From contig JAIRTL010000097.1 of NCBI GenBank assembly GCA_031254915.1, positions 1-64,000 on the forward strand: a stretch of 64,000 nucleotides of DNA, in the 5' to 3' direction. Position numbers and translations under genes: made by a program. The notes under the pieces are model-generated. The model did no database searches. It worked only from the letters and a program-made list of their open reading frames with translations, and was not told where the DNA came from. Positions 1 through 64,000 of the stretch are shown piece by piece (within the stretch, counting starts at the first letter, position 1; the number at the start of each line of letters is the position of its first letter). Origin of the DNA: Planctomycetota bacterium (GTDB taxonomy: Bacteria > Planctomycetota > SZUA-567).

Positions 1-40
1 GTTTTAGCAATTTCAATCCGACATCGGGATACAAAAGGGA

Positions 41-69
41 AGCCCCTTCCGGGGGGAGCGGAAGGGGCT
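41..69. terminator. Bidirectional intrinsic terminator hairpin
   Basis: A perfect 11-bp stem (AGCCCCTTCCG with CGGAAGGGGCT) closes a 7-nt G-rich loop. On the minus strand it is followed by TTCCCTTTTGT and on the plus strand by ACTTTTG, so it could stop transcription in both directions. It lies about 170 bp beyond the stop of the minus-strand permease gene and probably ends that two-gene transcript. A second, weaker 8-bp stem (CAACCAGT/ACTGGTTG, 134-159) lies between. I see no gene in bases 1-240. Confidence 0.6.
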
Positions 70-240
70 CGGGACTTTTGCGCGCGAATAATTCGATCGG
101 ATGTCTCTGATCAGAATGGGGGAATCGCACGCACAACCAGTCTTGGGGGTAACTGGTTGCAAAGAACTATATCCCGCGCCCCGCTTTTGTCAATGCTTTT
201 TTCACCGAAAACCGGCAAAACTTGCGCATCCAACCCCCAC

Positions 241-1707
241 TTACGGTTTTTCGCCGGCGCCGGCCGCGACAGGCAATCCCGCCTTCAGCATGCGCTCCGC
301 CCGCGCCGGCATATACGGCGACATGAGGACGAGGCCGCCCCAGGCGACGAGGCAGGAAATAAGACCGACGAGGAGGCCGGTCTTGAGCCAGGCGAAGAAA
401 TTCATCCCGGTGCGGTAGCGCTTCTCCATCATGCCAAGCGACACGATGTTGGCGCTCGAACCGATCATGGTGATGTTGCCGCCGAGACACGCGCCGTGCA
501 GAAGCGCCCAGAGGAGCGGGGTCTGGCCGATCTTGGTGACGACGGGCATGAACGCGGCGACGAAAACGATGTTGTCGACGAAGGCGCTCCCGACGGCGGA
601 GAGCCCGAGAATCACCGGCACGACGATCGATGGGTCTTCGCCGAACGCGGCGATGAAGCCGTTGGCCATGGCGACCGTGACCTTGGTGTGCTCGAGGGTG
701 CCGGCGACGGCGAAGAGCATCATGAAGAACATGAGCGTCCACCACTCGACGTCGTGTTCGATGTACCTTCTGGCGTGGTCGTGACGCCAGGCCATGAGCG
801 CGCCGGCCAGAATCAGGGGCGTCATGATGAGCATGGTGTTTGGAGCCAGCCCCAGCCAGCGTTCGATCGACGTGTGCAAGGCCAGGAAGAACACGAGCAG
901 GAAAAGGATGAGAATGCTCTTCTGGTACGGGATCCGGACGATCGGGCCGAGGGTGAGGCCCATGGCGCGGCGTTCCTCGAGCTTCACGTCCATTTCCGAG
1001 AGCACGCCCCGGAAATGCCAGATGAGGAACGCCATCACCACCGCGAACTCGATCATCATCAGCGGGAACGACCACTGCATGAAGTCGATGAACGAGAGCG
1101 GCGGGTCGGCGTTCTGGCCGATGACGATGCCGACCGGGTTGCCGAGCATGGTGCCGGTGGAGCCGATGTTCGTCGCCATGACCGCCATCATGATGAACGG
1201 CACGGGCGAGAGCTTGAGGGTGTCGCAAACCTGGAAGACGAGGGTGGAGATGAAGACGATCGAGGTGACTTCGTCCACCATGCAGGCCATGATCGCGCCC
1301 ATGACGCAGGAGAGGACGACGAACAATTTCGAGGTCATGCGCCGGGCGGAGATGATCGTCAGGATCAGCCAGGTGAAAAGGCCGAGATCCTTGAGGACGC
1401 CGACGGTGATCATCATGCCGATGAGGAAGAGAATGACGTCCAGCTTCGCCTCGGCGATGAGGCGGTTGATGTCCATGATGTTGAACAGCATGAGGACGCC
1501 GATGCCGATGAAGGCGATGGCGAGGCGGAAGTTCCAGAACAGCAGGGTGGCCATGATGATGAGCGTGAACACGGACGACGACACGATCTGGTCGAAGGTC
1601 AGGCCGGCGTTATGGGTGATCAGGCCCACCAGGATCGCGGCGAGGAACATCGCGCCGATCCGGTGCATCGCGGCCTTGGCCTGGTTGGCCTCTTTTTTCT
1701 TTGGCAT
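241..1707 (-). CDS. SLC13/ArsB/NhaD-superfamily ion permease
   Basis: 488-residue polytopic membrane protein of the ion transporter superfamily (SLC13, ArsB, NhaD, CitMHS). About 11-12 hydrophobic segments are visible. The second half carries the paired re-entrant signature of these carriers: an FVDNIVFVAAFMPVV stretch followed by GGNITMIGSSANIVS. The first half has the matching MVDEVTSIVF and TNIGSTGTMLGNPVG stretches. The family moves dicarboxylates, sulfate, arsenite or Na+/H+. Sequence alone does not give the substrate. ATG at 1707 has GAGGG about 8 nt upstream. It lies 59 bp downstream of a PTS-EIIA/CBS gene in the same direction, so the two are probably cotranscribed, with the EIIA protein a candidate regulator of transport. 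The chance that it is an arsenite pump is low, since no ars genes are nearby. Confidence 0.85.
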   Translation of the reverse strand: MPKKKEANQAKAAMHRIGAMFLAAILVGLITHNAGLTFDQIVSSSVFTLIIMATLLFWNFRLAIAFIGIGVLMLFNIMDINRLIAEAKLDVILFLIGMMITVGVLKDLGLFTWLILTIISARRMTSKLFVVLSCVMGAIMACMVDEVTSIVFISTLVFQVCDTLKLSPVPFIMMAVMATNIGSTGTMLGNPVGIVIGQNADPPLSFIDFMQWSFPLMMIEFAVVMAFLIWHFRGVLSEMDVKLEERRAMGLTLGPIVRIPYQKSILILFLLVFFLALHTSIERWLGLAPNTMLIMTPLILAGALMAWRHDHARRYIEHDVEWWTLMFFMMLFAVAGTLEHTKVTVAMANGFIAAFGEDPSIVVPVILGLSAVGSAFVDNIVFVAAFMPVVTKIGQTPLLWALLHGACLGGNITMIGSSANIVSLGMMEKRYRTGMNFFAWLKTGLLVGLISCLVAWGGLVLMSPYMPARAERMLKAGLPVAAGAGEKP

Positions 1708-1766
1708 GGTTTTTCCCTCGCGCCGGGATGGCGCATCAGCCTTTTCTCTCTCTCCCGTCTTCCCCG

Positions 1767-2702
1767 CTACCTGAGGACGGTCCGCAAAAATTCATGGATC
1801 CTGATGATGCCGACCAGCTTGCGGTCGCGCAGCACATAGGCGTAATCGGTCTGTTTCTGCCCGATCTCCTTCATGGCGAGGATGGCGGGCGAATCCTCCG
1901 TCACTTCGGCGTAGTCCGAGGTCATGATGTCGTTGAGCCAGGTGGTGGATTCGCGGCGGATGATTTCGGCGAAGGGTTCGAAATTGAGGAACGGGCTCAT
2001 GTCCTCCATCCACATGATGTACTCGGGCATGCATACCCTGACGAGCTGGCTTGTCGTGACGACGCCGACGAGCTCCTGGTCGGAGTCGAGGACGGGAAGC
2101 TCGGTGGCGTTCGAGTCGAGGAAGAGGTCGATCGCCCGCGCCAGGCTGTCGTTTTCGTTGAGGGAGGCGCCGACGTCGCTCATAATGTGCCTGGCCTGGA
2201 GGTGGTCCGGGAGCCGGTGGCCGCCCTCGTCGAAATGCTGCCAGACGGCGAGGGGCGACTTCAGCGCGGCGACGGTTCTGGCCGTGTCCTCGGGCATGCA
2301 GACCTGCGCCAGGGTCTGGAGCGCCTGCATGTGCGCGCCCGGCATGTCCACGGGGATGAGGATGATGATGACGAGGTTGGCGGGTTCGCCGCCGAAGTCG
2401 ATGCCCTTTTCGGACGTCGCCACCGCGATCCGGAGCGCGCCGAGGTTTTCCAGCCGCGCGTGCGGGACGGTGATGCCGGGGCCGACGTTGACGTTGCCGC
2501 GCGCCAGCGCCTCCATCACCCCCTTCTCGGCGTCGTCGACGCTGCCGATGCCGTAGCGGATCGCCAGCCGCTCGAGAAGTTCGCGAACGACCTTCTCCTT
2601 GCTGTCGGCCTTGGTGTGGTGGACGATGTCCTCCGGCTTGAACAGCGCGGTGAGCCGGGCGTTGCGGATCGACTGGCTGCCTTTGAGCGTATTCGTGTCC
2701 AT
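1767..2702 (-). CDS. PTS EIIA (type 2, nitrogen-type) domain fused to a CBS-domain pair
   Basis: 311-residue cytoplasmic protein. Residues about 15-155 form a PTS EIIA type-2 (PtsN/fructose-type) domain with the phosphorylatable histidine at about residue 81 in the motif TVPHARLENL. Residues about 160-225 and 260-310 read as two CBS repeats, with an insertion of about 35 residues between them. CBS pairs bind adenine nucleotides, and EIIA domains accept phosphate from HPr/NPr. A regulatory switch sensing both PTS phosphorylation and nucleotides is therefore plausible (inference). It is the first gene of a pair with the ion permease. I chose ATG at 2702; ATGs at 2714 and 2720 are alternatives with no better ribosome site. 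A long leader carrying repeat family A precedes it. Confidence 0.8.
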   Translation of the reverse strand: MDTNTLKGSQSIRNARLTALFKPEDIVHHTKADSKEKVVRELLERLAIRYGIGSVDDAEKGVMEALARGNVNVGPGITVPHARLENLGALRIAVATSEKGIDFGGEPANLVIIILIPVDMPGAHMQALQTLAQVCMPEDTARTVAALKSPLAVWQHFDEGGHRLPDHLQARHIMSDVGASLNENDSLARAIDLFLDSNATELPVLDSDQELVGVVTTSQLVRVCMPEYIMWMEDMSPFLNFEPFAEIIRRESTTWLNDIMTSDYAEVTEDSPAILAMKEIGQKQTDYAYVLRDRKLVGIIRIHEFLRTVLR

Positions 2703-2780
2703 GGCTCGTTCCATAATCATAGACGGCAATGGTCCAGGACCGTCGCCGTCGAGAAAACCGCCGGATAGGTGAAATGACAT

Positions 2781-2902
2781 GCCGTACGCGGCTCGAAATT
2801 GTGAAAATGGGGGTTGGGGGTTGCCCCGTTCCACATTCGATTCCCGGGCGCATCGCTTGCCGCGCACAGTCCGGGGAATCGCAATTTCAAGGCGCTGACG
2901 GC
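2781..2902 (-). repeat. Repeat family A, long copy A1
   Basis: About 120 bp matching the copies at 4299-4420 and 62037-62163. Shared landmarks are a GTGAAAATGGGGG core, GTTCCACAT, a CGCGCA(C)AGT run and GGAATCGC near the far end. Its end shares CGCACAGTCCGG and TTTCAAGGCGC with copy A2. Read on the minus strand it lies in the leader of the EIIA/CBS gene. It has the same orientation relative to that gene as copy A3 has to rsmE. No coding function is visible. Confidence 0.7.
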
Positions 2903-2904
2903 AT

Positions 2905-2932
2905 AGTATAGCGCCGGAACGCCGTGTGGGAA
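2905..2932 (-). promoter_or_regulatory. Candidate sigma70 promoter for the EIIA/CBS-permease pair
   Basis: On the minus strand, TATACT (2905-2910) is preceded by 16 bases and then TTCCCA (2927-2932). The -10 is good and the -35 poor. It directly abuts the start of repeat copy A1, so the repeat would be transcribed as leader RNA. The position fits the long leader. Confidence 0.35.
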
Positions 2933-2933
2933 C

Positions 2934-2960
2934 AAAAAAACACCCCCGGTTCGACGGGGG
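2934..2960 (-). terminator. Intrinsic terminator of the CheD-receiver gene
   Basis: On the minus strand, a stem CCCCCG/CGGGGG with a 6-nt loop is followed by TGTTTTTTTG, the classic pattern. It lies about 260 nt past the stop codon of the CheD-receiver gene. Confidence 0.75.
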
Positions 2961-2968
2961 AGAAGAAA

Positions 2969-2993
2969 ACGCCGGGCGCGTCCGGCCCGGCGT
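2969..2993. terminator. Second strong hairpin next to the terminator
   Basis: A 9-bp perfect stem (ACGCCGGGC/GCCCGGCGT) with a 7-nt loop. On the plus strand a six-T run follows about 10 nt later. On the minus strand it is followed by GTTTTCTTC. It forms a tandem termination region with the hairpin at 2934-2960. Confidence 0.6.
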
Positions 2994-3131
2994 CGGCGTA
3001 TGCTTTTTTCAGTCGGGCGCGTCCGTTCCCCCACCCCGACCGCTTCCAGCGCCTTTGGCGAGGACGGGCAAATGAAAAAGGGGACTGCAAGGGCGCCGCG
3101 CGGCAACGCCCGGCCGGCAGCGGCCTTGGAA

Positions 3132-3214
3132 CCTCTCCGGATGGGACGGGATGGATATTGTCCCCCATTATTTTTCAATGAGTCCATCCCGGAAAGCGCC
3201 CCTATTCGGAGAGG
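3132..3214 (-). other. Nested inverted repeats just past the CheD-receiver stop codon
   Basis: Two nested stems are visible: an outer 8-bp pair (CCTCTCCG 3132-3139 with CGGAGAGG 3207-3214) and an inner 9-bp pair (CGGGATGGA 3147-3155 with TCCATCCCG 3183-3191). Inside these a further ATTG/CAAT pair closes an AT- and C-rich loop. The structure begins 3 nt after the stop codon of the minus-strand gene. It has no U-tract, so it may stabilise the 3-prime end rather than terminate. Confidence 0.5.
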
Positions 3215-3217
3215 CTC

Positions 3218-4162
3218 TTACTGGTTGGGCTTGAACATCATCTTGCGGACCACCTTGCCGGCGGCGTGTCTGATTTTCGGGATATACGCCTGCTGGACGA
3301 CGTCAAGCCCCTTGTAGAGGTGAAGCGTGTCCTTGTCGATCACGTCGACGGCGCCGTATTCGCGCGCCTTGGCGGCGACCTGCGACTGGTCCTTGGCGAT
3401 CGTGGAGCAGATGACCACCGGCTTCGGATAGTGCTGGGAAAGCGACTTGAGGAACTTGAGCCCGTCGAGTTTGGGCATGATGATGTCGAGGCTGATGACG
3501 TCCGGGTCGAGCTCGAGGATCTTGTCCCGCGCCTCGAAGGCGTCGCCGGCCTCGCCGCAGACCTCGAGGTCGCGCGTGCCGGAAATGGCCTGCTTGAGGA
3601 TCTTCCTGACCAGCGGCGAGTCGTCGACGACGAGGACCTTCGTCTTGCGGGTCGCCAGGTCGCGCCGCCGCGCCTCGAGGCGCGCGCCTTCCTCCGTCTT
3701 CTGGATCACTTTGACGACCACCCGGTTGGATGCGGTGTCGAAGTAGATGCGCCGGCCCGAGGTGCCGCCGACGTCCTCCTCGGTGATGGGGATGTTCTTC
3801 CTCTTGAGCATGCGGCGGGCCATGTCGATGTTCTTGAGCCCGATGTCGGAGGCGGCGCCGAGATGGCCGACAACCGCGCCGCCGCCGTAGATCTTCGCCG
3901 TCATCTTGCCGTTGGGATCGAGCTTCTGCATGAGCCAGACGATCGTCTCGATCGAGGTGTCGCCGTAACGGCCCTTGTCGGGGTCGCGCGCGCCCGGATT
4001 CTCGGCGAGGAGATAATGGTTCATGGCCGCGTGGGGTTTGGCCTCGTTCTTGAGGCATACGGCGACGCAACTGCCCAGCAGGGTCGCCATATTGCACGGA
4101 GCCCGCGAAACGTGATATTCGCCCGGCAGTAGAAAGACGCGATCGGGTCCATCGGCTGACAT
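3218..4162 (-). CDS. cheD: CheD deamidase fused to a CheB-type receiver domain
   Basis: 314 residues. The N-terminal part (about 8-155) is CheD, the chemoreceptor glutamine deamidase. It has the LGSCV motif with nucleophile Cys32, then MNHYL with His49 at the usual 17-residue distance, and Thr27. The KIYGGGAVVG and DIGLKNIDMAR stretches are also family features. Residues about 173-285 are a response-regulator receiver with acidic pair Asp180-Asp181, phospho-acceptor Asp226 (DIIMP) and Lys277. The receiver most resembles that of CheB (DDSPLVRKIL, LDGLKFLKSL), but the methylesterase domain is absent and the protein ends about 35 residues after the receiver. ATG at 4162 has GGAGGAAG upstream. 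No other chemotaxis gene is adjacent; a CheR-like gene lies 43 kb away. Confidence 0.87.
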   Translation of the reverse strand: MSADGPDRVFLLPGEYHVSRAPCNMATLLGSCVAVCLKNEAKPHAAMNHYLLAENPGARDPDKGRYGDTSIETIVWLMQKLDPNGKMTAKIYGGGAVVGHLGAASDIGLKNIDMARRMLKRKNIPITEEDVGGTSGRRIYFDTASNRVVVKVIQKTEEGARLEARRRDLATRKTKVLVVDDSPLVRKILKQAISGTRDLEVCGEAGDAFEARDKILELDPDVISLDIIMPKLDGLKFLKSLSQHYPKPVVICSTIAKDQSQVAAKAREYGAVDVIDKDTLHLYKGLDVVQQAYIPKIRHAAGKVVRKMMFKPNQ

Positions 4163-4471
4163 GGTTCTTCCTCCAGCAAGGCGTTTTCCACGCCGCGTGC
4201 GCGCCGCCTTTCCTCCCCTCCCGCGATGACGCGCCGGAGAGGCATTCTCCGATTCATGCCCGCGCCCGGAAGCGCCGGACGCGAGCCCATGAATAGACTG
4301 TCGGCGCCTTGAAACCGCGATTCCCGGACTGTGCGCGGCTGGCGGCGCGCCCGGGAAACGAACGAATGCGGAACAGGGCGGCTGCCACCCCCCATTCCCG
4401 CAATTTCCGGCCGCGCACGATATAATTCCCCGCTGGCGGCGCGGGCGAATCCATCGGCGGCGGCCGGGCGG
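4163..4471. other. Intergenic region carrying a repeat copy
   Basis: 309 bp between the SurA/PpiD-like gene and the CheD gene, both on the minus strand. The centre is repeat copy A2 (4299-4420). The remainder (4163-4298) is leader of the CheD gene, with a strong ribosome site at its end. A TATAAT string at 4421-4426 touches the repeat end on the plus strand, with no plus-strand gene to serve. Confidence 0.6.
4299..4420 (+). repeat. Repeat family A, long copy A2
   Basis: About 120 bp. Landmarks are TTGAAACCGCGATTCC, GGACTGTGCGCGGC, CCGGGAAACGAA, GCGGAACAGGGCG, CCCCCCATTCCC and a GCAATTTCCGGCCGCGC end. It is collinear with A3 on the plus strand and with A1 on the minus strand. Unlike those copies, it is antisense to the gene that follows it (CheD, minus strand). 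Confidence 0.7.
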
Positions 4472-6271
4472 TCAGGAACCGACGATATCCGGATTGACGC
4501 GGATCTCGCCCTTGCCCACCCGGTCCCAGAAGGTCAGGAACATGGCGTCGGTCGGCTGGATGCGGAACACGGGGCCGACGAAGGAGTCGATCCTGCCGGA
4601 GTCGCCGGAGCGGTCCATGCGGATGATCCCCTGGTAGCGGGCCTTGACGTCCGCCGCTTCGCCGTCGAATTCATCGCGGGTGGGGATGGCGCGGCCGGTG
4701 AGGACGCGGAGTTCCCAACCCTTTTCGCCGCTGGCGGCGTCGGCGTATTCGACCGGGCCGTACACCTCCCCGACGGCGAGCTTGCCGAATTCGTAGTCCG
4801 TGCCGCCCATCATCCGGCTATAGGGAAGCGTTTCCTCCGGGATGGCGCGGTACATGTCGGCGAATTCACCCTCCGGGAACCCGCCGGCCGCGGCGGCGGC
4901 GATGAAGTCGCGCACCCCGGAGGCGGTCTCCTCCGCCTTGTCCAGGGCGAGCTCGGCCACGCGTTCGCCGACCAGGTCGGACAGGGCGGCTTCATACAGA
5001 TCGGAACGGACCGCGCCGTCCCCGGCGTCGATGTCCGCCGGCCTGGACGGGGTGTAGTCGAGGAGTTTGAGGCGCAGGTAGCCTTCGGCGCCCTTCACCG
5101 GACGCATGGCGAGATTGAAGCCGTTCTTCCAGGATTCGATCGTCGTCGCCCGCTCCTCGTCCGCCATGCCGTCGATTTCATCGAGCGCGGCGGTGATTTC
5201 AGATCCGGGACCGAAGAGGGGGTCGGCCGCGAGCCGGGCGGCGGAGCGCGCGGACTCGCCCGTCGTTCCCGCCTTGACGCCGTACTTGGCGAGCTGGGTC
5301 AGCTTCGCCAGTTCCTCCGGGGACATCTCGCCGTTGGCGCGCAACTGCGGGTCGACGTCGATCGTCAGGTTCCGCAGGGCCGTCCGTTCGCGTTCGTTCG
5401 CGGAGAGCGCCTCGACGACGATGTCGCGGACGTTCTCGAAGGGGAGGTTGGCGAACATGGCGCGGTTCTGGTCGTAGAAGGAGCGGATCTCATCCTCCGA
5501 AAAGACGTGCGGCGCGGTTTCCGTCGCGTAGGGCAGGAGCACATAGGAGAAGCGCCAGGTCGCGGCGTCGCGGAAGCGGTCGTCGTCGCGGCGCGCAAGA
5601 ATGTAGTCGCGGACGAGGGTTTGCAGTTCCTCCGGGTCCTTGGCGGTGAATTCCGCCTTGGCCTGTTCCGACATGCCGGCGCTTTCCGGGGTGCGGATGC
5701 GCTTGAAGAGCGCCTGCGCCTTTTCGAGCGCGTAAATCCGGTAGGCGGAGTCCTCGGTGACGGCGACGGTGTTGTTGTCGACGTTGACGTAGCTGTTCAG
5801 GGTCATGAGATCCCTGACGCCGGCGAGGAATTCGGCCCGGGAAATCTGCAGGCGGCGGCAGATTTTCGTGACTTCGCCCTCGAGGGAGGAGGGGTCGTTG
5901 CGATAAGCGGTCGAGGTTATCGGGTGCGCGTTCTGGAGATAGGTGCCGACGATGGCGTCCGAGGCCTTGACGCCCGCCGCCTCCGCGTCCTTGATGACCG
6001 AATACGCCCAGATGTGCGCCCAGAGATCGCCCGTGGCGGCGGTGTCGGGGGCGCCGTTGAAATAGAAGGGCATCTCGCCCATGGCGGCGCGCATGCGCAG
6101 GCGGAAGCGTTCGTAATCGCGATAATTCAACGATTCCCGGCCGATTTTCGCGATCTCGACGTTCTGATGGGCCTGGAAGCCGCCCACGCCCCAGACGAGC
6201 GCGAAGGAGGGAATGATGATGATGCTGACGATGATGAAAACCCACTTCTGATTGCGCCGAAACATATCCAT
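4472..6271 (-). CDS. SurA/PpiD-like membrane-anchored periplasmic folding factor
   Basis: 599 residues. A short basic N-terminus (MDMFRRNQK) precedes one membrane segment (about residues 10-28), then a long soluble region exported to the periplasm. The N-terminal half (about 35-200) has the pattern of the SurA/PpiD N-terminal chaperone domain: a short strand IAKIGRESLNYRDYERF followed by helices. The C-terminal half, with a GELAVGEVYGPVEY-like stretch (FGKLAVGEVYGPVEY) around residues 520-540, resembles a parvulin rotamase fold in degenerate form. I see no complete parvulin active site, so chaperone rather than isomerase activity is the safer reading. ATG at 6271 was preferred to an upstream in-frame ATG at 6361 because the membrane anchor then starts normally. 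It appears to be a single-gene unit. Confidence 0.65.
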   Translation of the reverse strand: MDMFRRNQKWVFIIVSIIIIPSFALVWGVGGFQAHQNVEIAKIGRESLNYRDYERFRLRMRAAMGEMPFYFNGAPDTAATGDLWAHIWAYSVIKDAEAAGVKASDAIVGTYLQNAHPITSTAYRNDPSSLEGEVTKICRRLQISRAEFLAGVRDLMTLNSYVNVDNNTVAVTEDSAYRIYALEKAQALFKRIRTPESAGMSEQAKAEFTAKDPEELQTLVRDYILARRDDDRFRDAATWRFSYVLLPYATETAPHVFSEDEIRSFYDQNRAMFANLPFENVRDIVVEALSANERERTALRNLTIDVDPQLRANGEMSPEELAKLTQLAKYGVKAGTTGESARSAARLAADPLFGPGSEITAALDEIDGMADEERATTIESWKNGFNLAMRPVKGAEGYLRLKLLDYTPSRPADIDAGDGAVRSDLYEAALSDLVGERVAELALDKAEETASGVRDFIAAAAAGGFPEGEFADMYRAIPEETLPYSRMMGGTDYEFGKLAVGEVYGPVEYADAASGEKGWELRVLTGRAIPTRDEFDGEAADVKARYQGIIRMDRSGDSGRIDSFVGPVFRIQPTDAMFLTFWDRVGKGEIRVNPDIVGS

Positions 6272-6600
6272 TGACACGGCCGGACCCTCGTTCCTGAAAA
6301 AGGCGAAAGAGAAACCGCCGAAACCGCCTTCAAGGGGTTCCGGCCGGAAGACTGCCCTCAAGAGTACCGGATTTCGGCGCTCGTTTCAATGTAAAAACGG
6401 GAGTCCGTTCGCCGACGGCGGAGACGGGAAGTCCTTCTCCAATGCCTTTTTCTCCCCCGGGGGCTTCGCCCCGCCGGGTTTTCGATGAATTTTCCGCCGC
6501 GCCGCCGGGCGGGAAACGCGTCCGCCGCCTCACATCCATCGTCCGCGGCGGCGATCCGAAGGCATGGAACCGCTTCGATTGCGCCGAAGCCCATGGCCGC
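6272..6600. other. 329-bp intergenic stretch
   Basis: Lies between the start of the SurA/PpiD-like gene and the stop of the GH57 gene, both on the minus strand. A GC hairpin (CGGGGGCTTCGCCCCG, near 6458-6473) followed on the plus strand by CCGGGTTTT is the only structure seen. There is no credible ORF, repeat or clear promoter. Confidence 0.45.
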
Positions 6601-9300
6601 TCAGCGCATCGCCCGTTTCACCGCGGCCAGAAGCCGACGGTCGAGCGCCTCCCCGGCGAAGCCGAGTTCCGTTCCCGCCCTTCTCAGGCGGTCTCCGGGT
6701 TCGCCGGTGACCATGCCGGCGGGATCGGGGGCGATGAGGTCGGCGACCGGATCGGCGAGCAGGTCCCAGAAGGCGCGGTCGACGCCGACGTCGTGCGGGA
6801 AGATGAACCCTCCCCGGCGCGCGAAGGCGAGGAGTTCGGGCAGCGGCAACAGGGAGAGGGCCGCCGGGCCCGGCATGTCGGTACGCATGAGCCGGGAGCG
6901 GATCGAGGCAAGCGCCTGCCCGAGCGCGAGCGCCAGCGGGCTGGCGGACGGATGGCCGAGGGCGCGATTAACCCGGCTCTGCGGCGCGAGCCAGGCGCTT
7001 CCGTCGTCAAGGGTGCGCGTTTCAAGGCGTTGCAGCCAACCCGTCTCCGGCGTTTTTCCGAGGAAATGGATCAGTTCGCGGAAGGAGAGCGCGAGATGGC
7101 GCGCCGGCCGGTCCGGGGCGACCCGGAAATCAAGTTCCTCCGCCGGCTTTCTCGCCTCGCGCACCGCGAAAAGGGCTTCGTCGTCGAACTGGAGCGTCCG
7201 AATGGCGTCGAGGACGATCGATTCCATCCGGTGCTCGACCGCGAACGCCGCTCCGGCGCGGATCGGGTCAGGCGGCGCGTCGCCGCTTGAGAGCGCTTCC
7301 CGCTGGAGGGCGATCGCTTCGTCGCCGAGCGGGACCAGGCGTTCGAAATGCGCGCGCAATCCCGGCGCGGCGCGCCGGCGATGGAGCGCGATCGCGACCG
7401 GAGCCGGCAGCCGTTCGAGCGGGATGCGGTTCAGCCTCATCGCGTCCAGGAACTCTTCCGCCGACATCCCCGACAGGCGCTCGGCCCAGTCGAGGCCGCT
7501 GTACGGGCCGGGCGGTGGCGTGGCGCCGTCGGCGAAAACGTCGTTCAGCCGCGATTCGACAGTTCCCAGCATGACGCCGGGAGCGTCGGAGAGCGACGCG
7601 AACCAGGCGCAGGCGAGGACGCGGTCGAGGAGGCGGTCATGGGCGGCGAGCCAACCCCAGGCCCGGCCATGACCGTCCCTGCGGATCAGGCTTTCCGGGA
7701 GGATCTTCCAGGAGACGCCGCCGACGGGAAGCTCCGCCGCCTGGCAGGCGGCGAGGGCGGCGAGGATGTCCCGGTCGTCATGGCGGCCGGGAACGGCGAG
7801 GCGGTCGAAGACGTCGCCGCCGTCCTCGAAGCGGGGGATGTTCGACTTGGCCAGGGACAGCGTGTCGCGGAGAAGCGCCGTCAGGTCCTCGTGCGCGTAG
7901 GGTTGCGCGAGTTCCGCCGCCCGCAGGGCGTAGCGCATGTTCTGCACCGGTTCGATCCCGGAGAGTTCGTCGAAAAACCAGCCGCAGGACGCATACATGA
8001 GTATCGCGTTCCTGTCGGCTTCGAGAAGCGCCCAAATCCTCCCCGCCTCTTCCGGGGTCGGTCGGCGTTGGGCGTGGCGGTCCAGAAAGGCTTTGCGCGT
8101 TTCCCTGTCCGGCCGGAGAACGACCCGGATATACTCGTTTCGCGCCTCGAGGACGTCCCGGAGAAGCGCGCCCAGCTCGCGGCGCACCGCGTCCCGGACG
8201 CGCGCGCGCAGTGCGTCGAAGGCGAGGCGGAGCGGCCGCCGCCAGGCCTGATTCCAGTCCGGCCGCTGCCGGGCGGAACAGCCGCAGTCGCGGAACCAGC
8301 GGCCGACGCCGTGCCGGCAGCTCCAGGACGAGCCCATCTTGTCTTCGCCGCCCCAGAGCTTGACCTCCCACGTCGGCGGCGCGAGACGGATGCAGTCGCC
8401 GGCGGAGACGGCGGCGAAGCCGTGCGCCGGGGCGATGGCGGAGAAGAGGCGCGACAGCGCCTCCTGGCCGCCTTTTTCATGGTGCCCGTAGATTTCGCCG
8501 TCCGTGACGATGGAGACGATCTGCGGTCCGGGCTCGTCCGGGTCGAAGCAGTCGAGGAGTTCGCGAGCGAGGTCGTCCGGGCGGTTGAGGATGTGGTCGA
8601 AGCTGACCTTGAGATTGAGGCCGGGCGTGTAGAAAATGACGTCGAGATGGCGGTTGAAATGGGTGCGGCCGCCGCCGTCCGTTTCAAAAAGCCTGTATAC
8701 GCGCTTTGTGTCTATCGACCCCATGGAAGCCTCGCGCCAGACCTGCTCGCCGAAGGGCCTGGCCTTGCTCGCCTGGTGGGGTGACAGGATGACGAATTTG
8801 ACGCCGTGGTCCACAAGCGCCCGCACCGTCTCCTTGTCGATGCCGCATTCCGACAGCCACATCCCGTCGGGGGAAAACCCGAAGCGGTGATGGAATTCCT
8901 TCAGCCCCCAAAGGATTTGGGTGTGTCGGTCGCGGGCGTCGCAGAGGGGGAGCATGGCGTGGCCGTAGGCTTGGGCGAGGGCGGAGGAGGGGTTGACGCG
9001 CGCCGCTTCCTCGATGTCGCGGATAAGCCCCGGACATTCGCTGTCGGCCCAGGAAAGAAGGGTCGGACCGAAATTGAAGGACATATGGGGATAATTGTTG
9101 TACAAATCGACGATCCCGCCGTCGGCGTCGTAAATTCGGCTCCTCCCCATGGGCAGGTAGCATTCGGCGGCGATGCGTTCGTTCCAATCGCCCCAGGGCG
9201 CGGCCGAGGGCTGGGGATCGACGCCTCCCGTCCACGGGTTCTCGCGCGGCGGCTGGTAGAAATGGCCGTGGACCATGAGGAGATACGGTGTTTTCGGCAT
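6601..9300 (-). CDS. Glycoside hydrolase family 57 protein with DUF3536-type C-terminus
   Basis: 899 residues, no signal peptide, so cytoplasmic. The N-terminal catalytic barrel has GH57 region 1 at residues 11-18 (HGHFYQPP), the nucleophile Glu151 in MWLSECGID, and the acid/base Asp267 in VTDGEIYGHH. The histidine pair of GH57 follows. GH57 enzymes are retaining alpha-glucan hydrolases, branching enzymes or 4-alpha-glucanotransferases. The long helical C-terminus, with many Arg/Ala helices and no recognisable catalytic motif, matches the DUF3536 architecture. Its substrate is not established; glycogen or maltodextrin turnover is the family expectation. ATG at 9300 has AAAGGGGAG upstream. It diverges from ispE, with a 152-bp shared promoter region. 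On the minus strand a TATACT (9391-9396) could be its -10. Confidence 0.85.
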   Translation of the reverse strand: MPKTPYLLMVHGHFYQPPRENPWTGGVDPQPSAAPWGDWNERIAAECYLPMGRSRIYDADGGIVDLYNNYPHMSFNFGPTLLSWADSECPGLIRDIEEAARVNPSSALAQAYGHAMLPLCDARDRHTQILWGLKEFHHRFGFSPDGMWLSECGIDKETVRALVDHGVKFVILSPHQASKARPFGEQVWREASMGSIDTKRVYRLFETDGGGRTHFNRHLDVIFYTPGLNLKVSFDHILNRPDDLARELLDCFDPDEPGPQIVSIVTDGEIYGHHEKGGQEALSRLFSAIAPAHGFAAVSAGDCIRLAPPTWEVKLWGGEDKMGSSWSCRHGVGRWFRDCGCSARQRPDWNQAWRRPLRLAFDALRARVRDAVRRELGALLRDVLEARNEYIRVVLRPDRETRKAFLDRHAQRRPTPEEAGRIWALLEADRNAILMYASCGWFFDELSGIEPVQNMRYALRAAELAQPYAHEDLTALLRDTLSLAKSNIPRFEDGGDVFDRLAVPGRHDDRDILAALAACQAAELPVGGVSWKILPESLIRRDGHGRAWGWLAAHDRLLDRVLACAWFASLSDAPGVMLGTVESRLNDVFADGATPPPGPYSGLDWAERLSGMSAEEFLDAMRLNRIPLERLPAPVAIALHRRRAAPGLRAHFERLVPLGDEAIALQREALSSGDAPPDPIRAGAAFAVEHRMESIVLDAIRTLQFDDEALFAVREARKPAEELDFRVAPDRPARHLALSFRELIHFLGKTPETGWLQRLETRTLDDGSAWLAPQSRVNRALGHPSASPLALALGQALASIRSRLMRTDMPGPAALSLLPLPELLAFARRGGFIFPHDVGVDRAFWDLLADPVADLIAPDPAGMVTGEPGDRLRRAGTELGFAGEALDRRLLAAVKRAMR

Positions 9301-9452
9301 GGCGGCGCTCCCCTTTCGGATTCGACGCGCCGGATCGGCGGGGCGGCGCCATCCGCGCGTTCGGACGTGACGAAACGATCCGGCGCGCGTAGTATATCAC
9401 GTTCCCCATGGCGCGGGAAAGGCCAAACACCGCGAAAGGAGCGGCAGCGACG

Positions 9453-10343
9453 ATGAAGGCTGACGGCATGGCGGTCGTCGAATCCAGGGCGAAGCTCAAC
9501 CTCTTTCTCGAGGTTCCGCGGAAGCGCGGCGACGGCTACCACGACGTCGAGACATTGATGCGCGAAATCGGCCTCGCGGACCGCCTGGCGTGCCGGCCCA
9601 GGGACGACGACGCCATAACGCTCGAGACGAGCCATCCGGGACTCGCGCGGGACGCCGACAACACCGTTCTCCGCGCCGCCCGGCTCCTGAGGGACGAATG
9701 CGGCGCCAGGGGCGGGCTGCATTTCCGGCTGAAGAAAACCATCCCCCTCGGCGGGGGGCTCGGCGGCGGCAGCTCGAACGGCGCGGCCGCGCTCCGGCTC
9801 GCCGACCAGGCGTTCGGGACCGGATTGAGCGACAGCGACCTCGCCTCCCTCGCCGCCCGCCTCGGTTCCGATATGCCGTTTTTCGTCAGGGGCGGCCTGG
9901 CGCTCGCCGAGGGAAGGGGAGAGCGCCTCACGGCGCTCGATCCGCCGCCGGCCTCTTTTCCGCTCACCCTTTTCCTTTCCGCGATTCACTCCGACACGGC
10001 CAGGGCGTACGCCGGGCTCCGCCTCCCCGGACCCGGAAACGCGAGAACGCACCGGGAATGCCTCGAGGCGTTGGGCGCAGGCGATATGGCCGCCCTGGAT
10101 CAGGCGGCGTTCAACCGCTTCGAAGAGACGGTGTTTCCCGCCTTTCCCGAACTCGATCGTCTCCGCGACGCGCTCGAAGCGGTCACGGGAAGACGGATAC
10201 ACCTCGCGGGCAGCGGGGCTGCGCTCTGGAGCGTCGGGCGGGCCGATGCGGTACGGCCGGCGATCGACGCGAACCCCGCTTTGCAATCGCTGCGAAAATC
10301 CATAGGATTGCGGGTGGTGGAGACGTGCTTCGCCGTCGGGTGA
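9453..10343 (+). CDS. ispE: 4-diphosphocytidyl-2-C-methyl-D-erythritol kinase (IspE)
   Basis: 296-residue GHMP kinase that phosphorylates CDP-methylerythritol in the MEP isoprenoid pathway. The N-terminal AKLNLFLEV, then KRGDGYHDVETLM, is typical of IspE. The ATP-binding loop is PLGGGLGGGSSNGAAALR, with the catalytic Asp region DMPFFV after it. The C-terminal LAGSGAALWSV motif is also conserved. I chose ATG at 9453 because AAAGGAG lies 11 nt upstream. ATGs at 9408 (no ribosome site) and 9468 are alternatives. The pathway enzyme dxr is encoded 29 kb away. A methyltransferase gene follows after 16 bp and znuABC after that. Confidence 0.95.
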   Translation: MKADGMAVVESRAKLNLFLEVPRKRGDGYHDVETLMREIGLADRLACRPRDDDAITLETSHPGLARDADNTVLRAARLLRDECGARGGLHFRLKKTIPLGGGLGGGSSNGAAALRLADQAFGTGLSDSDLASLAARLGSDMPFFVRGGLALAEGRGERLTALDPPPASFPLTLFLSAIHSDTARAYAGLRLPGPGNARTHRECLEALGAGDMAALDQAAFNRFEETVFPAFPELDRLRDALEAVTGRRIHLAGSGAALWSVGRADAVRPAIDANPALQSLRKSIGLRVVETCFAVG

Positions 10344-10359
10344 AACGCGGTGTTCGGGA

Positions 10360-11175
10360 ATGTTCGGGGAAGACGCTGTGACGGACGCAAACGGCGGTTC
10401 GGACAATCGATTCTTCGCCCTGTCGTGGCCGCTCGATTCCTACCGGGCCAGGATGCGCGAGTTCAATGACCGGAAAACCGGCGGCAAGGCGTATTCGCTG
10501 TGGGCGACGCGCTATTGGTGGATTTACGAGTGCATGCGCGAGGAGTTGGCGGCGCGCGGGAACTTGACGATCGCCGACCTGGGCGCCAAAAGCGGCGTTC
10601 TCAAGCGTTTCGCCGGCGACATGCCCGGCTGCGGATGGCTCGGTCTCGGCTGGGGGCTCGACGACGGCCTCCTTCGGGGAATGGGCTACGACCGTTCCGT
10701 CGTCTGCGACTTCGACCAGCCTCTTCCCCTCGAAGACGAATCCGTGGACTTCGCCGCCTTCTCGCATGTCATAGAGCACCTGCCCCGCCCCGAATTCAGC
10801 ATGCGCGAGATCGCCAGGGTGCTTCGGCCGGGGGGGCTCCTCGCCGCGTTGAGCCCGGTCAAGCCCTATCCCGTGTCCGTCCTCTCCGAAAAGCGGTACG
10901 AGCGGCGGCTCAAAAGCGGCAAGGCGAAGCGGGGCGGCCATATCCACGCCTTCAACGCCGGCGGCTGGCGGCGCCTTGTGAAAAAAACCGGGTTGACCCT
11001 GGAAAAACTCGGCGGCAGCTATTTGCTCCGTTCGGCGAAAAACCCGCTCGAGCAATACGCCTGGTGGTTCAGGCTCAACCACCTGTGGGGCGCGCTGTTT
11101 CCGTCCCTCGGGAACGAAATATTCGTCGCGGCGCGGAAAGGCGATGCGCCGCGACGAACAGGAAAGGAAGCGTGA
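10360..11175 (+). CDS. Class I SAM-dependent methyltransferase
   Basis: 271 residues if ATG at 10360 is used. A GTG at 10378 with GGGGAAG just upstream is an equally good start and would give 265 residues. The Rossmann fold shows a modified motif I (IADLGAKSGVLKRF), an acidic motif II region (VVCDFDQPLPLEDESVDFAAFSHVIEHL) and the VLRPGGLLAALSP motif of type-11 methyltransferases. The substrate is unknown. Its stop overlaps the znuA start by ATGA-type coupling, so it is cotranscribed with the zinc importer. A functional link to zinc is not evident. Ends in a basic tail. Confidence 0.8.
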   Translation: MFGEDAVTDANGGSDNRFFALSWPLDSYRARMREFNDRKTGGKAYSLWATRYWWIYECMREELAARGNLTIADLGAKSGVLKRFAGDMPGCGWLGLGWGLDDGLLRGMGYDRSVVCDFDQPLPLEDESVDFAAFSHVIEHLPRPEFSMREIARVLRPGGLLAALSPVKPYPVSVLSEKRYERRLKSGKAKRGGHIHAFNAGGWRRLVKKTGLTLEKLGGSYLLRSAKNPLEQYAWWFRLNHLWGALFPSLGNEIFVAARKGDAPRRTGKEA

Positions 11176-12197
11176 TGCGCGGTTTTCATTTTCTCATGCT
11201 TTTCTCGGCGGCGCTTCTCTGCGGCGTCTGCCAGGCCCGGGAACGGGACGTCGCGCTCATCCGCGGGACCGGCGGGATGCGGGAGCCGGACAGGCCGCTT
11301 CGCGTCGTCGCGACGCTGTTTCCGCAATACGATTTCGCCAGGGCGATCGGCGGGGGCCTGGTTGAGGTTTCCATGCTGCAGCCGCCCGGCGCGGACAGCC
11401 ATTCCTACGAACCCAATCCCTCGGACATGGCCCGTCTCGCCGCCGCCGACCTCGTTCTCTACGCGGGGGACGCGATGGAGCCGTGGGCGGCGCGGATCCG
11501 CGAAGCGGTCGGCGGCGGCGGGCGGAACGGCGCGGCGAAATTTTTCGACGTTTCGAAAGGGATCCGGCTTATCGAGGCGGAAGACAGCGGTCATGATCAT
11601 GACCGCGGCGAAAATGGTCATGACGGCGACGACGACCGCCGAGCCGATCACGGCCATTCGCATTCGGACGACCCGCACTTCTGGCTCGACCCGCTTCTCG
11701 CCGAGATCATGGCCGGGAACATCGCCGAAGCGCTCGCCAAGCTGGCGGACCGGGACGGTTCGGTCCGGACCATAATGGAAAACGCGGAACATTTGGCGTC
11801 GCGGCTGCGCCGGCTGCACGGCGAGTGCGAGGCGGCGGTCCGGAGGGCCGGGCGCACCACGCTCGTCTTCGGCGGCCGGTTCGCCTTCGCCTACTTCTTC
11901 CGCCGGTATGGCCTGGATCAGGTCGGCGTCTACGACGGTTGCGGCCCCGGGGTGGAGCCGAGCGTCCGCCGCATCGTGGACGTGGTGCGCTACGTCAAGG
12001 ACAACGCCATTCCCGTCGTCTACCACGAGGAGCTCGCGGAGCCGCGCATCGCGCGGACGATCGCCGAGGAAACGGGCGCGACGCCGCTCATGGTCCACAG
12101 CCTGCACAACCTGTCGCTCGAGGAATTCGAGGACGGCAAAACCTTCATGGAGCTTATGGAGGCGAACCTGGGCGCCTTCATGCGGGGAATGGAATGA
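11175..12197 (+). CDS. znuA: Zinc/manganese ABC transporter substrate-binding protein (ZnuA type)
   Basis: 340 residues with a secretion signal at the N-terminus (MRGFHFLMLFSAALLCGVCQA). This cluster A-I metal receptor has conserved metal-binding histidines in PPGADSHSYEP and in DPHFWLDP. Between these is a His/Asp-rich loop (about residues 135-165, GHDHDRGENGHDGDDD) typical of zinc-specific ZnuA proteins. A third ligand region is VYHEELAEPR, and the final acidic region lies near the C-terminus. It delivers zinc to the ZnuBC pore in the inner membrane. The ATG overlaps the methyltransferase stop, and GGAAAGGAAG precedes it. The next gene, znuC, overlaps its stop by ATGA. I saw no Zur-box and no zur gene. 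Confidence 0.92.
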   Translation: MRGFHFLMLFSAALLCGVCQARERDVALIRGTGGMREPDRPLRVVATLFPQYDFARAIGGGLVEVSMLQPPGADSHSYEPNPSDMARLAAADLVLYAGDAMEPWAARIREAVGGGGRNGAAKFFDVSKGIRLIEAEDSGHDHDRGENGHDGDDDRRADHGHSHSDDPHFWLDPLLAEIMAGNIAEALAKLADRDGSVRTIMENAEHLASRLRRLHGECEAAVRRAGRTTLVFGGRFAFAYFFRRYGLDQVGVYDGCGPGVEPSVRRIVDVVRYVKDNAIPVVYHEELAEPRIARTIAEETGATPLMVHSLHNLSLEEFEDGKTFMELMEANLGAFMRGME

Positions 12198-12871
12198 CCG
12201 AACCCGCGTTGCGCATCGAAAACCTCACCCTCGGCTACCGCGACCACGTGGCGGTGGACGATCTTTCGCTCGTCGTCGAACGGGGTGAATTCGTCCACAT
12301 CGCCGGCAGGAACGGATCCGGAAAAAGTTCGCTCGCCAAGGCGGCGCTCGGGTTGATCCCGATCTGGTCGGGGACGGTCGCGCTCGGCGTCGCCAAGGAC
12401 AGGATAGGCTATCTCGCACAGGGCGAAGGGCAGGACCCCTCGTTCCCCGCCACCGTGTTCGAAGTCGCGCTCGCCGGACGGCAAAACCTCGGAAAGATTT
12501 TCCCGTTCTATTCGAAGGCGGACCGCGACGCCGCCTGGCGCGCCCTCGACGAGGTCGGCATAGCCGATCTGTCCGGCCGCCGGGTCGGCGAGCTGTCCGG
12601 CGGCCAGCGCCGGCGCGCGCTCATCGCCCGGGCCTTGGCGCGCGATCCCGAGTTCCTCATTCTCGACGAGCCGCTGTCCGGGCTCGACCGGGAATCGGAG
12701 TCCGGTTTGATGCGCCTTCTCGACCGGTTCAACCGCGAGCGCGGCCTGACCGTGATGATGACCACCCACGACCTCGGCCTCGCAGGGCCGGAGGCGCGGG
12801 TCGTGGCGCTCGACGGGCGGATTCTGTACGACGGTCCCGCCGCCGGCCGGGAGGACCGCCGCCATGGATAA
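12194..12871 (+). CDS. znuC: Zinc ABC transporter ATP-binding protein
   Basis: 225 residues, a single ABC ATPase domain. Walker A is GRNGSGKSSL, the Q-loop GYLAQGEGQDPSFP, the signature LSGGQRRRALIARAL, Walker B FLILDEPLSGLD and the switch histidine is in MMTTHDLGL. The Q-loop has an unusual acidic insertion. Start overlaps the znuA stop and its own end overlaps the znuB start by 8 bp, so the three subunits are tightly coupled. The family powers zinc or manganese import. Confidence 0.92.
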   Translation: MTEPALRIENLTLGYRDHVAVDDLSLVVERGEFVHIAGRNGSGKSSLAKAALGLIPIWSGTVALGVAKDRIGYLAQGEGQDPSFPATVFEVALAGRQNLGKIFPFYSKADRDAAWRALDEVGIADLSGRRVGELSGGQRRRALIARALARDPEFLILDEPLSGLDRESESGLMRLLDRFNRERGLTVMMTTHDLGLAGPEARVVALDGRILYDGPAAGREDRRHG

Positions 12872-13682
12872 GGCGATCGAGATTCTTTCGCTCCCCTTCG
12901 TGCAGCGGGCGCTCGTCGTCGGCGTGCTTGTCTCCATCTGCGCCGCGCTCCTCGGCGTCGTCCTCGTCCTCAAGCGCTATTCGCTGATCGGCCACGGCCT
13001 GGCCGACGTCGGCTTCGCGTCGCTGACGACAGGGCTCGCCCTCGGCTTTTCGCCCATCCTCTTTTCCGCGCCGGTCGTGATCGCGGCGTCGTTCGCGATC
13101 ATGCTGGTCAGCCAGCGCTACGGCGCCAGCGGCGACGTCGCGATCGGCGTGTCGTCGACGGGGGCGCTGGCGCTCGGGGTGATCGTCGCCGCGCGCACCA
13201 AGGGGTTCAACGTCGACGTGTACAACTACATGTTCGGCAGCGTTCTGGCCATGAGCCGCGCCGACATGTACCTCACGCTGGCTCTCGCCCTCGTCGTCAT
13301 CCTCCTTTTCCTTCTTTTCTACAACCGGCTGTTTCTCATCGCCTACGACGAAACGTTCGCCCGCGCCAGCGGCATAAACCTCGCCTTTTACCAGTTCCTC
13401 GTCTCCTTCCTCACCGCGCTCACCGTCGTGGTCGGCATGCGGATGATGGGAACGCTTCTCATTTCGAGCCTTATCATCTTCCCCGGAGTCGCCGCCCGGC
13501 GTCTCGCCGCCGGTTTTCGCGGCATGGTCGCCCTCGCCGCCGTCGTCTCGGCGACGTGCTTCATCATCGGGATGATCGTTTCCTTCGTTCTCGACTGGCC
13601 GGTTGGCGCGAGCGTGGTCGCGGCGAACGTCGCGTGTTTCCTGGCGGTGACGGTTTATGGCAAGGTAAAACGGCCGAGGTAA
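12864..13682 (+). CDS. znuB: Zinc ABC transporter permease
   Basis: 272-residue membrane protein of the ABC-3 family with about 8 hydrophobic segments. Family stretches include KRYSLIGHGLADVGFASL near the N-terminus (usually S-LIGDALSH in zinc permeases) and RMMGTLLISSLIIFPGVAAR in the second half. It forms the inner-membrane channel with ZnuC. The start overlaps znuC. It is the last gene of the ispE-methyltransferase-znuABC run; 135 bp follow before mnmG and no clear terminator is visible there. Confidence 0.92.
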   Translation: MDKAIEILSLPFVQRALVVGVLVSICAALLGVVLVLKRYSLIGHGLADVGFASLTTGLALGFSPILFSAPVVIAASFAIMLVSQRYGASGDVAIGVSSTGALALGVIVAARTKGFNVDVYNYMFGSVLAMSRADMYLTLALALVVILLFLLFYNRLFLIAYDETFARASGINLAFYQFLVSFLTALTVVVGMRMMGTLLISSLIIFPGVAARRLAAGFRGMVALAAVVSATCFIIGMIVSFVLDWPVGASVVAANVACFLAVTVYGKVKRPR

Positions 13683-13738
13683 CGATTTCGCCGCGCCGGC
13701 CCGGTTACGCGGCGGAATTCGGGAATGGCATGCCGGGT

Positions 13739-13771
13739 GGAATCACAACTCCGGGCCGCGAACGGCATGGA
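13739..13771 (+). repeat. Repeat family A, short copy
   Basis: About 33 bp, GAATCACAACTCCGGGCCGC followed by GAACGGCATGGA, matching the terminal motif of the long family A elements. Lies 47 bp upstream of the mnmG start, in sense orientation. The rest of the 135-bp gap shows nothing clear. Confidence 0.55.
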
Positions 13772-13817
13772 ATCATCCGGAAAGACACGGAACCAATCGA
13801 ATGACGGGAATATCCTC

Positions 13818-15620
13818 ATGCTCACCCAGGTAGTCGTCGTCGGCGGCGGTCACGCCGGTTGCGAAGCGGCTCTCGCGTCGGCCCGCCTCGGCGCCGACAC
13901 GGTGCTGGTCACCATCAACCCGGACAAGATCGGCCACGTCTCGTGCAACCCCGCCATCGGCGGCGTCGGCAAGGGTCAGCTTGTTCGGGAAATCGACGCC
14001 CTCGGCGGCATGATGGGCCTGGCCGCCGACGCCAACGCCATACAATACCGGATGCTCAATTCGAGCAAGGGGCCGGCGGTGCGGAGCCCCCGCGCCCAGA
14101 TAGACCGCTGGGCCTATCAGAACTGGGTCAAGGCCAGGCTCGAGCGCGAGGACAGGCTCACGATCGTCCAGGACCAGGCGGCGGCGGTCGAGGTGCGGGA
14201 CGGCCGCGTCGCGGCGCTGCGGACGTTCTTCGGCAAACGCATCCGCTGCCGCGCGGTGGTCGTCTGCGCCGGGACGTTTTCCCGCGCCAGGCTGCATCTG
14301 GGCGAATTGGAATGGTCCGGCGGCAGGAACGGCGAACCGGCGGCGCGCTGGCTGTCCGATTCGCTCGCCAGCCTCGGCCTCGAACTGTTCCGCCTGCGCA
14401 CCGACACCTGCCCGCGAATCGACGGGCGGAGCGTCGACTTTTCGAAGCTCGGCGTCGAATCCGGCGACGAAAACCCGCAGCCGTTCAGCTTCCTGACGGA
14501 GCGCGCCGACATCGAACAGCTTCCCTGCCACACCGCCTGGACGAACGAGCGCACCTTCGAGGCGGTGCGGGAAGTCCTCGACCGCTCGCCGGCCATGACC
14601 GGCCGGATCGACGGACTGCCGCCGCGATATTGCCCGAACATCGAAACGAAGGTGGCGCGGTTCCCGGAAAAGCGGACGCATCACCTTTTCATCGAGCCGG
14701 AGGGCCGGAACTCGAACGAGATGTACCTGAACGGCTTTTCGACCTCCATTCCGCCGGAGGCGCAGGAGGAGATGATCCGCAGCGTTCCCGGTCTCGAGAA
14801 GGCGCACGTCGTCCGCTACGGCTACGCGGTCGAATACGACGCCGTCCGTCCGACCCAGTTGCGCGACACCCTGGAGACGAAACGGATCGGCGGATTGTTC
14901 ACCGCCGGGCAGGTGAACGGCACATCCGGATACGAGGAGGCGGCGGCGCAGGGGCTTCTGGCCGGGACGAACGCGGCCCTCCAGGCGGCGGGCCGGCCGC
15001 CCTTCAGGCTGTCCCGCGCCGAGGCGTATATCGGCGTTCTCGTCGACGATTTGACGACGCGCGGCACTGACGAGCCCTACCGTCTGTTCACGAGCCGCGC
15101 CGAAAACCGCCTCGTCCTCCGCCAGGACAACGCGGACCTCCGTCTCACCGGGAAGGCGCGGAGGATCGGCCTCGTCGACCGGGACCGGTTCGGGAAGACG
15201 CTTCGGCTCGAGGCCGCCGTCCTCGCGGCCCGCCGGCTGGCCGGGACGCTTGTGTGCGGGGACGGGCTGTCCGCCGAGCAACTCCTCCGCCGGCCGGAAG
15301 AGACATGGGAGTCCGTCGCCGCCCGCTTCCCCGAACTCGCCGACGTCCCGGCGCGGGCGGCGGAGCAGGTGGAAATAGAGACGAAATACGCCGGGTATAT
15401 CGAGCGGCAGCGGCGTCAGATCGCGCGCCTCGAAAAGAGCGGCAGGCTCGAGATTCCGGACGGGTTCGATTTCAACTCGGTCGTCGGCCTGTCGAGGGAA
15501 GCGAAGGAGAAGCTCACCCGCATCAGGCCGGAAACGCTCGCGCAGGCGCTCGCCGTCTCGGGCGTAAGCCCGGCCGACGGCGCGCTTCTGTTGGTGAAAT
15601 TGCGCCGCCGGGGACGGTGA
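13818..15620 (+). CDS. mnmG: tRNA uridine-5-carboxymethylaminomethyl modification enzyme MnmG (GidA)
   Basis: 600 residues. An FAD-dependent enzyme that, with MnmE, builds the cmnm5 modification at tRNA wobble uridine 34. The N-terminal FAD fingerprint VVVGGGHAGCEAALA is followed by the GidA signatures CNPAIGGVGKGQLVREIDALGG and SSKGPAVRSPRAQID. Further on are GLFTAGQVNGTSGYEEAAAQG and TSRAENRLVLRQDNAD. The C-terminal helical MnmE-binding domain runs to FNSVVGLSREAKEKL near the end. Length is slightly below the usual 620-630. The ribosome site at ATG 13818 is weak (GGGAATAT), and I kept this start because the FAD motif begins five residues later. Confidence 0.95.
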   Translation: MLTQVVVVGGGHAGCEAALASARLGADTVLVTINPDKIGHVSCNPAIGGVGKGQLVREIDALGGMMGLAADANAIQYRMLNSSKGPAVRSPRAQIDRWAYQNWVKARLEREDRLTIVQDQAAAVEVRDGRVAALRTFFGKRIRCRAVVVCAGTFSRARLHLGELEWSGGRNGEPAARWLSDSLASLGLELFRLRTDTCPRIDGRSVDFSKLGVESGDENPQPFSFLTERADIEQLPCHTAWTNERTFEAVREVLDRSPAMTGRIDGLPPRYCPNIETKVARFPEKRTHHLFIEPEGRNSNEMYLNGFSTSIPPEAQEEMIRSVPGLEKAHVVRYGYAVEYDAVRPTQLRDTLETKRIGGLFTAGQVNGTSGYEEAAAQGLLAGTNAALQAAGRPPFRLSRAEAYIGVLVDDLTTRGTDEPYRLFTSRAENRLVLRQDNADLRLTGKARRIGLVDRDRFGKTLRLEAAVLAARRLAGTLVCGDGLSAEQLLRRPEETWESVAARFPELADVPARAAEQVEIETKYAGYIERQRRQIARLEKSGRLEIPDGFDFNSVVGLSREAKEKLTRIRPETLAQALAVSGVSPADGALLLVKLRRRGR

Positions 15621-15758
15621 ACCCGAATTTGACGAACTCCGGGGGCATCCGGCGGACTTTTGGGGATGGTGCCGCTTGCGGGGCGAGGGGTTGATTTTTC
15701 GCCAGGTCGGGCGATGCCGCCGACCGCGCGATGATTCCCGGCGTAAAATGGGACCCAA

Positions 15759-15789
15759 GAATCGCGACTCCGGACCGTGAGCGGCATCC
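15759..15789 (+). repeat. Repeat family A, short copy
   Basis: GAATCGCGACTCCGGACCGT followed by GAGCGGCATCC. Close to the terminal motif of copy A3 read in reverse. In sense orientation to the downstream hppA gene, but upstream of its predicted promoter. Confidence 0.55.
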
Positions 15790-15892
15790 GTTCCCCGGTG
15801 GGGCATGCCCGGGGACGCCGAGCATGGGCACGCCCGGGCGGGGATGCCGCCGCAACGCGTTCGCGCTTCGAAAAATAGGGCGACGAAACGGC

Positions 15893-15920
15893 TTGACCGG
15901 CTTCCGCCCCGAATTATCAT
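15893..15920 (+). promoter_or_regulatory. Sigma70-type promoter for the membrane pyrophosphatase
   Basis: TTGACC (15893-15898), a 16-base spacer, and TATCAT (15915-15920). The predicted transcript start is about 100 nt before the ATG, which has GAGAGGAG upstream. Confidence 0.6.
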
Positions 15921-16022
15921 GGACGCGACGGGGCGAAAACAAGCCGCGTGCCGCCCTCGACGGCGGCGTCACGCGCGGAACGTCTTTCAACGGCTATGCG
16001 GTCTTTCAAGAGAGGAGTAATC

Positions 16023-18527
<2,505 letters not shown>

Positions 18528-18556
18528 TGCCCGGCGGCGGGCGCATCGTCGTCCCG

Positions 18557-18587
18557 GGGGAGGCCCGCGCCGGGTCTCCCCTTTTTT
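18557..18587 (+). terminator. Intrinsic terminator of hppA
   Basis: An 11-bp stem (GGGGAGGCCCG with CGGGTCTCCCC, one G-T pair) with a 3-nt loop is followed by six Ts. It begins 30 bp after the hppA stop. Confidence 0.9.
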
Positions 18588-18610
18588 CGCTTCCCGGTGC
18601 GGGTTTCGGC

Positions 18611-18672
18611 TTGACGGGGGAGGGGGGTGGCGGTATAGTACGGGTCAAATACGCCATCCCGACATGTCGGGA
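18611..18672 (+). promoter_or_regulatory. rpoZ promoter with a 16-bp palindrome at the transcript start
   Basis: TTGACG (18611-18616), a 17-base spacer and TATAGT (18634-18639) form one of the best promoters in the window. About 11 nt past the expected start site is a perfect 16-bp palindrome, TCCCGACATGTCGGGA (18657-18672). It could be an operator or a 5-prime hairpin. Confidence 0.7.
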
Positions 18673-18752
18673 CGGTGTTGTTTTGTATTGCGTCAAAGTC
18701 AGGGCATGCGAACCAAGGCGCACAGTTTGCTTACGGCAAGGAGACCCTTTTG

Positions 18753-19046
18753 GTGACGATATACGAATCTCTCCACAATATTCCCATCGATCGCCTGGCC
18801 GAAGCGGCGGGCGGCAAGGCGCGGCTGACGTACCTTATCTCCCAGCGCCTCCGCGCGGTCAACAACGGCGCCCAGCTTCTGGTGGAACGTCAACCCGGCG
18901 AGGCGCTTCTCGCCGCCGTGTGCCGGGAAGTCATGGAAAAGAAGATCTGGCTCGAAATCCCCGAGCCGGAGGAAACGCCGGCCGAGGAGGAGGAGTTCGA
19001 CCTTCTCGCCCTCTCCTCCGAGGAATCGGGCGGACTCGAGTTGTAG
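18753..19046 (+). CDS. rpoZ: DNA-directed RNA polymerase omega subunit (RpoZ-like)
   Basis: 97 residues starting at GTG 18753, with AAGGAG 9 nt upstream; a TTG directly before it is an alternative. The stretch RLAEAAGGKARLTYLISQRL, then NNGAQLLVE, corresponds to the conserved omega core that clamps the beta-prime subunit (usual form: A...GNRF.L...A..RARQL..G..P.V). A helix EVMEKKIWLEIPE follows, and the protein ends in an acidic tail rich in Glu. The omega core is divergent but the order and length fit. It has its own promoter and terminator. An alternative is an uncharacterised small acidic protein, but the core pattern makes that less likely. Confidence 0.72.
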   Translation: MTIYESLHNIPIDRLAEAAGGKARLTYLISQRLRAVNNGAQLLVERQPGEALLAAVCREVMEKKIWLEIPEPEETPAEEEEFDLLALSSEESGGLEL

Positions 19047-19076
19047 CGCCGGTTTTGCATCGCCTTCCTTCACACG

Positions 19077-19100
19077 ACCCGGCCGCGAGGCCGGGTTTTT
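19077..19100 (+). terminator. Intrinsic terminator of rpoZ
   Basis: Stem ACCCGGCC/GGCCGGGT with a GCGA tetraloop, followed by a T-run (TTTTTC). It begins 31 bp after the rpoZ stop. Confidence 0.9.
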
Positions 19101-19137
19101 CATGGCATCGGCGCCGGCCGGACGCACGACGCCGGCA

Positions 19138-19166
19138 TGACGATTCCGGACCGTGAACGGCATGGA
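19138..19166 (+). repeat. Repeat family A, short copy
   Basis: TGACGATTCCGGACCGTGAA followed by CGGCATGGA. The same motif occurs at 13739 and 15759. Lies between the rpoZ terminator and the sugar operon promoter. Confidence 0.55.
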
Positions 19167-19209
19167 CATGAGCGCCGGGTTTTGTAAATGCTTTTCCGGC
19201 GTTTTCCTG

Positions 19210-19239
19210 TTGACTTCCCGGATTTAACCGTTTTAAATC
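19210..19239 (+). promoter_or_regulatory. Promoter overlapped by operator-like inverted repeat 1
   Basis: TTGACT (19210-19215), a 17-base spacer and TTAAAT (19233-19238). The spacer and -10 are covered by the perfect inverted repeat GATTTAA-CCGTT-TTAAATC (19221-19239). A repressor bound there would block RNA polymerase. The central CG in an AT-rich dyad is reminiscent of LacI-family operators, but no regulator gene is adjacent. Confidence 0.6.
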
Positions 19240-19269
19240 ATGGATACGGCACGACACGAGAACGTTATC

Positions 19270-19286
19270 ATATGCCTGTTGCATAT
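19270..19286 (+). promoter_or_regulatory. Operator-like inverted repeat 2
   Basis: ATATGC-CTGTT-GCATAT, a 6-bp inverted repeat with the same 5-nt spacer length and similar spacer sequence (CTGTT against CCGTT) as the repeat at 19221-19239. It lies about 25 nt past the predicted transcript start. Possibly a second binding site for the same regulator. Confidence 0.45.
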
Positions 19287-19471
19287 CAAATTGCGGCATC
19301 CCTGATTCGCATGACGCATTTCCCCGCCCGCTCCATGGGCGAACGCATTGACCATACACGGCGTCGCCCCTCGAGGGGACGGCTGCGCCGAACGGTACGA
19401 GATTGCGCGTCGCGTCGTTCATCAACCCATGGAACCGCTTCCCCGCGGTTCCCAGACGACAGGGGAGAAAC

Positions 19472-20464
19472 ATGGCAAAACGTCCAGTCACCATATTCAC
19501 CGGGCAGTGGGCCGACCTGACCTTCGAGACGGTCTGCCGGAAAATGTCCGCCTTCGGCTACGACGGGCTCGAGATCGCCACCTGGGGCGACCACTTCGAC
19601 GTCGGCAAGGCCGCCTCCGATCCCTCCTACGCCGCCGGCCGCAAGGAACTCCTCAAGAAGTACAACCTGGGCTGCTGGTCCATCGGCTCCCACCTCATCG
19701 GCCAGTGCGTCGCCTCCCTCTACGATCCGCGCTACGACGGCTTCTTGCCCCCGCACATGAAGGGCAAGGGCGACGAGATGCGGCAATGGGCGGCCGGGGA
19801 GATGAAGCAGGTCGCGCGCGGCGCCAGGAACATGGGCGTCAAGGTGGTCACCGGCTTCACCGGCAGCCCGATCTGGAATTACTGGTACAGCTTCCCGCAG
19901 ACGTCGCAAAAACAGATCGACGACGCCTTCAAGGAAGTGGTGGACAGGTGGACGCCCATCCTCGACGTCTTCGACGAATGCGGCGTCAAATTCGCGCTCG
20001 AGGTTCATCCGACGGAAATCGCCTTCGACTTCCATTCCACGGAAAAGCTCCTCAAGGCCTTCGACTACCGCGAAACGTTCGGCCTCAACTTCGACCCGAG
20101 CCATCTTTACTGGCAGGGCGTGAATCCGGCCCTCTTCATCCGCGAGTTCGGCTGCCGCATTTATCACGTCCACGTCAAGGACGCCGTCGTCACCCTCGAC
20201 GGCAAAGCCGGCATTCTTGGCGGCCACATCGAATTCGGCGACACCCGGCGCGGCTGGAACTTCGTTTCCCCAGGCCACGGCGGCGTGAATTTCGACGCCA
20301 TCGTCCGCGAGCTCAACGCCGTCAAGTACGACGGTCCGATGTCGGTGGAATGGGAAGACAGCGGCATGGACCGCGAGTTCGGCGCCAGGGAGGCCTGCGA
20401 CTTCGTGAAGAAGTTCGACTATCCGCCGTCCGACGTCGCCTTCGACGACGCGCTCGCCCAATGA
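19472..20464 (+). CDS. Sugar (phosphate) isomerase/epimerase, xylose-isomerase-like TIM barrel
   Basis: 330 residues, no signal, so cytoplasmic. It belongs to the AP-endonuclease-2/xylose-isomerase-like superfamily that includes IolE, IolI and D-tagatose 3-epimerase. Candidate metal ligands are Glu in FALEVHPTEIAFD, Asp-His in LNFDPSHLYWQG, His in IYHVHVKD and Glu in SVEWEDSGMD. ATG at 19472 has AGGGGAG upstream. It is the first gene after the regulated promoter and heads a run with a complete sugar ABC importer, 163 bp before its ATPase gene. A role in the first step of catabolism of the imported sugar is likely, but the sugar is unknown. Confidence 0.85.
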   Translation: MAKRPVTIFTGQWADLTFETVCRKMSAFGYDGLEIATWGDHFDVGKAASDPSYAAGRKELLKKYNLGCWSIGSHLIGQCVASLYDPRYDGFLPPHMKGKGDEMRQWAAGEMKQVARGARNMGVKVVTGFTGSPIWNYWYSFPQTSQKQIDDAFKEVVDRWTPILDVFDECGVKFALEVHPTEIAFDFHSTEKLLKAFDYRETFGLNFDPSHLYWQGVNPALFIREFGCRIYHVHVKDAVVTLDGKAGILGGHIEFGDTRRGWNFVSPGHGGVNFDAIVRELNAVKYDGPMSVEWEDSGMDREFGAREACDFVKKFDYPPSDVAFDDALAQ

Positions 20465-20627
20465 TTTTGAAACGGGGTTTTCACGGCGATCGCCGCCATG
20501 CGCCACGGCGCCATGGGTTTGCCCAAAAATGAACCTTGCGGCGGCTTTCAGGAATCGCCCGTGTATTCCTCGTCCCGGCGAACCCGGGCGCGAACTGTAA
20601 TTTTGGCAGATCCCAAGGAACCCCTCT

Positions 20628-22181
20628 ATGCCTGAAGGAACCGGCCAGGCTCTCGCCGTCAAGGGCGTGTCCAAGGACTTTTCGGGGGTGCGGGTGCTCT
20701 CGGACGTTTCGCTCTCGGTGGGGCCGGGCGAGGTTCTCGGCGTCATCGGCGAGAACGGCGCGGGGAAGTCGACGCTGCTGAAGATCGTCGGCGGCGTCTA
20801 TTCCCCGACCGGGGGCGAGGTCTGGATCGGCGGGACAAGGCTCGCCGAGTACGATCCGCAGGCGGCGCGCAGCCTCGGCGTCACCCTGATCCCCCAGGAA
20901 TTCAACCTCGTCGGCGACCTCGCCGTTTTTGAAAACATTTTCCTCGGCCAGGAACTGCGACAGCGCTTCGCGCTCCTCGATAAGCGCCGGATGGCGAAGA
21001 CGTCCTCGGACCTGCTCGCCCGCCTCAAGGCGGACGACATCGATCCGTGGACCAAGGTCGACGCCCTGTCCGCCGCGCAGAAACAGATGGTGGAGATCGC
21101 CAAGGCGCTGGTGAACGAGAACTCCCGCGTCATCATCATGGACGAGCCGACCACCGTCCTCAACCAGGCGGAGGTGGAGGTGCTCTTCAACGCCATCCGC
21201 GATCTCAAGGCGCACGGCGTCGCCGTCATTTACGTTTCGCACAAGCTGCGGGAGGTCAAGGCGATCTGCGACCGGGTGCTTGTCCTCCGCGACGGCAATC
21301 CGGTCGGCGTCGGCCTGGCCGCGAACCTCACCGAGCGCCAGATGGCCGCCAGCATGGTCGGCCGCGAACTCAACCAGGTCTTTCCGGAAAAAGCCGAGCC
21401 GATGGCGGAGACGGCGCTGAGGGTCGAGGGCCTGTCGGCGCCGGGACTGCTCCGCGACCTGTCCTTCGAGGTCAGGAAGGGCGAGGTGTTCGGCCTCGCC
21501 GGGCTGATGGGGGCGGGGCGGACCGAAACGGCGGAGGCGCTCATGGGCCTGATGAAGCGCGCCCGGGGCAGGGTCAGCGTGTACGGCGAGGAAATGCCCC
21601 TCGGCAATCCGGCGCGCGCGGTCGCCGCGGGGCTGGCGTACCTGTCCGAGGACCGGCAGGGCAAGGGGATCCTCGTCAAGTCGGACATTCTCGAGAACGT
21701 CACCCTTTCGAGCATGTCGGAGTATGTCTCGCGCTGGCTCATCGACAACCGCAAGCGGCGGCGGGCGGCGGAACGATACGTCGAGGAGTTTTCCATCCGC
21801 GCCGCCGACCTCGCCGCGAACCTCGAATTCTTCTCCGGCGGCAACCAGCAAAAAGTGTCCCTCGCCAAGTGCCTCGACACGCGGCCGAAAATCATCATTT
21901 TCGACGAGCCGACGCGCGGCATAGACATTCGCGCCAAGGCCGACATCTACACCTTCATCCAGACGCTCGCCCGGGACGGCCTCGCCTGCATTCTCATTTC
22001 CAGCGAGCTCGAGGAAATCATCGGCCTCTGCCGCCGCGTCGCGGTCCTGCACGAAGGCGAGATCACCGGGATCCTCGAAGGGGACGAAATCAACGAGGAG
22101 GAAATCATGCTCCACGCCACCAAACTCAAGACAAGCGGCAGCCGGGCGCCGGCGGCCGCGGGCGCGGAGGGCGGCCGATGA
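20628..22181 (+). CDS. Sugar ABC transporter ATP-binding protein, two fused ATPase domains (RbsA/XylG type)
   Basis: 517 residues with two ABC domains in tandem, the arrangement of ribose/xylose/galactose (CUT2) importers. Domain 1 has Walker A GENGAGKST and Walker B VIIMDEPTT, but its signature is LSAAQKQMVE rather than LSGGQ. Domain 2 has the degenerate Walker A GLMGAGRTE expected of this class, the signature FSGGNQQKVSLAK and Walker B IIIFDEPTRGID. AAGGAACC precedes the ATG. Its stop overlaps the permease start by ATGA. It energises monosaccharide import at the inner membrane. Confidence 0.93.
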   Translation: MPEGTGQALAVKGVSKDFSGVRVLSDVSLSVGPGEVLGVIGENGAGKSTLLKIVGGVYSPTGGEVWIGGTRLAEYDPQAARSLGVTLIPQEFNLVGDLAVFENIFLGQELRQRFALLDKRRMAKTSSDLLARLKADDIDPWTKVDALSAAQKQMVEIAKALVNENSRVIIMDEPTTVLNQAEVEVLFNAIRDLKAHGVAVIYVSHKLREVKAICDRVLVLRDGNPVGVGLAANLTERQMAASMVGRELNQVFPEKAEPMAETALRVEGLSAPGLLRDLSFEVRKGEVFGLAGLMGAGRTETAEALMGLMKRARGRVSVYGEEMPLGNPARAVAAGLAYLSEDRQGKGILVKSDILENVTLSSMSEYVSRWLIDNRKRRRAAERYVEEFSIRAADLAANLEFFSGGNQQKVSLAKCLDTRPKIIIFDEPTRGIDIRAKADIYTFIQTLARDGLACILISSELEEIIGLCRRVAVLHEGEITGILEGDEINEEEIMLHATKLKTSGSRAPAAAGAEGGR

Positions 22182-23203
22182 TTCCCACCCGTTCGCGCTT
22201 CAACCCCGCGTCCGTGGCGCCGTACGCCGCGCTTCTCATCCTGCTCGCGATCGGCGCCCTCACGTCGGACCATTTTCGCCAGGTCAGGAACCTCCTCAAC
22301 ATCACCCGCCAGGTGTCCTACACCGGCATCATAGCGCTGGGCATGACCTTCGTGATCATCGCCGGCGGCATCGACCTGTCGGTGGGCAGCGCCGTCGCCT
22401 TCATAGGCGGCGTCATCATCATGTCCCTGAACCGGTTTTTCGAGACGCACCCGGGCCAGGAGACGCTGTGCTTTTTCCTGGCGCTCGGCGTCGGTCTGGC
22501 ACTCGGCCTCGCGAGCGGCGTCGTGTCCGGCTTCCTCATCACCAAATTCAACATGGCGGCGTTCATCGCCACCCTCGGCTTCATGGGCATTTTCCGCTCC
22601 CTCGCCCTCTACACCGGCAACGGCGGCGAGTTCCGCGTCGCCGGCGGCATCAGCGTTTTCCGGAAGTTCGGCACCGGCATGGTCCTGGACGTGCCGATCC
22701 CGTCGTGGATCTTCTTCATTCTCGCCGCGCTTTTCGGGGTCGTCCTCAACTGGACGAAATTCGGTCGCTACGTCTGCGCCGTGGGTTCGAACGAGAAGGT
22801 CGCGGCCTACGCGGCGGTGCGCGTCGGCAGGGTGCGGACCCTCACCTACGTCATCCTCGGCGGCACGGTGGCGCTGTCCGCGTTCCTGCTCGCCGGCCGC
22901 ATGAATTCGATCAACTCGACCAACGCCGGCAGCCTGTACGAGCTCGACTCCATCGCCGCCGTCGCCATCGGCGGCACCTCCATGGCGGGCGGCGTCGGCT
23001 CGATGGCCGGCACCGTCGCCGGGGCGCTGATCCTGGGCATGATCAACAACATGCTCAACATGTGGGGCGTTTCCGCCTATCTCCAGGGCACGGTGAAGGG
23101 GCTTATCATCGTCCTCGCCGTCCTCATCCAGCGCCCCGAGTTCCAGGACATGGTCAAGTCGGGCGTCATGCGCGGGGTCGACGGCGCCCGCGGGGAAAAA
23201 TGA
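22178..23203 (+). CDS. Sugar ABC transporter permease (RbsC type)
   Basis: 341 residues with 8-10 membrane segments. CUT2 permease signatures are LGMTFVIIAGGIDLSVGS near residues 47-65 and AVAIGGTSMAGGVGSMAGTVAGA in the second half, the latter being the ATPase-contact loop. The start overlaps the ATPase gene by ATGA. Substrate-binding protein gene follows after 49 bp. In this class one permease forms a homodimeric pore. Confidence 0.93.
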   Translation: MIPTRSRFNPASVAPYAALLILLAIGALTSDHFRQVRNLLNITRQVSYTGIIALGMTFVIIAGGIDLSVGSAVAFIGGVIIMSLNRFFETHPGQETLCFFLALGVGLALGLASGVVSGFLITKFNMAAFIATLGFMGIFRSLALYTGNGGEFRVAGGISVFRKFGTGMVLDVPIPSWIFFILAALFGVVLNWTKFGRYVCAVGSNEKVAAYAAVRVGRVRTLTYVILGGTVALSAFLLAGRMNSINSTNAGSLYELDSIAAVAIGGTSMAGGVGSMAGTVAGALILGMINNMLNMWGVSAYLQGTVKGLIIVLAVLIQRPEFQDMVKSGVMRGVDGARGEK

Positions 23204-23252
23204 CGCGATTCATTCGTATCGGGTGTGGTTTTCTCTTTTTAGGAGGAAGGGC

Positions 23253-24200
23253 ATGAAGAAATTCGCACTGGTGTTGTCGTTGTTCATGTTGTGCCTCGCC
23301 ATGGGCGTCGCCGGCGCCGGCCAGAAGATGAAGATCGGCATCTCCACGCCGACGGCCGACCACGGCTGGACCGGCGGCATCGTCTGGTGGGCGCAGAAGG
23401 CGGTCGAGGACTTCTCCGGGAAGTACCCCGACGCCGAGTTCCTGCTGGTCACGGCCGACAACCCGGCCAAGCAGATCGCCGACATCGAGGACCTGGTGAT
23501 CCAGGGCATCAAGGCGCTTGTCGTCCTGCCGCACGAACCGGCGCCCCTCACGCCCACGCTCAACCAGATCAAGGCGGACGGCGTGTTCATGGTCGTCGTC
23601 GACCGCGTCATCCAGGAGCTCGACCGCGACGTTTACGTCGCCGGCGACAACCCCGGCCTCGGCCGCGTGTCCGGCGAGTTCCTCGCCAGGGAAATGGGCG
23701 GCGCCCCCTGCGAGATCGTGGTCATGACCGGCATCCCCTGCGACGTCGACACGCTCCGCGTCGAGGCGTTCGACGAGGTGATGAAGAAGCACCCCAACAT
23801 CAAGATCCTCGAATCGCAGCCCGCCAACTGGAGCACCCAGAAGGGCCTCGAACTCATGGAGAACTTCCTCCAGAAGTATCCGAAGATCGACGCCGTCTGG
23901 TGCCAGGACGACGACGTCCTCAAGGGCGTGATGCAGGCCTACGAGGAAACCGGCCGCGGCGACATCAAGCTCGTTCTCGGCGGCGCGGGCTCCAAGGACA
24001 TCATCAAGATGATCATCGACGGCCACCCGCTGGTGCGCGGCACCGCCACCTACCCGCCGAAGATGATCTACGACGGCGTCGAACTCGCCGCCGAACGCCT
24101 GCTCGCCGGCAAGGCGATCGACAAGGTCGTCATCGCGCCGTCGGTCATGGTCACCAAGGAAAACGCGCGGGACTACTACTATCCGGACAGCCCGTTCTGA
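23253..24200 (+). CDS. Sugar ABC transporter substrate-binding protein (RbsB type)
   Basis: 315 residues with a cleavable signal (MKKFALVLSLFMLCLAMGV, cut near AGA-GQ). Peripla_BP_4-type receptor: KIGISTPTADHGWTGGIVWW at the N-terminal lobe, then TADNPAKQIADIEDLVIQGI and VVVDRVIQELDRDVYVAGDN, and a QDDDVLKGVMQAYEE hinge. These aromatic and charged positions are used for monosaccharide binding, but I cannot name the sugar. ATG 23253 has TAGGAGGAAGG upstream. Last gene of the operon, which is unusual as the receptor gene often comes first. A strong terminator follows. Confidence 0.92.
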   Translation: MKKFALVLSLFMLCLAMGVAGAGQKMKIGISTPTADHGWTGGIVWWAQKAVEDFSGKYPDAEFLLVTADNPAKQIADIEDLVIQGIKALVVLPHEPAPLTPTLNQIKADGVFMVVVDRVIQELDRDVYVAGDNPGLGRVSGEFLAREMGGAPCEIVVMTGIPCDVDTLRVEAFDEVMKKHPNIKILESQPANWSTQKGLELMENFLQKYPKIDAVWCQDDDVLKGVMQAYEETGRGDIKLVLGGAGSKDIIKMIIDGHPLVRGTATYPPKMIYDGVELAAERLLAGKAIDKVVIAPSVMVTKENARDYYYPDSPF

Positions 24201-24238
24201 TCCGGCGGCGTGCGCCGAACGGAGTAGGACGACATTCG

Positions 24239-24268
24239 CGGCGGCCCCGGAAGGGGCCGCCGTTTTTT
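24239..24268 (+). terminator. Intrinsic terminator of the sugar ABC operon
   Basis: A perfect 10-bp stem (CGGCGGCCCC/GGGGCCGCCG) with a GGAA tetraloop is followed by TTTTTT. It begins 39 bp after the receptor gene stop and separates it from the convergent MFS gene. Confidence 0.92.
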
Positions 24269-24350
24269 CCCCCCGTCGCGGCGTCCGCGGCCCCTTGCGG
24301 TCGGCCACGGCTCCGCGCCGGTCCCCGGCGAAAGGCCGGATCGCCGCCGT

Positions 24351-25550
24351 TCAGGCGCCGGTCCTCTGCTTGCGCAGCGCCAGTTCGTAGCCGCCGGCGA
24401 TCAGCCCCGCGAGCAGGCAGGCGCAGGCGGAGACGGCGACGAGGTATGTGGTGTCGACGCCCCGGTCGATAAGAACGCCGACGGCGACGGTCACGACCGC
24501 CGCCGCCCCCCAGGTGCCGCCGACCATGAGCCCGGCGCGCAGCGACTGCGTCAGGCCGGCGCTGTTCCTGGACAGATTCACGGAAGTCGGATACAGGGCG
24601 CCCGGCGCGATGAGCGACAGGGGGAAGGCGATCGCCAGCCCCATCGCCGGCGAACCCGCGTTCGCGAGCAGGAAAAACAGCGGCGCCGCGGCGAGCATGG
24701 TCAGGAACACGGCGGCGAAATAGCCTTTTTTCCGGCAGACATAGCCCCAGAAAAAGGACGACAACGAGCCGACGCCGCCCATGGCGAGGATCACCCAGCC
24801 CGCCCAGGCGCGCGCTTCGGAACCGAACTTCAGTTCGTAATGGCTTGTGAGAATGGCGAAGAAGAGGCCGGTGGCGATGCTGAAACAGGCCGCCATGGCG
24901 AAAATGGGCCAGAAGGACAGCCGGCCGGCCTCGATCCTGGCGACCCGCCTTGAGCGCGGCCGGACGACGATGGAGGGGTGCTCGCGCTTGCGTTTGCGGT
25001 GGGCGCCGAGAAGCGAGCAGGCGATGAGAAGCCCGGGGATCGCCAGAACCGCCATCGACTTGAAGCCGAGGCGTTCGACCCACTGGATGCCCACCGGGGC
25101 GGCGACGGCGGAGAGAAAAAATCCGCCCGCCATGAACAGGGGCACGCCGAAATGCGCTTCCTCGCCGCTCGCGTCGTGCGCGGCGAGAAGCCCCTCGGGA
25201 TGGAATATTCCCGTTCCCACCGCTCCGATCAGGATCAGGGCGGCGAGGGGCCAGAACCCGGAGACCCATCCCATGAACGCGGGCAGGACGGACAGCGCGG
25301 CGCCCGCCCAGACGATCCAGGAAAGGTTCCGGCGGCCCATGATCAGTCCGGCGAGCGGCTGGACGACGTTGGTGGCGAACTGGCCGATGCCGACGAGGGC
25401 GACGATCCCGCCGAGGGGAACGTCGAGATGGACCGCCATGGCGGGCGCGAGCGCCTGGAGGAGGTTGACGTAGAAGTCGACGCTGCCGTGGGCGATGGAA
25501 AGAAGAATAAGGGCGAAGCGGGTCTTCACGATGCGGACGATGGCGCTCAA
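24351..25550 (-). CDS. MFS transporter, Fsr (fosmidomycin resistance)-like
   Basis: 399 residues, 12 membrane segments. Resemblance to the Fsr group of major facilitator exporters is seen in IAHGSVDFYVNLLQALAP at the N-terminus and in GTGIFHPEG, a family hallmark. A basic cytoplasmic loop (HRKRKREHPS, then RPRSRRVARIEAG) separates the two halves. TTG start at 25550 with AAGGA 6-7 nt upstream. It lies 67 bp downstream of a rhamnulokinase-like gene on the same strand and is probably cotranscribed. Sugar or drug efflux are both possible; substrate not known. Confidence 0.82.
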   Translation of the reverse strand: MSAIVRIVKTRFALILLSIAHGSVDFYVNLLQALAPAMAVHLDVPLGGIVALVGIGQFATNVVQPLAGLIMGRRNLSWIVWAGAALSVLPAFMGWVSGFWPLAALILIGAVGTGIFHPEGLLAAHDASGEEAHFGVPLFMAGGFFLSAVAAPVGIQWVERLGFKSMAVLAIPGLLIACSLLGAHRKRKREHPSIVVRPRSRRVARIEAGRLSFWPIFAMAACFSIATGLFFAILTSHYELKFGSEARAWAGWVILAMGGVGSLSSFFWGYVCRKKGYFAAVFLTMLAAAPLFFLLANAGSPAMGLAIAFPLSLIAPGALYPTSVNLSRNSAGLTQSLRAGLMVGGTWGAAAVVTVAVGVLIDRGVDTTYLVAVSACACLLAGLIAGGYELALRKQRTGA

Positions 25551-25617
25551 GGCGAATCCTTACGGTAAAAAACGGTGGATGCGATGCCGCTGGAGCGGCG
25601 GATGCGGCGCATGCGAC

Positions 25618-27072
25618 TCATCGCCGCGCCGGCGGGAACTCTTTCTCCGCCCACAGCCCCTTCGTCGCCTCGAGGCCTTCGGCCATGTCCTTGAACCAGC
25701 CCAGGGTCACGGCCTGGACGAGCGCGTTCCCGAGGGTGGTGGCGTTCGGCGATCCGGTGCGGACGGGAAGTCCGCAGACGTCGGCGAGCCATTGGTTCAT
25801 CAGGTCGTTGGCCGCGCCGCCGCCGACGACGAGGATTTCCTCCACCTCCTTGCCGAGCAAACCCGACAGGACGCGGACAAGCCGCGTCGTCTTGTGCGCG
25901 AGCCCCTGATAGACGAGGGCGACCAGCTTGCCGCGCGTCGCCTTGGCGGGGTCGAGGCCGGCGAGTTCCATAATCATGCGCGCCATGTCCGGCGGCGTCC
26001 GCAGGCGGGGGTCGTCGATGGGGAAGTCGAGGTCCGGACGGAACTCCGGCGCGGCGAGGGCGTTCATTTCCTCCCATGTCATCTGCCTGCCGCCGTCCTC
26101 GCGCGACCATTCGCGCCTGAGCGCCTGCACCGGGAGGCTGCCCATGTTGATGACGTTCAAAACCGCCCCGTCCACGCCGCCGACGTTTGAAAAACCGCTT
26201 GCGAAGACGTCCGAATCGACGAGCGCCTCCGGCAGATAGCCGCCCATGCACCACCAGGTTCCGGCCGAGACGATGAACGCGGTCCGGTCTTTCCCGACCG
26301 GCGCGCCCGCGAAGGCGCAGGCGGTGTCGTGGTTCGGCGGGATCAAGACCTTGAAGCGGGGCAGGCCGAGCCGTTCGGCAAGGCCGGCGTGGCAAACTCC
26401 GAGTTCGCCGCCCGTCTGCCTGAACGGCGGCATTTTTTCCCGGGGCAGGCCGAGACGCTCGAACACTTCCGCCGTCCAGTCCCGGCGCATGACGCTTCCG
26501 AGATGGCCGGTCGTCGACCAGGTGTATTCGGCCGCCGCCTCGCCGCAGAACCAGTAATGGTAGAGGGAGGGGAGGGGCATGAAGCATTTCGCCTCGGCGA
26601 CCACGCCGGGCTGGCGGGTGTTCATCCAGTGGATCTGGTTGACGACGAGGAAGTCGTCCGGATAGGTGCCGGTGAGGTCGAAGCGCTCCCGGCCGGGCAT
26701 GATCCTGTTCACCTCCTCCCGCGCCTCGCGCCAGCGGGCGTCGTGCGCGATGACGGAGGGAAAGAGGGTGTCGCCGCGCCGCGAAATCCACACGCCGTCC
26801 GATCCCCAGCCGTCGAGCCCGAGGGAAACGATCTCGAGGTCGGAGCGCTTCCCGAGCCCGGCAAGGCCCTCGCACAGACCGGCGTTGATGGCGCAGAGGT
26901 CCCAATACAGGGTGCGCGTCGGCGTGCCGTCGACGGGAAGGTGGTATTCGCGCGCGAAATGGGAAAACTCGTGCGCCGATTCAAGCGCGTAGCCGTCCCG
27001 GCCGCGCGAAAACACGGAAACGCGGCCGCCGGAACCGCCGACGTCGCCGACCGCGATAGCCTCTCTTTTCAT
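25618..27072 (-). CDS. FGGY-family carbohydrate kinase, rhamnulokinase-like
   Basis: 484 residues of the FGGY kinase fold. The N-terminal phosphate loop is GDVGGSGGRVSVF (canonical rhamnulokinases have DLGASSGRVM). The mid-region has LGLDGWGSDGVW and the C-terminal ATP site is VVGGGAANDLMNQWLADVCG followed by LPVRTGSPNATTLGNALVQ, close to the rhamnulokinase pattern. It likely phosphorylates a keto-methylpentose or ketopentose in the cytoplasm. The usual partners (rhamnose isomerase, aldolase) are not adjacent, so L-rhamnulose as substrate is only an analogy. The sugar ABC importer lies 1.4 kb away on the opposite strand. Confidence 0.85.
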   Translation of the reverse strand: MKREAIAVGDVGGSGGRVSVFSRGRDGYALESAHEFSHFAREYHLPVDGTPTRTLYWDLCAINAGLCEGLAGLGKRSDLEIVSLGLDGWGSDGVWISRRGDTLFPSVIAHDARWREAREEVNRIMPGRERFDLTGTYPDDFLVVNQIHWMNTRQPGVVAEAKCFMPLPSLYHYWFCGEAAAEYTWSTTGHLGSVMRRDWTAEVFERLGLPREKMPPFRQTGGELGVCHAGLAERLGLPRFKVLIPPNHDTACAFAGAPVGKDRTAFIVSAGTWWCMGGYLPEALVDSDVFASGFSNVGGVDGAVLNVINMGSLPVQALRREWSREDGGRQMTWEEMNALAAPEFRPDLDFPIDDPRLRTPPDMARMIMELAGLDPAKATRGKLVALVYQGLAHKTTRLVRVLSGLLGKEVEEILVVGGGAANDLMNQWLADVCGLPVRTGSPNATTLGNALVQAVTLGWFKDMAEGLEATKGLWAEKEFPPARR

Positions 27073-27132
27073 GTCGCCCCGCCCTTTTGCCGCGATCCAA
27101 ACGGATCGCGCCAGTACAACCGCAATTTCCCG

Positions 27133-27161
27133 GATATACCACAGCGTCCGCCGCCCCGCAA
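27133..27161 (-). promoter_or_regulatory. Candidate promoter of the kinase-MFS pair
   Basis: On the minus strand, TTGCGG (27156-27161), a 17-base spacer and TATATC (27133-27138) lie about 55 bp upstream of the kinase ATG. Confidence 0.45.
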
Positions 27162-27255
27162 GACTTCGTCGACGTCGGACGCGCTTCGCCGGCGCCTCGG
27201 CCCCTCCCCGAAACCGGCGGCTTCGTAAAAACCTTTCGCCGGATTCCCCGGCCGC

Positions 27256-27873
27256 TCATTTCCGCGCGACGACGCAGAGGCAGCGGTTGTCCGCGATCTC
27301 CCCGGAGTCGACATGCGCGAAGCCGGCCGTTTCCAGCGCGGCGGCGAATTCCTCCGGGCTGTACAGATTGAGCCGCAGAACATCCATGCGTTCCGGTTCG
27401 TTGACGATGCGGTCGCCGTCCCGCCAGGCGTCGGCGAGGATGGCGAACCGTCCGCCCGGCTTCAGCGTCCGGAAGATCCGCGCATAGCATTCCTCCACCC
27501 TGTCCCAGAAATACACCGTTTCGATCGCCGTCGCGATCGTGAACATTTCGTCGGCGAACGGCATGGCGAGAACGTCCGAGCGCAGGACAACCACCCCGCC
27601 TGCGCGCACCGCGTCCCGGTTGAACCCGGTCGCCTTCTCCACGGAGACCTCCGAATAGTCCACGCCGTACGCTTTCGCGCCGCGTTTCGCGAAAAGGGAC
27701 AGCGCGAGGCCGCCGCCGCAGCCGACGTCGAGCGCGACGTCGCCCTTTCCCGGCCGCAACACCTCCATAAGGGCGGCGGTTATCCCGGCATGGCCGGCGT
27801 ACATCTTTTCTATCGCCACTTTTCCCGCTTCGCCGACAGGCTTGCGGTAATTCGGCAACAACCCTTCCGACAC
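27256..27873 (-). CDS. Class I SAM-dependent methyltransferase (type 11)
   Basis: 205 residues from GTG at 27873, with GGGGAG upstream. SAM-binding motif I is VALDVGCGGGLALSLFAKRG, motif II YGVDYSE, then SDVLAMPFADEMF and the RTLKPGGRFAILAD motif. Similar to small-molecule or quinone-type methyltransferases, but the substrate cannot be inferred. It lies upstream of the kinase gene on the same strand, with 183 bp between, and diverges from the lipoprotein genes. Confidence 0.85.
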   Translation of the reverse strand: MSEGLLPNYRKPVGEAGKVAIEKMYAGHAGITAALMEVLRPGKGDVALDVGCGGGLALSLFAKRGAKAYGVDYSEVSVEKATGFNRDAVRAGGVVVLRSDVLAMPFADEMFTIATAIETVYFWDRVEECYARIFRTLKPGGRFAILADAWRDGDRIVNEPERMDVLRLNLYSPEEFAAALETAGFAHVDSGEIADNRCLCVVARK

Positions 27874-28130
27874 GGCTTTCTCCCCGCCCGGCGTCCGTCT
27901 TCACGAAGCGCGGGGCGCCGGCGCCCCGCTTCGGCCAGTCTACCATTTCCGGTTCCCGTTGTCACGGTTGAAGTTGTACCGAACTATTCCGCGCATCCGG
28001 CCCATAAATCCTTCAGAACGTCCGCATCCCGTACCGATAAAGAGGGAAGATGCTTTTTCGCGCCCGCATCCCCCGCGCACGGCGGGGCCGAGCCGGGCGC
28101 GGCTGCGGGTTTATGCACTGGAGGACTTTC

Positions 28131-29546
28131 GTGACGAAGAGACTCGTTCCCGCCATCGCGGCGGCGGCGGTTTTGATCGCGTCGGGCGGCTGTTTCCCAC
28201 GGAACGCCGGCGAGGAGCACCGGTCCGGCGGTCCCGCCGGCGGCTACAACGAAGCGCCGAAAAACTCCCGGTGGCCGCAGATGGGCTGGAACCGGAGCGA
28301 CAAGAAGGAACGGCTCGACGGCGTTCCTCGGGAAGACAACCCGATGTACCCGCACATGCCCGTCTACGGCAAGGACTACAACCCCTTCGCCTCCGGGACG
28401 GGCGCGCTCGACGGCGACTGGAAATACGGCGAGAAATATCCCGACATGGATCCCGCCAACCCGATCCAGAAGGAACAGATGGGCGTCGAATACCAGCCGC
28501 GCAATTGGGTCGAGAGCATGTACAACCCCAACTCCCTCGGGCTTCGCCTCCACGGCGCCGGGCTTATCAACGGCCTTACGCAGAATACCTTCGCCGAGGC
28601 CGGCGGCGACCACAACGTCAGCCTCGACCCGACGGGCAAAACCATGTTTTTCTCGACGACGCGCATGTCGAAGAACCCGAAGCTCGCCATGCAGGACGTG
28701 GACGGCAAGGCCTGGACGCTCCTCACCGACGACACCATGGCCGACATGATGCCCTCCGTCTCGCCGGACGGCCGCTGGCTGGCGTGGTGCTCGAACCGCT
28801 ACGGCAACTGGAGCCTGCTCATGCGCGAGCTTGACGCGCCCTCGGGGTCGTCCCCGAAGCAGCTCACCCGCACTCCGGACGACGACATTCATCCGAGCTG
28901 GTCGCCGGATTCCGAATTCGTCGCCTTCAGCCGCTTCAACTCGATGGACGGCCTCTGGCAGATCTGGGTCATGGACGTGCGCAAGAAAACCTTCACCGCG
29001 ATCACGGAAGGCCTGTTCCCGGCGTTCTGTCCGGTCGTGAAAAAGCGGAACGCCGCCGGCGGCCCGGTCTACACCATCGCCTACCAGCGCCACCGCCAGC
29101 GCGACGTCCCCTGGTTCAGCATCTGGACGATCGACATGACCGTGCGCGAGAACGGACGGATCGAGGCGATCGGTTCGCCGAAGGAGATCGTCTCCAGCAA
29201 CGACTGGGCGGCGATCACCCCGGCCTGGTCGCCGACGGGCGACTACCTCGCCTTCGCCTCCGTGAGGAAGTCGCCGCTGTCCGAGATGCAGGCGCGCATC
29301 TACCGCGCCGACGACGTCTGGGCGGTCAAGATCGACGGCACGGACCTCACGCAGATCACCGACCACCCGGCCCCCGACTGGTATCCCTTCTGGGCCAAGG
29401 AGGAAGGCAGCCCGATCGGGAGGATTTACTTCACCTCGAGCCGCAAGGGGAATCCGACCGTCTGGAGCGTGCGCCCGCTCATGCCCGGCATGCTCCACGA
29501 CCTCCAGCTCGAGGCGGAGGCGGCGAGGGAAGAGCGGTTCTATTAG
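28131..29546 (+). CDS. TolB-like beta-propeller lipoprotein
   Basis: 471 residues from GTG at 28131, chosen because GGAGG lies 6 nt upstream and the signal peptide then begins normally. ATGs at 28050 and 28113 are alternatives. The signal ends in a lipobox (LIASGGC), so the protein is probably a lipid-anchored periplasmic or outer-membrane protein. A low-complexity Pro/Asn/Gly-rich linker (about 25-110) follows. The rest has TolB/PD40 propeller blades, e.g. SVSPDGRWLAWCS near 209, SWSPDSEFVAFSR near 256 and AWSPTGDYLAFAS near 364. Not a canonical TolB, since tol/pal genes are absent. A second lipoprotein gene follows in the same direction, 125 bp on. Confidence 0.78.
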   Translation: MTKRLVPAIAAAAVLIASGGCFPRNAGEEHRSGGPAGGYNEAPKNSRWPQMGWNRSDKKERLDGVPREDNPMYPHMPVYGKDYNPFASGTGALDGDWKYGEKYPDMDPANPIQKEQMGVEYQPRNWVESMYNPNSLGLRLHGAGLINGLTQNTFAEAGGDHNVSLDPTGKTMFFSTTRMSKNPKLAMQDVDGKAWTLLTDDTMADMMPSVSPDGRWLAWCSNRYGNWSLLMRELDAPSGSSPKQLTRTPDDDIHPSWSPDSEFVAFSRFNSMDGLWQIWVMDVRKKTFTAITEGLFPAFCPVVKKRNAAGGPVYTIAYQRHRQRDVPWFSIWTIDMTVRENGRIEAIGSPKEIVSSNDWAAITPAWSPTGDYLAFASVRKSPLSEMQARIYRADDVWAVKIDGTDLTQITDHPAPDWYPFWAKEEGSPIGRIYFTSSRKGNPTVWSVRPLMPGMLHDLQLEAEAAREERFY

Positions 29547-29559
29547 CCATCCGCCCGCC

Positions 29560-29613
29560 GTCCGGCCCATGAGCCGGAACGGCGGGCGTTGCGCGACCCG
29601 GTTCGCGCAACGC
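29560..29613 (+). terminator. Tandem hairpins between the two lipoprotein genes
   Basis: Two adjacent stems: CCCGCCGTCCGGC paired with GCCGGAACGGCGGG (one bulge), then GCGTTGCGCGA/TCGCGCAACGC (29586-29613) with a 6-nt loop. There is no T-run. These may attenuate or protect the upstream message rather than end it fully. Confidence 0.4.
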
Positions 29614-29671
29614 CCCGGGATGCGGAACGGATACGAAGCGGCTGAATAATCCTTTACGGGACGACACACTG

Positions 29672-31036
29672 ATGACGCAGGCATCCCACCCGCGGCGATC
29701 GGGCCGCGCCGCGATGCGGTTCGCGCCTCTGGCGCTGGCCCTGGCCGTTGCGGCCGGCGGCTGCGTCGAGGGCAGGCACATCGCGGCCACGCTGGGCTCG
29801 AAATCGAAGCCGTACCAGGAATTCCTCGAGGATCCGGTCGCCCTCACCACCATCAAGACGATAGCCGTCTTCCCGTTCGAAAACCGCGCCCCGCAGCCGG
29901 GCTTCGATTCCGAGGCGTTCGCGAACAAGCTCGCCAACCAGCTCGCCGCCCAGGGGAAGGTGCGGGTGCTGTATCCCCGGGACATTCTCGAATTCGCCGC
30001 GCGCGAAAACCGGGCCGCGCGCCGCCACAACGCCGACCTGAAGGAAAAGATCGCCTTCGGCCTGCACACGCCCGAATTGGAGCCGGACGACGGCTTCGCG
30101 CCGGCCTCCGCCGACGGGGAAATCCGCCCGCGCCAGTATTACGACCCGATCAGGAACGTCGACGAGGCGGTGAAGCTTGCCCGGCGCGCCAAGGCGGACG
30201 CCGTCATCATGGGCGAGGTCTCCGACTTCGACCCCTATATGCGGCCGCGGATCTCCCTCACCATGCGCCTCGTCGCCACCGGCAACTCCGACACCGCCGC
30301 CAAGGCGATCGCCGAACTGACCCAGTGGGGCGTGCCCCGGCCGACGTCGAGCGCCAGGGGCGTCATTTACGTCAGGCAGGAGACGTTCGACAGTTCTTTC
30401 GGCAACATCGGCCTCGAAGTGTCGAAATACGGCCGCACCCGCCTCAACGAGCACCACCCCTACGGGACCGAGGTCTTCGTCCGCAGCATGACCCACTACT
30501 ACGACGTCGTCGCCAACCAGCTCGCCTCCGCCTACGTCGAGGCGCGCAAGAAGGCGATCGCCGAAGCGGAGGACCGCGCCCGGAAGGAGGCGAAGGACAA
30601 CCAGCGCGACCAGGACGCGGCCGTCCGGCGCATCGCCATGATGATGGAACGCGACGCCCGCATTCCGGACTTCGAGACGGACCGGTACGGCGAAGCCTAT
30701 TTCGATCAGGCGTTCGCCGACAAGCAGGCGCTTCTCGCCGCGAACAACGGCGACAAACGCATCCAATCGTGGCGGACGGACGGAAGGGCGCTCCGCCCCG
30801 CGTCGGCCGCCGAACGCCAGGCCAGGGATTCGCGCATCCCGGAGAACGAGCGCGGGCGGGGGCTCGAGGGGTATCCCGCGTTCGTCGATTCCGGTTTTCC
30901 CGACGCCGACCTGATGATGGAGCGAAATCTCGGCGACAACCGCGACCGAAGCTGGCGTCCGGACTACTACAACCACGCCAATCCGCAAAAATCCGCCCCG
31001 CTTTACGGACCGGGCGAATATCGCGGCGACGGCTGA
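29672..31036 (+). CDS. Lipoprotein with CsgG/LpoB-like N-terminal fold, unknown function
   Basis: 454 residues. N-terminal signal with lipobox ALAVAAGGC, so lipid-anchored. Residues about 55-115 and 165-215 have the CsgG/LpoB/DUF799-like alternation (KTIAVFPFENRA, then FANKLANQLAAQGKVRVLYPRDI, later ADAVIMGEVSDFDPY). These proteins often sit at the outer membrane in export or cell-wall complexes. A helical charged stretch (about 285-330, rich in Arg, Ala, Glu) and a polar, probably disordered C-terminus follow. No specific family is recognised. The ATG is at 29672; ATG at 29714 inside the basic leader is an alternative. Probably cotranscribed with the TolB-like lipoprotein. Confidence 0.65.
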   Translation: MTQASHPRRSGRAAMRFAPLALALAVAAGGCVEGRHIAATLGSKSKPYQEFLEDPVALTTIKTIAVFPFENRAPQPGFDSEAFANKLANQLAAQGKVRVLYPRDILEFAARENRAARRHNADLKEKIAFGLHTPELEPDDGFAPASADGEIRPRQYYDPIRNVDEAVKLARRAKADAVIMGEVSDFDPYMRPRISLTMRLVATGNSDTAAKAIAELTQWGVPRPTSSARGVIYVRQETFDSSFGNIGLEVSKYGRTRLNEHHPYGTEVFVRSMTHYYDVVANQLASAYVEARKKAIAEAEDRARKEAKDNQRDQDAAVRRIAMMMERDARIPDFETDRYGEAYFDQAFADKQALLAANNGDKRIQSWRTDGRALRPASAAERQARDSRIPENERGRGLEGYPAFVDSGFPDADLMMERNLGDNRDRSWRPDYYNHANPQKSAPLYGPGEYRGDG

Positions 31037-31182
31037 ATGCGCCCTCCGGGAACGGCAAATGCAAAGCATAATAACGCCCAGGATATTTTACGTGGCATTA
31101 TACTGTCCACTAAAAAATTTAAGATTGAATTGAATATGTAGCTTGCATTCGGTTCGCCCAATTCATTTCGGAACCAATCCGC

Positions 31183-31220
31183 CGCCCGCGCCGTAAATTT
31201 TCCCGCGCGGGGCGTTTTTT
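31183..31220 (+). terminator. Intrinsic terminator after the lipoprotein genes
   Basis: Stem CGCCCGCGC with GCGCGGGGCG (one bulged base), a loop of about 13 nt, followed by TTTTTTC. It lies 150 bp after the stop of the second lipoprotein gene. Confidence 0.7.
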
Positions 31221-31396
31221 CTTGAAACCCGAGATAAAATCGAGTCTTATTATCTTATCAAGTGTATTATCGAGTGGACCGTTTACCGGCGGGTCCCGTC
31301 CCCGGGGGCATACAGGCACAGGGGGAGTTCCTTACCGCGTGTTGTCGGGAACGATCGGCCCCGTCTTGCGTCTTCGGGGCGGTCATGTCGCCCGAT

Positions 31397-31436
31397 ACGC
31401 GCAAAAGCGCTGGGTCGAGTATTCGCGAAAGCGCTG
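31397..31436 (+). repeat. Short repeat C1
   Basis: About 40 bp containing GGGTCGAGTATTCGCGAAAG followed by CGCTG, similar to C2 at 39553-39592. It is internally repetitive (CGCAAAAGCGCTG, then CGCGAAAGCGCTG). Lies about 70 bp upstream of the coiled-coil gene, as C2 lies about 45 bp upstream of rseP. Confidence 0.4.
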
Positions 31437-31506
31437 TTGGCGGCTTGAATCCGCCCGGCCGGCGCGGTCCGGTTTGGGCAGGCGCGGCCCCGGAGGGAGA
31501 TTTTCG

Positions 31507-34287
31507 ATGCGGGAAGACAATCGCGGCACGAACTGGCTCATCACGGCGGCGGCGGCGGTGATCGCCGTTATTTTCATCATCCTCTGGATCATGCGCGGGA
31601 GCGACGTGTCGCGGCTCAACCAGGAACTCCAGGCCGCGAAGCGGTCGGCGGAGGAGTCGACCGCCCGTCTCAAGGGCGACGTCAAGACGCTCCGGTCGGA
31701 AGTCGCGGCTGCGGTCGCCAAGGCGACCGACGCCGGGAAGTTGATCGCGGTCGAAAAAAGCCGCGCCGACGGCGCCGAGGCCGAGATCGCGAGAATATCC
31801 GGCAGCCAGATCGAACTCGCCGAGACGCGCCAGCGTCTGCGCGAGGCGGAGGAGCGCCTGAAGGAGGAGGAAGCGCGCGGCCGGGACGTGTCTTCGCGGC
31901 TCGAGGAGGCGCTCGGCGCCGTCGCCGCGACGCGGGACCGGATGGCCGGCCTCGAACAGACGAACCGCGAACTCGGCGACGCCTGGGACAGGGTGGCGGA
32001 ACTCGAGCAAACCCTCGCCGACGAACGCAACCGCGCCACGGATCTCAACCGCCGGCTGCAGGCCTCGGCGACGGTCATCGCCAGCGCCGAAAGCGACGCC
32101 GCCCTGCTTGCCCGCACCAACGACGAGCTCGCCGGCCTGCGGGTGCGGCTGTCCGGGGCCGAGAAGGCGATCGACGCGGAAAGGCGCCGCGCCGCCGAAC
32201 TCGGGGCCCGCCTCGACCGCTCGACCGCGTTGCTGGAAGAGGCGGAGCGGGAGCTCGCGACCGGCAAAAACGCGCGGGAACTGCTGACCCGCAGCGAAAT
32301 CGAGCTCGCCGACGCGCTCGCGGAGATAGAGCGCCTGCGTACGCCCGGCGCGGAAGTGCCGCCCGACAACGGCGAATCGGCGGCGAGCATCAACATCATG
32401 CTCCGCCAGCAGCGTGAACGCGCCGCCCAGGCCCACGAACGCGCGGCGGAGATCGCGCAACGGCTCAAGACGCTCGAGGCCGAGCTCGAGGCCGCGCGCC
32501 TCGAACAGGCCGCGAAGGACGAAAAGTCGGCCGCGGAAGCGAGAACTCTCGCCGCCGGGATCGAAGCGGCGCGCCGGACCATCCTCGAACGCGAACAGGC
32601 GGCGGAGCGCGCCGAGCGCGAATTCCAGGCCAGGCTCGAACAAGCCCGCGCCGAACTCGCCGAGCGCGAACGGATCGAATCGGAGGCCCGCCAATCCCTC
32701 GAGGAACGCATCGCCGAATTGCAGAACGACCTGGCGCTCGCCAACCAGACCCGCGAACAGGTCGCGGCCGAGCTTCGCGAACGCTATGAAAAGCGCCTGG
32801 CGGAAAGCCAGGGCGCGGCCGAGGCGGCGCGCGGCAGGCTGGAGGAAGTCGCGCGGCGCGAACAGGCGGCGCAGCGTCTGCGGGAAAATCTCCACGAACA
32901 GCTCGCCGCGGCGCAGAAGGCGCTTGCCGACCGGACGCGTCTCGCCGCCGGGGAAATGGCGTCCCTCGTCGAAGCGCGGGCGTCCCTGCAAATGGAAGTG
33001 CGCGCCGCCGGGGAACGCGAACGCGAACTCCAGGCGGGACTCGGCGAGGCGCGGCGCAGCCTCGCCGCGCGGGAAGAGGCGGCGCGGGCGGCGCGGGACG
33101 CGCTCAACGCCGAACTCGCCGGGCTCGGGGAGACTGTATCGGCGCTCGAAACGCAGATCGCCCGACTCAACCGCGAAAAAGGCGACCGGGAGCGCGAGCT
33201 TGACGGCCTGTCCCTGAAAGTGCGCGACCTCCAGATCGAGGTTGGCGAATACGCGGCGGTGTTCGGCGCCGAAAAACCGCGCGACGTCCGGCGGACGATC
33301 GACGGCTACCGGGGCAGGGTCGAGTCGCTCGGCGCGGAACTCGCCGACTCGAACCGGGCCAAGGCGGAAATCGAGAGGCAGCTCTCCCATATCCAGGCCC
33401 GGCTCGACCGCTACGTCGCTTTGCTCGACGGCGAAACGCCCGAGGCGGCGGCGCGCCGGATCAACAATCTGGAACGCCTTCTCGACGACCTCGAGGCCAC
33501 GCTCGCGCACTATAACGAGGCGCTCGGGGGCGAACCGCCGGAGGAGGTCGCGGCGGCCCTGCGCAGACTCGAAGCCGACGTCGACGACTATGGGCAGGCG
33601 TTCGGGTTCGAGCGTCCCGGCCGCTTCGTCGGCGAAATCGTCGACGCCATGGACCACAACCGCGCGCTGGTGCTGAACCTGGGCGCGAAGGACAGGGTCA
33701 GGGCGGGCATGAAGTTCGACGTCTACAGGAAAATCGGCGACCGCAACCGCTATATCGGCATGGTGCACGTCATCCGCGCCTACGAGGACACGTCGCTGGC
33801 GGTGGCGACGCTGCGGCGGGAAACGGTGATGGTGTGCCCGAAGACCGGCTTCGTCGTGCTCGAGCCCGGCGCGCGCTTCAGCCCGTTCGCCAGGGGCGGG
33901 GACGGCGAACCCCTGCCGCTCGTCGAGGACGGGACGATCGATACGATGACCGAAGCCCCCGGCATCGGCGACTTCGTCAACAACCCGTTTTACGATCCCG
34001 CCAGGCCCATGGTCTTCGCCGTGCATCCGGACGCGTCGGCGGACGGCGTCGACGGGAAAAAGGCTGTGGAACTGATCGGCGGCGTCGCGAAGGAATGGCC
34101 GACCGCGACGGCGGCCGATCACCGGGTCGTGCCCATGGACACGCTCGATTCCTGGCCGTCCGGCCGGGAAGGGCGGGGCGTCGTGAGTATCGACCACCTC
34201 CTGCGCTACTACGCGCCTCTGGGCGTGATCACGCCCCAGCCGGCGCCGCCTTGTCCCGATCCCGACTGCTTGCCCATCCGGCAATAG
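31507..34287 (+). CDS. Single-pass membrane protein with very long coiled coil
   Basis: 926 residues from ATG 31507 (GGAGGGAG upstream). Residues about 9-28 form one membrane segment, after a short basic tail. Residues about 33-640 are almost uninterrupted heptads rich in Ala, Glu, Arg and Leu, predicted to be coiled coil. Shorter helical segments with repeated E-P/Y-A-L-D/E patterns follow to about 710. The C-terminal part (about 715-800) is a compact domain containing ALVLNLGAKDRVRAGMKFDV, KIGDRNRYIGMVHV and AVATLRRE, like the C-terminal domain of other bacterial TM coiled-coil proteins. A Pro/Cys-rich tail ends the protein. Function unknown; a structural or envelope-spanning role is the obvious guess. 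The last 79 bp overlap the convergent acetyltransferase gene. Confidence 0.75.
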   Translation: MREDNRGTNWLITAAAAVIAVIFIILWIMRGSDVSRLNQELQAAKRSAEESTARLKGDVKTLRSEVAAAVAKATDAGKLIAVEKSRADGAEAEIARISGSQIELAETRQRLREAEERLKEEEARGRDVSSRLEEALGAVAATRDRMAGLEQTNRELGDAWDRVAELEQTLADERNRATDLNRRLQASATVIASAESDAALLARTNDELAGLRVRLSGAEKAIDAERRRAAELGARLDRSTALLEEAERELATGKNARELLTRSEIELADALAEIERLRTPGAEVPPDNGESAASINIMLRQQRERAAQAHERAAEIAQRLKTLEAELEAARLEQAAKDEKSAAEARTLAAGIEAARRTILEREQAAERAEREFQARLEQARAELAERERIESEARQSLEERIAELQNDLALANQTREQVAAELRERYEKRLAESQGAAEAARGRLEEVARREQAAQRLRENLHEQLAAAQKALADRTRLAAGEMASLVEARASLQMEVRAAGERERELQAGLGEARRSLAAREEAARAARDALNAELAGLGETVSALETQIARLNREKGDRERELDGLSLKVRDLQIEVGEYAAVFGAEKPRDVRRTIDGYRGRVESLGAELADSNRAKAEIERQLSHIQARLDRYVALLDGETPEAAARRINNLERLLDDLEATLAHYNEALGGEPPEEVAAALRRLEADVDDYGQAFGFERPGRFVGEIVDAMDHNRALVLNLGAKDRVRAGMKFDVYRKIGDRNRYIGMVHVIRAYEDTSLAVATLRRETVMVCPKTGFVVLEPGARFSPFARGGDGEPLPLVEDGTIDTMTEAPGIGDFVNNPFYDPARPMVFAVHPDASADGVDGKKAVELIGGVAKEWPTATAADHRVVPMDTLDSWPSGREGRGVVSIDHLLRYYAPLGVITPQPAPPCPDPDCLPIRQ

Positions 34288-34820
34288 CGGACCGGTCCGA
34301 TCTCGGCGTTCCCGATCATCGCGTAGCCAAGGCGTTCGTAAAGCGCCTTGGCTTTTTCTTTCCGCAGGTCGACGAGCAGGGAGGACCGCGCGAAGCCGCG
34401 GCGCGCGCCTTCTTCCTCCGCCGCCTTCATGAGGGCGCTGCCCGCGCCCTTGCCCCGGAAAGCGGGATCGACCGCCATGGTGCTCAGGTACCAGGTCCCC
34501 GGTTCGCCCTCGAAAAAGAGCTCCTTGATGTTTTCGCCGCGCGCGTTCACCGAGGCGAGGATGAGCAAATCAAGTTCCGGCTGGCTGTCCGCCGGGAACG
34601 CGAAGGCGGAGCCGACGGTCCGGCCGTCGATTTCGGCGACGAAGGCGTTGTCGATCGAATAGCGGTTCGACACGTCCGAGAGGATGAACTCGCGCAGCAC
34701 GCGCCCGGCCTTTTCGGGCTCGCGGTGGCCTGTGAAGAACGGTGTCATTTCCCCCTCGGCCATGTAGATGCAGCGCGCCATGGCGGGCGCGTCCCTGGCC
34801 TCGGCCTTGCGGATGATCAA
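34209..34820 (-). CDS. GNAT-family N-acetyltransferase
   Basis: 203 residues from TTG at 34820, with AAGGGGG upstream. The GNAT acetyl-CoA site is seen as YLSTMAVDPAFRGKGAGSALM, with the motif A pattern R-G-x-G-x-G/A. The C-terminal half has SSLLVDLRKEKAKALYERLGY. The last 20 or so residues (Gly/Ser-rich) read through the end of the convergent coiled-coil gene. Acyl acceptor unknown. It lies 30 bp downstream of ychF on the same strand, so the two are likely cotranscribed. Confidence 0.85.
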   Translation of the reverse strand: MIIRKAEARDAPAMARCIYMAEGEMTPFFTGHREPEKAGRVLREFILSDVSNRYSIDNAFVAEIDGRTVGSAFAFPADSQPELDLLILASVNARGENIKELFFEGEPGTWYLSTMAVDPAFRGKGAGSALMKAAEEEGARRGFARSSLLVDLRKEKAKALYERLGYAMIGNAEIGPVRYCRMGKQSGSGQGGAGWGVITPRGA

Positions 34821-34850
34821 CGTCGTCCCCCTTCCCTTCCGGAACCGCCC

Positions 34851-35930
34851 TCACTTGTTGAAGCGGACGACGACGATGTCGCCGTCCTTCACCACGTAAT
34901 CCTTGCCCTCGACGCGGAGCTTGCCGGCCTTGTGGACGGCCGCCTCCGACCCGAGTTCCATCAGGTCGCCGTAGGTCATCACCTCCATGCGGATGAAGCC
35001 CCGCTCCATGTCGGAATGGATCTTTCCCGCCGCCTGGGGCGCTTTGGAGCCGGCGGCGCAGGTCCAGACATGCACCTCCTTCGGTCCGGCGGTGATGAAG
35101 TTCACCAGGCCCAGCGTCCGGTAGGCGGCCCTGATCAACCGCTCCATCGACGATTCCTCGAGGCCGAGTTCGTCGAGGAAGGTGCGCTGGTCATCCGGGT
35201 CGAGCTGCGCGATGTCGGCCTCGTCGCGGCCGCAGACCGTCACCGCCTCCGCCCCTTCCGCCGCCGCCGTCGCGCGCAGCGCCGCGACGTGGGCGTTCCC
35301 GGCGTCGTCCGGCGTCCCGATGTTGGCGACGTACATCACCGGCTTCAGGGAAACGAGGTTGCAGTCGTAGACGCCCCGGATGTCGCGCTCCGACAGTTCG
35401 AGCTTTCGCGCCGGCACGCCGGAATCGAGGCCTTCCTTGACCTTTTCGCAGGCCGCGACGTCCCGCCTGGCGTCGGCGTCGCCGGTTTTCGCCTTCTTCG
35501 CCAGCCGGTCGAGCTTGTTCTGGAGCGTCTGCGCGTCGGCGACGACCATTTCGAGGTCGATCGTCTCGACGTCGCGGGCGGGATTCACCGATTCGTATTC
35601 GTGCGGGAGGTTCGGATCGTCGAAGCAGCGCGCGACGTGGATGACGGCGTCGACGTCCTTGATGTGGGCGAGAAGCTTGCCGCCGCGTCCGCCGCCGGCG
35701 GTGGAGCCGGCCTTGAGGCCGGGGATGTCCACGACCTCCATCTGCGCCGGGACCGTTTTCGGGGCGCTGTACATTTTCACCAACGGCTCGATGCGGCTGT
35801 CCGGAACCATGACGACGGCGCGGTTGGCCTCGTCCTTGCCGAAGCCGGCGGCGCCGGCGGCGGTGATGGCGTTGAAGACGGCGGTTTTGCCCACTCCGGG
35901 CAGGCCGACGATGCCGCAGGTGAAGCTCAT
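34851..35930 (-). CDS. ychF: Ribosome-associated ATPase/GTPase YchF (OBG family)
   Basis: 359 residues from ATG 35930, with AAAGGAAA upstream. Domain order is OBG-type nucleotide binding (1-230), a helical insertion and a C-terminal TGS domain. Walker A is GLPGVGKTAV (the usual form is GLPNVGKST). The G3 motif is VVDIPGLKAGS. The TGS part carries AAGKIHSDMERGFIRMEVM and YVVKDGDIVVVRFN. YchF proteins bind ATP in preference to GTP because the G4 motif is altered from NKxD, usually to NxxE. Here that region reads MYVANIGTPDD, a further deviation. It is conserved across bacteria and linked to ribosome function and stress. Confidence 0.95.
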   Translation of the reverse strand: MSFTCGIVGLPGVGKTAVFNAITAAGAAGFGKDEANRAVVMVPDSRIEPLVKMYSAPKTVPAQMEVVDIPGLKAGSTAGGGRGGKLLAHIKDVDAVIHVARCFDDPNLPHEYESVNPARDVETIDLEMVVADAQTLQNKLDRLAKKAKTGDADARRDVAACEKVKEGLDSGVPARKLELSERDIRGVYDCNLVSLKPVMYVANIGTPDDAGNAHVAALRATAAAEGAEAVTVCGRDEADIAQLDPDDQRTFLDELGLEESSMERLIRAAYRTLGLVNFITAGPKEVHVWTCAAGSKAPQAAGKIHSDMERGFIRMEVMTYGDLMELGSEAAVHKAGKLRVEGKDYVVKDGDIVVVRFNK

Positions 35931-36027
35931 CGCGTTTCCTTTATTGTTCGGGGGGCGGGGGGATATGAAGTCGTCCGCATGTCGCGCGAACCGATCTTTC
36001 TCCATGCGTTTCAATCCGTTCGGGGCT

Positions 36028-36056
36028 ATTATATACTGTGCAACGGCGCAGCGCAA
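36028..36056. promoter_or_regulatory. Overlapping divergent promoters of ychF and ribE
   Basis: On the minus strand TATAAT (36028-36033), a 17-base spacer and TTGCGC (36051-36056) serve ychF. On the plus strand TATACT (36032-36037) overlaps this -10 and could serve ribE, with a weak TTTCAA at -35 (36009-36014). The two -10 boxes share bases, so the genes may compete for polymerase. Confidence 0.6.
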
Positions 36057-36082
36057 GTTGACCCGGATGCTGGAGCTTCCCC

Positions 36083-36724
36083 ATGTTCACAGGATTGGTG
36101 AAAACGCTTGGAACCGTCGTCTCCGCCGAACCGTTCGGCAGGGGGAGGCGCTTCGTGATCGACCTCGGCTCCGTTTCGGCGGACGCCGCGATCGGGCAGT
36201 CCGTGGCGGTGAACGGCGTCTGCCTGACGGTGACGGAACGCGCCGGCGCCGCCGCCGCCTTCGACGCGGTCGGGGAAACGGTGGCGCGGACGAACCTCGG
36301 TTTCCTCCGCGCCGGCGGCCGGGTGAACCTCGAGCCCGCCCTCAGGGCCGGCGGCGCGCTCGACGGCCACATGATGTTGGGACACGTGGACGCGCTGGCG
36401 CGCGTCCTCGAGATGGACGCCAAGGATCCGGACAACCGCGTCATCAGGGTGGAATTGCCGCGCGGGATCGCGCATCTCGTGGCGGAGAAGGGGTCGGTGG
36501 CCGTGGACGGCGTCTCCCTCACCGTCGCCGAGGCGGGACGGAACTGGTTCACCGTCGCCGTGATCCCGCACACCTGGGCGAACAGCACGCTCCGTCTCAG
36601 GAAGCCCGGGGACGGCGTGAACCTGGAGGCGGACGTCCTCGCGCGCTACGCGGCGCGCATCCTCGGCAAAGAGCCGAAAAGCGGCCTCACCGAGGAGTTT
36701 TTGGCGGAGAACGGATTCGCCTGA
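36083..36724 (+). CDS. ribE: Riboflavin synthase alpha chain
   Basis: 213 residues. Dismutates 6,7-dimethyl-8-ribityllumazine to riboflavin in the cytoplasm. The start MFTGLV and the two lumazine-binding repeats are typical. Repeat 1 has VNGVCLTV and ends near GHVDALARV; repeat 2 has VDGVSLTVAEAG and FTVAVIPHTWANSTL. Ends in a short tail common to the family. GGAG lies 10 nt upstream of the ATG. No other rib gene or FMN riboswitch is seen nearby; the leader after the predicted promoter is under 45 nt. Confidence 0.96.
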   Translation: MFTGLVKTLGTVVSAEPFGRGRRFVIDLGSVSADAAIGQSVAVNGVCLTVTERAGAAAAFDAVGETVARTNLGFLRAGGRVNLEPALRAGGALDGHMMLGHVDALARVLEMDAKDPDNRVIRVELPRGIAHLVAEKGSVAVDGVSLTVAEAGRNWFTVAVIPHTWANSTLRLRKPGDGVNLEADVLARYAARILGKEPKSGLTEEFLAENGFA

Positions 36725-36870
36725 CCTGGGGGCCGCCGCGAAGCGGGCTTTGTTCTTGCGCTGGTCCCGGCGATGTGCAATCATGCGGAAAATCGGCTGA
36801 ACGCGTGACAGCGCGCATGCGCCGCCGGCGCGTTCGCATTCGGGGCCGACGGTCCGGGGAGACGAGGAGC

Positions 36871-38243
<1,373 letters not shown>

Positions 38244-38247
<4 letters not shown>

Positions 38248-39404
38248 AGCGGGTCGCCGTCGTCGGCGCGACCGGCTCGGTGGCGGGAAGCGCGCTCGCG
38301 GTCGCGCGCTTCCTCGGCGACCGCTTCCGGATCGTCGCCCTCTCCGCCGGGAGCGGGGGGGACGCGTTCCTCGCGCTCGCGGAGGAATTCCCGGACGCCC
38401 TCCTCGCGCTCGCCGATCCGGCGGACGGCGTGCGGGAAAGGCTTTCCGGAAGGCGTTTGTTCCTCGGGCCGGACGCCAACGGGGAGCTCCTCGCCGAGGC
38501 GGAGGCCGACGTCGTCGTCCTCGCCGCCCCGGGCACGGCCGGACTCGGAGCCGCGTTCGCCGCCGCGCGCCCGGGAGTGCGTCTCCTTCTCGCCAACAAG
38601 GAGGTCCTCGTCTCGGCCGGAAAGCTGTTCCTCGCCCACGCCCGCCGAAACAACGCCGAGGTCCTCCCCCTCGACTCCGAACACTGCGCGCTTCACCAAT
38701 GTCTTGACGGACGCGACCCCGCGTCCGTCGAACGGCTCGTCGTCACTGCGAGCGGCGGCCCGTTCCGCTCCTGGGACCGGGAGCGGATCGCCCGCGCGGC
38801 GCCGGCCGACGCGCTCAACCATCCGATATGGAGGATGGGACCGAAAATCACCGTCGATTCCGCCACCCTGGCGAACAAGGCGCTCGAGGTCGTCGAGGCG
38901 CACCATCTTTTTTCCATGCCGCTCGCGCGCGTCGATGTGCTGGTGCATCCGCAATCGGCGATCCATGGATTGGTGGAATTCAAGGACGGGTCGTGGCTTG
39001 CGCATATCGGCAGGGCGGATATGCGCCTCGCGGCGCAATACGCGTTCCTCTATCCGGACATGGACAAAAGCCGCCTGCCGCGACTGAACCCGCTGGAAAT
39101 TCGACAGTTGACTTTTGAGGAACCGCGCCTCGACCTGTTTCCCCTGCTTGGCATGGGGATCGCGGCCGCGGGAGCGGGCGACAGGCGGGCCGCGTGCTTC
39201 AACGCCGCCAACGAGCGGGCGGTGACGCTGTTTCTCGACGGAAAACTCGACTTCTACGGCATGGCGGAGGCGGTCCGGCGCGCGCTCGACGAATCGCCAG
39301 GTGGTGATTTCTCCACGCTTGCGGAAGTTTTTGCCGCGCACGACCAGGCGGTCGCCGCCGTCGGCCGTTTCGTCGCGGCGCGGAAAAAGGCGAATATTCT
39401 TTAA
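38244..39404 (+). CDS. dxr: 1-deoxy-D-xylulose-5-phosphate reductoisomerase
   Basis: 386 residues, the committed step of the MEP isoprenoid pathway, NADPH- and Mn2+-dependent. N-terminal nucleotide motif VVGATGSVAGSAL (GATGSIG is usual, so one Gly is displaced). Active-site and metal-binding motifs follow in order: LANKEVLVSAG, PLDSEHCALHQCL, VTASGGPFRSW, NHPIWRMGPKITVDSATLAN, VEAHHLF, and VHPQSAIHGLVEFKDGS. The ATG overlaps the argH stop. Together with ispE it implies the non-mevalonate route. Confidence 0.96.
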
Positions 39405-39428
39405 CATTCGCCGTTGTGCGGATACAAT
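39400..39428 (+). promoter_or_regulatory. Candidate rseP promoter
   Basis: TTTAAC (39400-39405), a 17-base spacer and TACAAT (39423-39428). The -35 is weak and overlaps the dxr stop. Transcript leader would be about 200 nt and includes repeat C2. Confidence 0.35.
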
Positions 39429-39552
39429 GGCGAAGTGGGCGTTCCCGCCCCGGGACGCGGCGGACCGATACGCGGCCCGGTCGCGGGCATGGTGCCGAAA
39501 TCCAATGCGTGGATCCCGATTGCGCGGTTTCGGGCCGGCCGCGCCGAACAAA

Positions 39553-39592
39553 TCGCGTACAAGGCGCGGGTCGGGCGTTCGCGAAAGCGCCG
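39553..39592 (+). repeat. Short repeat C2
   Basis: About 40 bp with GGGTCGGGCGTTCGCGAAAG followed by CGCCG, similar to C1 at 31397-31436 over about 30 bases. Lies in the 233-bp gap between dxr and rseP. Its function is unknown. Confidence 0.4.
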
Positions 39593-39637
39593 GCGAGCGC
39601 CGGCGGCATTTTTACCAATCTAAGGAATCCGACAACG

Positions 39638-41851
39638 ATGAGCGATTTCATTCCCGGCCTCGGCGTCGTGTCGCAGGTCGTGGTGGTGGTGGCGGCGTTT
39701 TCGGCGCTGATTTTCGTCCATGAACTTGGACATTACCTCGCCGCCGTCCTCACGGGAGTCAGGGTCGAGCGCTTTTTCATCGGCTTCGACGTTTTCGGCC
39801 TCGCCCTCAAGAAGGAATGCAAGGGAACGGTCTACGGCATAGGCATCCTGCCCCTGGGCGGGTATTGCGCCCTCGCCGGCCAGAACGACGACCCGAGGAA
39901 GGAGCGGCAAACCGGCGCGCCGGACGAACTGCAGTCCAAGCCGCTTTGGGCGCGGGCGCTCGTCTTCGGCGGCGGCGTCGTCATGAACTTCATCTTCGGC
40001 TTCCTTGTCCTCGTCGCCGCCTACATGTACGGGATTCCGTTCATTCCCGCCGCCCTCGGCGCGCTGGATCCCACCGGTCCCGCCGCCGTCCACGGCCTCA
40101 AGCCGGGCGACCGCATCCTGTCCGTCGACGGCAAGCCGGTCGAATCCTTCGAGGAGGCGGCCGAGGCGATCGCCCTCTCCGGCGCCGGCGGCGAAGTGGA
40201 GATCGAGGTCTCGCGCGCCCTCCCGGACGCGCCCGTTGAAAGGGAAAAACTCGCCTTCAGGGTAAAGGGCAGGGCGAGCTCGCTTCGCGGCAACCTCAAC
40301 ACCATCGGCGCCGAACCGGCGCGTTCGCGCATCATCGCCGGCATCGTCGACGATCCCGCCTTCGACCGGAGCCTCAAGGGCAAGCTCGCCGCCGGCGACG
40401 AGATTCTCGCCGTCAACGGGGTGGAACTTCCGGAAAACATGGGCCATCTGCTGCCCGGGATGCTTGAAAACAAGCCCGGCGGGATGGTTGACCTCACCAT
40501 TCGCGACGGCCGCGACGACACCGTCCGCGACGTCAGGGCGCCGCTCGAGACGTATGGCGAATGGGATATGGGGATGCGCGTCGGCGTCAGCATTCTCAAC
40601 GTCATGCGGGACGGCCCGGCCGACAGGGCCGGCTTCCGCAAGGGCGACCTCGTCGTCGCCTGCCAGCGCCCCAGGGACGACGAGCCGCTCCGCTTCGCGA
40701 AAGTGAAGGATTTCCAGGACATCGTGAACGAATCGGCGCTGCGCTGCGTGAAGGTGAACTTCACCCGCGACGGCAAGGAGCTCGCCGCCCTGGTGACGCC
40801 GAGATTCTTGATCAATTCCGCCGACGTCGATCCGGAAACGGACACGCTTCTGGGCGTGATCGGCGTCATGGAGGGGGACAGCGGCTTCCGCGTCGACCGC
40901 GTCGTGCCCGAATCCCCCTCGGACGGCATTATGAGCGCCGGGGATTACCTCACCGGCCTCAACGACAAACCGCTTCCGGTGGGGATGTCGCTCCGCGAAA
41001 TGGTGGAGGACGCCTCCTCGGAGAAGGTCCGCTACTACATACGGCGCGAATCGGAGAACGGCGGCGCGCGCGCGCCGTTTGAGGGGGTGGTCGACGCCAA
41101 TCTCCTCGTCGAACTCGCGCCGCGCATTCTCGAGGAATACCGCCGGCCGATGATCGGCGTCGATCTGGCGCAGGGGCCGGTCGTCGCCGTCGAGCCCGGC
41201 AGCTTCGCGGACCGCGAACTCGGCGGCCTGCAAACGCTTCAGGGCGGCAGGCTGGCGATGATCCAATATTCCCCCGACCTCGCCTCCGTCACCATCGGCC
41301 TCGCCTTCCCGGACGGCAAGGGCGGAAACGCCGTCAAGCGCCTCACGGCCGACACGCCGGAGTCGATCGTCGACGCCCCTCTCGCGGCCGGTTTGCGCAG
41401 CCGGCTCCCCGTGTCCCTCAAGACGGCCGAAGAGGTGATCCCGCTTTCTTTCGCGCCGGCCGTGGCCGCCGCCGGGCGCAAGTGGGTCGACCTTTCGCTC
41501 ATGGTTTACCGGGTCATCCACAAGCTGATCGTCCGCACATTGCCGCTGGACGCGATCGGCGGGCCGGTGCAGCTTTTCCGCATCATCAAGATCGCGGACG
41601 ACCGCGGCTTCGCCTATTTCCTCTACATCGTCGCGCTCATCAGCGTCAACCTGGGCGTGTGCAATCTGTTGCCCTTCCCCGTCCTCGACGGCGGGCATCT
41701 CGTCTTCCTGCTGATTGAATGGCTCATCGGGCGGCCGCCGCCGCTGGCGGTGCGCGAGGCGGCGCAATGGGTGGGCATCGTTTGCCTGTTGACCCTGATG
41801 CTCACGGTGACCGGCTTCGACATCTTCTACCTGTTCACCGGCGCCGGATGA
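39638..41851 (+). CDS. rseP: Site-2 protease RseP-like, enlarged with several PDZ-like regions
   Basis: 737 residues, well above the usual 350-450. The S2P zinc site HELGH is at residues 28-32 in the first membrane segment. A second membrane segment with GGGVVMNFIFGFLVLVA follows. The third zinc ligand is Asp684 in NLLPFPVLDGGH, near the C-terminus. In between, at least four PDZ-like stretches are seen: PGDRILSVDGK (near 156), AGDEILAVNG (near 252), GFRKGDLVVACQ (near 333) and SAGDYLTGLNDK (near 433). Two is normal. It cleaves anti-sigma factors or signal peptides within the inner membrane. ATG 39638 has AAGGA 13 nt upstream, a loose fit. No uppS, cdsA or bamA neighbours are present. Convergent with hisF. 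Confidence 0.9.
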   Translation: MSDFIPGLGVVSQVVVVVAAFSALIFVHELGHYLAAVLTGVRVERFFIGFDVFGLALKKECKGTVYGIGILPLGGYCALAGQNDDPRKERQTGAPDELQSKPLWARALVFGGGVVMNFIFGFLVLVAAYMYGIPFIPAALGALDPTGPAAVHGLKPGDRILSVDGKPVESFEEAAEAIALSGAGGEVEIEVSRALPDAPVEREKLAFRVKGRASSLRGNLNTIGAEPARSRIIAGIVDDPAFDRSLKGKLAAGDEILAVNGVELPENMGHLLPGMLENKPGGMVDLTIRDGRDDTVRDVRAPLETYGEWDMGMRVGVSILNVMRDGPADRAGFRKGDLVVACQRPRDDEPLRFAKVKDFQDIVNESALRCVKVNFTRDGKELAALVTPRFLINSADVDPETDTLLGVIGVMEGDSGFRVDRVVPESPSDGIMSAGDYLTGLNDKPLPVGMSLREMVEDASSEKVRYYIRRESENGGARAPFEGVVDANLLVELAPRILEEYRRPMIGVDLAQGPVVAVEPGSFADRELGGLQTLQGGRLAMIQYSPDLASVTIGLAFPDGKGGNAVKRLTADTPESIVDAPLAAGLRSRLPVSLKTAEEVIPLSFAPAVAAAGRKWVDLSLMVYRVIHKLIVRTLPLDAIGGPVQLFRIIKIADDRGFAYFLYIVALISVNLGVCNLLPFPVLDGGHLVFLLIEWLIGRPPPLAVREAAQWVGIVCLLTLMLTVTGFDIFYLFTGAG

Positions 41852-41870
41852 CGAGGCGCACGCCCGGGGG

Positions 41871-41898
41871 GATCACAATTCCGGACCGCGCCCGGGAT
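41871..41898 (+). repeat. Repeat family A, short copy
   Basis: GATCACAATTCCGGACCGCG followed by CCCGGGAT. Lies between the convergent rseP and hisF genes, so it is not in a leader. A GC hairpin (about 41920-41943) lies to its right and may stop both transcripts. Confidence 0.5.
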
Positions 41899-41943
41899 AT
41901 TGCGTTTCGCGCCGGCGGGGGGCCTTGCGGAGGGCCTCCCGTC

Positions 41944-42711
41944 TTATGTTCGCGCCGGCACGCCCATGCCGCGCAGTTCGCGTTTGATGTCGCGGCATGA
42001 AACGCCGTCGAGGTGGGTCATGGAGGCGATGAGCGCCGCGTCGGCGCGGCCGAGCGTGAAGGCGTCCCGGATATGCGCCGTCGTCCCGGCGCCGCCGCTG
42101 GCGATGACCGGCACCGGCACCGCCTCGGACACTTTCCGCGTTATCTCGAGGTCGTACCCCTCCCTGACGCCGTCGGCGTCGATCGAATTGACGCAAATCT
42201 CGCCGGCGCCGAGGTCGACGGCCCGCTTCGCCCATTCCACCGCGTCCAGGCCGGTCGGGGTTCGGCCGCCGCGGACGACGACCTCGCATCCGGACGGGAA
42301 CGGCGCCGCGCCTTCGCGGCGCTTGACGTCGAGCCCCAGGATCACGCACTGGCGCCCGAATTCGCGCGCCCCGTCCGCGAGAACCCCGGGATTCCGCACC
42401 GCCAGGGAATTCAGGGACACCTTGTCGGCGCCGGCGAGGAGCGCGCCGCGCATGTCCTCCACGGAGCCGATGCCGCCGCCGACGGTGTAGGGAATGAAGA
42501 TCTCCCGCGCCACCCGGCGCACCATGTCGATGTCGATGGGGCGTTTTTCCGCCGAGGCGGTGATGTCGTAGAAGACGAGTTCGTCCGCGCCCTCGCGGTA
42601 GTAGCGCGCCGCCAGTTCGACCGGGTCGCCGATGTCGACGTTGCCGGCGAAGCGGGCGCCCTTCGTCACTTTGCCGTCGCGGATGTCGAGACACACTATC
42701 AGCCGTTTCAT
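41944..42711 (-). CDS. hisF: Imidazole glycerol phosphate synthase, cyclase subunit HisF
   Basis: 255-residue TIM barrel. With HisH it makes imidazole glycerol phosphate and AICAR in histidine synthesis. The N-terminal catalytic Asp is in RLIVCLDIRDGKVTKG and the second in VILGLDVKRREGAAP. Phosphate-binding loops are TVGGGIGSVED, NRT-like GGRTPTGLDAVEW, then IASGGAGTTAHI. I chose ATG at 42711 because it overlaps the hisH stop (ATGA). An ATG at 42717 would add two residues. Ends close to the convergent rseP stop. Confidence 0.95.
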   Translation of the reverse strand: MKRLIVCLDIRDGKVTKGARFAGNVDIGDPVELAARYYREGADELVFYDITASAEKRPIDIDMVRRVAREIFIPYTVGGGIGSVEDMRGALLAGADKVSLNSLAVRNPGVLADGAREFGRQCVILGLDVKRREGAAPFPSGCEVVVRGGRTPTGLDAVEWAKRAVDLGAGEICVNSIDADGVREGYDLEITRKVSEAVPVPVIASGGAGTTAHIRDAFTLGRADAALIASMTHLDGVSCRDIKRELRGMGVPART

Positions 42712-43385
42712 CAGCATGGCGAACCGTCCCAGGCGCAAAAGCGTTCAAGCAGGGCCAGCCCGTCCCCGGCGCTTTTCTCGGGGTGGCACTGCGCGGCGAA
42801 AAACGAGCCTTTGCCGACCATGGAGGCGAAGGCGACGCCGGCGTATTCGGTCGCGCCGTGCACGGCGCCCGCCTCGCGGCCGTCCGCCGGTTCGTGGACC
42901 GTGCGGGGCGAATGCCACGCCGGCGAGGCGTAGTAGGAGTGGACGAAATAATAGTCGCCCGCGCCGCCCTCCGGAAGGAGCGGGTGCGGCGCGACGTATT
43001 CGACCCGGTTCCAGCCCATGTGGGGGATCTTGCACAGGGGGTCGTCCGGCGGCGGCGCGAATTTCCTCGCCCGCCCCGGGAGGAGGCCGAGCGCGTCGAC
43101 GCCGTCGTCTTCGTCCGAACGGTCGAAGAGAAGCTGCAGGCCGATGCAGATCGCCAGCACCGGCTTTCCCGTCCGCATCGCGTCCGCGAGGACGCGGTCG
43201 AAGCCGCGCTCGCGGATGTTGCGCATGCAGTGCGCGGCGGAACCGACGCCGGGAAATACCAGCCGGTCCGCGCCGGCAATCGTTTTGGCGTCGTCCGTGA
43301 CGACCGGATTGCCGCCGACGCGGGCGAGCGCCAGGCGCACGCTTTCCAGATTGCCGGCCCGGTAATCGAGTATCGCCGTCGTCAT
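42711..43385 (-). CDS. hisH: Imidazole glycerol phosphate synthase, glutaminase subunit HisH
   Basis: 224-residue class I glutamine amidotransferase that feeds ammonia to HisF. N-terminal AILDYRAGNLESVRLAL is typical. The nucleophile Cys is in AICIGLQLLF (usually CLGMQ), and the His-Glu pair in QCHPEKS. The oxyanion region is LVFPGVGSA. ATG 43385; the 36 bases before it run directly into repeat B1. Coupled to hisF by overlap. Confidence 0.95.
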   Translation of the reverse strand: MTTAILDYRAGNLESVRLALARVGGNPVVTDDAKTIAGADRLVFPGVGSAAHCMRNIRERGFDRVLADAMRTGKPVLAICIGLQLLFDRSDEDDGVDALGLLPGRARKFAPPPDDPLCKIPHMGWNRVEYVAPHPLLPEGGAGDYYFVHSYYASPAWHSPRTVHEPADGREAGAVHGATEYAGVAFASMVGKGSFFAAQCHPEKSAGDGLALLERFCAWDGSPC

Positions 43386-43420
43386 ATCGCCTTTCCCCCG
43401 GCTTCGCGGAGCCGTTCCTT

Positions 43421-43541
43421 GGGGCGTTTTGCGGAGTTGGATGGACTTCCCACCGCGCGTTTCGGCTTGTCCCGTCGCGTCCCGAAACGCCGGGTCTTTC
43501 GCGGCAATCGGGTAGGATGCGCCAAGGCGCCGGGCGGCCGG
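43421..43541 (-). repeat. Repeat family B, copy B1
   Basis: About 120 bp. On the plus strand it begins GGGGCGTTTTGCGGAGTTGG, then ATGGACTTCCC, and has CCCGTCGCGTCCCGAAACGC further in. It aligns end to end with copy B2 at 47377-47499. Both contain an inverted pair near their ends (GGCGTTTTG/CGAAACGCC here). It lies immediately 5-prime to hisH. A GC hairpin with TCTT loop (43538-43557) lies at its outer edge. Confidence 0.7.
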
Positions 43542-43644
43542 GGCGTCTTCGCCCCGGGAAGCCCGCCGGTTCGCCCGCGCCCGGGATGTTCCCGCGCCCG
43601 GCCCCGGGTCGGCGATCCGCCCCTTGGGACCGGCGGCGCGCCCG

Positions 43645-44832
43645 TTATTGCGCCTGGTTGGCCGCGCGGCCGATGGCGGCTTCGAGAACGCCCAGTCCCT
43701 CCTCCAAATCCGCCCGGGCGATGTTCAGCGCCGGCAGCATCCGAAGGACGGTTCCGTGCGTGCAGTTGACGAGGACGCCGTTGTCGCGGCAATCGGCCAC
43801 CACCCCGGCCCCGGGGAATTCGAGCTCGATCCCGACCATGAAGCCGGCGCGGCGCACCTCCTTGATCCCCGGCCGCCCGGCGATGGCCGCGAGTTTTTCG
43901 TCGAGCCACGCGCCCAAGGCGCGGACGTTGCCGATCACGTCCTCCTCGGCCATCGCCCTGAACGCGGCCGCGCCGGCGGCGCAGCCGAGGGAGTGGCCGC
44001 CGAAGGTCGAGGCGTGGGTGCCCGGCTTGAGGAAATCGGCCGTTTCCGGCCTGGCGAGCATGGCCGCCATCGGCATGCCGCCGGCGATCGCCTTGGCGGC
44101 GGTGATGATGTCGGGGGTCACGCCGTAGCGCTGGTAGCCGAACCATTCGCCGAGACGGCACGGGGCGGTCTGGACTTCGTCGAAAATCAGCGCCATGCCG
44201 CGCTCGTCGCAGAGCCGGCGCAGGCCTTCGAGGAAAGCGCGCGCGGCCGGAATCACCCCGCCCTCGCCCTGCACGGGTTCAAGCATGACGGCGCAGGTTT
44301 CGTCGTCGACGAGCGCCTTCACCGAGGCGAGGTCGTTCATGGTCGCGAAGGCGAAGCCGGGGACGGTCGGCGTGAAGCCCCGGCGGTACTCGGGCTGGCC
44401 GGTCGCGCTGATCGCGCCCATGGTGCGGCCGTGGAACGAATGCTCCATGGCGATGATCCCGTATTTCGGCTGCCGGGAGAGCCGCGCCAGCTTGATCGCC
44501 CCCTCGTTCGCCTCGGCCCCGGAGTTGCAGAAATAGACCTTGAACCCGGGCGCGCGGGAGACGATCGCCTCGGCGAAGGCGCCCTGTTCCTCGGTGTAAT
44601 AGTGGTTGGCCACGTGGAGCAGTTTTTCCGCCTGCTCCCGGATCGCCCCGACGACGGCGGGGTGGCAGTGGCCGAGGCCGGCGACGCCCCAGCCGGGAAA
44701 GAGGTCGAGGTAGCTTCGCCCTTCCGTGTCCCACACGCGGCTTCCGGCGCCGCGGGCGACGCAGAGCGGATGGCGCGAATAGTTGGCGATGACGTTGTCG
44801 GCGAACCGTTTCTCGATCCCGGTGAAGTTCAT
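43645..44832 (-). CDS. argD: Acetylornithine aminotransferase
   Basis: 395-residue class III PLP-dependent aminotransferase. It converts N-acetylglutamate semialdehyde and glutamate to N-acetylornithine in arginine synthesis. Seen in order: the NSGAEANEGAIKLARL phosphate loop, HSFHGRTMGA, LEPVQGEGGV, FDEVQTA and PLP lysine in TAAKAIAGGMPM. The sequence after FDEVQT reads APCRLGEW, where most ArgD proteins have GVGRTG. This is a noticeable but conservative-position change. It overlaps argB by ATGA and so is translated with it. Some family members also act on succinylornithine or diaminopimelate precursors. Confidence 0.92.
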   Translation of the reverse strand: MNFTGIEKRFADNVIANYSRHPLCVARGAGSRVWDTEGRSYLDLFPGWGVAGLGHCHPAVVGAIREQAEKLLHVANHYYTEEQGAFAEAIVSRAPGFKVYFCNSGAEANEGAIKLARLSRQPKYGIIAMEHSFHGRTMGAISATGQPEYRRGFTPTVPGFAFATMNDLASVKALVDDETCAVMLEPVQGEGGVIPAARAFLEGLRRLCDERGMALIFDEVQTAPCRLGEWFGYQRYGVTPDIITAAKAIAGGMPMAAMLARPETADFLKPGTHASTFGGHSLGCAAGAAAFRAMAEEDVIGNVRALGAWLDEKLAAIAGRPGIKEVRRAGFMVGIELEFPGAGVVADCRDNGVLVNCTHGTVLRMLPALNIARADLEEGLGVLEAAIGRAANQAQ

Positions 44833-45758
44833 GGTTGGCGCCTTTCCAAAACGATTTCCGTGCCGATGCCGGCCTTGGTGAAAATTTCGAGCAGAAGCGC
44901 GTGCGGCAGCGCGCCGGCGACGATGTGCGCCTTGTTCACCCCGCCCTCGAGCGCGAACAGGCAGGCCTCGGCCTTGGGGATCATGCCGCCGGCGATGACG
45001 CCGTCCTTGATGAGTTCGCCGACCTCCGTCCTGCCGAGGTGCGAAAGGATGCTGTCCGGGTCGTCCCGGTCGCGGTAGATGCCGGGAATGTCGGAGATGA
45101 AGACAAGCTTCTCCGCGTGCAGGTCGCGGGCGATCTGCGCGGCGGCGGTGTCGCCGTTGACGTTGTACAGCAGCCCGGACTCCCTGCCGCAGCCGCAGGC
45201 GATCGGGGCGATCAGGGGAATCCGCTCCTTGCCGTCCGGCCAGCGGCGGGCGTCGAAGGCGTCGTGTATCGGCGTCGAATCGATGGCGACCGGTTCGCCG
45301 ACGAAGCCGAGGTCGGCGCCGGGCGCTTCCGGGAGCGTTTTCCTGACGGCGCGCAGGAACGCGTGGTCGCGTCCGTTCAGCAGGAACCCGGCCCCGCCCG
45401 CCTCGCGGAGAAGCGCGAGGAGGTCCGGCCCCGCCTCGTCCGCGAGAACGCGGGCGACGATGCCGATGGCGTCGGCGTCGGTGACGCGCTGGCCGTGGAC
45501 GAAGCGCGCCGACCTTCCCGTCTCCTTCATGGCGCTGGAGATCCGTTTGCCGCCGCCGTACACGACGACGGGCCGGACGCCGACGGCGAGCAGGATCTGG
45601 CAGTCGGTGAAAATGCTCTTGAGGATTTCCGGATCGTCCTGCGCCGAACCGCCGAGCTTGACGACGACGATCCTGTTCTTGAACTGGCGGATGTAGGGCA
45701 GGGCTTCCGTAAGCGCCTGCGCCTTCGCCTGCGCCTCCCGCATCATGGCGTCGTTCAC
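44829..45758 (-). CDS. argB: Acetylglutamate kinase
   Basis: 309 residues from GTG 45758 (AAGGA about 9 nt upstream). An amino-acid kinase phosphorylating N-acetylglutamate with ATP. Motifs are VVVKLGGSAQDDPE, VVVYGGGKRIS, FLLNGRDH, YNVNGDTAAAQIA and GGMIPKAEACLFAL. A N-terminal helix of about 20 residues precedes the first strand, as in arginine-sensitive NAGKs; feedback control is therefore possible. Overlaps argD. The 78-bp gap upstream, to the kinase stop, shows no terminator. Confidence 0.94.
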   Translation of the reverse strand: MNDAMMREAQAKAQALTEALPYIRQFKNRIVVVKLGGSAQDDPEILKSIFTDCQILLAVGVRPVVVYGGGKRISSAMKETGRSARFVHGQRVTDADAIGIVARVLADEAGPDLLALLREAGGAGFLLNGRDHAFLRAVRKTLPEAPGADLGFVGEPVAIDSTPIHDAFDARRWPDGKERIPLIAPIACGCGRESGLLYNVNGDTAAAQIARDLHAEKLVFISDIPGIYRDRDDPDSILSHLGRTEVGELIKDGVIAGGMIPKAEACLFALEGGVNKAHIVAGALPHALLLEIFTKAGIGTEIVLERRQP

Positions 45759-45836
45759 GCGTGTCTTCCTTGCCGTCGAGTCCGGGTTTCCCGGATGGAT
45801 TTTCTTATAGAGTGCGCGGAGTGCGCGGCGATGCGG

Positions 45837-47357
45837 TCAGCCGCCGAAGCGCGGGCGCCGGTTCATGTCCCGCATCAGCGGCCCGAGTTCCGGCTGGATG
45901 CGCTTGTAAAGGGCGGCGGACTCCCGGTAATGCGCCTGCCGCTTCGGGTTCGGTTCGAACACCCGGCCGCGTCGGACCCAGGCCCCGGCGGCCTCGTCGA
46001 GGCTCGCGAACATCCCGGTCTGCATGGCGGCGAGGATGGCGGCGCCGGCGAGGCTGCCCTCGCCCGTTTCCAGCCTGGCGAGGGGAATGCCGAGGATGTC
46101 GGCGCGGATCTGCAGCCACGGGTCGGAGCGGGACGCGCCGCCGCTGGCGAGGAACACGTCCGGCGTCATGCCCATCCGCTTCATCGAGGCGATGGCGTCG
46201 ACGAAATACAGCGCCGTTCCCTCGATGAGCGCGCGGTACATTTCGCCGCGCGTCGTCGCCGTCTTCAGGCCGACGAACGCGCCGGAGGTGGTTCCGTCGT
46301 ACTTCGGCCACTGCGGCGGCTCGTTGTGCGGGAAGAAAAGAATGTTCGTCGGGGCGTCGGGCATCTCGGCCTCGAGCTGCGCGTGGACGCTCAGGCCGTC
46401 CTTTTTCGCCAATTCCGGCGCGAACACGGTGCGGAACCAGTTCGACAACAGCCCGGTGTGGTGGTAGATGAACGAAACGTAGAGCCCGTCCACGACGTGG
46501 TTCTCGAAGTTGTGGATCTCGTTCAGGTAGGCGATGGGATCGGCCGGCCATTCGAAAGCCGGGCAGTAGGTTTCATACGTCCCCGCGCCGAGGACCGCCA
46601 GCCCGTGCCTGATGCAGCCGCAGCCGAGGGAGTTGCAGCATTGGTCGTGGCCGCCGGAGACGATTTCCACCGGTCCCTCGAGGCCGAACTCGTCCAGGAG
46701 GTCCCTGGACACTTCGCCGACCTTGACGCCGCCCCTGACCATGCGCCCAAGCTTTTCGCGCGCTATCCCCGACCACTCGAGCAGCCGGTCCGACCAGTCC
46801 CCCTTCCCGATGTCGAGAAGGAGGGTGCGGTTGGCGAGGGAGTCGCACGCGTAGGGTTCCGCGCCGAGCATGAAGCCGATGAAGTCGCCGAAGAGGAGGA
46901 TCTTGTCGCACTTCTCGAACATCTCCGGCATGTTGTCCTTCAGCCACATCACCTTGGCGAAGGAGAAGTACGGTCCGATGAAATTGGGATTGATCCGTTG
47001 GAACGCGTCCTGCCCGATGTCCCGGTTGAGCCTGTCCGCGTATTCCATGCCGCGCGTGTCGTAGGACAGCAGGCACGGTCCGGCGACGGTGCGGTCGAGG
47101 CGCACCGGCACCATGGTCTCCCCCATGGAGCTGAACGACGCCGCCCGGATGCGGCCGGTCCTGCCCTTCGCGGCCTGGACCGCCTCGGCGACCGCCTCCT
47201 TGATGCGCCGCCAGACGTCGGCGGCGTCGAGTTCCGCATGTCCCGGTCGCGGGGTCAGGATCGGGTATTCGCGTCCCGCCGAGGCGACAAGACCCCGTTC
47301 CGAAAAGACCCCCACCTTGCAGGCGGACGTGCCGGCGTCGATGGACAATACGCTCAT
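45837..47357 (-). CDS. FGGY-family carbohydrate kinase, xylulokinase-like
   Basis: 506 residues. The N-terminal phosphate loop is LSIDAGTSACKVGVF, and the sugar-binding Asp region is SGGHDQCCNSLGCG. The C-terminal ATP loop is LASGGASRSDPWLQIRADILG followed by ETGEGSLAGAAILAAM, near to xylulokinases (LxGGGAKS...GA...A). It probably phosphorylates a pentulose or hexulose in the cytoplasm. ATG 47357 with GGGGAGGGAG upstream. This is the second FGGY kinase of the window; the other (25618) is rhamnulokinase-like. argBD lie just downstream, so cotranscription is possible though biologically odd. Its leader is repeat B2. Confidence 0.87.
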   Translation of the reverse strand: MSVLSIDAGTSACKVGVFSERGLVASAGREYPILTPRPGHAELDAADVWRRIKEAVAEAVQAAKGRTGRIRAASFSSMGETMVPVRLDRTVAGPCLLSYDTRGMEYADRLNRDIGQDAFQRINPNFIGPYFSFAKVMWLKDNMPEMFEKCDKILLFGDFIGFMLGAEPYACDSLANRTLLLDIGKGDWSDRLLEWSGIAREKLGRMVRGGVKVGEVSRDLLDEFGLEGPVEIVSGGHDQCCNSLGCGCIRHGLAVLGAGTYETYCPAFEWPADPIAYLNEIHNFENHVVDGLYVSFIYHHTGLLSNWFRTVFAPELAKKDGLSVHAQLEAEMPDAPTNILFFPHNEPPQWPKYDGTTSGAFVGLKTATTRGEMYRALIEGTALYFVDAIASMKRMGMTPDVFLASGGASRSDPWLQIRADILGIPLARLETGEGSLAGAAILAAMQTGMFASLDEAAGAWVRRGRVFEPNPKRQAHYRESAALYKRIQPELGPLMRDMNRRPRFGG

Positions 47358-47376
47358 GTCGTCTCCCTCCCCGTTT

Positions 47377-47499
47377 AGGGCGTTTCGCGAAATCGAATGG
47401 ACATCCCGCTGCGCATTCCGCCCCGTCCCGCCGCACCCCGAAACGCCCGGCATTTCGCGACAATTGGCAATTGGCCGCAATGCGCCGGGACGGCCGGCC
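47377..47499 (-). repeat. Repeat family B, copy B2
   Basis: About 120 bp aligning with B1 at 43421-43541. It begins AGGGCGTTTCGCGAAATCGA on the plus strand. An inverted pair GGGCGTTTCG (47378-47387) and CGAAACGCCC (47439-47448) is clear. Lies 19 bp upstream of the xylulokinase-like ATG, in the same orientation as B1 to hisH. Confidence 0.7.
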
Positions 47500-47522
47500 G
47501 TTCCGTCAATTTCTTCCGCGCG

Positions 47523-48314
47523 TCATCGCGCTTCCCGCCCGTCGGGGCCGACCGCGAAGAGATTGGGGACGGTTCCCGCCTTGCGCAGCCCGGCCCCGGC
47601 GATGCACGCCTCGGTGACGCCCTCGAGATACAGGTAGCCGCCGGGATTGAGCACCGCCTTGAGATTTTCGATGATGTGCCTCTGTCCCGCCGAATCGTAA
47701 TACTGGAGCACATGGTTGCAGACGATGAAGAAGAAGGTGTGCTTCTTCGGCCGCGTGCGCATGTCGAACAGGCTGAAGCGGCACGACGCCAGCAGTTCCC
47801 CGCCCATCGCGACCTGATGCTGGCCCACCCGGGCGTACCGTTCCAGGAGAAGCCAGCAGTTCCGCGAAAACGCGTCCTTGGACGGACGGATGTACGCCCC
47901 CCTGCGCGCCTCGGCGATGCGCCGGGGATTGATGTCGGTGCCAAACGCCTCCATCACGGGCCGGCGTCCGGCGCGGGCGAATTCGTTCAGGGCGATCATC
48001 GCCATCGAATACACTTCCTCGCCGCTCGAACACCCCGCGCTCCACATGGTGAATTTCGCCCGCTTGGACGCGAAAAACGCCGGCAGCGCCACCTTCGCGA
48101 GCGCGGCGAATATTTCCCCGCTCCGGAACAGCCGGGTGGCGGTGGTCGCCTTCGCCTGACGCTCGTCCAGGAAGACCTTCGACAGGTTGTCCTGCAGGGA
48201 CAGCGGATTCGTGGCGCGGCAGGATATGGCGTCGGGCGCGGGCGGGCGGGCGGCTGGACCGTCTGCCCGCCCGGCGGGGGAAAACCTTCCCGGATTCGTT
48301 TTGTCGTCCGCCAT
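47523..48314 (-). CDS. CheR-type chemoreceptor/protein methyltransferase domain
   Basis: 263 residues from ATG 48314. After a Pro/Ala-rich N-terminus (about 1-35), a CheR-type SAM domain follows. The signatures are MWSAGCSSGEEVYSMAMI (usual WSAxCSTGEEPYSLAM), FGTDINPRRIAEARRGAY and FFIVCNHVLQYYD, the last in place of the usual FCRNVLIYF. The N-terminal helical substrate-binding domain of full CheR is largely missing, with only a stretch LSKVFLDERQAKATTATRLFR like its end. The ribosome site is weak (TCGGGGCA). It could methylate chemoreceptors together with the CheD-receiver, or be a stand-alone regulatory methyltransferase. No receptors, CheA or CheW are in the window. Confidence 0.8.
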   Translation of the reverse strand: MADDKTNPGRFSPAGRADGPAARPPAPDAISCRATNPLSLQDNLSKVFLDERQAKATTATRLFRSGEIFAALAKVALPAFFASKRAKFTMWSAGCSSGEEVYSMAMIALNEFARAGRRPVMEAFGTDINPRRIAEARRGAYIRPSKDAFSRNCWLLLERYARVGQHQVAMGGELLASCRFSLFDMRTRPKKHTFFFIVCNHVLQYYDSAGQRHIIENLKAVLNPGGYLYLEGVTEACIAGAGLRKAGTVPNLFAVGPDGREAR

Positions 48315-48458
48315 GCCGTGCCCCGAAGCGATCGCCGGAAAAGACGCGCCCGCGCTCCCGCGCGGAAGAAGGTATGAAACATACCGCTTTTCCCCCCGCC
48401 TTGCAAGAAATCGCTTCCCGTTCGGCGGGGAAGTGCGCCGCCCGAACCGAGTTCGCTT

Positions 48459-48486
48459 TTGACAAGCCGTTTTCAAGGAGGATAAT
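48459..48486 (+). promoter_or_regulatory. Sigma70-type promoter of the holA-nadB run
   Basis: Perfect -35 TTGACA (48459-48464), 16-base spacer, GATAAT (48481-48486). It gives a leader of about 73 nt before the holA ATG. The 252-bp gap upstream to the CheR-like gene otherwise holds nothing clear. Confidence 0.75.
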
Positions 48487-48566
48487 GGCCGTAAGCCGGG
48501 CGTCGAACGGCGCGTTATGCCGGTTCCGGCGCGCGGACGCGGAACCAGTCGATTCAACGGAGCGAA

Positions 48567-49712
48567 ATGGCGGCGGAACGGTTTACGCGGGGAAAAGACG
48601 GCCAGGGGCTGCGCCGGCATCTCGACAGCCTCGGGGACGCCCTGGCGGCGCTCCCGCCCGTCGTCGTCTTTTTCGGCGACGGCGACTATCTGCGCGCTGC
48701 GGCGGTCGGGCGTTTCCGCGGCGCCTGGTCGGCCGCGCATCCCGGCGGCGACGCGGTGACGCTCAGCCCCGACCCCGGCCTCGCCAAACCGCTCGGCTAT
48801 CCGGATCTCATGGCCGAACTCGGCGGGCGAAGCTTGTTCGCGCGGGAAAAGCTCGTCGTCCTCCGCCGGGCGGAACGGCTGCTCTTTCCCGCCGCCGGCC
48901 GCCGCGACGGGGCGGCCGCGGACGAGACGGGGGGCGCGCCCGGCAGGGAGAAGGGATTCCTCGACTATCTCGAATCGCCGTCGGGCGCGAGCTGGCTCGC
49001 GATCGAAAGCGCGTCCCTGCCGAAAAACCGGACGGTGGGCAGGCGTCTTGCCGGAAAGGCGGCGCTGGTGCCGTGTCCGGCGCTCAACCAACGGGACGCC
49101 GGCGACTGGCTGCGCGGCCGCGCGGGCGAACTCGGAAAGCGCCTCGAGCCGGCGGCGGCCGAGCTTCTTCTCCAGGCGCACGGAATCGCCCTGGGGACGC
49201 TCGCCGCCGAACTCGACAAGCTGGCGCTGTTCGTCGACGACCGCGAGGCGATCGGCGCCGGCGAAGTGCGCGAATTTCTGACCGGGAGGATCGAATTCGA
49301 GATTTTCGGCCTGACGAACGCGGTCGAGGACCGCGATCTCCGCGAGGCGCTCCTCTACGCCCGCCGGGTGGCGGTCGAGGGATCGCGCGATCAGAAGGGC
49401 AAAAAGGACGACGGCGAACGCTCGGCGCACCGGGCGCTCGCCATGCTGGGCGGCGCGGCGCTGGGGATTTTGCGGGCGCGGGCGGCCATGGCCGAGGGCG
49501 CTTCCGCCGCCGACCTCGCGGCGGCGGCGGGCGTATCGCCGTGGCGGGCGGAACGGCTCATGGCGGCGGCGAGAAAATACCCGTTCCCGGAGATCCGCGC
49601 CCTCGCCGACTTTGTCGCCGGCGAGTTGCGCGCTTCGCACGACACCGGAGGCGACGCCAGACTTTCCCTCGAGCGGACAGCCGCCAAAATGGCCTTCCGC
49701 CGCGGGGGGTGA
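48567..49712 (+). CDS. holA: DNA polymerase III delta subunit (HolA)
   Basis: 381 residues. The clamp-loader delta subunit opens the sliding clamp. It has the overall pattern: an N-terminal RecA-like fold with VVVFFGDGDYLRAAAVGRF (usual form: L.LG.E.Y......), LGGRSLFAREKLVVLRRAERL, then LAAELDKLALFVDDREAIGAGEV and GRIEFEIFGLTNAVEDRD. The C-terminal helical collar domain ends with the RALADFVAGELRASHDTGGDARLSLE stretch, matching the usual L..aD..lK. The family diverges in sequence, but order and length fit. ATG 48567 with GGAGCGAA upstream. nadB follows after 46 bp. Confidence 0.88.
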   Translation: MAAERFTRGKDGQGLRRHLDSLGDALAALPPVVVFFGDGDYLRAAAVGRFRGAWSAAHPGGDAVTLSPDPGLAKPLGYPDLMAELGGRSLFAREKLVVLRRAERLLFPAAGRRDGAAADETGGAPGREKGFLDYLESPSGASWLAIESASLPKNRTVGRRLAGKAALVPCPALNQRDAGDWLRGRAGELGKRLEPAAAELLLQAHGIALGTLAAELDKLALFVDDREAIGAGEVREFLTGRIEFEIFGLTNAVEDRDLREALLYARRVAVEGSRDQKGKKDDGERSAHRALAMLGGAALGILRARAAMAEGASAADLAAAAGVSPWRAERLMAAARKYPFPEIRALADFVAGELRASHDTGGDARLSLERTAAKMAFRRGG

Positions 49713-49758
49713 ACGGCCGGCGCGGGACGCGGACGGCCGACGGTCGATTGGAGACGGT

Positions 49759-51360
49759 ATGCCGATTCATGAACAATTTCTCAGCGCCGTTGACCTGGAG
49801 ACGGTGCCGCTCATCCGGACGCGCATGCTGGTCGTCGGCTGCGGCATCGCCGGGCTTGCCGCCGCGCTCGCCGCGTCGCGCCGGGGGCCTGTGGTGATGG
49901 CGGCGAAAAGCGTCTTCATGGAAAGCAACACCACCTACGCCCAGGGCGGCATCGCCGCCGCGCTCGCCGGGGACGACGACGTCGACCTCCATATCCGCGA
50001 CACCATGGAGGCGGGCGGCGGCCTGTGCGACGAGCCGGCGGTGCGGGTCATGGCGGAGGAGGGGCGGATCCGCTGCCGGGAACTCATCGACATGGGGACG
50101 CCGTTCGACCGCGTCGACGGCGAACTCGCCTTCACCCGCGAAGGCGCGCATTCGCGGCGCCGGATTCTGCACGCCGACGGCGACGCCACCGGCAGGGCGA
50201 TCACCGCCACCATGCTCGACCGCGTCTGCCGCACCCCGAACATCCACACCCTCGAAAACCATTTCGCCATCGACCTTCTCCACGCCGACGGCGTCTGCTA
50301 CGGGGCGCTTTTCCTCGACACCAAATACGGCCGGCTGCTTCGGGTCGAAGCCTCGGCGACGGTCGTCGCGACCGGCGGGCTCGGGCAGGTGTTCCGGGAA
50401 ACGACCAATCCCGCCGCCGCCACCGGCGACGGCTACGCCCTGTGCTACCGCGCCGGCGCGACCATGGAGGACATGGAGTTCGTCCAGTTCCACCCCACCA
50501 CCCTCTACCTCGCCGGCGCGCCCCGTTTTCTCGTCAGCGAGGCGGTGCGCGGCGAGGGCGCGCACCTCGTCAACCAGGACGGCGAGCGCTTCATGTCCCG
50601 CTATTCGAAGGCGGGCGAACTGTCGCCGCGCGACGTGGTGAGCCAGGGAATCTTCAAGGAACTGAACCGCACCGGCGACGCCTACGTCTCCCTCGACCTG
50701 CGCCATGTCGATCCCAAGCTGATCGAGACGCGCTTCCCGACCATCATGTCGGTCTGCGCCGAGTTCGGACTCGACATCCGCAAGGATCCCATCCCCGTCC
50801 GCCCGGCGGTCCATTACATGATGGGCGGCGTGCGCACCGACCTCGACGCCCGCACCGACGTGAAGAACCTGTACGCCGCCGGGGAGGTCGCCTGCACCGG
50901 CGTTCACGGCGCCAACCGCCTCGCCTCCAATTCGCTTCTCGAGGGCCTGGTGTACGGCTGCCGCGCCGGCATGGCCGACGCCGCCGACGCCGCGCCGCCG
51001 TTCCCGGCGCCGACCCTCGCCAGGAGCATGCCGCCGAAGGGCGCGCGCCTCGACGTCGACGACCTCAGCCGCTCGCTCAAGGCGCTGTCGTGGCGGAATC
51101 TCGGCGTGTACCGCAACGGCATCCACCTGGCGGAGACGGTGGAAACGCTCAAGGCCTGGATGCGGTACGTCCTCGCCGAGCAATTCCAGATGCGGCCCGG
51201 CTTCGAGGTCCAGAACATGCTGACGGTCGGCTTCCTGATCGCCGGGTCCGCGCTCGCGCGCACCGAAAGCCGGGGCGCGCACCAACGCAGCGACTATCCG
51301 GAAGCGGATCCCGCCTGGGCGCGCCACAGCTGCGTCGCCATCGACAAGGACGCCTCCTGA
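49759..51360 (+). CDS. nadB: L-aspartate oxidase
   Basis: 533 residues. FAD enzyme oxidising L-aspartate to iminoaspartate, first step of de novo NAD synthesis. FAD motif VVGCGIAGLAAALAAS near the N-terminus, then NTTYAQGGIAAA. Active-site stretches are FVQFHPTTLY, SEAVRGEGAHLV, RPAVHYMMGGVRTD and VHGANRLASNSLLEGLVYG. The C-terminal helical domain is as expected. ATG 49759 with TTGGAGA upstream. Its stop overlaps the following giant gene by ATGA, so NAD biosynthesis is translationally coupled to it. No nadA or nadC is seen here. Confidence 0.95.
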   Translation: MPIHEQFLSAVDLETVPLIRTRMLVVGCGIAGLAAALAASRRGPVVMAAKSVFMESNTTYAQGGIAAALAGDDDVDLHIRDTMEAGGGLCDEPAVRVMAEEGRIRCRELIDMGTPFDRVDGELAFTREGAHSRRRILHADGDATGRAITATMLDRVCRTPNIHTLENHFAIDLLHADGVCYGALFLDTKYGRLLRVEASATVVATGGLGQVFRETTNPAAATGDGYALCYRAGATMEDMEFVQFHPTTLYLAGAPRFLVSEAVRGEGAHLVNQDGERFMSRYSKAGELSPRDVVSQGIFKELNRTGDAYVSLDLRHVDPKLIETRFPTIMSVCAEFGLDIRKDPIPVRPAVHYMMGGVRTDLDARTDVKNLYAAGEVACTGVHGANRLASNSLLEGLVYGCRAGMADAADAAPPFPAPTLARSMPPKGARLDVDDLSRSLKALSWRNLGVYRNGIHLAETVETLKAWMRYVLAEQFQMRPGFEVQNMLTVGFLIAGSALARTESRGAHQRSDYPEADPAWARHSCVAIDKDAS

Positions 51361-54300
51361 TGCGCGCCTCGCCGTTCACGACGCGTCTCGCCCTGTTGGG
51401 CCTTCTGCTTTCAGGGGCCTTTTCCGCGCCGGCCGCCGAGCCGGGCGGCCCCGTCGCGGCCGCGGTCTGGCGGGACCTCGCCGGCTGGCGGGAGGAAATA
51501 GAGGCCGAGGATCTTGAACTGCGCGACGAATTGGTCGCGGCGCAGTTGTCGTATCTGCTCGCCCTCGACAAGGCGGCGGCGGAGGCGCTGGGGATGGAAG
51601 GGGGCGATCCCCGGTTCGCGGCGGCGTGGGCGAGGGTCGAATACCTCATGGAGGCGGCGTTCCGCCTCCTCGCCCAGACGAGCGAATACGACGCGTTTCT
51701 CGAAAGCACGCTTCCCCTCGCGCCGGAACGCGGCGAGGCGATTCCGACCGTTCCATTCGTCGAAGCGGAAGGCGGCGGCGACGTGAACGGCGGCCCGGTC
51801 TTCGCGGACGGGGCCGGCCCGGCGCTGGAACCCGGCGGCGCGGACGGGGGGGGGGCGCTTCGTTACGCCGCCACGGGCGAGGCGCCCGCGGCGGACGACG
51901 CGCGCCCGCGCTCCGCCGTCCAGTCGATCCGGGCGCGCGCCGCCTGGCTCAGGGCGCTGGCGTTCCAGCGCACGGGCAGGGTCCGGAGCGCCGGCGAGGA
52001 GGCGGCGGGACTGGGCGTTATCCGCGACTGGCTTCTGCTCGGCCCGCTCGACGGCGATCTGGCGATGGGAGCGGGGGGGCTTGACGAGGGGATGCGCGAG
52101 GCATCGGAGGCGCTGAGGGCCGACGTCCCGTTCGCCGGAAAAAACGGCCCCGTCTCCTGGCGGGCGTTCGCTTCGGCGGAGTCCCTCGGGCGGCTGCTGC
52201 CCGAGGCGGCGTTCGGCGTCGACGGCGTTTCCATGGCCTACGCCCTGGCGTTGGTGCGATCCCCCGTGAACGGCCCCGCCGCCGTCCGTTTCGGCTCGGA
52301 CGGTCCGGCGACGGTGTGGGTGAATCACGCCCAGATCAGGGAATCGCTCCCCGAGGGGCCCGCCTCGCCCGATCAGGACGTGTTCGACGTCTGGCTCCGC
52401 GAGGGCTGGAACGCGATTCTCGTCAAGACCATGTCCGGCCCCGACGGCTGGCGGATGATTCTCCGCCTCACCGGACCCGGCGGCGAACCGCTGCCCTGCG
52501 AAGTCGCGGCGGCGGAGCGGGAACGCGTCCCGGACATCCTCGCCGCCGCCCGCCGCGTCGCCGGCCGTTCCGCCCCCGATCGGCATTACCGCCCCGGGCG
52601 GCCCGCCGACCAGGGCGGCATGTCGCTCCTGGCCGGGCGCCTTCTCGACAACCCCGACGACGCCCGCGCCTACTTTTACCTCGGCTCGCTCCTCACCGCG
52701 AAGCGCCTGATGGAAGGCGTCGGCCGTTTCGACCGCGAAACCATTTTCCGCCGCGCGGTGGAACTCGCCGCCGGCGATCCCTTTTTCCTTCTCATGGCGG
52801 CGCGCTCCGCCGAGATGGGCGTTGAAGGCCCCGACCGCGAGGAAAATCTCCGCCTGGCGCTGCTCCGCCTCGCCGCCGAAAAGGGTTCCGCCGCCGCTCT
52901 TGTCGACATGGGGCGGCTGTACCTCGACGTCATGCGCCAGCCGCGCCGCGCCGGCGACTACGCCGCCGCCGCCCGGGAAGCGAATCCGGTGTCGCAGCGG
53001 GCCGGCGTGCTCGAATACGACGTCGCGGCGGCGCGCGGCTGGAAGCCGCTCGCCCGGGAAATCCTCGACCGCCTGCGGGCGCGCCATCCCGATTCGCCGG
53101 CGGTGCGCCTTCGCGCCGCCCGCGCCGCGATGGAGCGCGGACGCTACCGGCAGGCGCTCACCGAGTTCCACGCCATTCTCGGCGTCGACGCCGAGAACGG
53201 CGAAGCGCTGTTCGGCGCCGTGACCGCGCTCGGGCGCCTCGGGCAGACGTCGGCCGCGGTCGATCTTCTCGACCGCCAGGTCAGGCGCTTTCCGTACGAC
53301 TCGGCCTCGCGCATGCGCCTGGCGCAGTTGTATCGCGGCGCCGGCCGCCTCGACGAGGCGCTGGCGGCGGTGAACGACGAGCTGCGCATCCGCCCCGACA
53401 ATCCCGGGGCGCTGGCGATCCGCCGCGAGATCCTGCGCGAAAGCATGGCCGCCGACCCGGCGGAAAGCGTCCCCGGCGCGACCGGGATCGACGCCCCGCT
53501 CGACCGCTGGCCGCCCCTTCCGGAACCGCCGTCGGAGGGATGGGAGTATTTGTATTTCCAGCTCGAGGACCGGCTGCGGAAAAACGGCTCCCTCGACCGC
53601 TGCATCTCCTTCGCGGCCCGCGTCTACACGCCGGCCGCGGCCGTCGCCGTCCGCCATCTCGGCTTCGTTCTCGACGGCGACTTCGAGACCGGTTCGATCG
53701 CCGGCGTCACGCTGGTGCATCCCGACGGGATCAGGGAGCCGTTGTCGTCGCCCGGGGCGGCGTCCGGGGCGGACGCGGTGAAGCTCTCCCTGCCGCCCCT
53801 GACGCCGGGGACGGTCGTCGAGGGGGAGATCCGCATTCACCGGCGCCGCGTGCCGTTCCTCGGCGACTACTTCGGCCAGGCGGCGGCGCTGTCGCAGCCG
53901 GCGCCGGTCCGGTTTTATCGCTACATGTTCACGCATCCGGCGGAGCGCCGCTTCGCCTTCCAGTCCGCCAACGGCGCGCCGGAGGCGTTGGTGCTGCCGG
54001 ACGGGGCGGCCGACGGCGTCACCCGGGTATGGGAGCTCGAGGATGTCCCCGGCTTCGTTCGCGAACCGGACGCCCCCGCCCAGGAGGAAGCCGCGCCGAC
54101 GGTGCGGATCTCGTCGTTCGCGGACTGGGACGAATTCGCCCGCTGGTACTGGCGGCTCATCGGCGCGCAATACCATACGCCGCCCGAACTGCGGCTTCTG
54201 GCGGCGCGGGCCGGCGGCGTCGAGCCGTTCCCCATGTCCCGCCTCGACCGGGCCTCGGAATGGATCGCGGACAATCTCGGCGTCAGGGATTGGGAGTTCG

Positions 54301-55340
54301 GGCTCTACGCCTTCCGGCCGATCGGCGCCAGGGCGATACTGTCGCGCCGGTCGGCGGACGCCAAGGACAGGACGCTCCTTCTCTGCCTCCTCGCCGACGC
54401 CTACGGACTGCGGGCCTGGCCGGTTCTGGCCCGGTCCGTCGATCCGGAGTCGGGGCGCACGGGCGTGGACCGGCTCGATCTGCCGCTTCTCGATCATTTC
54501 AGCCACTCGCTGGCGGCGGTGGAGACGGAGGCGGGCGGCGACGTCCTCCTGGACGCCTCCTCGCCGTACCGCCCGCCCGGCGTCGCCCCGGCGGCGCTTT
54601 TCGGCACCAACGCCGTGAAGGTCACGCCGTCCGGCGGCGAGCTGGTGATCATTCCCGATTCTGGGATCCTGGGCTGCGAGTGGTCCGAGGAGTCGGAGGC
54701 GACGGTCGACGAGGACGGCGGCGTGCTCTGGGAGCAAAAGGTCCGCGGGGCCGGGACGGCGGCCGAGGCGCTTCGCGCCCGCTTTCGCGACGAGGCGACG
54801 CGCGAGGGCGCTTGGGCCGGATTCCTGGACGGTCTCGGCGCGCTGTCGTCCGCCTCGGCGTGCGACTTCGCCGACGGCGATCCGTCGCCGGCGCATGCGC
54901 TCTTTTCCGGGCGGGCGCGGATCAGGCGGCTGTCGCGGTCGGCCGGGATGCGCCTGACCATGAACCTGCCCCCGCCGCCCGGCCGCATCCCGGCGGACGG
55001 CGGGCAATACGAATATCCGTTGTCGCTGGGGAAATACGCCCGGCTGGGCGAACGCGAACAGCCGCTTCTCCTTCCCTCCGTCTTCAGCCTCGCCCGCAGG
55101 ATCGGGGTTTCCTATCCGCCGGAATGGCGGCTCGAGAATCCGCCCGGGTCCATGGAGGCGGAGTTCCCGTTCGGTAAAATCGCGCTTTCCGTCTCCATGT
55201 CGCCGGGGCGGCTTCAATGCGACCTTTCCGTCGTCCTGACGGAAAAAGTCGTTTCCCCCGGCGACTACGCCTCCTTCCGCCGCGTCGCCGCCTTCGTCGA
55301 ACGCTGGCGCCGGCCGTTTTTGAGTTGGGAAAAGCCATGA
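51360..55340 (+). CDS. Giant exported TPR/DUF3857/transglutaminase-like protein, cysteine lost (paralog 1)
   Basis: 1326 residues. A signal peptide (residues 1-25, MRASPFTTRLALLGLLLSGA, cut near PAA-EP) predicts export. Residues about 30-420 are a mostly helical and beta-rich region without a recognised family. Residues about 420-700 include TPR-like helical repeats (e.g. GNGEALFGAVTALGRLGQT type pairs, EALFGAVTALGRL and SRMRLAQLYRGAGRLDEALA). Residues about 740-920 match a DUF3857 beta domain (FVLDGDFETGSIAGVTLVH, PPLTPGTVVEGEIRIH). Then comes a transglutaminase-like core near 960-1085. The catalytic GDCKD motif is SADAKD at 998-1003, with Ala1001 in place of Cys. The His region, DHFSHSLAAV, is retained. 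The start overlaps nadB and the stop overlaps paralog 2. Not a known enzyme; a binding role is likely. Confidence 0.75.
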   Translation: MRASPFTTRLALLGLLLSGAFSAPAAEPGGPVAAAVWRDLAGWREEIEAEDLELRDELVAAQLSYLLALDKAAAEALGMEGGDPRFAAAWARVEYLMEAAFRLLAQTSEYDAFLESTLPLAPERGEAIPTVPFVEAEGGGDVNGGPVFADGAGPALEPGGADGGGALRYAATGEAPAADDARPRSAVQSIRARAAWLRALAFQRTGRVRSAGEEAAGLGVIRDWLLLGPLDGDLAMGAGGLDEGMREASEALRADVPFAGKNGPVSWRAFASAESLGRLLPEAAFGVDGVSMAYALALVRSPVNGPAAVRFGSDGPATVWVNHAQIRESLPEGPASPDQDVFDVWLREGWNAILVKTMSGPDGWRMILRLTGPGGEPLPCEVAAAERERVPDILAAARRVAGRSAPDRHYRPGRPADQGGMSLLAGRLLDNPDDARAYFYLGSLLTAKRLMEGVGRFDRETIFRRAVELAAGDPFFLLMAARSAEMGVEGPDREENLRLALLRLAAEKGSAAALVDMGRLYLDVMRQPRRAGDYAAAAREANPVSQRAGVLEYDVAAARGWKPLAREILDRLRARHPDSPAVRLRAARAAMERGRYRQALTEFHAILGVDAENGEALFGAVTALGRLGQTSAAVDLLDRQVRRFPYDSASRMRLAQLYRGAGRLDEALAAVNDELRIRPDNPGALAIRREILRESMAADPAESVPGATGIDAPLDRWPPLPEPPSEGWEYLYFQLEDRLRKNGSLDRCISFAARVYTPAAAVAVRHLGFVLDGDFETGSIAGVTLVHPDGIREPLSSPGAASGADAVKLSLPPLTPGTVVEGEIRIHRRRVPFLGDYFGQAAALSQPAPVRFYRYMFTHPAERRFAFQSANGAPEALVLPDGAADGVTRVWELEDVPGFVREPDAPAQEEAAPTVRISSFADWDEFARWYWRLIGAQYHTPPELRLLAARAGGVEPFPMSRLDRASEWIADNLGVRDWEFGLYAFRPIGARAILSRRSADAKDRTLLLCLLADAYGLRAWPVLARSVDPESGRTGVDRLDLPLLDHFSHSLAAVETEAGGDVLLDASSPYRPPGVAPAALFGTNAVKVTPSGGELVIIPDSGILGCEWSEESEATVDEDGGVLWEQKVRGAGTAAEALRARFRDEATREGAWAGFLDGLGALSSASACDFADGDPSPAHALFSGRARIRRLSRSAGMRLTMNLPPPPGRIPADGGQYEYPLSLGKYARLGEREQPLLLPSVFSLARRIGVSYPPEWRLENPPGSMEAEFPFGKIALSVSMSPGRLQCDLSVVLTEKVVSPGDYASFRRVAAFVERWRRPFLSWEKP

Positions 55341-58300
55341 TCGCCAAACGCCCTCTCGCCATGCTCGTTCTCGCGGCCGGGATCGCGTGCTCCGCTTCCG
55401 CCCGGGACGCGCGGGCCGACCTGATCGAAAAAGCGCGGGAAATCTTCGATTTCCAGTCCTACATGCGCGGCGACGGCGACGCCGGCGTCGAATTCGCGCT
55501 CCTGAGGGCCCGGGACCTCGCGGGCACGCCGCTGTCCGAACTCGCCATGCGCCTCGCGCTCATGCAGGAACCGGCGCTCCTCTCCTCCGTCACCTTCGGC
55601 GAGGCGGAAGCCAGGCGCATACTCTCCTCCGATTCGCCGCCGCCGGAGATCGCCGACCTGGCGCGGCGCTACGTCGCCCGGGCGATGACCTATTCCGGGC
55701 GTCACGACGAGGCGCGGCAGATCCACCGCCAGCGCGGCCTGGCCACCTTCTGGTCCGTCGCCGGCCCGTTCCCCTCGTTCGTCGCGCCGGGGGCGGGGAC
55801 GCCCGATCTCCCCGCCGCCCCCGAGCTGCCGCCCGGCATCTCCGTGGACAATCCGCCCTCGGCGGCCGAGTACCAGGCCTGGTTCGGCGCTCCGCCGTGG
55901 CGACCCGTTCCGGAAAGCCGCGTCATCCCCGTGGTCAAGCCGTGGCGCTGGCTCGGCGGGCGCGGCGACGGCGCCGTCCTCATGAGGACGGCGCTCGACA
56001 TGGCGGAGGCGGACCCGCGCGCCGCCTTCCACATCCGCTCGGATCTGTCCTGGACGCTGTTCATCGACGGCGCGGCCGCGGCCGCCGTCGGCACGTTCCG
56101 CTCCGAGACGCCGCTCGAGCACGTTGTCGAAACGCCCCTGGCGGCGGGCTGGCATACGGTGACGCTCATGCTCGCGCCGCCGTTCGACGCCGATTCGGCG
56201 CCCGAGGCGGGGGCGGCGCTGCGGCTGGAATCGTCGAGCCGGTTCTCGTGGGCGGCCAGGGCGCCGGTGGAAACGCGGCCGGCGGCGCCGATGCGCATGC
56301 GCGAGGTCAGACGGCCGCGCTACATGGTCGAACTCGCGGCGGCGGCGAACGCCGATCCCGCGCTCCGCGCCGCCTACGCCGTCGCCTGCCGCGAGCAGGG
56401 CATGCGCGACGAGGCCGCCTGGCACGCGGCCCTGGCGGCGCGCGCCGACCCCGGGAACCTCAATCTGCTTCTTTTCGCGGCCGGCTTCTCGCTCGCCGAT
56501 CCGCTTCTTCCCGAGGCGCGGCGCACGGACATGGCCGCCGCCTGGTACAGAAGGGCGCTGTCGGCCCAAAACGACCTCGTGCCGGCGCTGCTCTTTTTCG
56601 CGCGCCTGGCGGCCGGGGACGGCAAGCGGTCGGAGGCATGGGAATATCTCGAGCGCGCCTTCGCCGCCAACCCCGCCAGCGTCGAGGTGATGCTCGAGCG
56701 CGGCCGCTGGGCGTCGAAGTTTTCCTCCGCCCCGGTGGCGCGCTCCATCTGGGACGAGGGCGTGGCCGCCTTCCCGGACTGCCTGGCGATCCGCCGGGAG
56801 ATGGCGTCGCTGCCGGCGGGCGAATACTGGGACCTGGAACGCCGCATAGAAGCCTGCCGGGCCGCGGTCGCCGCCGGCGACAACACGCCGGGTTCCGTCA
56901 TGCTTCTCGGGGAGTCCCTGGCCGATTCGGGCGACGTGCAGGCCACCGCCTCGGCGGTGCGCGAGGCGCTTACCGCCTTCCCGGACGACCCCCTCGCCCT
57001 CGCCTGGGCGGCGGACGCGTACGCGCGCGTCTTCCTGCACGACGACGCGGCGCGCAGCGTCCGGTCCGCCATCGCCCTCACGCCGGACAACCCCGCCCTG
57101 TGGAGGCTTCTGGGCGACATCATGCGCGAGTCGGGGCGCGGCGACGAGGCGGTTGGCTTCTGGCGGGCGAGTCTCGCCGGCGATCCCGGCCAGTACGATC
57201 TCGCCGAGATGATCCTCGCCCTCTCGGGCGACGTCGGGACAAGCCGTTTCGACGGCGGCTACGACGCCGAGGGCATGGTCAGGGACGCCGACCCCCCGGC
57301 CCATTCCGGCGACATGGTCAGGCTCCTCGACCGCTCGGTCGTCGTCATCTCCCGCGACGGTTCGCACCGCCGCCTCACCCACGAGATCGACCTCGCCCTC
57401 ACCCGCCGGGGCGGCGACATCCTCGCCGACATCCGCCCGCGCGGCGAACTCCTCGCGGCGCGGACGATCTTCCCCGCCGGCGACGTCCTCGAGCTCGAGC
57501 TCTTCCCCGGGCGCGGCGGCCTGCGGCTTCCGGCCTTGCTGCCCGGCGCGGCGCGCGAACTGAAGTTTCTCGAAACGTTCCCGGCCCGGGACGGCATGCC
57601 CGCCCCGGTCAGCGCCTGGTACTTCCAGGATCCGGCGGGCAGAACGCCGCTTTTGCTGAGCGAGTACGTCGTGCGCGCTCCGAGGCATTTCCCGCTCGTC
57701 CACACCCTGCGCGATTTCGGCCACGAGGTGGAATTCGAAAAGACGGCGGAGGGCGAGGAGGACGTCTACCGCTGGACGGCCCGGCTCGGCCTTTCGCCCG
57801 GCGAACCGGACGCGGCGCACGTCTCCGAGCGGCTGCCTTTCGTCGAGGTCGGGGTGGCGGCCTCGTGGGAGGAAGTGACGCGAAAAACGCTCCGCCGCCT
57901 TTCCGGACTGCTGATCCCCTCCCGGAACATGCTCGCCCTCCTGTCGACCCTCAAGGTGCGCGACGCCGACGCCGACGACGCGGAAAACACCGCCAGGGCG
58001 ATTTACCGCTTCGTCTGCGACAACATCGATTCCGTCCCCGGGGCCGCTCCCGCCTCGCATATCCTCGCCGACCGCATGGGCGACCGGAACATCCTCCTTC
58101 TGGCCATGCTCCGGGCCGCCGGCCTCGACGCCCACCCCGCCGCCGCCCGGCCCCGGCGCGAATTGCTGCGGCCGCCCAACTGGGCGCTCCCCGGGCAGGA
58201 GACGTTCACCACGCCCCTCGTCCGCCTCAACCTGGCGGGCGCGCCCGGCCCGGTCTGGCTCGATTGCCGGTTCCAGGCGCTGCCCTTCGGCGCCGTCGCC

Positions 58301-59047
58301 GACGATCTTTCCGACGCGTCCGTGATCAGCCACCTTCCGGACGGGCCGCTGTTCTCCTCGCTCCCGGTGTCGCCGCCCTCCGATTCGGCGGCGGTGGAGG
58401 AGCGCCGGGTCCTCCTGCCCGGCGACCCCGACGGGGAGGCGCGGGTCGTCGGGCGTTCCGTCAGGCGCGGCGTCGCCGGCCTTGTCCGTCGGCAGCATAT
58501 GGCCGCCGCCGACCAGCGCGTTCGCCGGCAGGCGGCGCTCGAGTCCCTGTACCGGATCTTCCCCGACGCGCGGCTCGTCCGGGTGGACCTCCAGCAGGCG
58601 AACGTCCGGGAATCGGAATCGAACGAACGCTACGAGATCCTCTCCTCGACCGTCGTCGAGGCGCGTCCGGACGGCGCGCTGGCGGCGAATCTGTGCCTGG
58701 CCCTGCCGGAGATCGTCTCCCGGGAGTCCAGGAGCCTGACTTCCCGGCGGACGGTGTGCCATATCGACGAGGAACGCTTCCTCGAGGACCACAACACCTT
58801 CATTTTGCCGGAAGGCTGGGAATTCTCGCGCCTGCCGTCGCCGGCGAACATTCCCGGAAATTTCGGGACCTACCAGCTGCGCGTCGCCCGGCGCGGCCCC
58901 CGGCAGGTCGACGTGTCCCGTACCTGCCGTTTTCCCGCCATGCGGATCGAGCCGTGGGAATGGGGCGATTTCCTCGTCTTCCTCGACCGGATCGAGCTGG
59001 CGGAGCGCCAATGGCTGGAATACCGCCGCGTCCCCGGGCGGGAATGA
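55337..59047 (+). CDS. Giant exported TPR/DUF3857/transglutaminase-like protein, cysteine lost (paralog 2)
   Basis: 1236 residues from an ATG overlapping the paralog 1 stop. A signal peptide (MIAKRPLAMLVLAAGIACSA, cut near ARA) predicts export. Order: N-terminal region with a beta fold (about 180-320), TPR-like repeats (about 330-640), DUF3857-like domain (about 660-830) and transglutaminase-like core (about 870-1000). The region TARAIYRFVCDNIDSVPGA, then DRMGDRNILLLAMLRAAGLD, fits the usual GDCKDKALLLVALLR, with Arg917 where Cys should be. The expected FNHV histidine motif reads FTTPLV. It is therefore even more decayed than paralog 1. The C-terminal domain after 1030 is beta-rich. Shared architecture and adjacency show these arose by duplication. 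A terminator follows. Confidence 0.75.
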   Translation: MIAKRPLAMLVLAAGIACSASARDARADLIEKAREIFDFQSYMRGDGDAGVEFALLRARDLAGTPLSELAMRLALMQEPALLSSVTFGEAEARRILSSDSPPPEIADLARRYVARAMTYSGRHDEARQIHRQRGLATFWSVAGPFPSFVAPGAGTPDLPAAPELPPGISVDNPPSAAEYQAWFGAPPWRPVPESRVIPVVKPWRWLGGRGDGAVLMRTALDMAEADPRAAFHIRSDLSWTLFIDGAAAAAVGTFRSETPLEHVVETPLAAGWHTVTLMLAPPFDADSAPEAGAALRLESSSRFSWAARAPVETRPAAPMRMREVRRPRYMVELAAAANADPALRAAYAVACREQGMRDEAAWHAALAARADPGNLNLLLFAAGFSLADPLLPEARRTDMAAAWYRRALSAQNDLVPALLFFARLAAGDGKRSEAWEYLERAFAANPASVEVMLERGRWASKFSSAPVARSIWDEGVAAFPDCLAIRREMASLPAGEYWDLERRIEACRAAVAAGDNTPGSVMLLGESLADSGDVQATASAVREALTAFPDDPLALAWAADAYARVFLHDDAARSVRSAIALTPDNPALWRLLGDIMRESGRGDEAVGFWRASLAGDPGQYDLAEMILALSGDVGTSRFDGGYDAEGMVRDADPPAHSGDMVRLLDRSVVVISRDGSHRRLTHEIDLALTRRGGDILADIRPRGELLAARTIFPAGDVLELELFPGRGGLRLPALLPGAARELKFLETFPARDGMPAPVSAWYFQDPAGRTPLLLSEYVVRAPRHFPLVHTLRDFGHEVEFEKTAEGEEDVYRWTARLGLSPGEPDAAHVSERLPFVEVGVAASWEEVTRKTLRRLSGLLIPSRNMLALLSTLKVRDADADDAENTARAIYRFVCDNIDSVPGAAPASHILADRMGDRNILLLAMLRAAGLDAHPAAARPRRELLRPPNWALPGQETFTTPLVRLNLAGAPGPVWLDCRFQALPFGAVADDLSDASVISHLPDGPLFSSLPVSPPSDSAAVEERRVLLPGDPDGEARVVGRSVRRGVAGLVRRQHMAAADQRVRRQAALESLYRIFPDARLVRVDLQQANVRESESNERYEILSSTVVEARPDGALAANLCLALPEIVSRESRSLTSRRTVCHIDEERFLEDHNTFILPEGWEFSRLPSPANIPGNFGTYQLRVARRGPRQVDVSRTCRFPAMRIEPWEWGDFLVFLDRIELAERQWLEYRRVPGRE

Positions 59048-59107
59048 CCGGCCCGGGGGAAGAAGGCTTGCGGCGGAGCTTCCGCGGGCGTATGATGGTG
59101 GCGTTCG

Positions 59108-59140
59108 TTCCCGGAAACGGCGCGTTTCCGGGAATTCTTT
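59108..59140 (+). terminator. Intrinsic terminator after the giant gene pair
   Basis: A perfect 11-bp stem TTCCCGGAAAC/GTTTCCGGGAA with a 5-nt loop, followed by TTCTTT. It begins 61 bp after the stop of paralog 2. Confidence 0.75.
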
Positions 59141-59203
59141 GCCGTCCTCCCGGGGGAAGGGGGGGGACGGGGCTCCTTGGGCCGCCATTGGTGGAGGGTG
59201 TCG

Positions 59204-60136
59204 ATGCTCAGGCTGTACGACGTGGAACACGGGGTGCTCAAGGAAACGTCCAGCGCCCCGGCGGAGGTGAACGTCTATGTCAGCCCGGACGAGCGCGAAC
59301 GCCGCCGGCTGATCGACGGCTTCAAGGTCGACGAACACACCCTGATGTCGTCCCTGGACCCGGACGAGCTCTCCCGCCTCGAGTTCGAGCCCGACCACGC
59401 GGCGATCATCTTCAAGCGCCCCTGCAACCAGACGATCACCGACGGCGACGACGCGCATCTCGAGTTCAAGGTGGCGTCGGTGGGCGCGTTCCTCTACAGC
59501 GACAAGCTGATCGCCATCCAGTCCGAGGACATGCCGATCTACCCCGGCGTCAAGCCGATCAACCGCGAATTCAGCCTGCGCGAGGTGCTTCTGCGCATGC
59601 TGTTTCGCACCATCACCCATTTTCTCGAACACCTGCGCGCCATCAACATGATGGTGGACGCGATCGAGCGCGAGATCAACCGCTCCTTCGAGAACCGGCA
59701 CCTGATCTCCCTTTTCGCGCTGGAAAAATCGCTCGTGTATTATCTCAACGCCATCAATTCCAACGACGCCCTCCTCCTCAAGATGCGCAACAACGCCGCC
59801 AAGATCGGCTTCACCTCGGAGGAGCTGGAAATGCTCGACGACATCATCATCGAAAACAACCAGTGCGGCCGCCAGGCGCAGATCTACACCAACATTCTCG
59901 CCGGCATGATGGACGCGCGCGCCTCCATCGTCTCCAACAATCTCAACGTCCTCATGAAGACCCTCACCATGATCACCATCTGCCTCCAGGTGCCGACCAT
60001 GGTGGTGTCCATCTTCTCGATGAACGTCAAGATGCCCATTTCCTTCGACAGCCCGTTTTCGTTCTGGTTCGTCATGAGTCTGTCGGTGCTCGCGCTCATG
60101 CTGTTCATGACCGTGTGGCGATGGCGGAAATGGTAG
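59204..60136 (+). CDS. CorA-family (2-TM) divalent-cation transporter, variant GMN motif
   Basis: 310 residues from ATG 59204 (GGAGGG upstream). Architecture of CorA/ZntB: an N-terminal cytoplasmic funnel, a long helix (about 130-230) and two C-terminal membrane segments. The pore-loop motif expected as YGMNF is SMN at residues 272-274 (FSMNVKMP), with serine at the glycine position. The second segment ends in the basic tail WRWRKW. The pore change could alter selectivity for Mg2+, Zn2+ or Co2+. The promoter was not identified; the gene follows a terminator and recR follows after 11 bp. Confidence 0.85.
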   Translation: MLRLYDVEHGVLKETSSAPAEVNVYVSPDERERRRLIDGFKVDEHTLMSSLDPDELSRLEFEPDHAAIIFKRPCNQTITDGDDAHLEFKVASVGAFLYSDKLIAIQSEDMPIYPGVKPINREFSLREVLLRMLFRTITHFLEHLRAINMMVDAIEREINRSFENRHLISLFALEKSLVYYLNAINSNDALLLKMRNNAAKIGFTSEELEMLDDIIIENNQCGRQAQIYTNILAGMMDARASIVSNNLNVLMKTLTMITICLQVPTMVVSIFSMNVKMPISFDSPFSFWFVMSLSVLALMLFMTVWRWRKW

Positions 60137-60147
60137 GGGGAGGCGCC

Positions 60148-60777
60148 ATGCCCGCCGATCGCGACGCCGCCTATCCCCCCTCCGTGACGAAGCTTGTCGA
60201 GGAATTCGCCAAGCTGCCCGGCGTCGGCAAGCGCTCGGCGGAGCGCCTCGCCTTCCACGTCCTTTCCGCGCCGAGGGACGAGGCGATGGCGCTCGCGCTC
60301 GCCGTCCGCGACGCCAAGAGGAACCTCCGCGCCTGCGCGCGCTGTTTCAACATCGCCGAGGGGGAGCTCTGCGCCGTCTGCTCCGACCCGGACCGCGACG
60401 TCCAGGCCGTTTGCGTCGTGGAGCTTCCCCGCGACCTTATCGCGCTCGAGAAGGCCGGCGTCTATCGCGGCGTCTACCATGTCCTCCAGGGGCGAATCTC
60501 CCCCGCCCAGGGCACGGGTCCGGACAACCTCAGGGTCCGCGAGCTTCTCGCCAGGATCAGGGAGCGGGCGGGAACGGACCGTCCGGTCCGCGAAGTCATC
60601 CTCGCCACCCGGCCCAACCTCGAAGGCGACGCCACGGCGGAATACCTCGCCGACCTTCTGCGCGAGCGCGGCGTCGAGACGAGCCGGCTTGCCCGGGGCC
60701 TCGCCAGCGGCGCGGAGCTCGAGAACGCCGCCCCGTCGTCGATCGCCTTCGCGTTCCAGGGACGGAGGCGGCAATGA
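60148..60777 (+). CDS. recR: Recombination protein RecR
   Basis: 209 residues. RecR acts with RecF/RecO to load RecA on gapped DNA. N-terminal helix-hairpin-helix LVEEFAKLPGVGKRSAERLAF, then the C4 zinc finger (CARCFNIAEGELCAVCSD), and the Toprim domain starting VCVVELPRDLIALEKAGVY. The conserved YHVLQGRISPAQGTGPDNL loop is present. ATG 60148 with GGGGGAGG upstream. The usual neighbour dnaX is not present here. alr follows after 55 bp. Confidence 0.96.
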   Translation: MPADRDAAYPPSVTKLVEEFAKLPGVGKRSAERLAFHVLSAPRDEAMALALAVRDAKRNLRACARCFNIAEGELCAVCSDPDRDVQAVCVVELPRDLIALEKAGVYRGVYHVLQGRISPAQGTGPDNLRVRELLARIRERAGTDRPVREVILATRPNLEGDATAEYLADLLRERGVETSRLARGLASGAELENAAPSSIAFAFQGRRRQ

Positions 60778-60832
60778 TGCCGGGGCGGCCGCACGGCGGA
60801 GTTCCCGGCGCGCGGCGGCGAAGGGGAACGCC

Positions 60833-61969
60833 ATGGGCATGAGGGGACTGACGCATCCGTCCCGCCACCGGTCGTGGCTTGAAATCGACCTGTCCGCGCT
60901 GGCCCGGAACATCCGGGCGTTCCGCCGTCTCATCGGCCCCGGGCGCATGCTGCTCGCCTGCCTCAAGGCCGACGCCTACGGCCACGGCGCGGAGATGAGC
61001 GCCAAAACCGCCGCCGCCGCCGGCGCCGACCGGATCGGCGTCGCCACCATCCTCGAGGGGGAGCGGCTCCGCGCCGCCGGCGTCGGCGTTCCCATCCAGG
61101 TCCTCGGCGCCTCCTTCCCGGAGGAGATCCGCGCCGCCGTCCAGTACAATCTCACCCTGTCCCTCCATGACGGCGACATGGCCGGGCTCGTCGCCGTCGA
61201 GGCCGCGCATCTCGGGCGGACCGTTCCCGTGCATCTCAAGATCGACAGCGGCATGGGCCGGCTCGGCGTTCTGCCGGAGAACGCCGTCCGCGTCGCGGGG
61301 GAGATCGTCGCCATGCCGGGCCTGCGCCTCGAAGGCGTGTTCACGCATTTCGCCGACGCCGCCGACCCCGAATACAGCCGGGAACAGATTCGCCGGTTCA
61401 ACGCCGCCTGCGCCGACCTCGAGAGCGCCGGCGTCACCGGGCTCATCCGGCACGCCGCCAGTTCCAGCGCCGCCATTCTCCTGCCCGAGTCGCGCTTCGA
61501 CATGGTCAGGATCGGCGCCGGGGTGTACGGCTATCTCGCGCCCCGGTCGCTCCAGGAGGTGTTCCCGCTCGACCCGGTCATGATCTGGCGAAGTCCGATC
61601 ATCCACCTCAAGGACTATCCGCCCGGCGCCAGTCTCGGCTACAACATGACGTTCACGACCTCGCGGCCGACGCGGATCGCCGTTCTGCCCATTGGCTACG
61701 CCGACGGCTACCGCCGCGGCTATTCGAACCGCGCCGAGGTGCTGATCCGGGGGAGGCGCGCTCCGGTCGTCGGGCTCGTCTCCATGGATTACACGCTGGT
61801 CGACGTCACCGGCCTGGACGATCTGGACATCGGCTGCGAGGCGACGCTCCTCGGGCCGTCGGGGGGGGGGATGATCACGCCGGAGGAGCTCGCGGAATGG
61901 GGCGACACCATCCCCTATTGCGTCACGACGGCGCTCGGATCAAGGTTGGAGAGGGTTTATCTTGAATAA
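60833..61969 (+). CDS. alr: Alanine racemase
   Basis: 378 residues, makes D-alanine for peptidoglycan. PLP lysine is Lys45 in LACLKADAYGHG. The dimer and active-site stretches are HLKIDSGMGRLGV, GVFTHFADAAD and ASSSAAILLPESRFDMVRIGAGVYG. The catalytic tyrosine is in ASLGYNMTF, and VLPIGYADGYRRGYSN follows. The SMDYTLVDV motif is near the C-terminus (usually SMDQ). ATG 60833 has AAGGGGAA upstream; a second ATG at 60839 is possible. With the amidase gene downstream it makes a loose cell-wall group. Confidence 0.95.
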   Translation: MGMRGLTHPSRHRSWLEIDLSALARNIRAFRRLIGPGRMLLACLKADAYGHGAEMSAKTAAAAGADRIGVATILEGERLRAAGVGVPIQVLGASFPEEIRAAVQYNLTLSLHDGDMAGLVAVEAAHLGRTVPVHLKIDSGMGRLGVLPENAVRVAGEIVAMPGLRLEGVFTHFADAADPEYSREQIRRFNAACADLESAGVTGLIRHAASSSAAILLPESRFDMVRIGAGVYGYLAPRSLQEVFPLDPVMIWRSPIIHLKDYPPGASLGYNMTFTTSRPTRIAVLPIGYADGYRRGYSNRAEVLIRGRRAPVVGLVSMDYTLVDVTGLDDLDIGCEATLLGPSGGGMITPEELAEWGDTIPYCVTTALGSRLERVYLE

Positions 61970-62002
61970 CCGTAACCTGTTGGAGGAATTATTCGCTTCT
62001 GG

Positions 62003-62030
62003 TTGAGTTTTCCCGACGACTGGATACAAT
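62003..62030 (+). promoter_or_regulatory. Sigma70-type promoter of rsmE
   Basis: TTGAGT (62003-62008), a 16-base spacer and TACAAT (62025-62030). The predicted start site is at the left end of repeat A3, so the whole repeat would be transcribed as leader. Confidence 0.6.
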
Positions 62031-62036
62031 CGATAC

Positions 62037-62163
62037 GCCGTTCACGGTCCGGCGTCGCGATTCCCCCAACTGCGCGCGGCCGTGAAATGGCCAAGGGAAA
62101 CAGATGTGGAACAGGGCGACCCCCCATCCCCCATTTTCACGATTCCGGGCCGCGCCCGGCGCA
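62037..62163 (+). repeat. Repeat family A, long copy A3
   Basis: About 127 bp. Left end GTTCACGGTCCGG with GCGATTCCCC inwards, then GTGGAACAGGGCGACCCCCC, ATCCCCCATTTTCACGATTC and a right end CCGGGCCGCGCCCGG. The two ends resemble each other in inverted orientation, although imperfectly. It fills the leader of rsmE. The AAGGAG ribosome site begins 3 nt after the repeat ends. Confidence 0.7.
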
Positions 62164-62177
62164 TTAAGGAGCCGCCC

Positions 62178-62894
62178 TTGACGGAGCCGCATCGGTTCCT
62201 CGTGTCCGAGCCGCTCGCCAAACCGGGCGAATACCTTCTCGGACCGGAAGAATCGCGCCACGCGGCGCGGGTTCTTCGTCTCCGGGTCGGCGACGCCGTC
62301 ACCCTGTTCGACGGGCGCGGCCGCTTCGGCGCCGCCGCGATCGCCGCCGTGGACGGGGACGGCGTCGCGGCGCGCATCGACGAGATCCGGGAGGACTCGC
62401 GCCCGTCCGTGTCGCTCACCGTCGCCACCGCCGTCCCGAAGGGGAAGCGCTGGCGGATATTGATCGAGAAATGCACGGAACTCGGCGCCGACCGGATCGT
62501 CGCGGTCCGCTTCGACCGGAGCGTCGCCAAGGCCGAAGGCGACCAGGGCAAATGGCGGCGCTGGGCGGTGGAGGCGGCGAAGCAGAGCCGGCGCGCGCGC
62601 TTGCCGGAGATGCAGGGCCCCCTCGACCTCGCGGGCGCGGTCGCCCTCGCCGGGCGGGACGGCGCGGTCCTCCTCGTCGCCTCGCCGGACGGAGACAGCC
62701 CGCGCAGCTACGCCGACGCCCTCGCCGCGTCGGGGAAGGCGCTGGTCCTCATCGGCCCCGAGGGGGGGATGACGGACGGGGAACTGGAACGATGCCGCCG
62801 TGAGGGCGCGGCGGCGGTGCGTTTGTCGCCGTTCGTTCTCCGTGTCGAAACAGCCGCCGCCGCCGCCTGCACGCTGATCCAGAACGCGGTGTAG
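62178..62894 (+). CDS. rsmE: 16S rRNA m3U1498 methyltransferase RsmE
   Basis: 238 residues from TTG at 62178. This start has AAGGAG at 62166-62171, 6 nt upstream, whereas an in-frame ATG at 62082 lies inside repeat A3 and has none. A SPOUT-class enzyme that methylates U1498 of 16S rRNA. An N-terminal PUA-like domain includes EESRHAARVLRLRVGDAVTLF. The SPOUT knot shows ILIEKCTELGADRIVAV, ALVLIGPEGGMTDGELE and the C-terminal SPFVLRVETAAAAA. Length is typical. The gene has its own promoter. Confidence 0.95.
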   Translation: MTEPHRFLVSEPLAKPGEYLLGPEESRHAARVLRLRVGDAVTLFDGRGRFGAAAIAAVDGDGVAARIDEIREDSRPSVSLTVATAVPKGKRWRILIEKCTELGADRIVAVRFDRSVAKAEGDQGKWRRWAVEAAKQSRRARLPEMQGPLDLAGAVALAGRDGAVLLVASPDGDSPRSYADALAASGKALVLIGPEGGMTDGELERCRREGAAAVRLSPFVLRVETAAAAACTLIQNAV

Positions 62895-63017
62895 ACGGCG
62901 GCGCGGGCCCGTCCGCTCGGCGAAGACCGGCGCATGGGCGATGGGCGCCGTTCGCCGGTGCGCCGTGGAGGCGGATACGCCGGTCGCCGTTCGAATTCGA
63001 CGGCATTTTTATTGGGC

Positions 63018-63860
63018 ATGGACGCTGGGATGTCGCAGGAAACACCGGAAAACAGTCAATGTCCCGCCGTTTCGGATCGCGGCGATGCGCCGGACGCGCC
63101 CGCCGTCCCGGCTGAACCGCCATCCGCGCCTCCTCCCGGCGACAACCTGAGGACGGTCGCCCGGGCCGGCCTTCGGCTTGCCGCCATCCGCGAGGAGGGC
63201 CGCAAGCGCCGCACGCGGCGCATGGTCGCGACGGCGGAATGGATCGCCGCGGCGATTCTCATCGCGATCGGCCTGTATTTCCTCTGGTTCCTCGTCTTTC
63301 CGTCCGGGGAGCCGGGCGGCGCGGCGGCGGAGTACACGCGCGAGGATTTTCGCGCCCGCCTTCGGGCGCTGCCGGCGATCCCGGCGGATCCCGCCTGGAA
63401 GGCGCGCGAGACCTCTCCCCGCTGGCGCAGGATCGTCATCCACCATACCGCCACCGATTCGGGCACTGTCGAGGCGTTCGACCGGAACCACCGCGAGGAG
63501 CGGAAGTGGGAGAACGGGCTGGGCTATCACTTCGTCATCGGCAACGGCAACGGCATGGACGACGGCGAGGTGGCGGCGGGGCGGCGCTGGCTGGAGCAGA
63601 TCGACGGCGCGCACGTGGTCGGCGAAAAGGAAAAGCGGCTTAACGAAACGTCCATCGGCATCGCCCTCGTCGGCAATTTCGAAAAGGACATCCCGAGCGC
63701 CGGGCAGCTCGCCGCGCTCAAGGGGCTCTTGGACTTCCTGCGCCGGGAATGCCATATCGGCCTCGCCTCCATCGTCGGGCACCGCGACCTCTCCAGCACC
63801 GCCTGCCCGGGCGCGAACATCTATATGGACGAAATTCTTCTCGTCCTGGCGAATCCGTGA
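63018..63860 (+). CDS. Membrane-anchored N-acetylmuramoyl-L-alanine amidase-type protein (Amidase_2/PGRP fold)
   Basis: About 280 residues from ATG 63018. ATG 63030 is also possible; neither has a strong ribosome site. Residues about 1-70 form a Pro/Ala-rich cytoplasmic tail with a basic end (RKRRTRRM). Residues about 74-95 are one membrane segment (WIAAAILIAIGLYFLWFLVF). The periplasmic part is a PGRP-like amidase domain. Zinc ligands and catalytic positions are visible: IVIHHTATDSG (near 141), LGYHFVIGNGNG, IGIALVGNF and GHRDLSSTACPG (254-265). It probably cleaves peptidoglycan stem peptides from muramic acid. The gap to rsmE has a GC hairpin (62926-62959) but no T-run. Confidence 0.87.
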   Translation: MDAGMSQETPENSQCPAVSDRGDAPDAPAVPAEPPSAPPPGDNLRTVARAGLRLAAIREEGRKRRTRRMVATAEWIAAAILIAIGLYFLWFLVFPSGEPGGAAAEYTREDFRARLRALPAIPADPAWKARETSPRWRRIVIHHTATDSGTVEAFDRNHREERKWENGLGYHFVIGNGNGMDDGEVAAGRRWLEQIDGAHVVGEKEKRLNETSIGIALVGNFEKDIPSAGQLAALKGLLDFLRRECHIGLASIVGHRDLSSTACPGANIYMDEILLVLANP

Positions 63861-63878
63861 TCCGGAAGGAACGCCGTC

Positions 63879-64000
63879 ATGACCTGCGCCTGCGCCGACG
63901 ACGAACACCGGGGCCTCGTCGCCTTCCGCGGAACAAGGGCGACGCTGCTTGGAGAAATCGGGCGGATCGGCATGCCGGCGTCCGACTTCGCGGTTTTCGA
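63879..64000 (+). CDS. Start of an unidentified gene, cut by the window end
   Basis: ATG 63879 has AAGGA about 9 nt upstream and lies 18 bp after the amidase stop, so it is likely cotranscribed. Forty codons are visible, reading MTCACADDEHRGLVAFRGTR then ATLLGEIGRIGMPASDFAVF. The early Cys-x-Cys is followed by a neutral mixed region. I do not recognise a family from so little sequence. Confidence 0.55.
   Translation, partial: MTCACADDEHRGLVAFRGTRATLLGEIGRIGMPASDFAVF

Follow-up and report, generated by a model that had tools for sequence, protein, structure and literature searches.

Two short inverted repeats (dyads) precede a four-gene sugar-uptake operon in the window analyzed here, a 64,000-nt stretch of a planctomycete genome. 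We assign a probability of about 50% to the reading that they lie in an ordinary promoter region, where dyad 1 might be an operator and dyad 2 is more likely to be incidental. The region would hold at most one plausible regulatory site because the arms of the two dyads differ, a relative lacks both dyads, and the genome contains no near-exact copy of either one. Judging from the position of the −10 element, transcription would start near position 19245, past the terminator that closes the upstream unit. Dyad 1, which overlies the −10 element, is plausible as a candidate operator, where RNA polymerase would be blocked by a dimeric regulator whose gene lies in another part of the genome; dyad 2, located in the leader and with arms unlike those of dyad 1, is probably incidental or else might be the site of another factor. 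The features of the region are listed in Table 1.

Table 1 Features of the sugar operon region (positions in the window).
Feature	Position	Strand	Reading or match
Upstream gene, RNA polymerase omega-like (weak)	18753..19046	+	NCBIfam PRK00392
Intrinsic terminator (likely) of the upstream gene, ACCCGGCC-GCGA-GGCCGGGT-TTTT	19077..19100	+	
Promoter candidate, TTGACT-17-TTAAAT	19210..19238	+	Read by eye
Dyad 1, GATTTAA-CCGTT-TTAAATC	19221..19239	.	Candidate operator over the −10
Dyad 2, ATATGC-CTGTT-GCATAT	19270..19286	.	Probably incidental
Leader dyad/hairpin, GGAACCGC-TTCCCC-GCGGTTCC	19431..19452	+	Just before the Shine-Dalgarno
TIM-barrel isomerase/epimerase/dehydratase-like protein	19472..20464	+	PF01261, E 4.7e-40
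Sugar ABC importer ATPase, RbsA/XylG type	20628..22181	+	Below all equivalog cut-offs shown
Sugar ABC importer permease, RbsC type	22178..23203	+	PF02653; RbsC best, under cut-off
Sugar-binding protein, RbsB type	23253..24200	+	PF13407; RbsB best, under cut-off

Both dyads are located where the first-pass annotation had placed them, with perfect arms of 7 nt (dyad 1) and 6 nt (dyad 2), and with 5-nt spacers in each case. They are odd in length (19 and 17 nt, 48 bp apart center to center), sit between the likely terminator of the upstream gene and the operon, and end 232 and 185 nt, respectively, before the start codon at 19472. The claim that the first dyad overlaps the −10 of a promoter agrees with our examination by eye, in which the hexamers are TTGACT (19210–19215) and TTAAAT (19233–19238) and dyad 1 covers the −10 together with most of the promoter spacer; a stricter consensus scan of 18800–19600, whose rule calls for A as the second base of the −10, reported none.

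The gene content behind this promoter-like site likewise fits the description of an isomerase followed by an ABC importer, with a PF01261 gene and three genes of the RbsABC type; the isomerase-like protein is weakly similar to IolE (61.7 bits, compared with a cut-off of 290). The omega-like gene on the other side matches PRK00392 at E 2.2e-4 (21.1 bits, cut-off 58) and no Pfam family. The terminator stretch (19060–19105) folds at −19.3 kcal/mol (z −3.0); the terminator scan did not list 19077–19100, the T-run rule being narrowly missed. A rhamnulokinase-like FGGY kinase (25618–27072; 178 bits against an equivalog cut-off of 528) is convergent to the operon. As had been suggested, there appears to be no regulator gene nearby: no DNA-binding regulator family was found in the 37 of the 43 predicted window genes that were scanned (a few of which had no Pfam match). 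Near homologous genes (79 loci), home-made profiles detected LacI (5), DeoR (2), ROK (6, some of which may be kinases), and GntR (1) ORFs, in 5, 2, 4, and 1 loci, respectively; no single regulator family is thus consistently linked.

The chance expectation for such dyads was estimated from 3000 dinucleotide shuffles of the 425-nt intergenic region. Arms of at least 7 nt with a spacer of 5 nt occur in 3.3% of the shuffles, and with any spacer of 3–10 nt, in 25%. The latter value fits the somewhat unlikely alternative that the AT-rich promoter contains both palindromes by chance and that the operon is either unregulated or regulated via other sites, such as the CG-centered GAGAACGTTATC (19258–19269) or GGAACCGCTTCC (19431–19442). 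Further imperfect CG-centered palindromes within the same region also speak for this alternative, as do the absence of near copies and the lack of conservation of either dyad (see below). What argues against chance is the co-occurrence of two dyads: a pair with arms of 7 and 6 nt, spacers of one length, and starts separated by no more than 60 nt was found in 0.5% of the intergenic shuffles, and in 0.1% with the spacer fixed at 5 nt. For a 120-nt piece selected to surround the dyads, 5000 shuffles yield 0.08% and 0.02%, respectively. Among 105 overlapping AT-rich 120-nt pieces drawn from 243,031 bases of the 2.75-Mb genome of the same organism, 6 contained at least one dyad with a 5-nt spacer (N5 dyad), and only the piece with the two dyads contained two. 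The pair is unusual, and these figures point beyond chance, though the feature was singled out post hoc from the 64-kb window. The same rarity counts against our preferred reading and for two operators of one repressor.

The first-pass annotation had, indeed, interpreted the dyads as matched operators, and correctly described their arms as unlike and their spacers as nearly alike: the arms (ATTTAA and ATATGC) agree in 3 of 6 positions and the spacers (CCGTT and CTGTT) in 4 of 5. Compared with random pairs from the 108 N5 dyads of the genome, arm agreement at least this good is found in 25%, equal spacer agreement in 2.4%, and both jointly in 0.9%; the last value is at odds with our preferred reading. 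A dimer bound to the arms is not expected to read the spacer base by base, and the likeness of the spacers is, therefore, no evidence for a common repressor, contrary to the initial interpretation. With only three of the six arm positions in agreement, matched operators of one repressor are not supported, and no shared half-site, the mark of such an operator pair, was found in the arms. The matched-pair reading is weak: to the disagreement of the arms are added the lack of near copies, the absence of the dyads from regulator genes, and their absence from a relative. In its most specific form, in which a single unlinked repressor would bind both dyads, 48 bp apart center to center, through the degenerate half-site ATWTRM, we consider it unlikely.

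The genome itself provides some evidence on both sides. Exact matches to the joint consensus ATWTRM-N5-KYAWAT number 4 in the genome, compared with 1 when the consensus is reversed as a control; by construction, the two dyads account for 2 of the 4. Dyad 2 (ATATGC-N5-GCATAT), when up to 2 mismatches are allowed, has 33 places, itself included, compared with 15 for the control. Both excesses favor one repressor over our reading. Against one repressor, the two further consensus places, one intergenic on contig C42 (between the ORFs 3111–6407 and 6930–7607) and one on C90, at a predicted ORF's 3′ end, have no importer beside them that is evident by eye among predicted ORFs. Dyad 1 at up to 3 mismatches has 22 places, itself included, and the reversed control has 20. 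For each dyad, the next best place in the genome has 2 mismatches. The search for additional sites near sugar genes that had been proposed as a check yielded no copy with fewer than 2 mismatches and consensus places without an evident importer.

The possibility that the dyads are sites at regulator promoters of the same genome was rejected. Neither is present upstream of any of the 22 candidate regulator genes (400 nt covered per gene, 239 nt for one; genome 87% complete), where the best matches have 5 mismatches for dyad 1 and 3 for dyad 2, and this argues against the one-repressor reading as well. The candidates comprise 10 LacI, 7 GntR-model (3 above the cut-off, several DeoR-like by eye), and 5 ROK-model matches (some may be sugar kinases); within the limits of these models and this 87% complete genome, the dyads recur neither at a regulator gene nor at regulon members. 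Roughly 230 nt ahead of the matched stretch in L123 (G000:C56), upstream of a DeoR-like gene, there is a separate 25-nt dyad with 10-nt arms, CGATCATATT-GCGCG-AATATGATCG.

Operators of the GntR and ROK types consist of inverted half-sites about 5 nt apart, with short odd spacers. The window dyads resemble them in this spacing and differ in that they match no known half-site; neither dyad was found upstream of the GntR- or ROK-model matches in the genome. In a LacI-family survey (PMC4052901, Front Microbiol 2014), even palindromes account for 1251 of the 1303 motifs, a central CG pair is present in 1173, and 72% of the regulators autoregulate, local ones more often. By comparison, the window dyads are LacI-operator-like as palindromes at the promoter of a sugar-use operon and unlike in being odd; neither is an even palindrome with a central CG. 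A CG-centered reading of dyad 1 is weaker: counted by hand, 4 of the 6 inner pairs are present, below the scan threshold of 5 of 6.

Relatives were represented by 16 genomes of the family, including that of the window organism; one of the 15 others (G001) belongs to the same genus. G001 retains the operon order, with 92% identity for the isomerase, 84% for the ATPase, 90% for the permease, and 91% for the binding protein. Lack of conservation in relatives was one of the outcomes that the first-pass annotation had named as refuting its reading, and a one-repressor pair would be expected to be conserved in close relatives; by alignment, dyad scan, and DNA search, both dyads are absent upstream of the G001 operon. 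This result comes from one congeneric genome, and the turnover of regulatory sites is rapid. Strong conservation between the G001 upstream region and the window is confined to the vicinity of the start codon. The DNA search with 19180–19470 in the 16 genomes, self-matches aside, produced one 25-nt match in G001, at 19445–19469, and one in G015, also 25 nt long, at 19317–19341, both clear of the dyads. G005 encodes the same four genes with one further ORF directly upstream, and the region upstream of that operon (L137 2251–3720) contains neither a perfect N5 dyad with arms of at least 6 nt nor a GTGYNCGNRCAC site.

The G001 operon promoter, TTGACA-17-TACAGT by eye, carries instead two CG-centered 12-mers, GTGCACGAGCAC and GTGTACGCACAC, 57 bp apart, which fit the LacI-family operator pattern of PMC4052901. 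The GTGYNCGNRCAC pattern occurs at 9 places in G001 compared with 3 for the control, and 4 of the 9 form two close pairs, one at the sugar operon (L005 244–312) and a second, with 44 bp between its sites, ahead of a LacI-family gene (G001:C199:6866-7888; sites at L171 8003–8058). The two promoters align with a score of 72, attained by 0 of 2000 shuffles. Because the paired GTGYNCGNRCAC sites and similar promoters are common to the operon and the LacI-family gene, the G001 operon is probably controlled by this unlinked repressor. The LacI gene itself precedes an apparent sugar ABC operon (by eye, predicted ORFs), the ATPase ORF of which aligns with the ABC ATPase loci. Given the two sites per promoter in G001, double operators are a plausible design in the window as well, which is a point in favor of one repressor there.

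In the genome of the window organism, GTGYNCGNRCAC has 13 places compared with 5 for the control, none of them on the window contig (C79) and none paired. The G001 repressor has no match there at E ≤ 1e-20, which in a genome 87% complete does not prove its absence; 8 of the 10 LacI proteins of this genome align with it at 24–30% identity, and the other 2 produce no alignment at E ≤ 1e-5. A regulatory difference between the two congeneric species is likely. Tentatively, and short of even odds, these planctomycetes could wire the same operon differently, G001 via the unlinked LacI repressor and two CG-centered sites common to the repressor's promoter, and the window species, in which the repressor is unmatched and the dyads are different, via another regulator. 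The regulatory region, an ordinary one in an uncultured planctomycete, thus offers an example on which the rewiring of promoters among close relatives can be tested.

We considered and rejected the idea that GGCACGACAC, near 19250 in the window, is a decayed operator of the LacI type, the similarity of the window promoter to the G001 operon promoter being within chance: as high a score is reached by 20% of shuffles, by 1107 of 12,077 background pieces, and by 65 of the 461 pieces matched for GC content. The window promoter is somewhat similar to the G001 lacI promoter (0.15% of shuffles; 4 of 12,077 pieces, 1 of 461 GC-matched), a resemblance that may serve as a weak lead.

The inferred position of dyad 2 within the transcribed leader, where its arms pair in the minimum-energy fold, raises the question of whether the dyads work as RNA structure; this is highly improbable. 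The arms are unpaired in the centroid fold, the leader as a whole folds no better than shuffles (z −0.79), and the inferred transcription start falls downstream of dyad 1. The same z value, together with the lack of an Rfam match above the cut-off (two weak ones fall below it), led us to reject a riboswitch or structured leader. The leader dyad before the Shine-Dalgarno (GGAACCG...CGGTTCC) is retained in G001 in its arms, along with the Shine-Dalgarno stretch, with a changed loop. In each of the two species the minimum-energy fold shows it as paired, but neither stretch has an advantage over its shuffles in folding (z −0.20 and 0.26). The leader dyad also contains the LacI-like GGAACCGCTTCC, similar to GGAACCGGTTCC located before a LacI gene on C20 (L109).

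A repeat of about 100 bp is dispersed in G001 (L005 1–110 and 5299–5390; L171 8181–8279), with matches that are 78–98% alike, many of them partial, and one 83-nt match in contig C13 of the window genome (L182 3489–3570). This repeat includes the inverted repeat AATCAAAC-GTTTGATT and is found upstream of both the operon and the lacI promoters.
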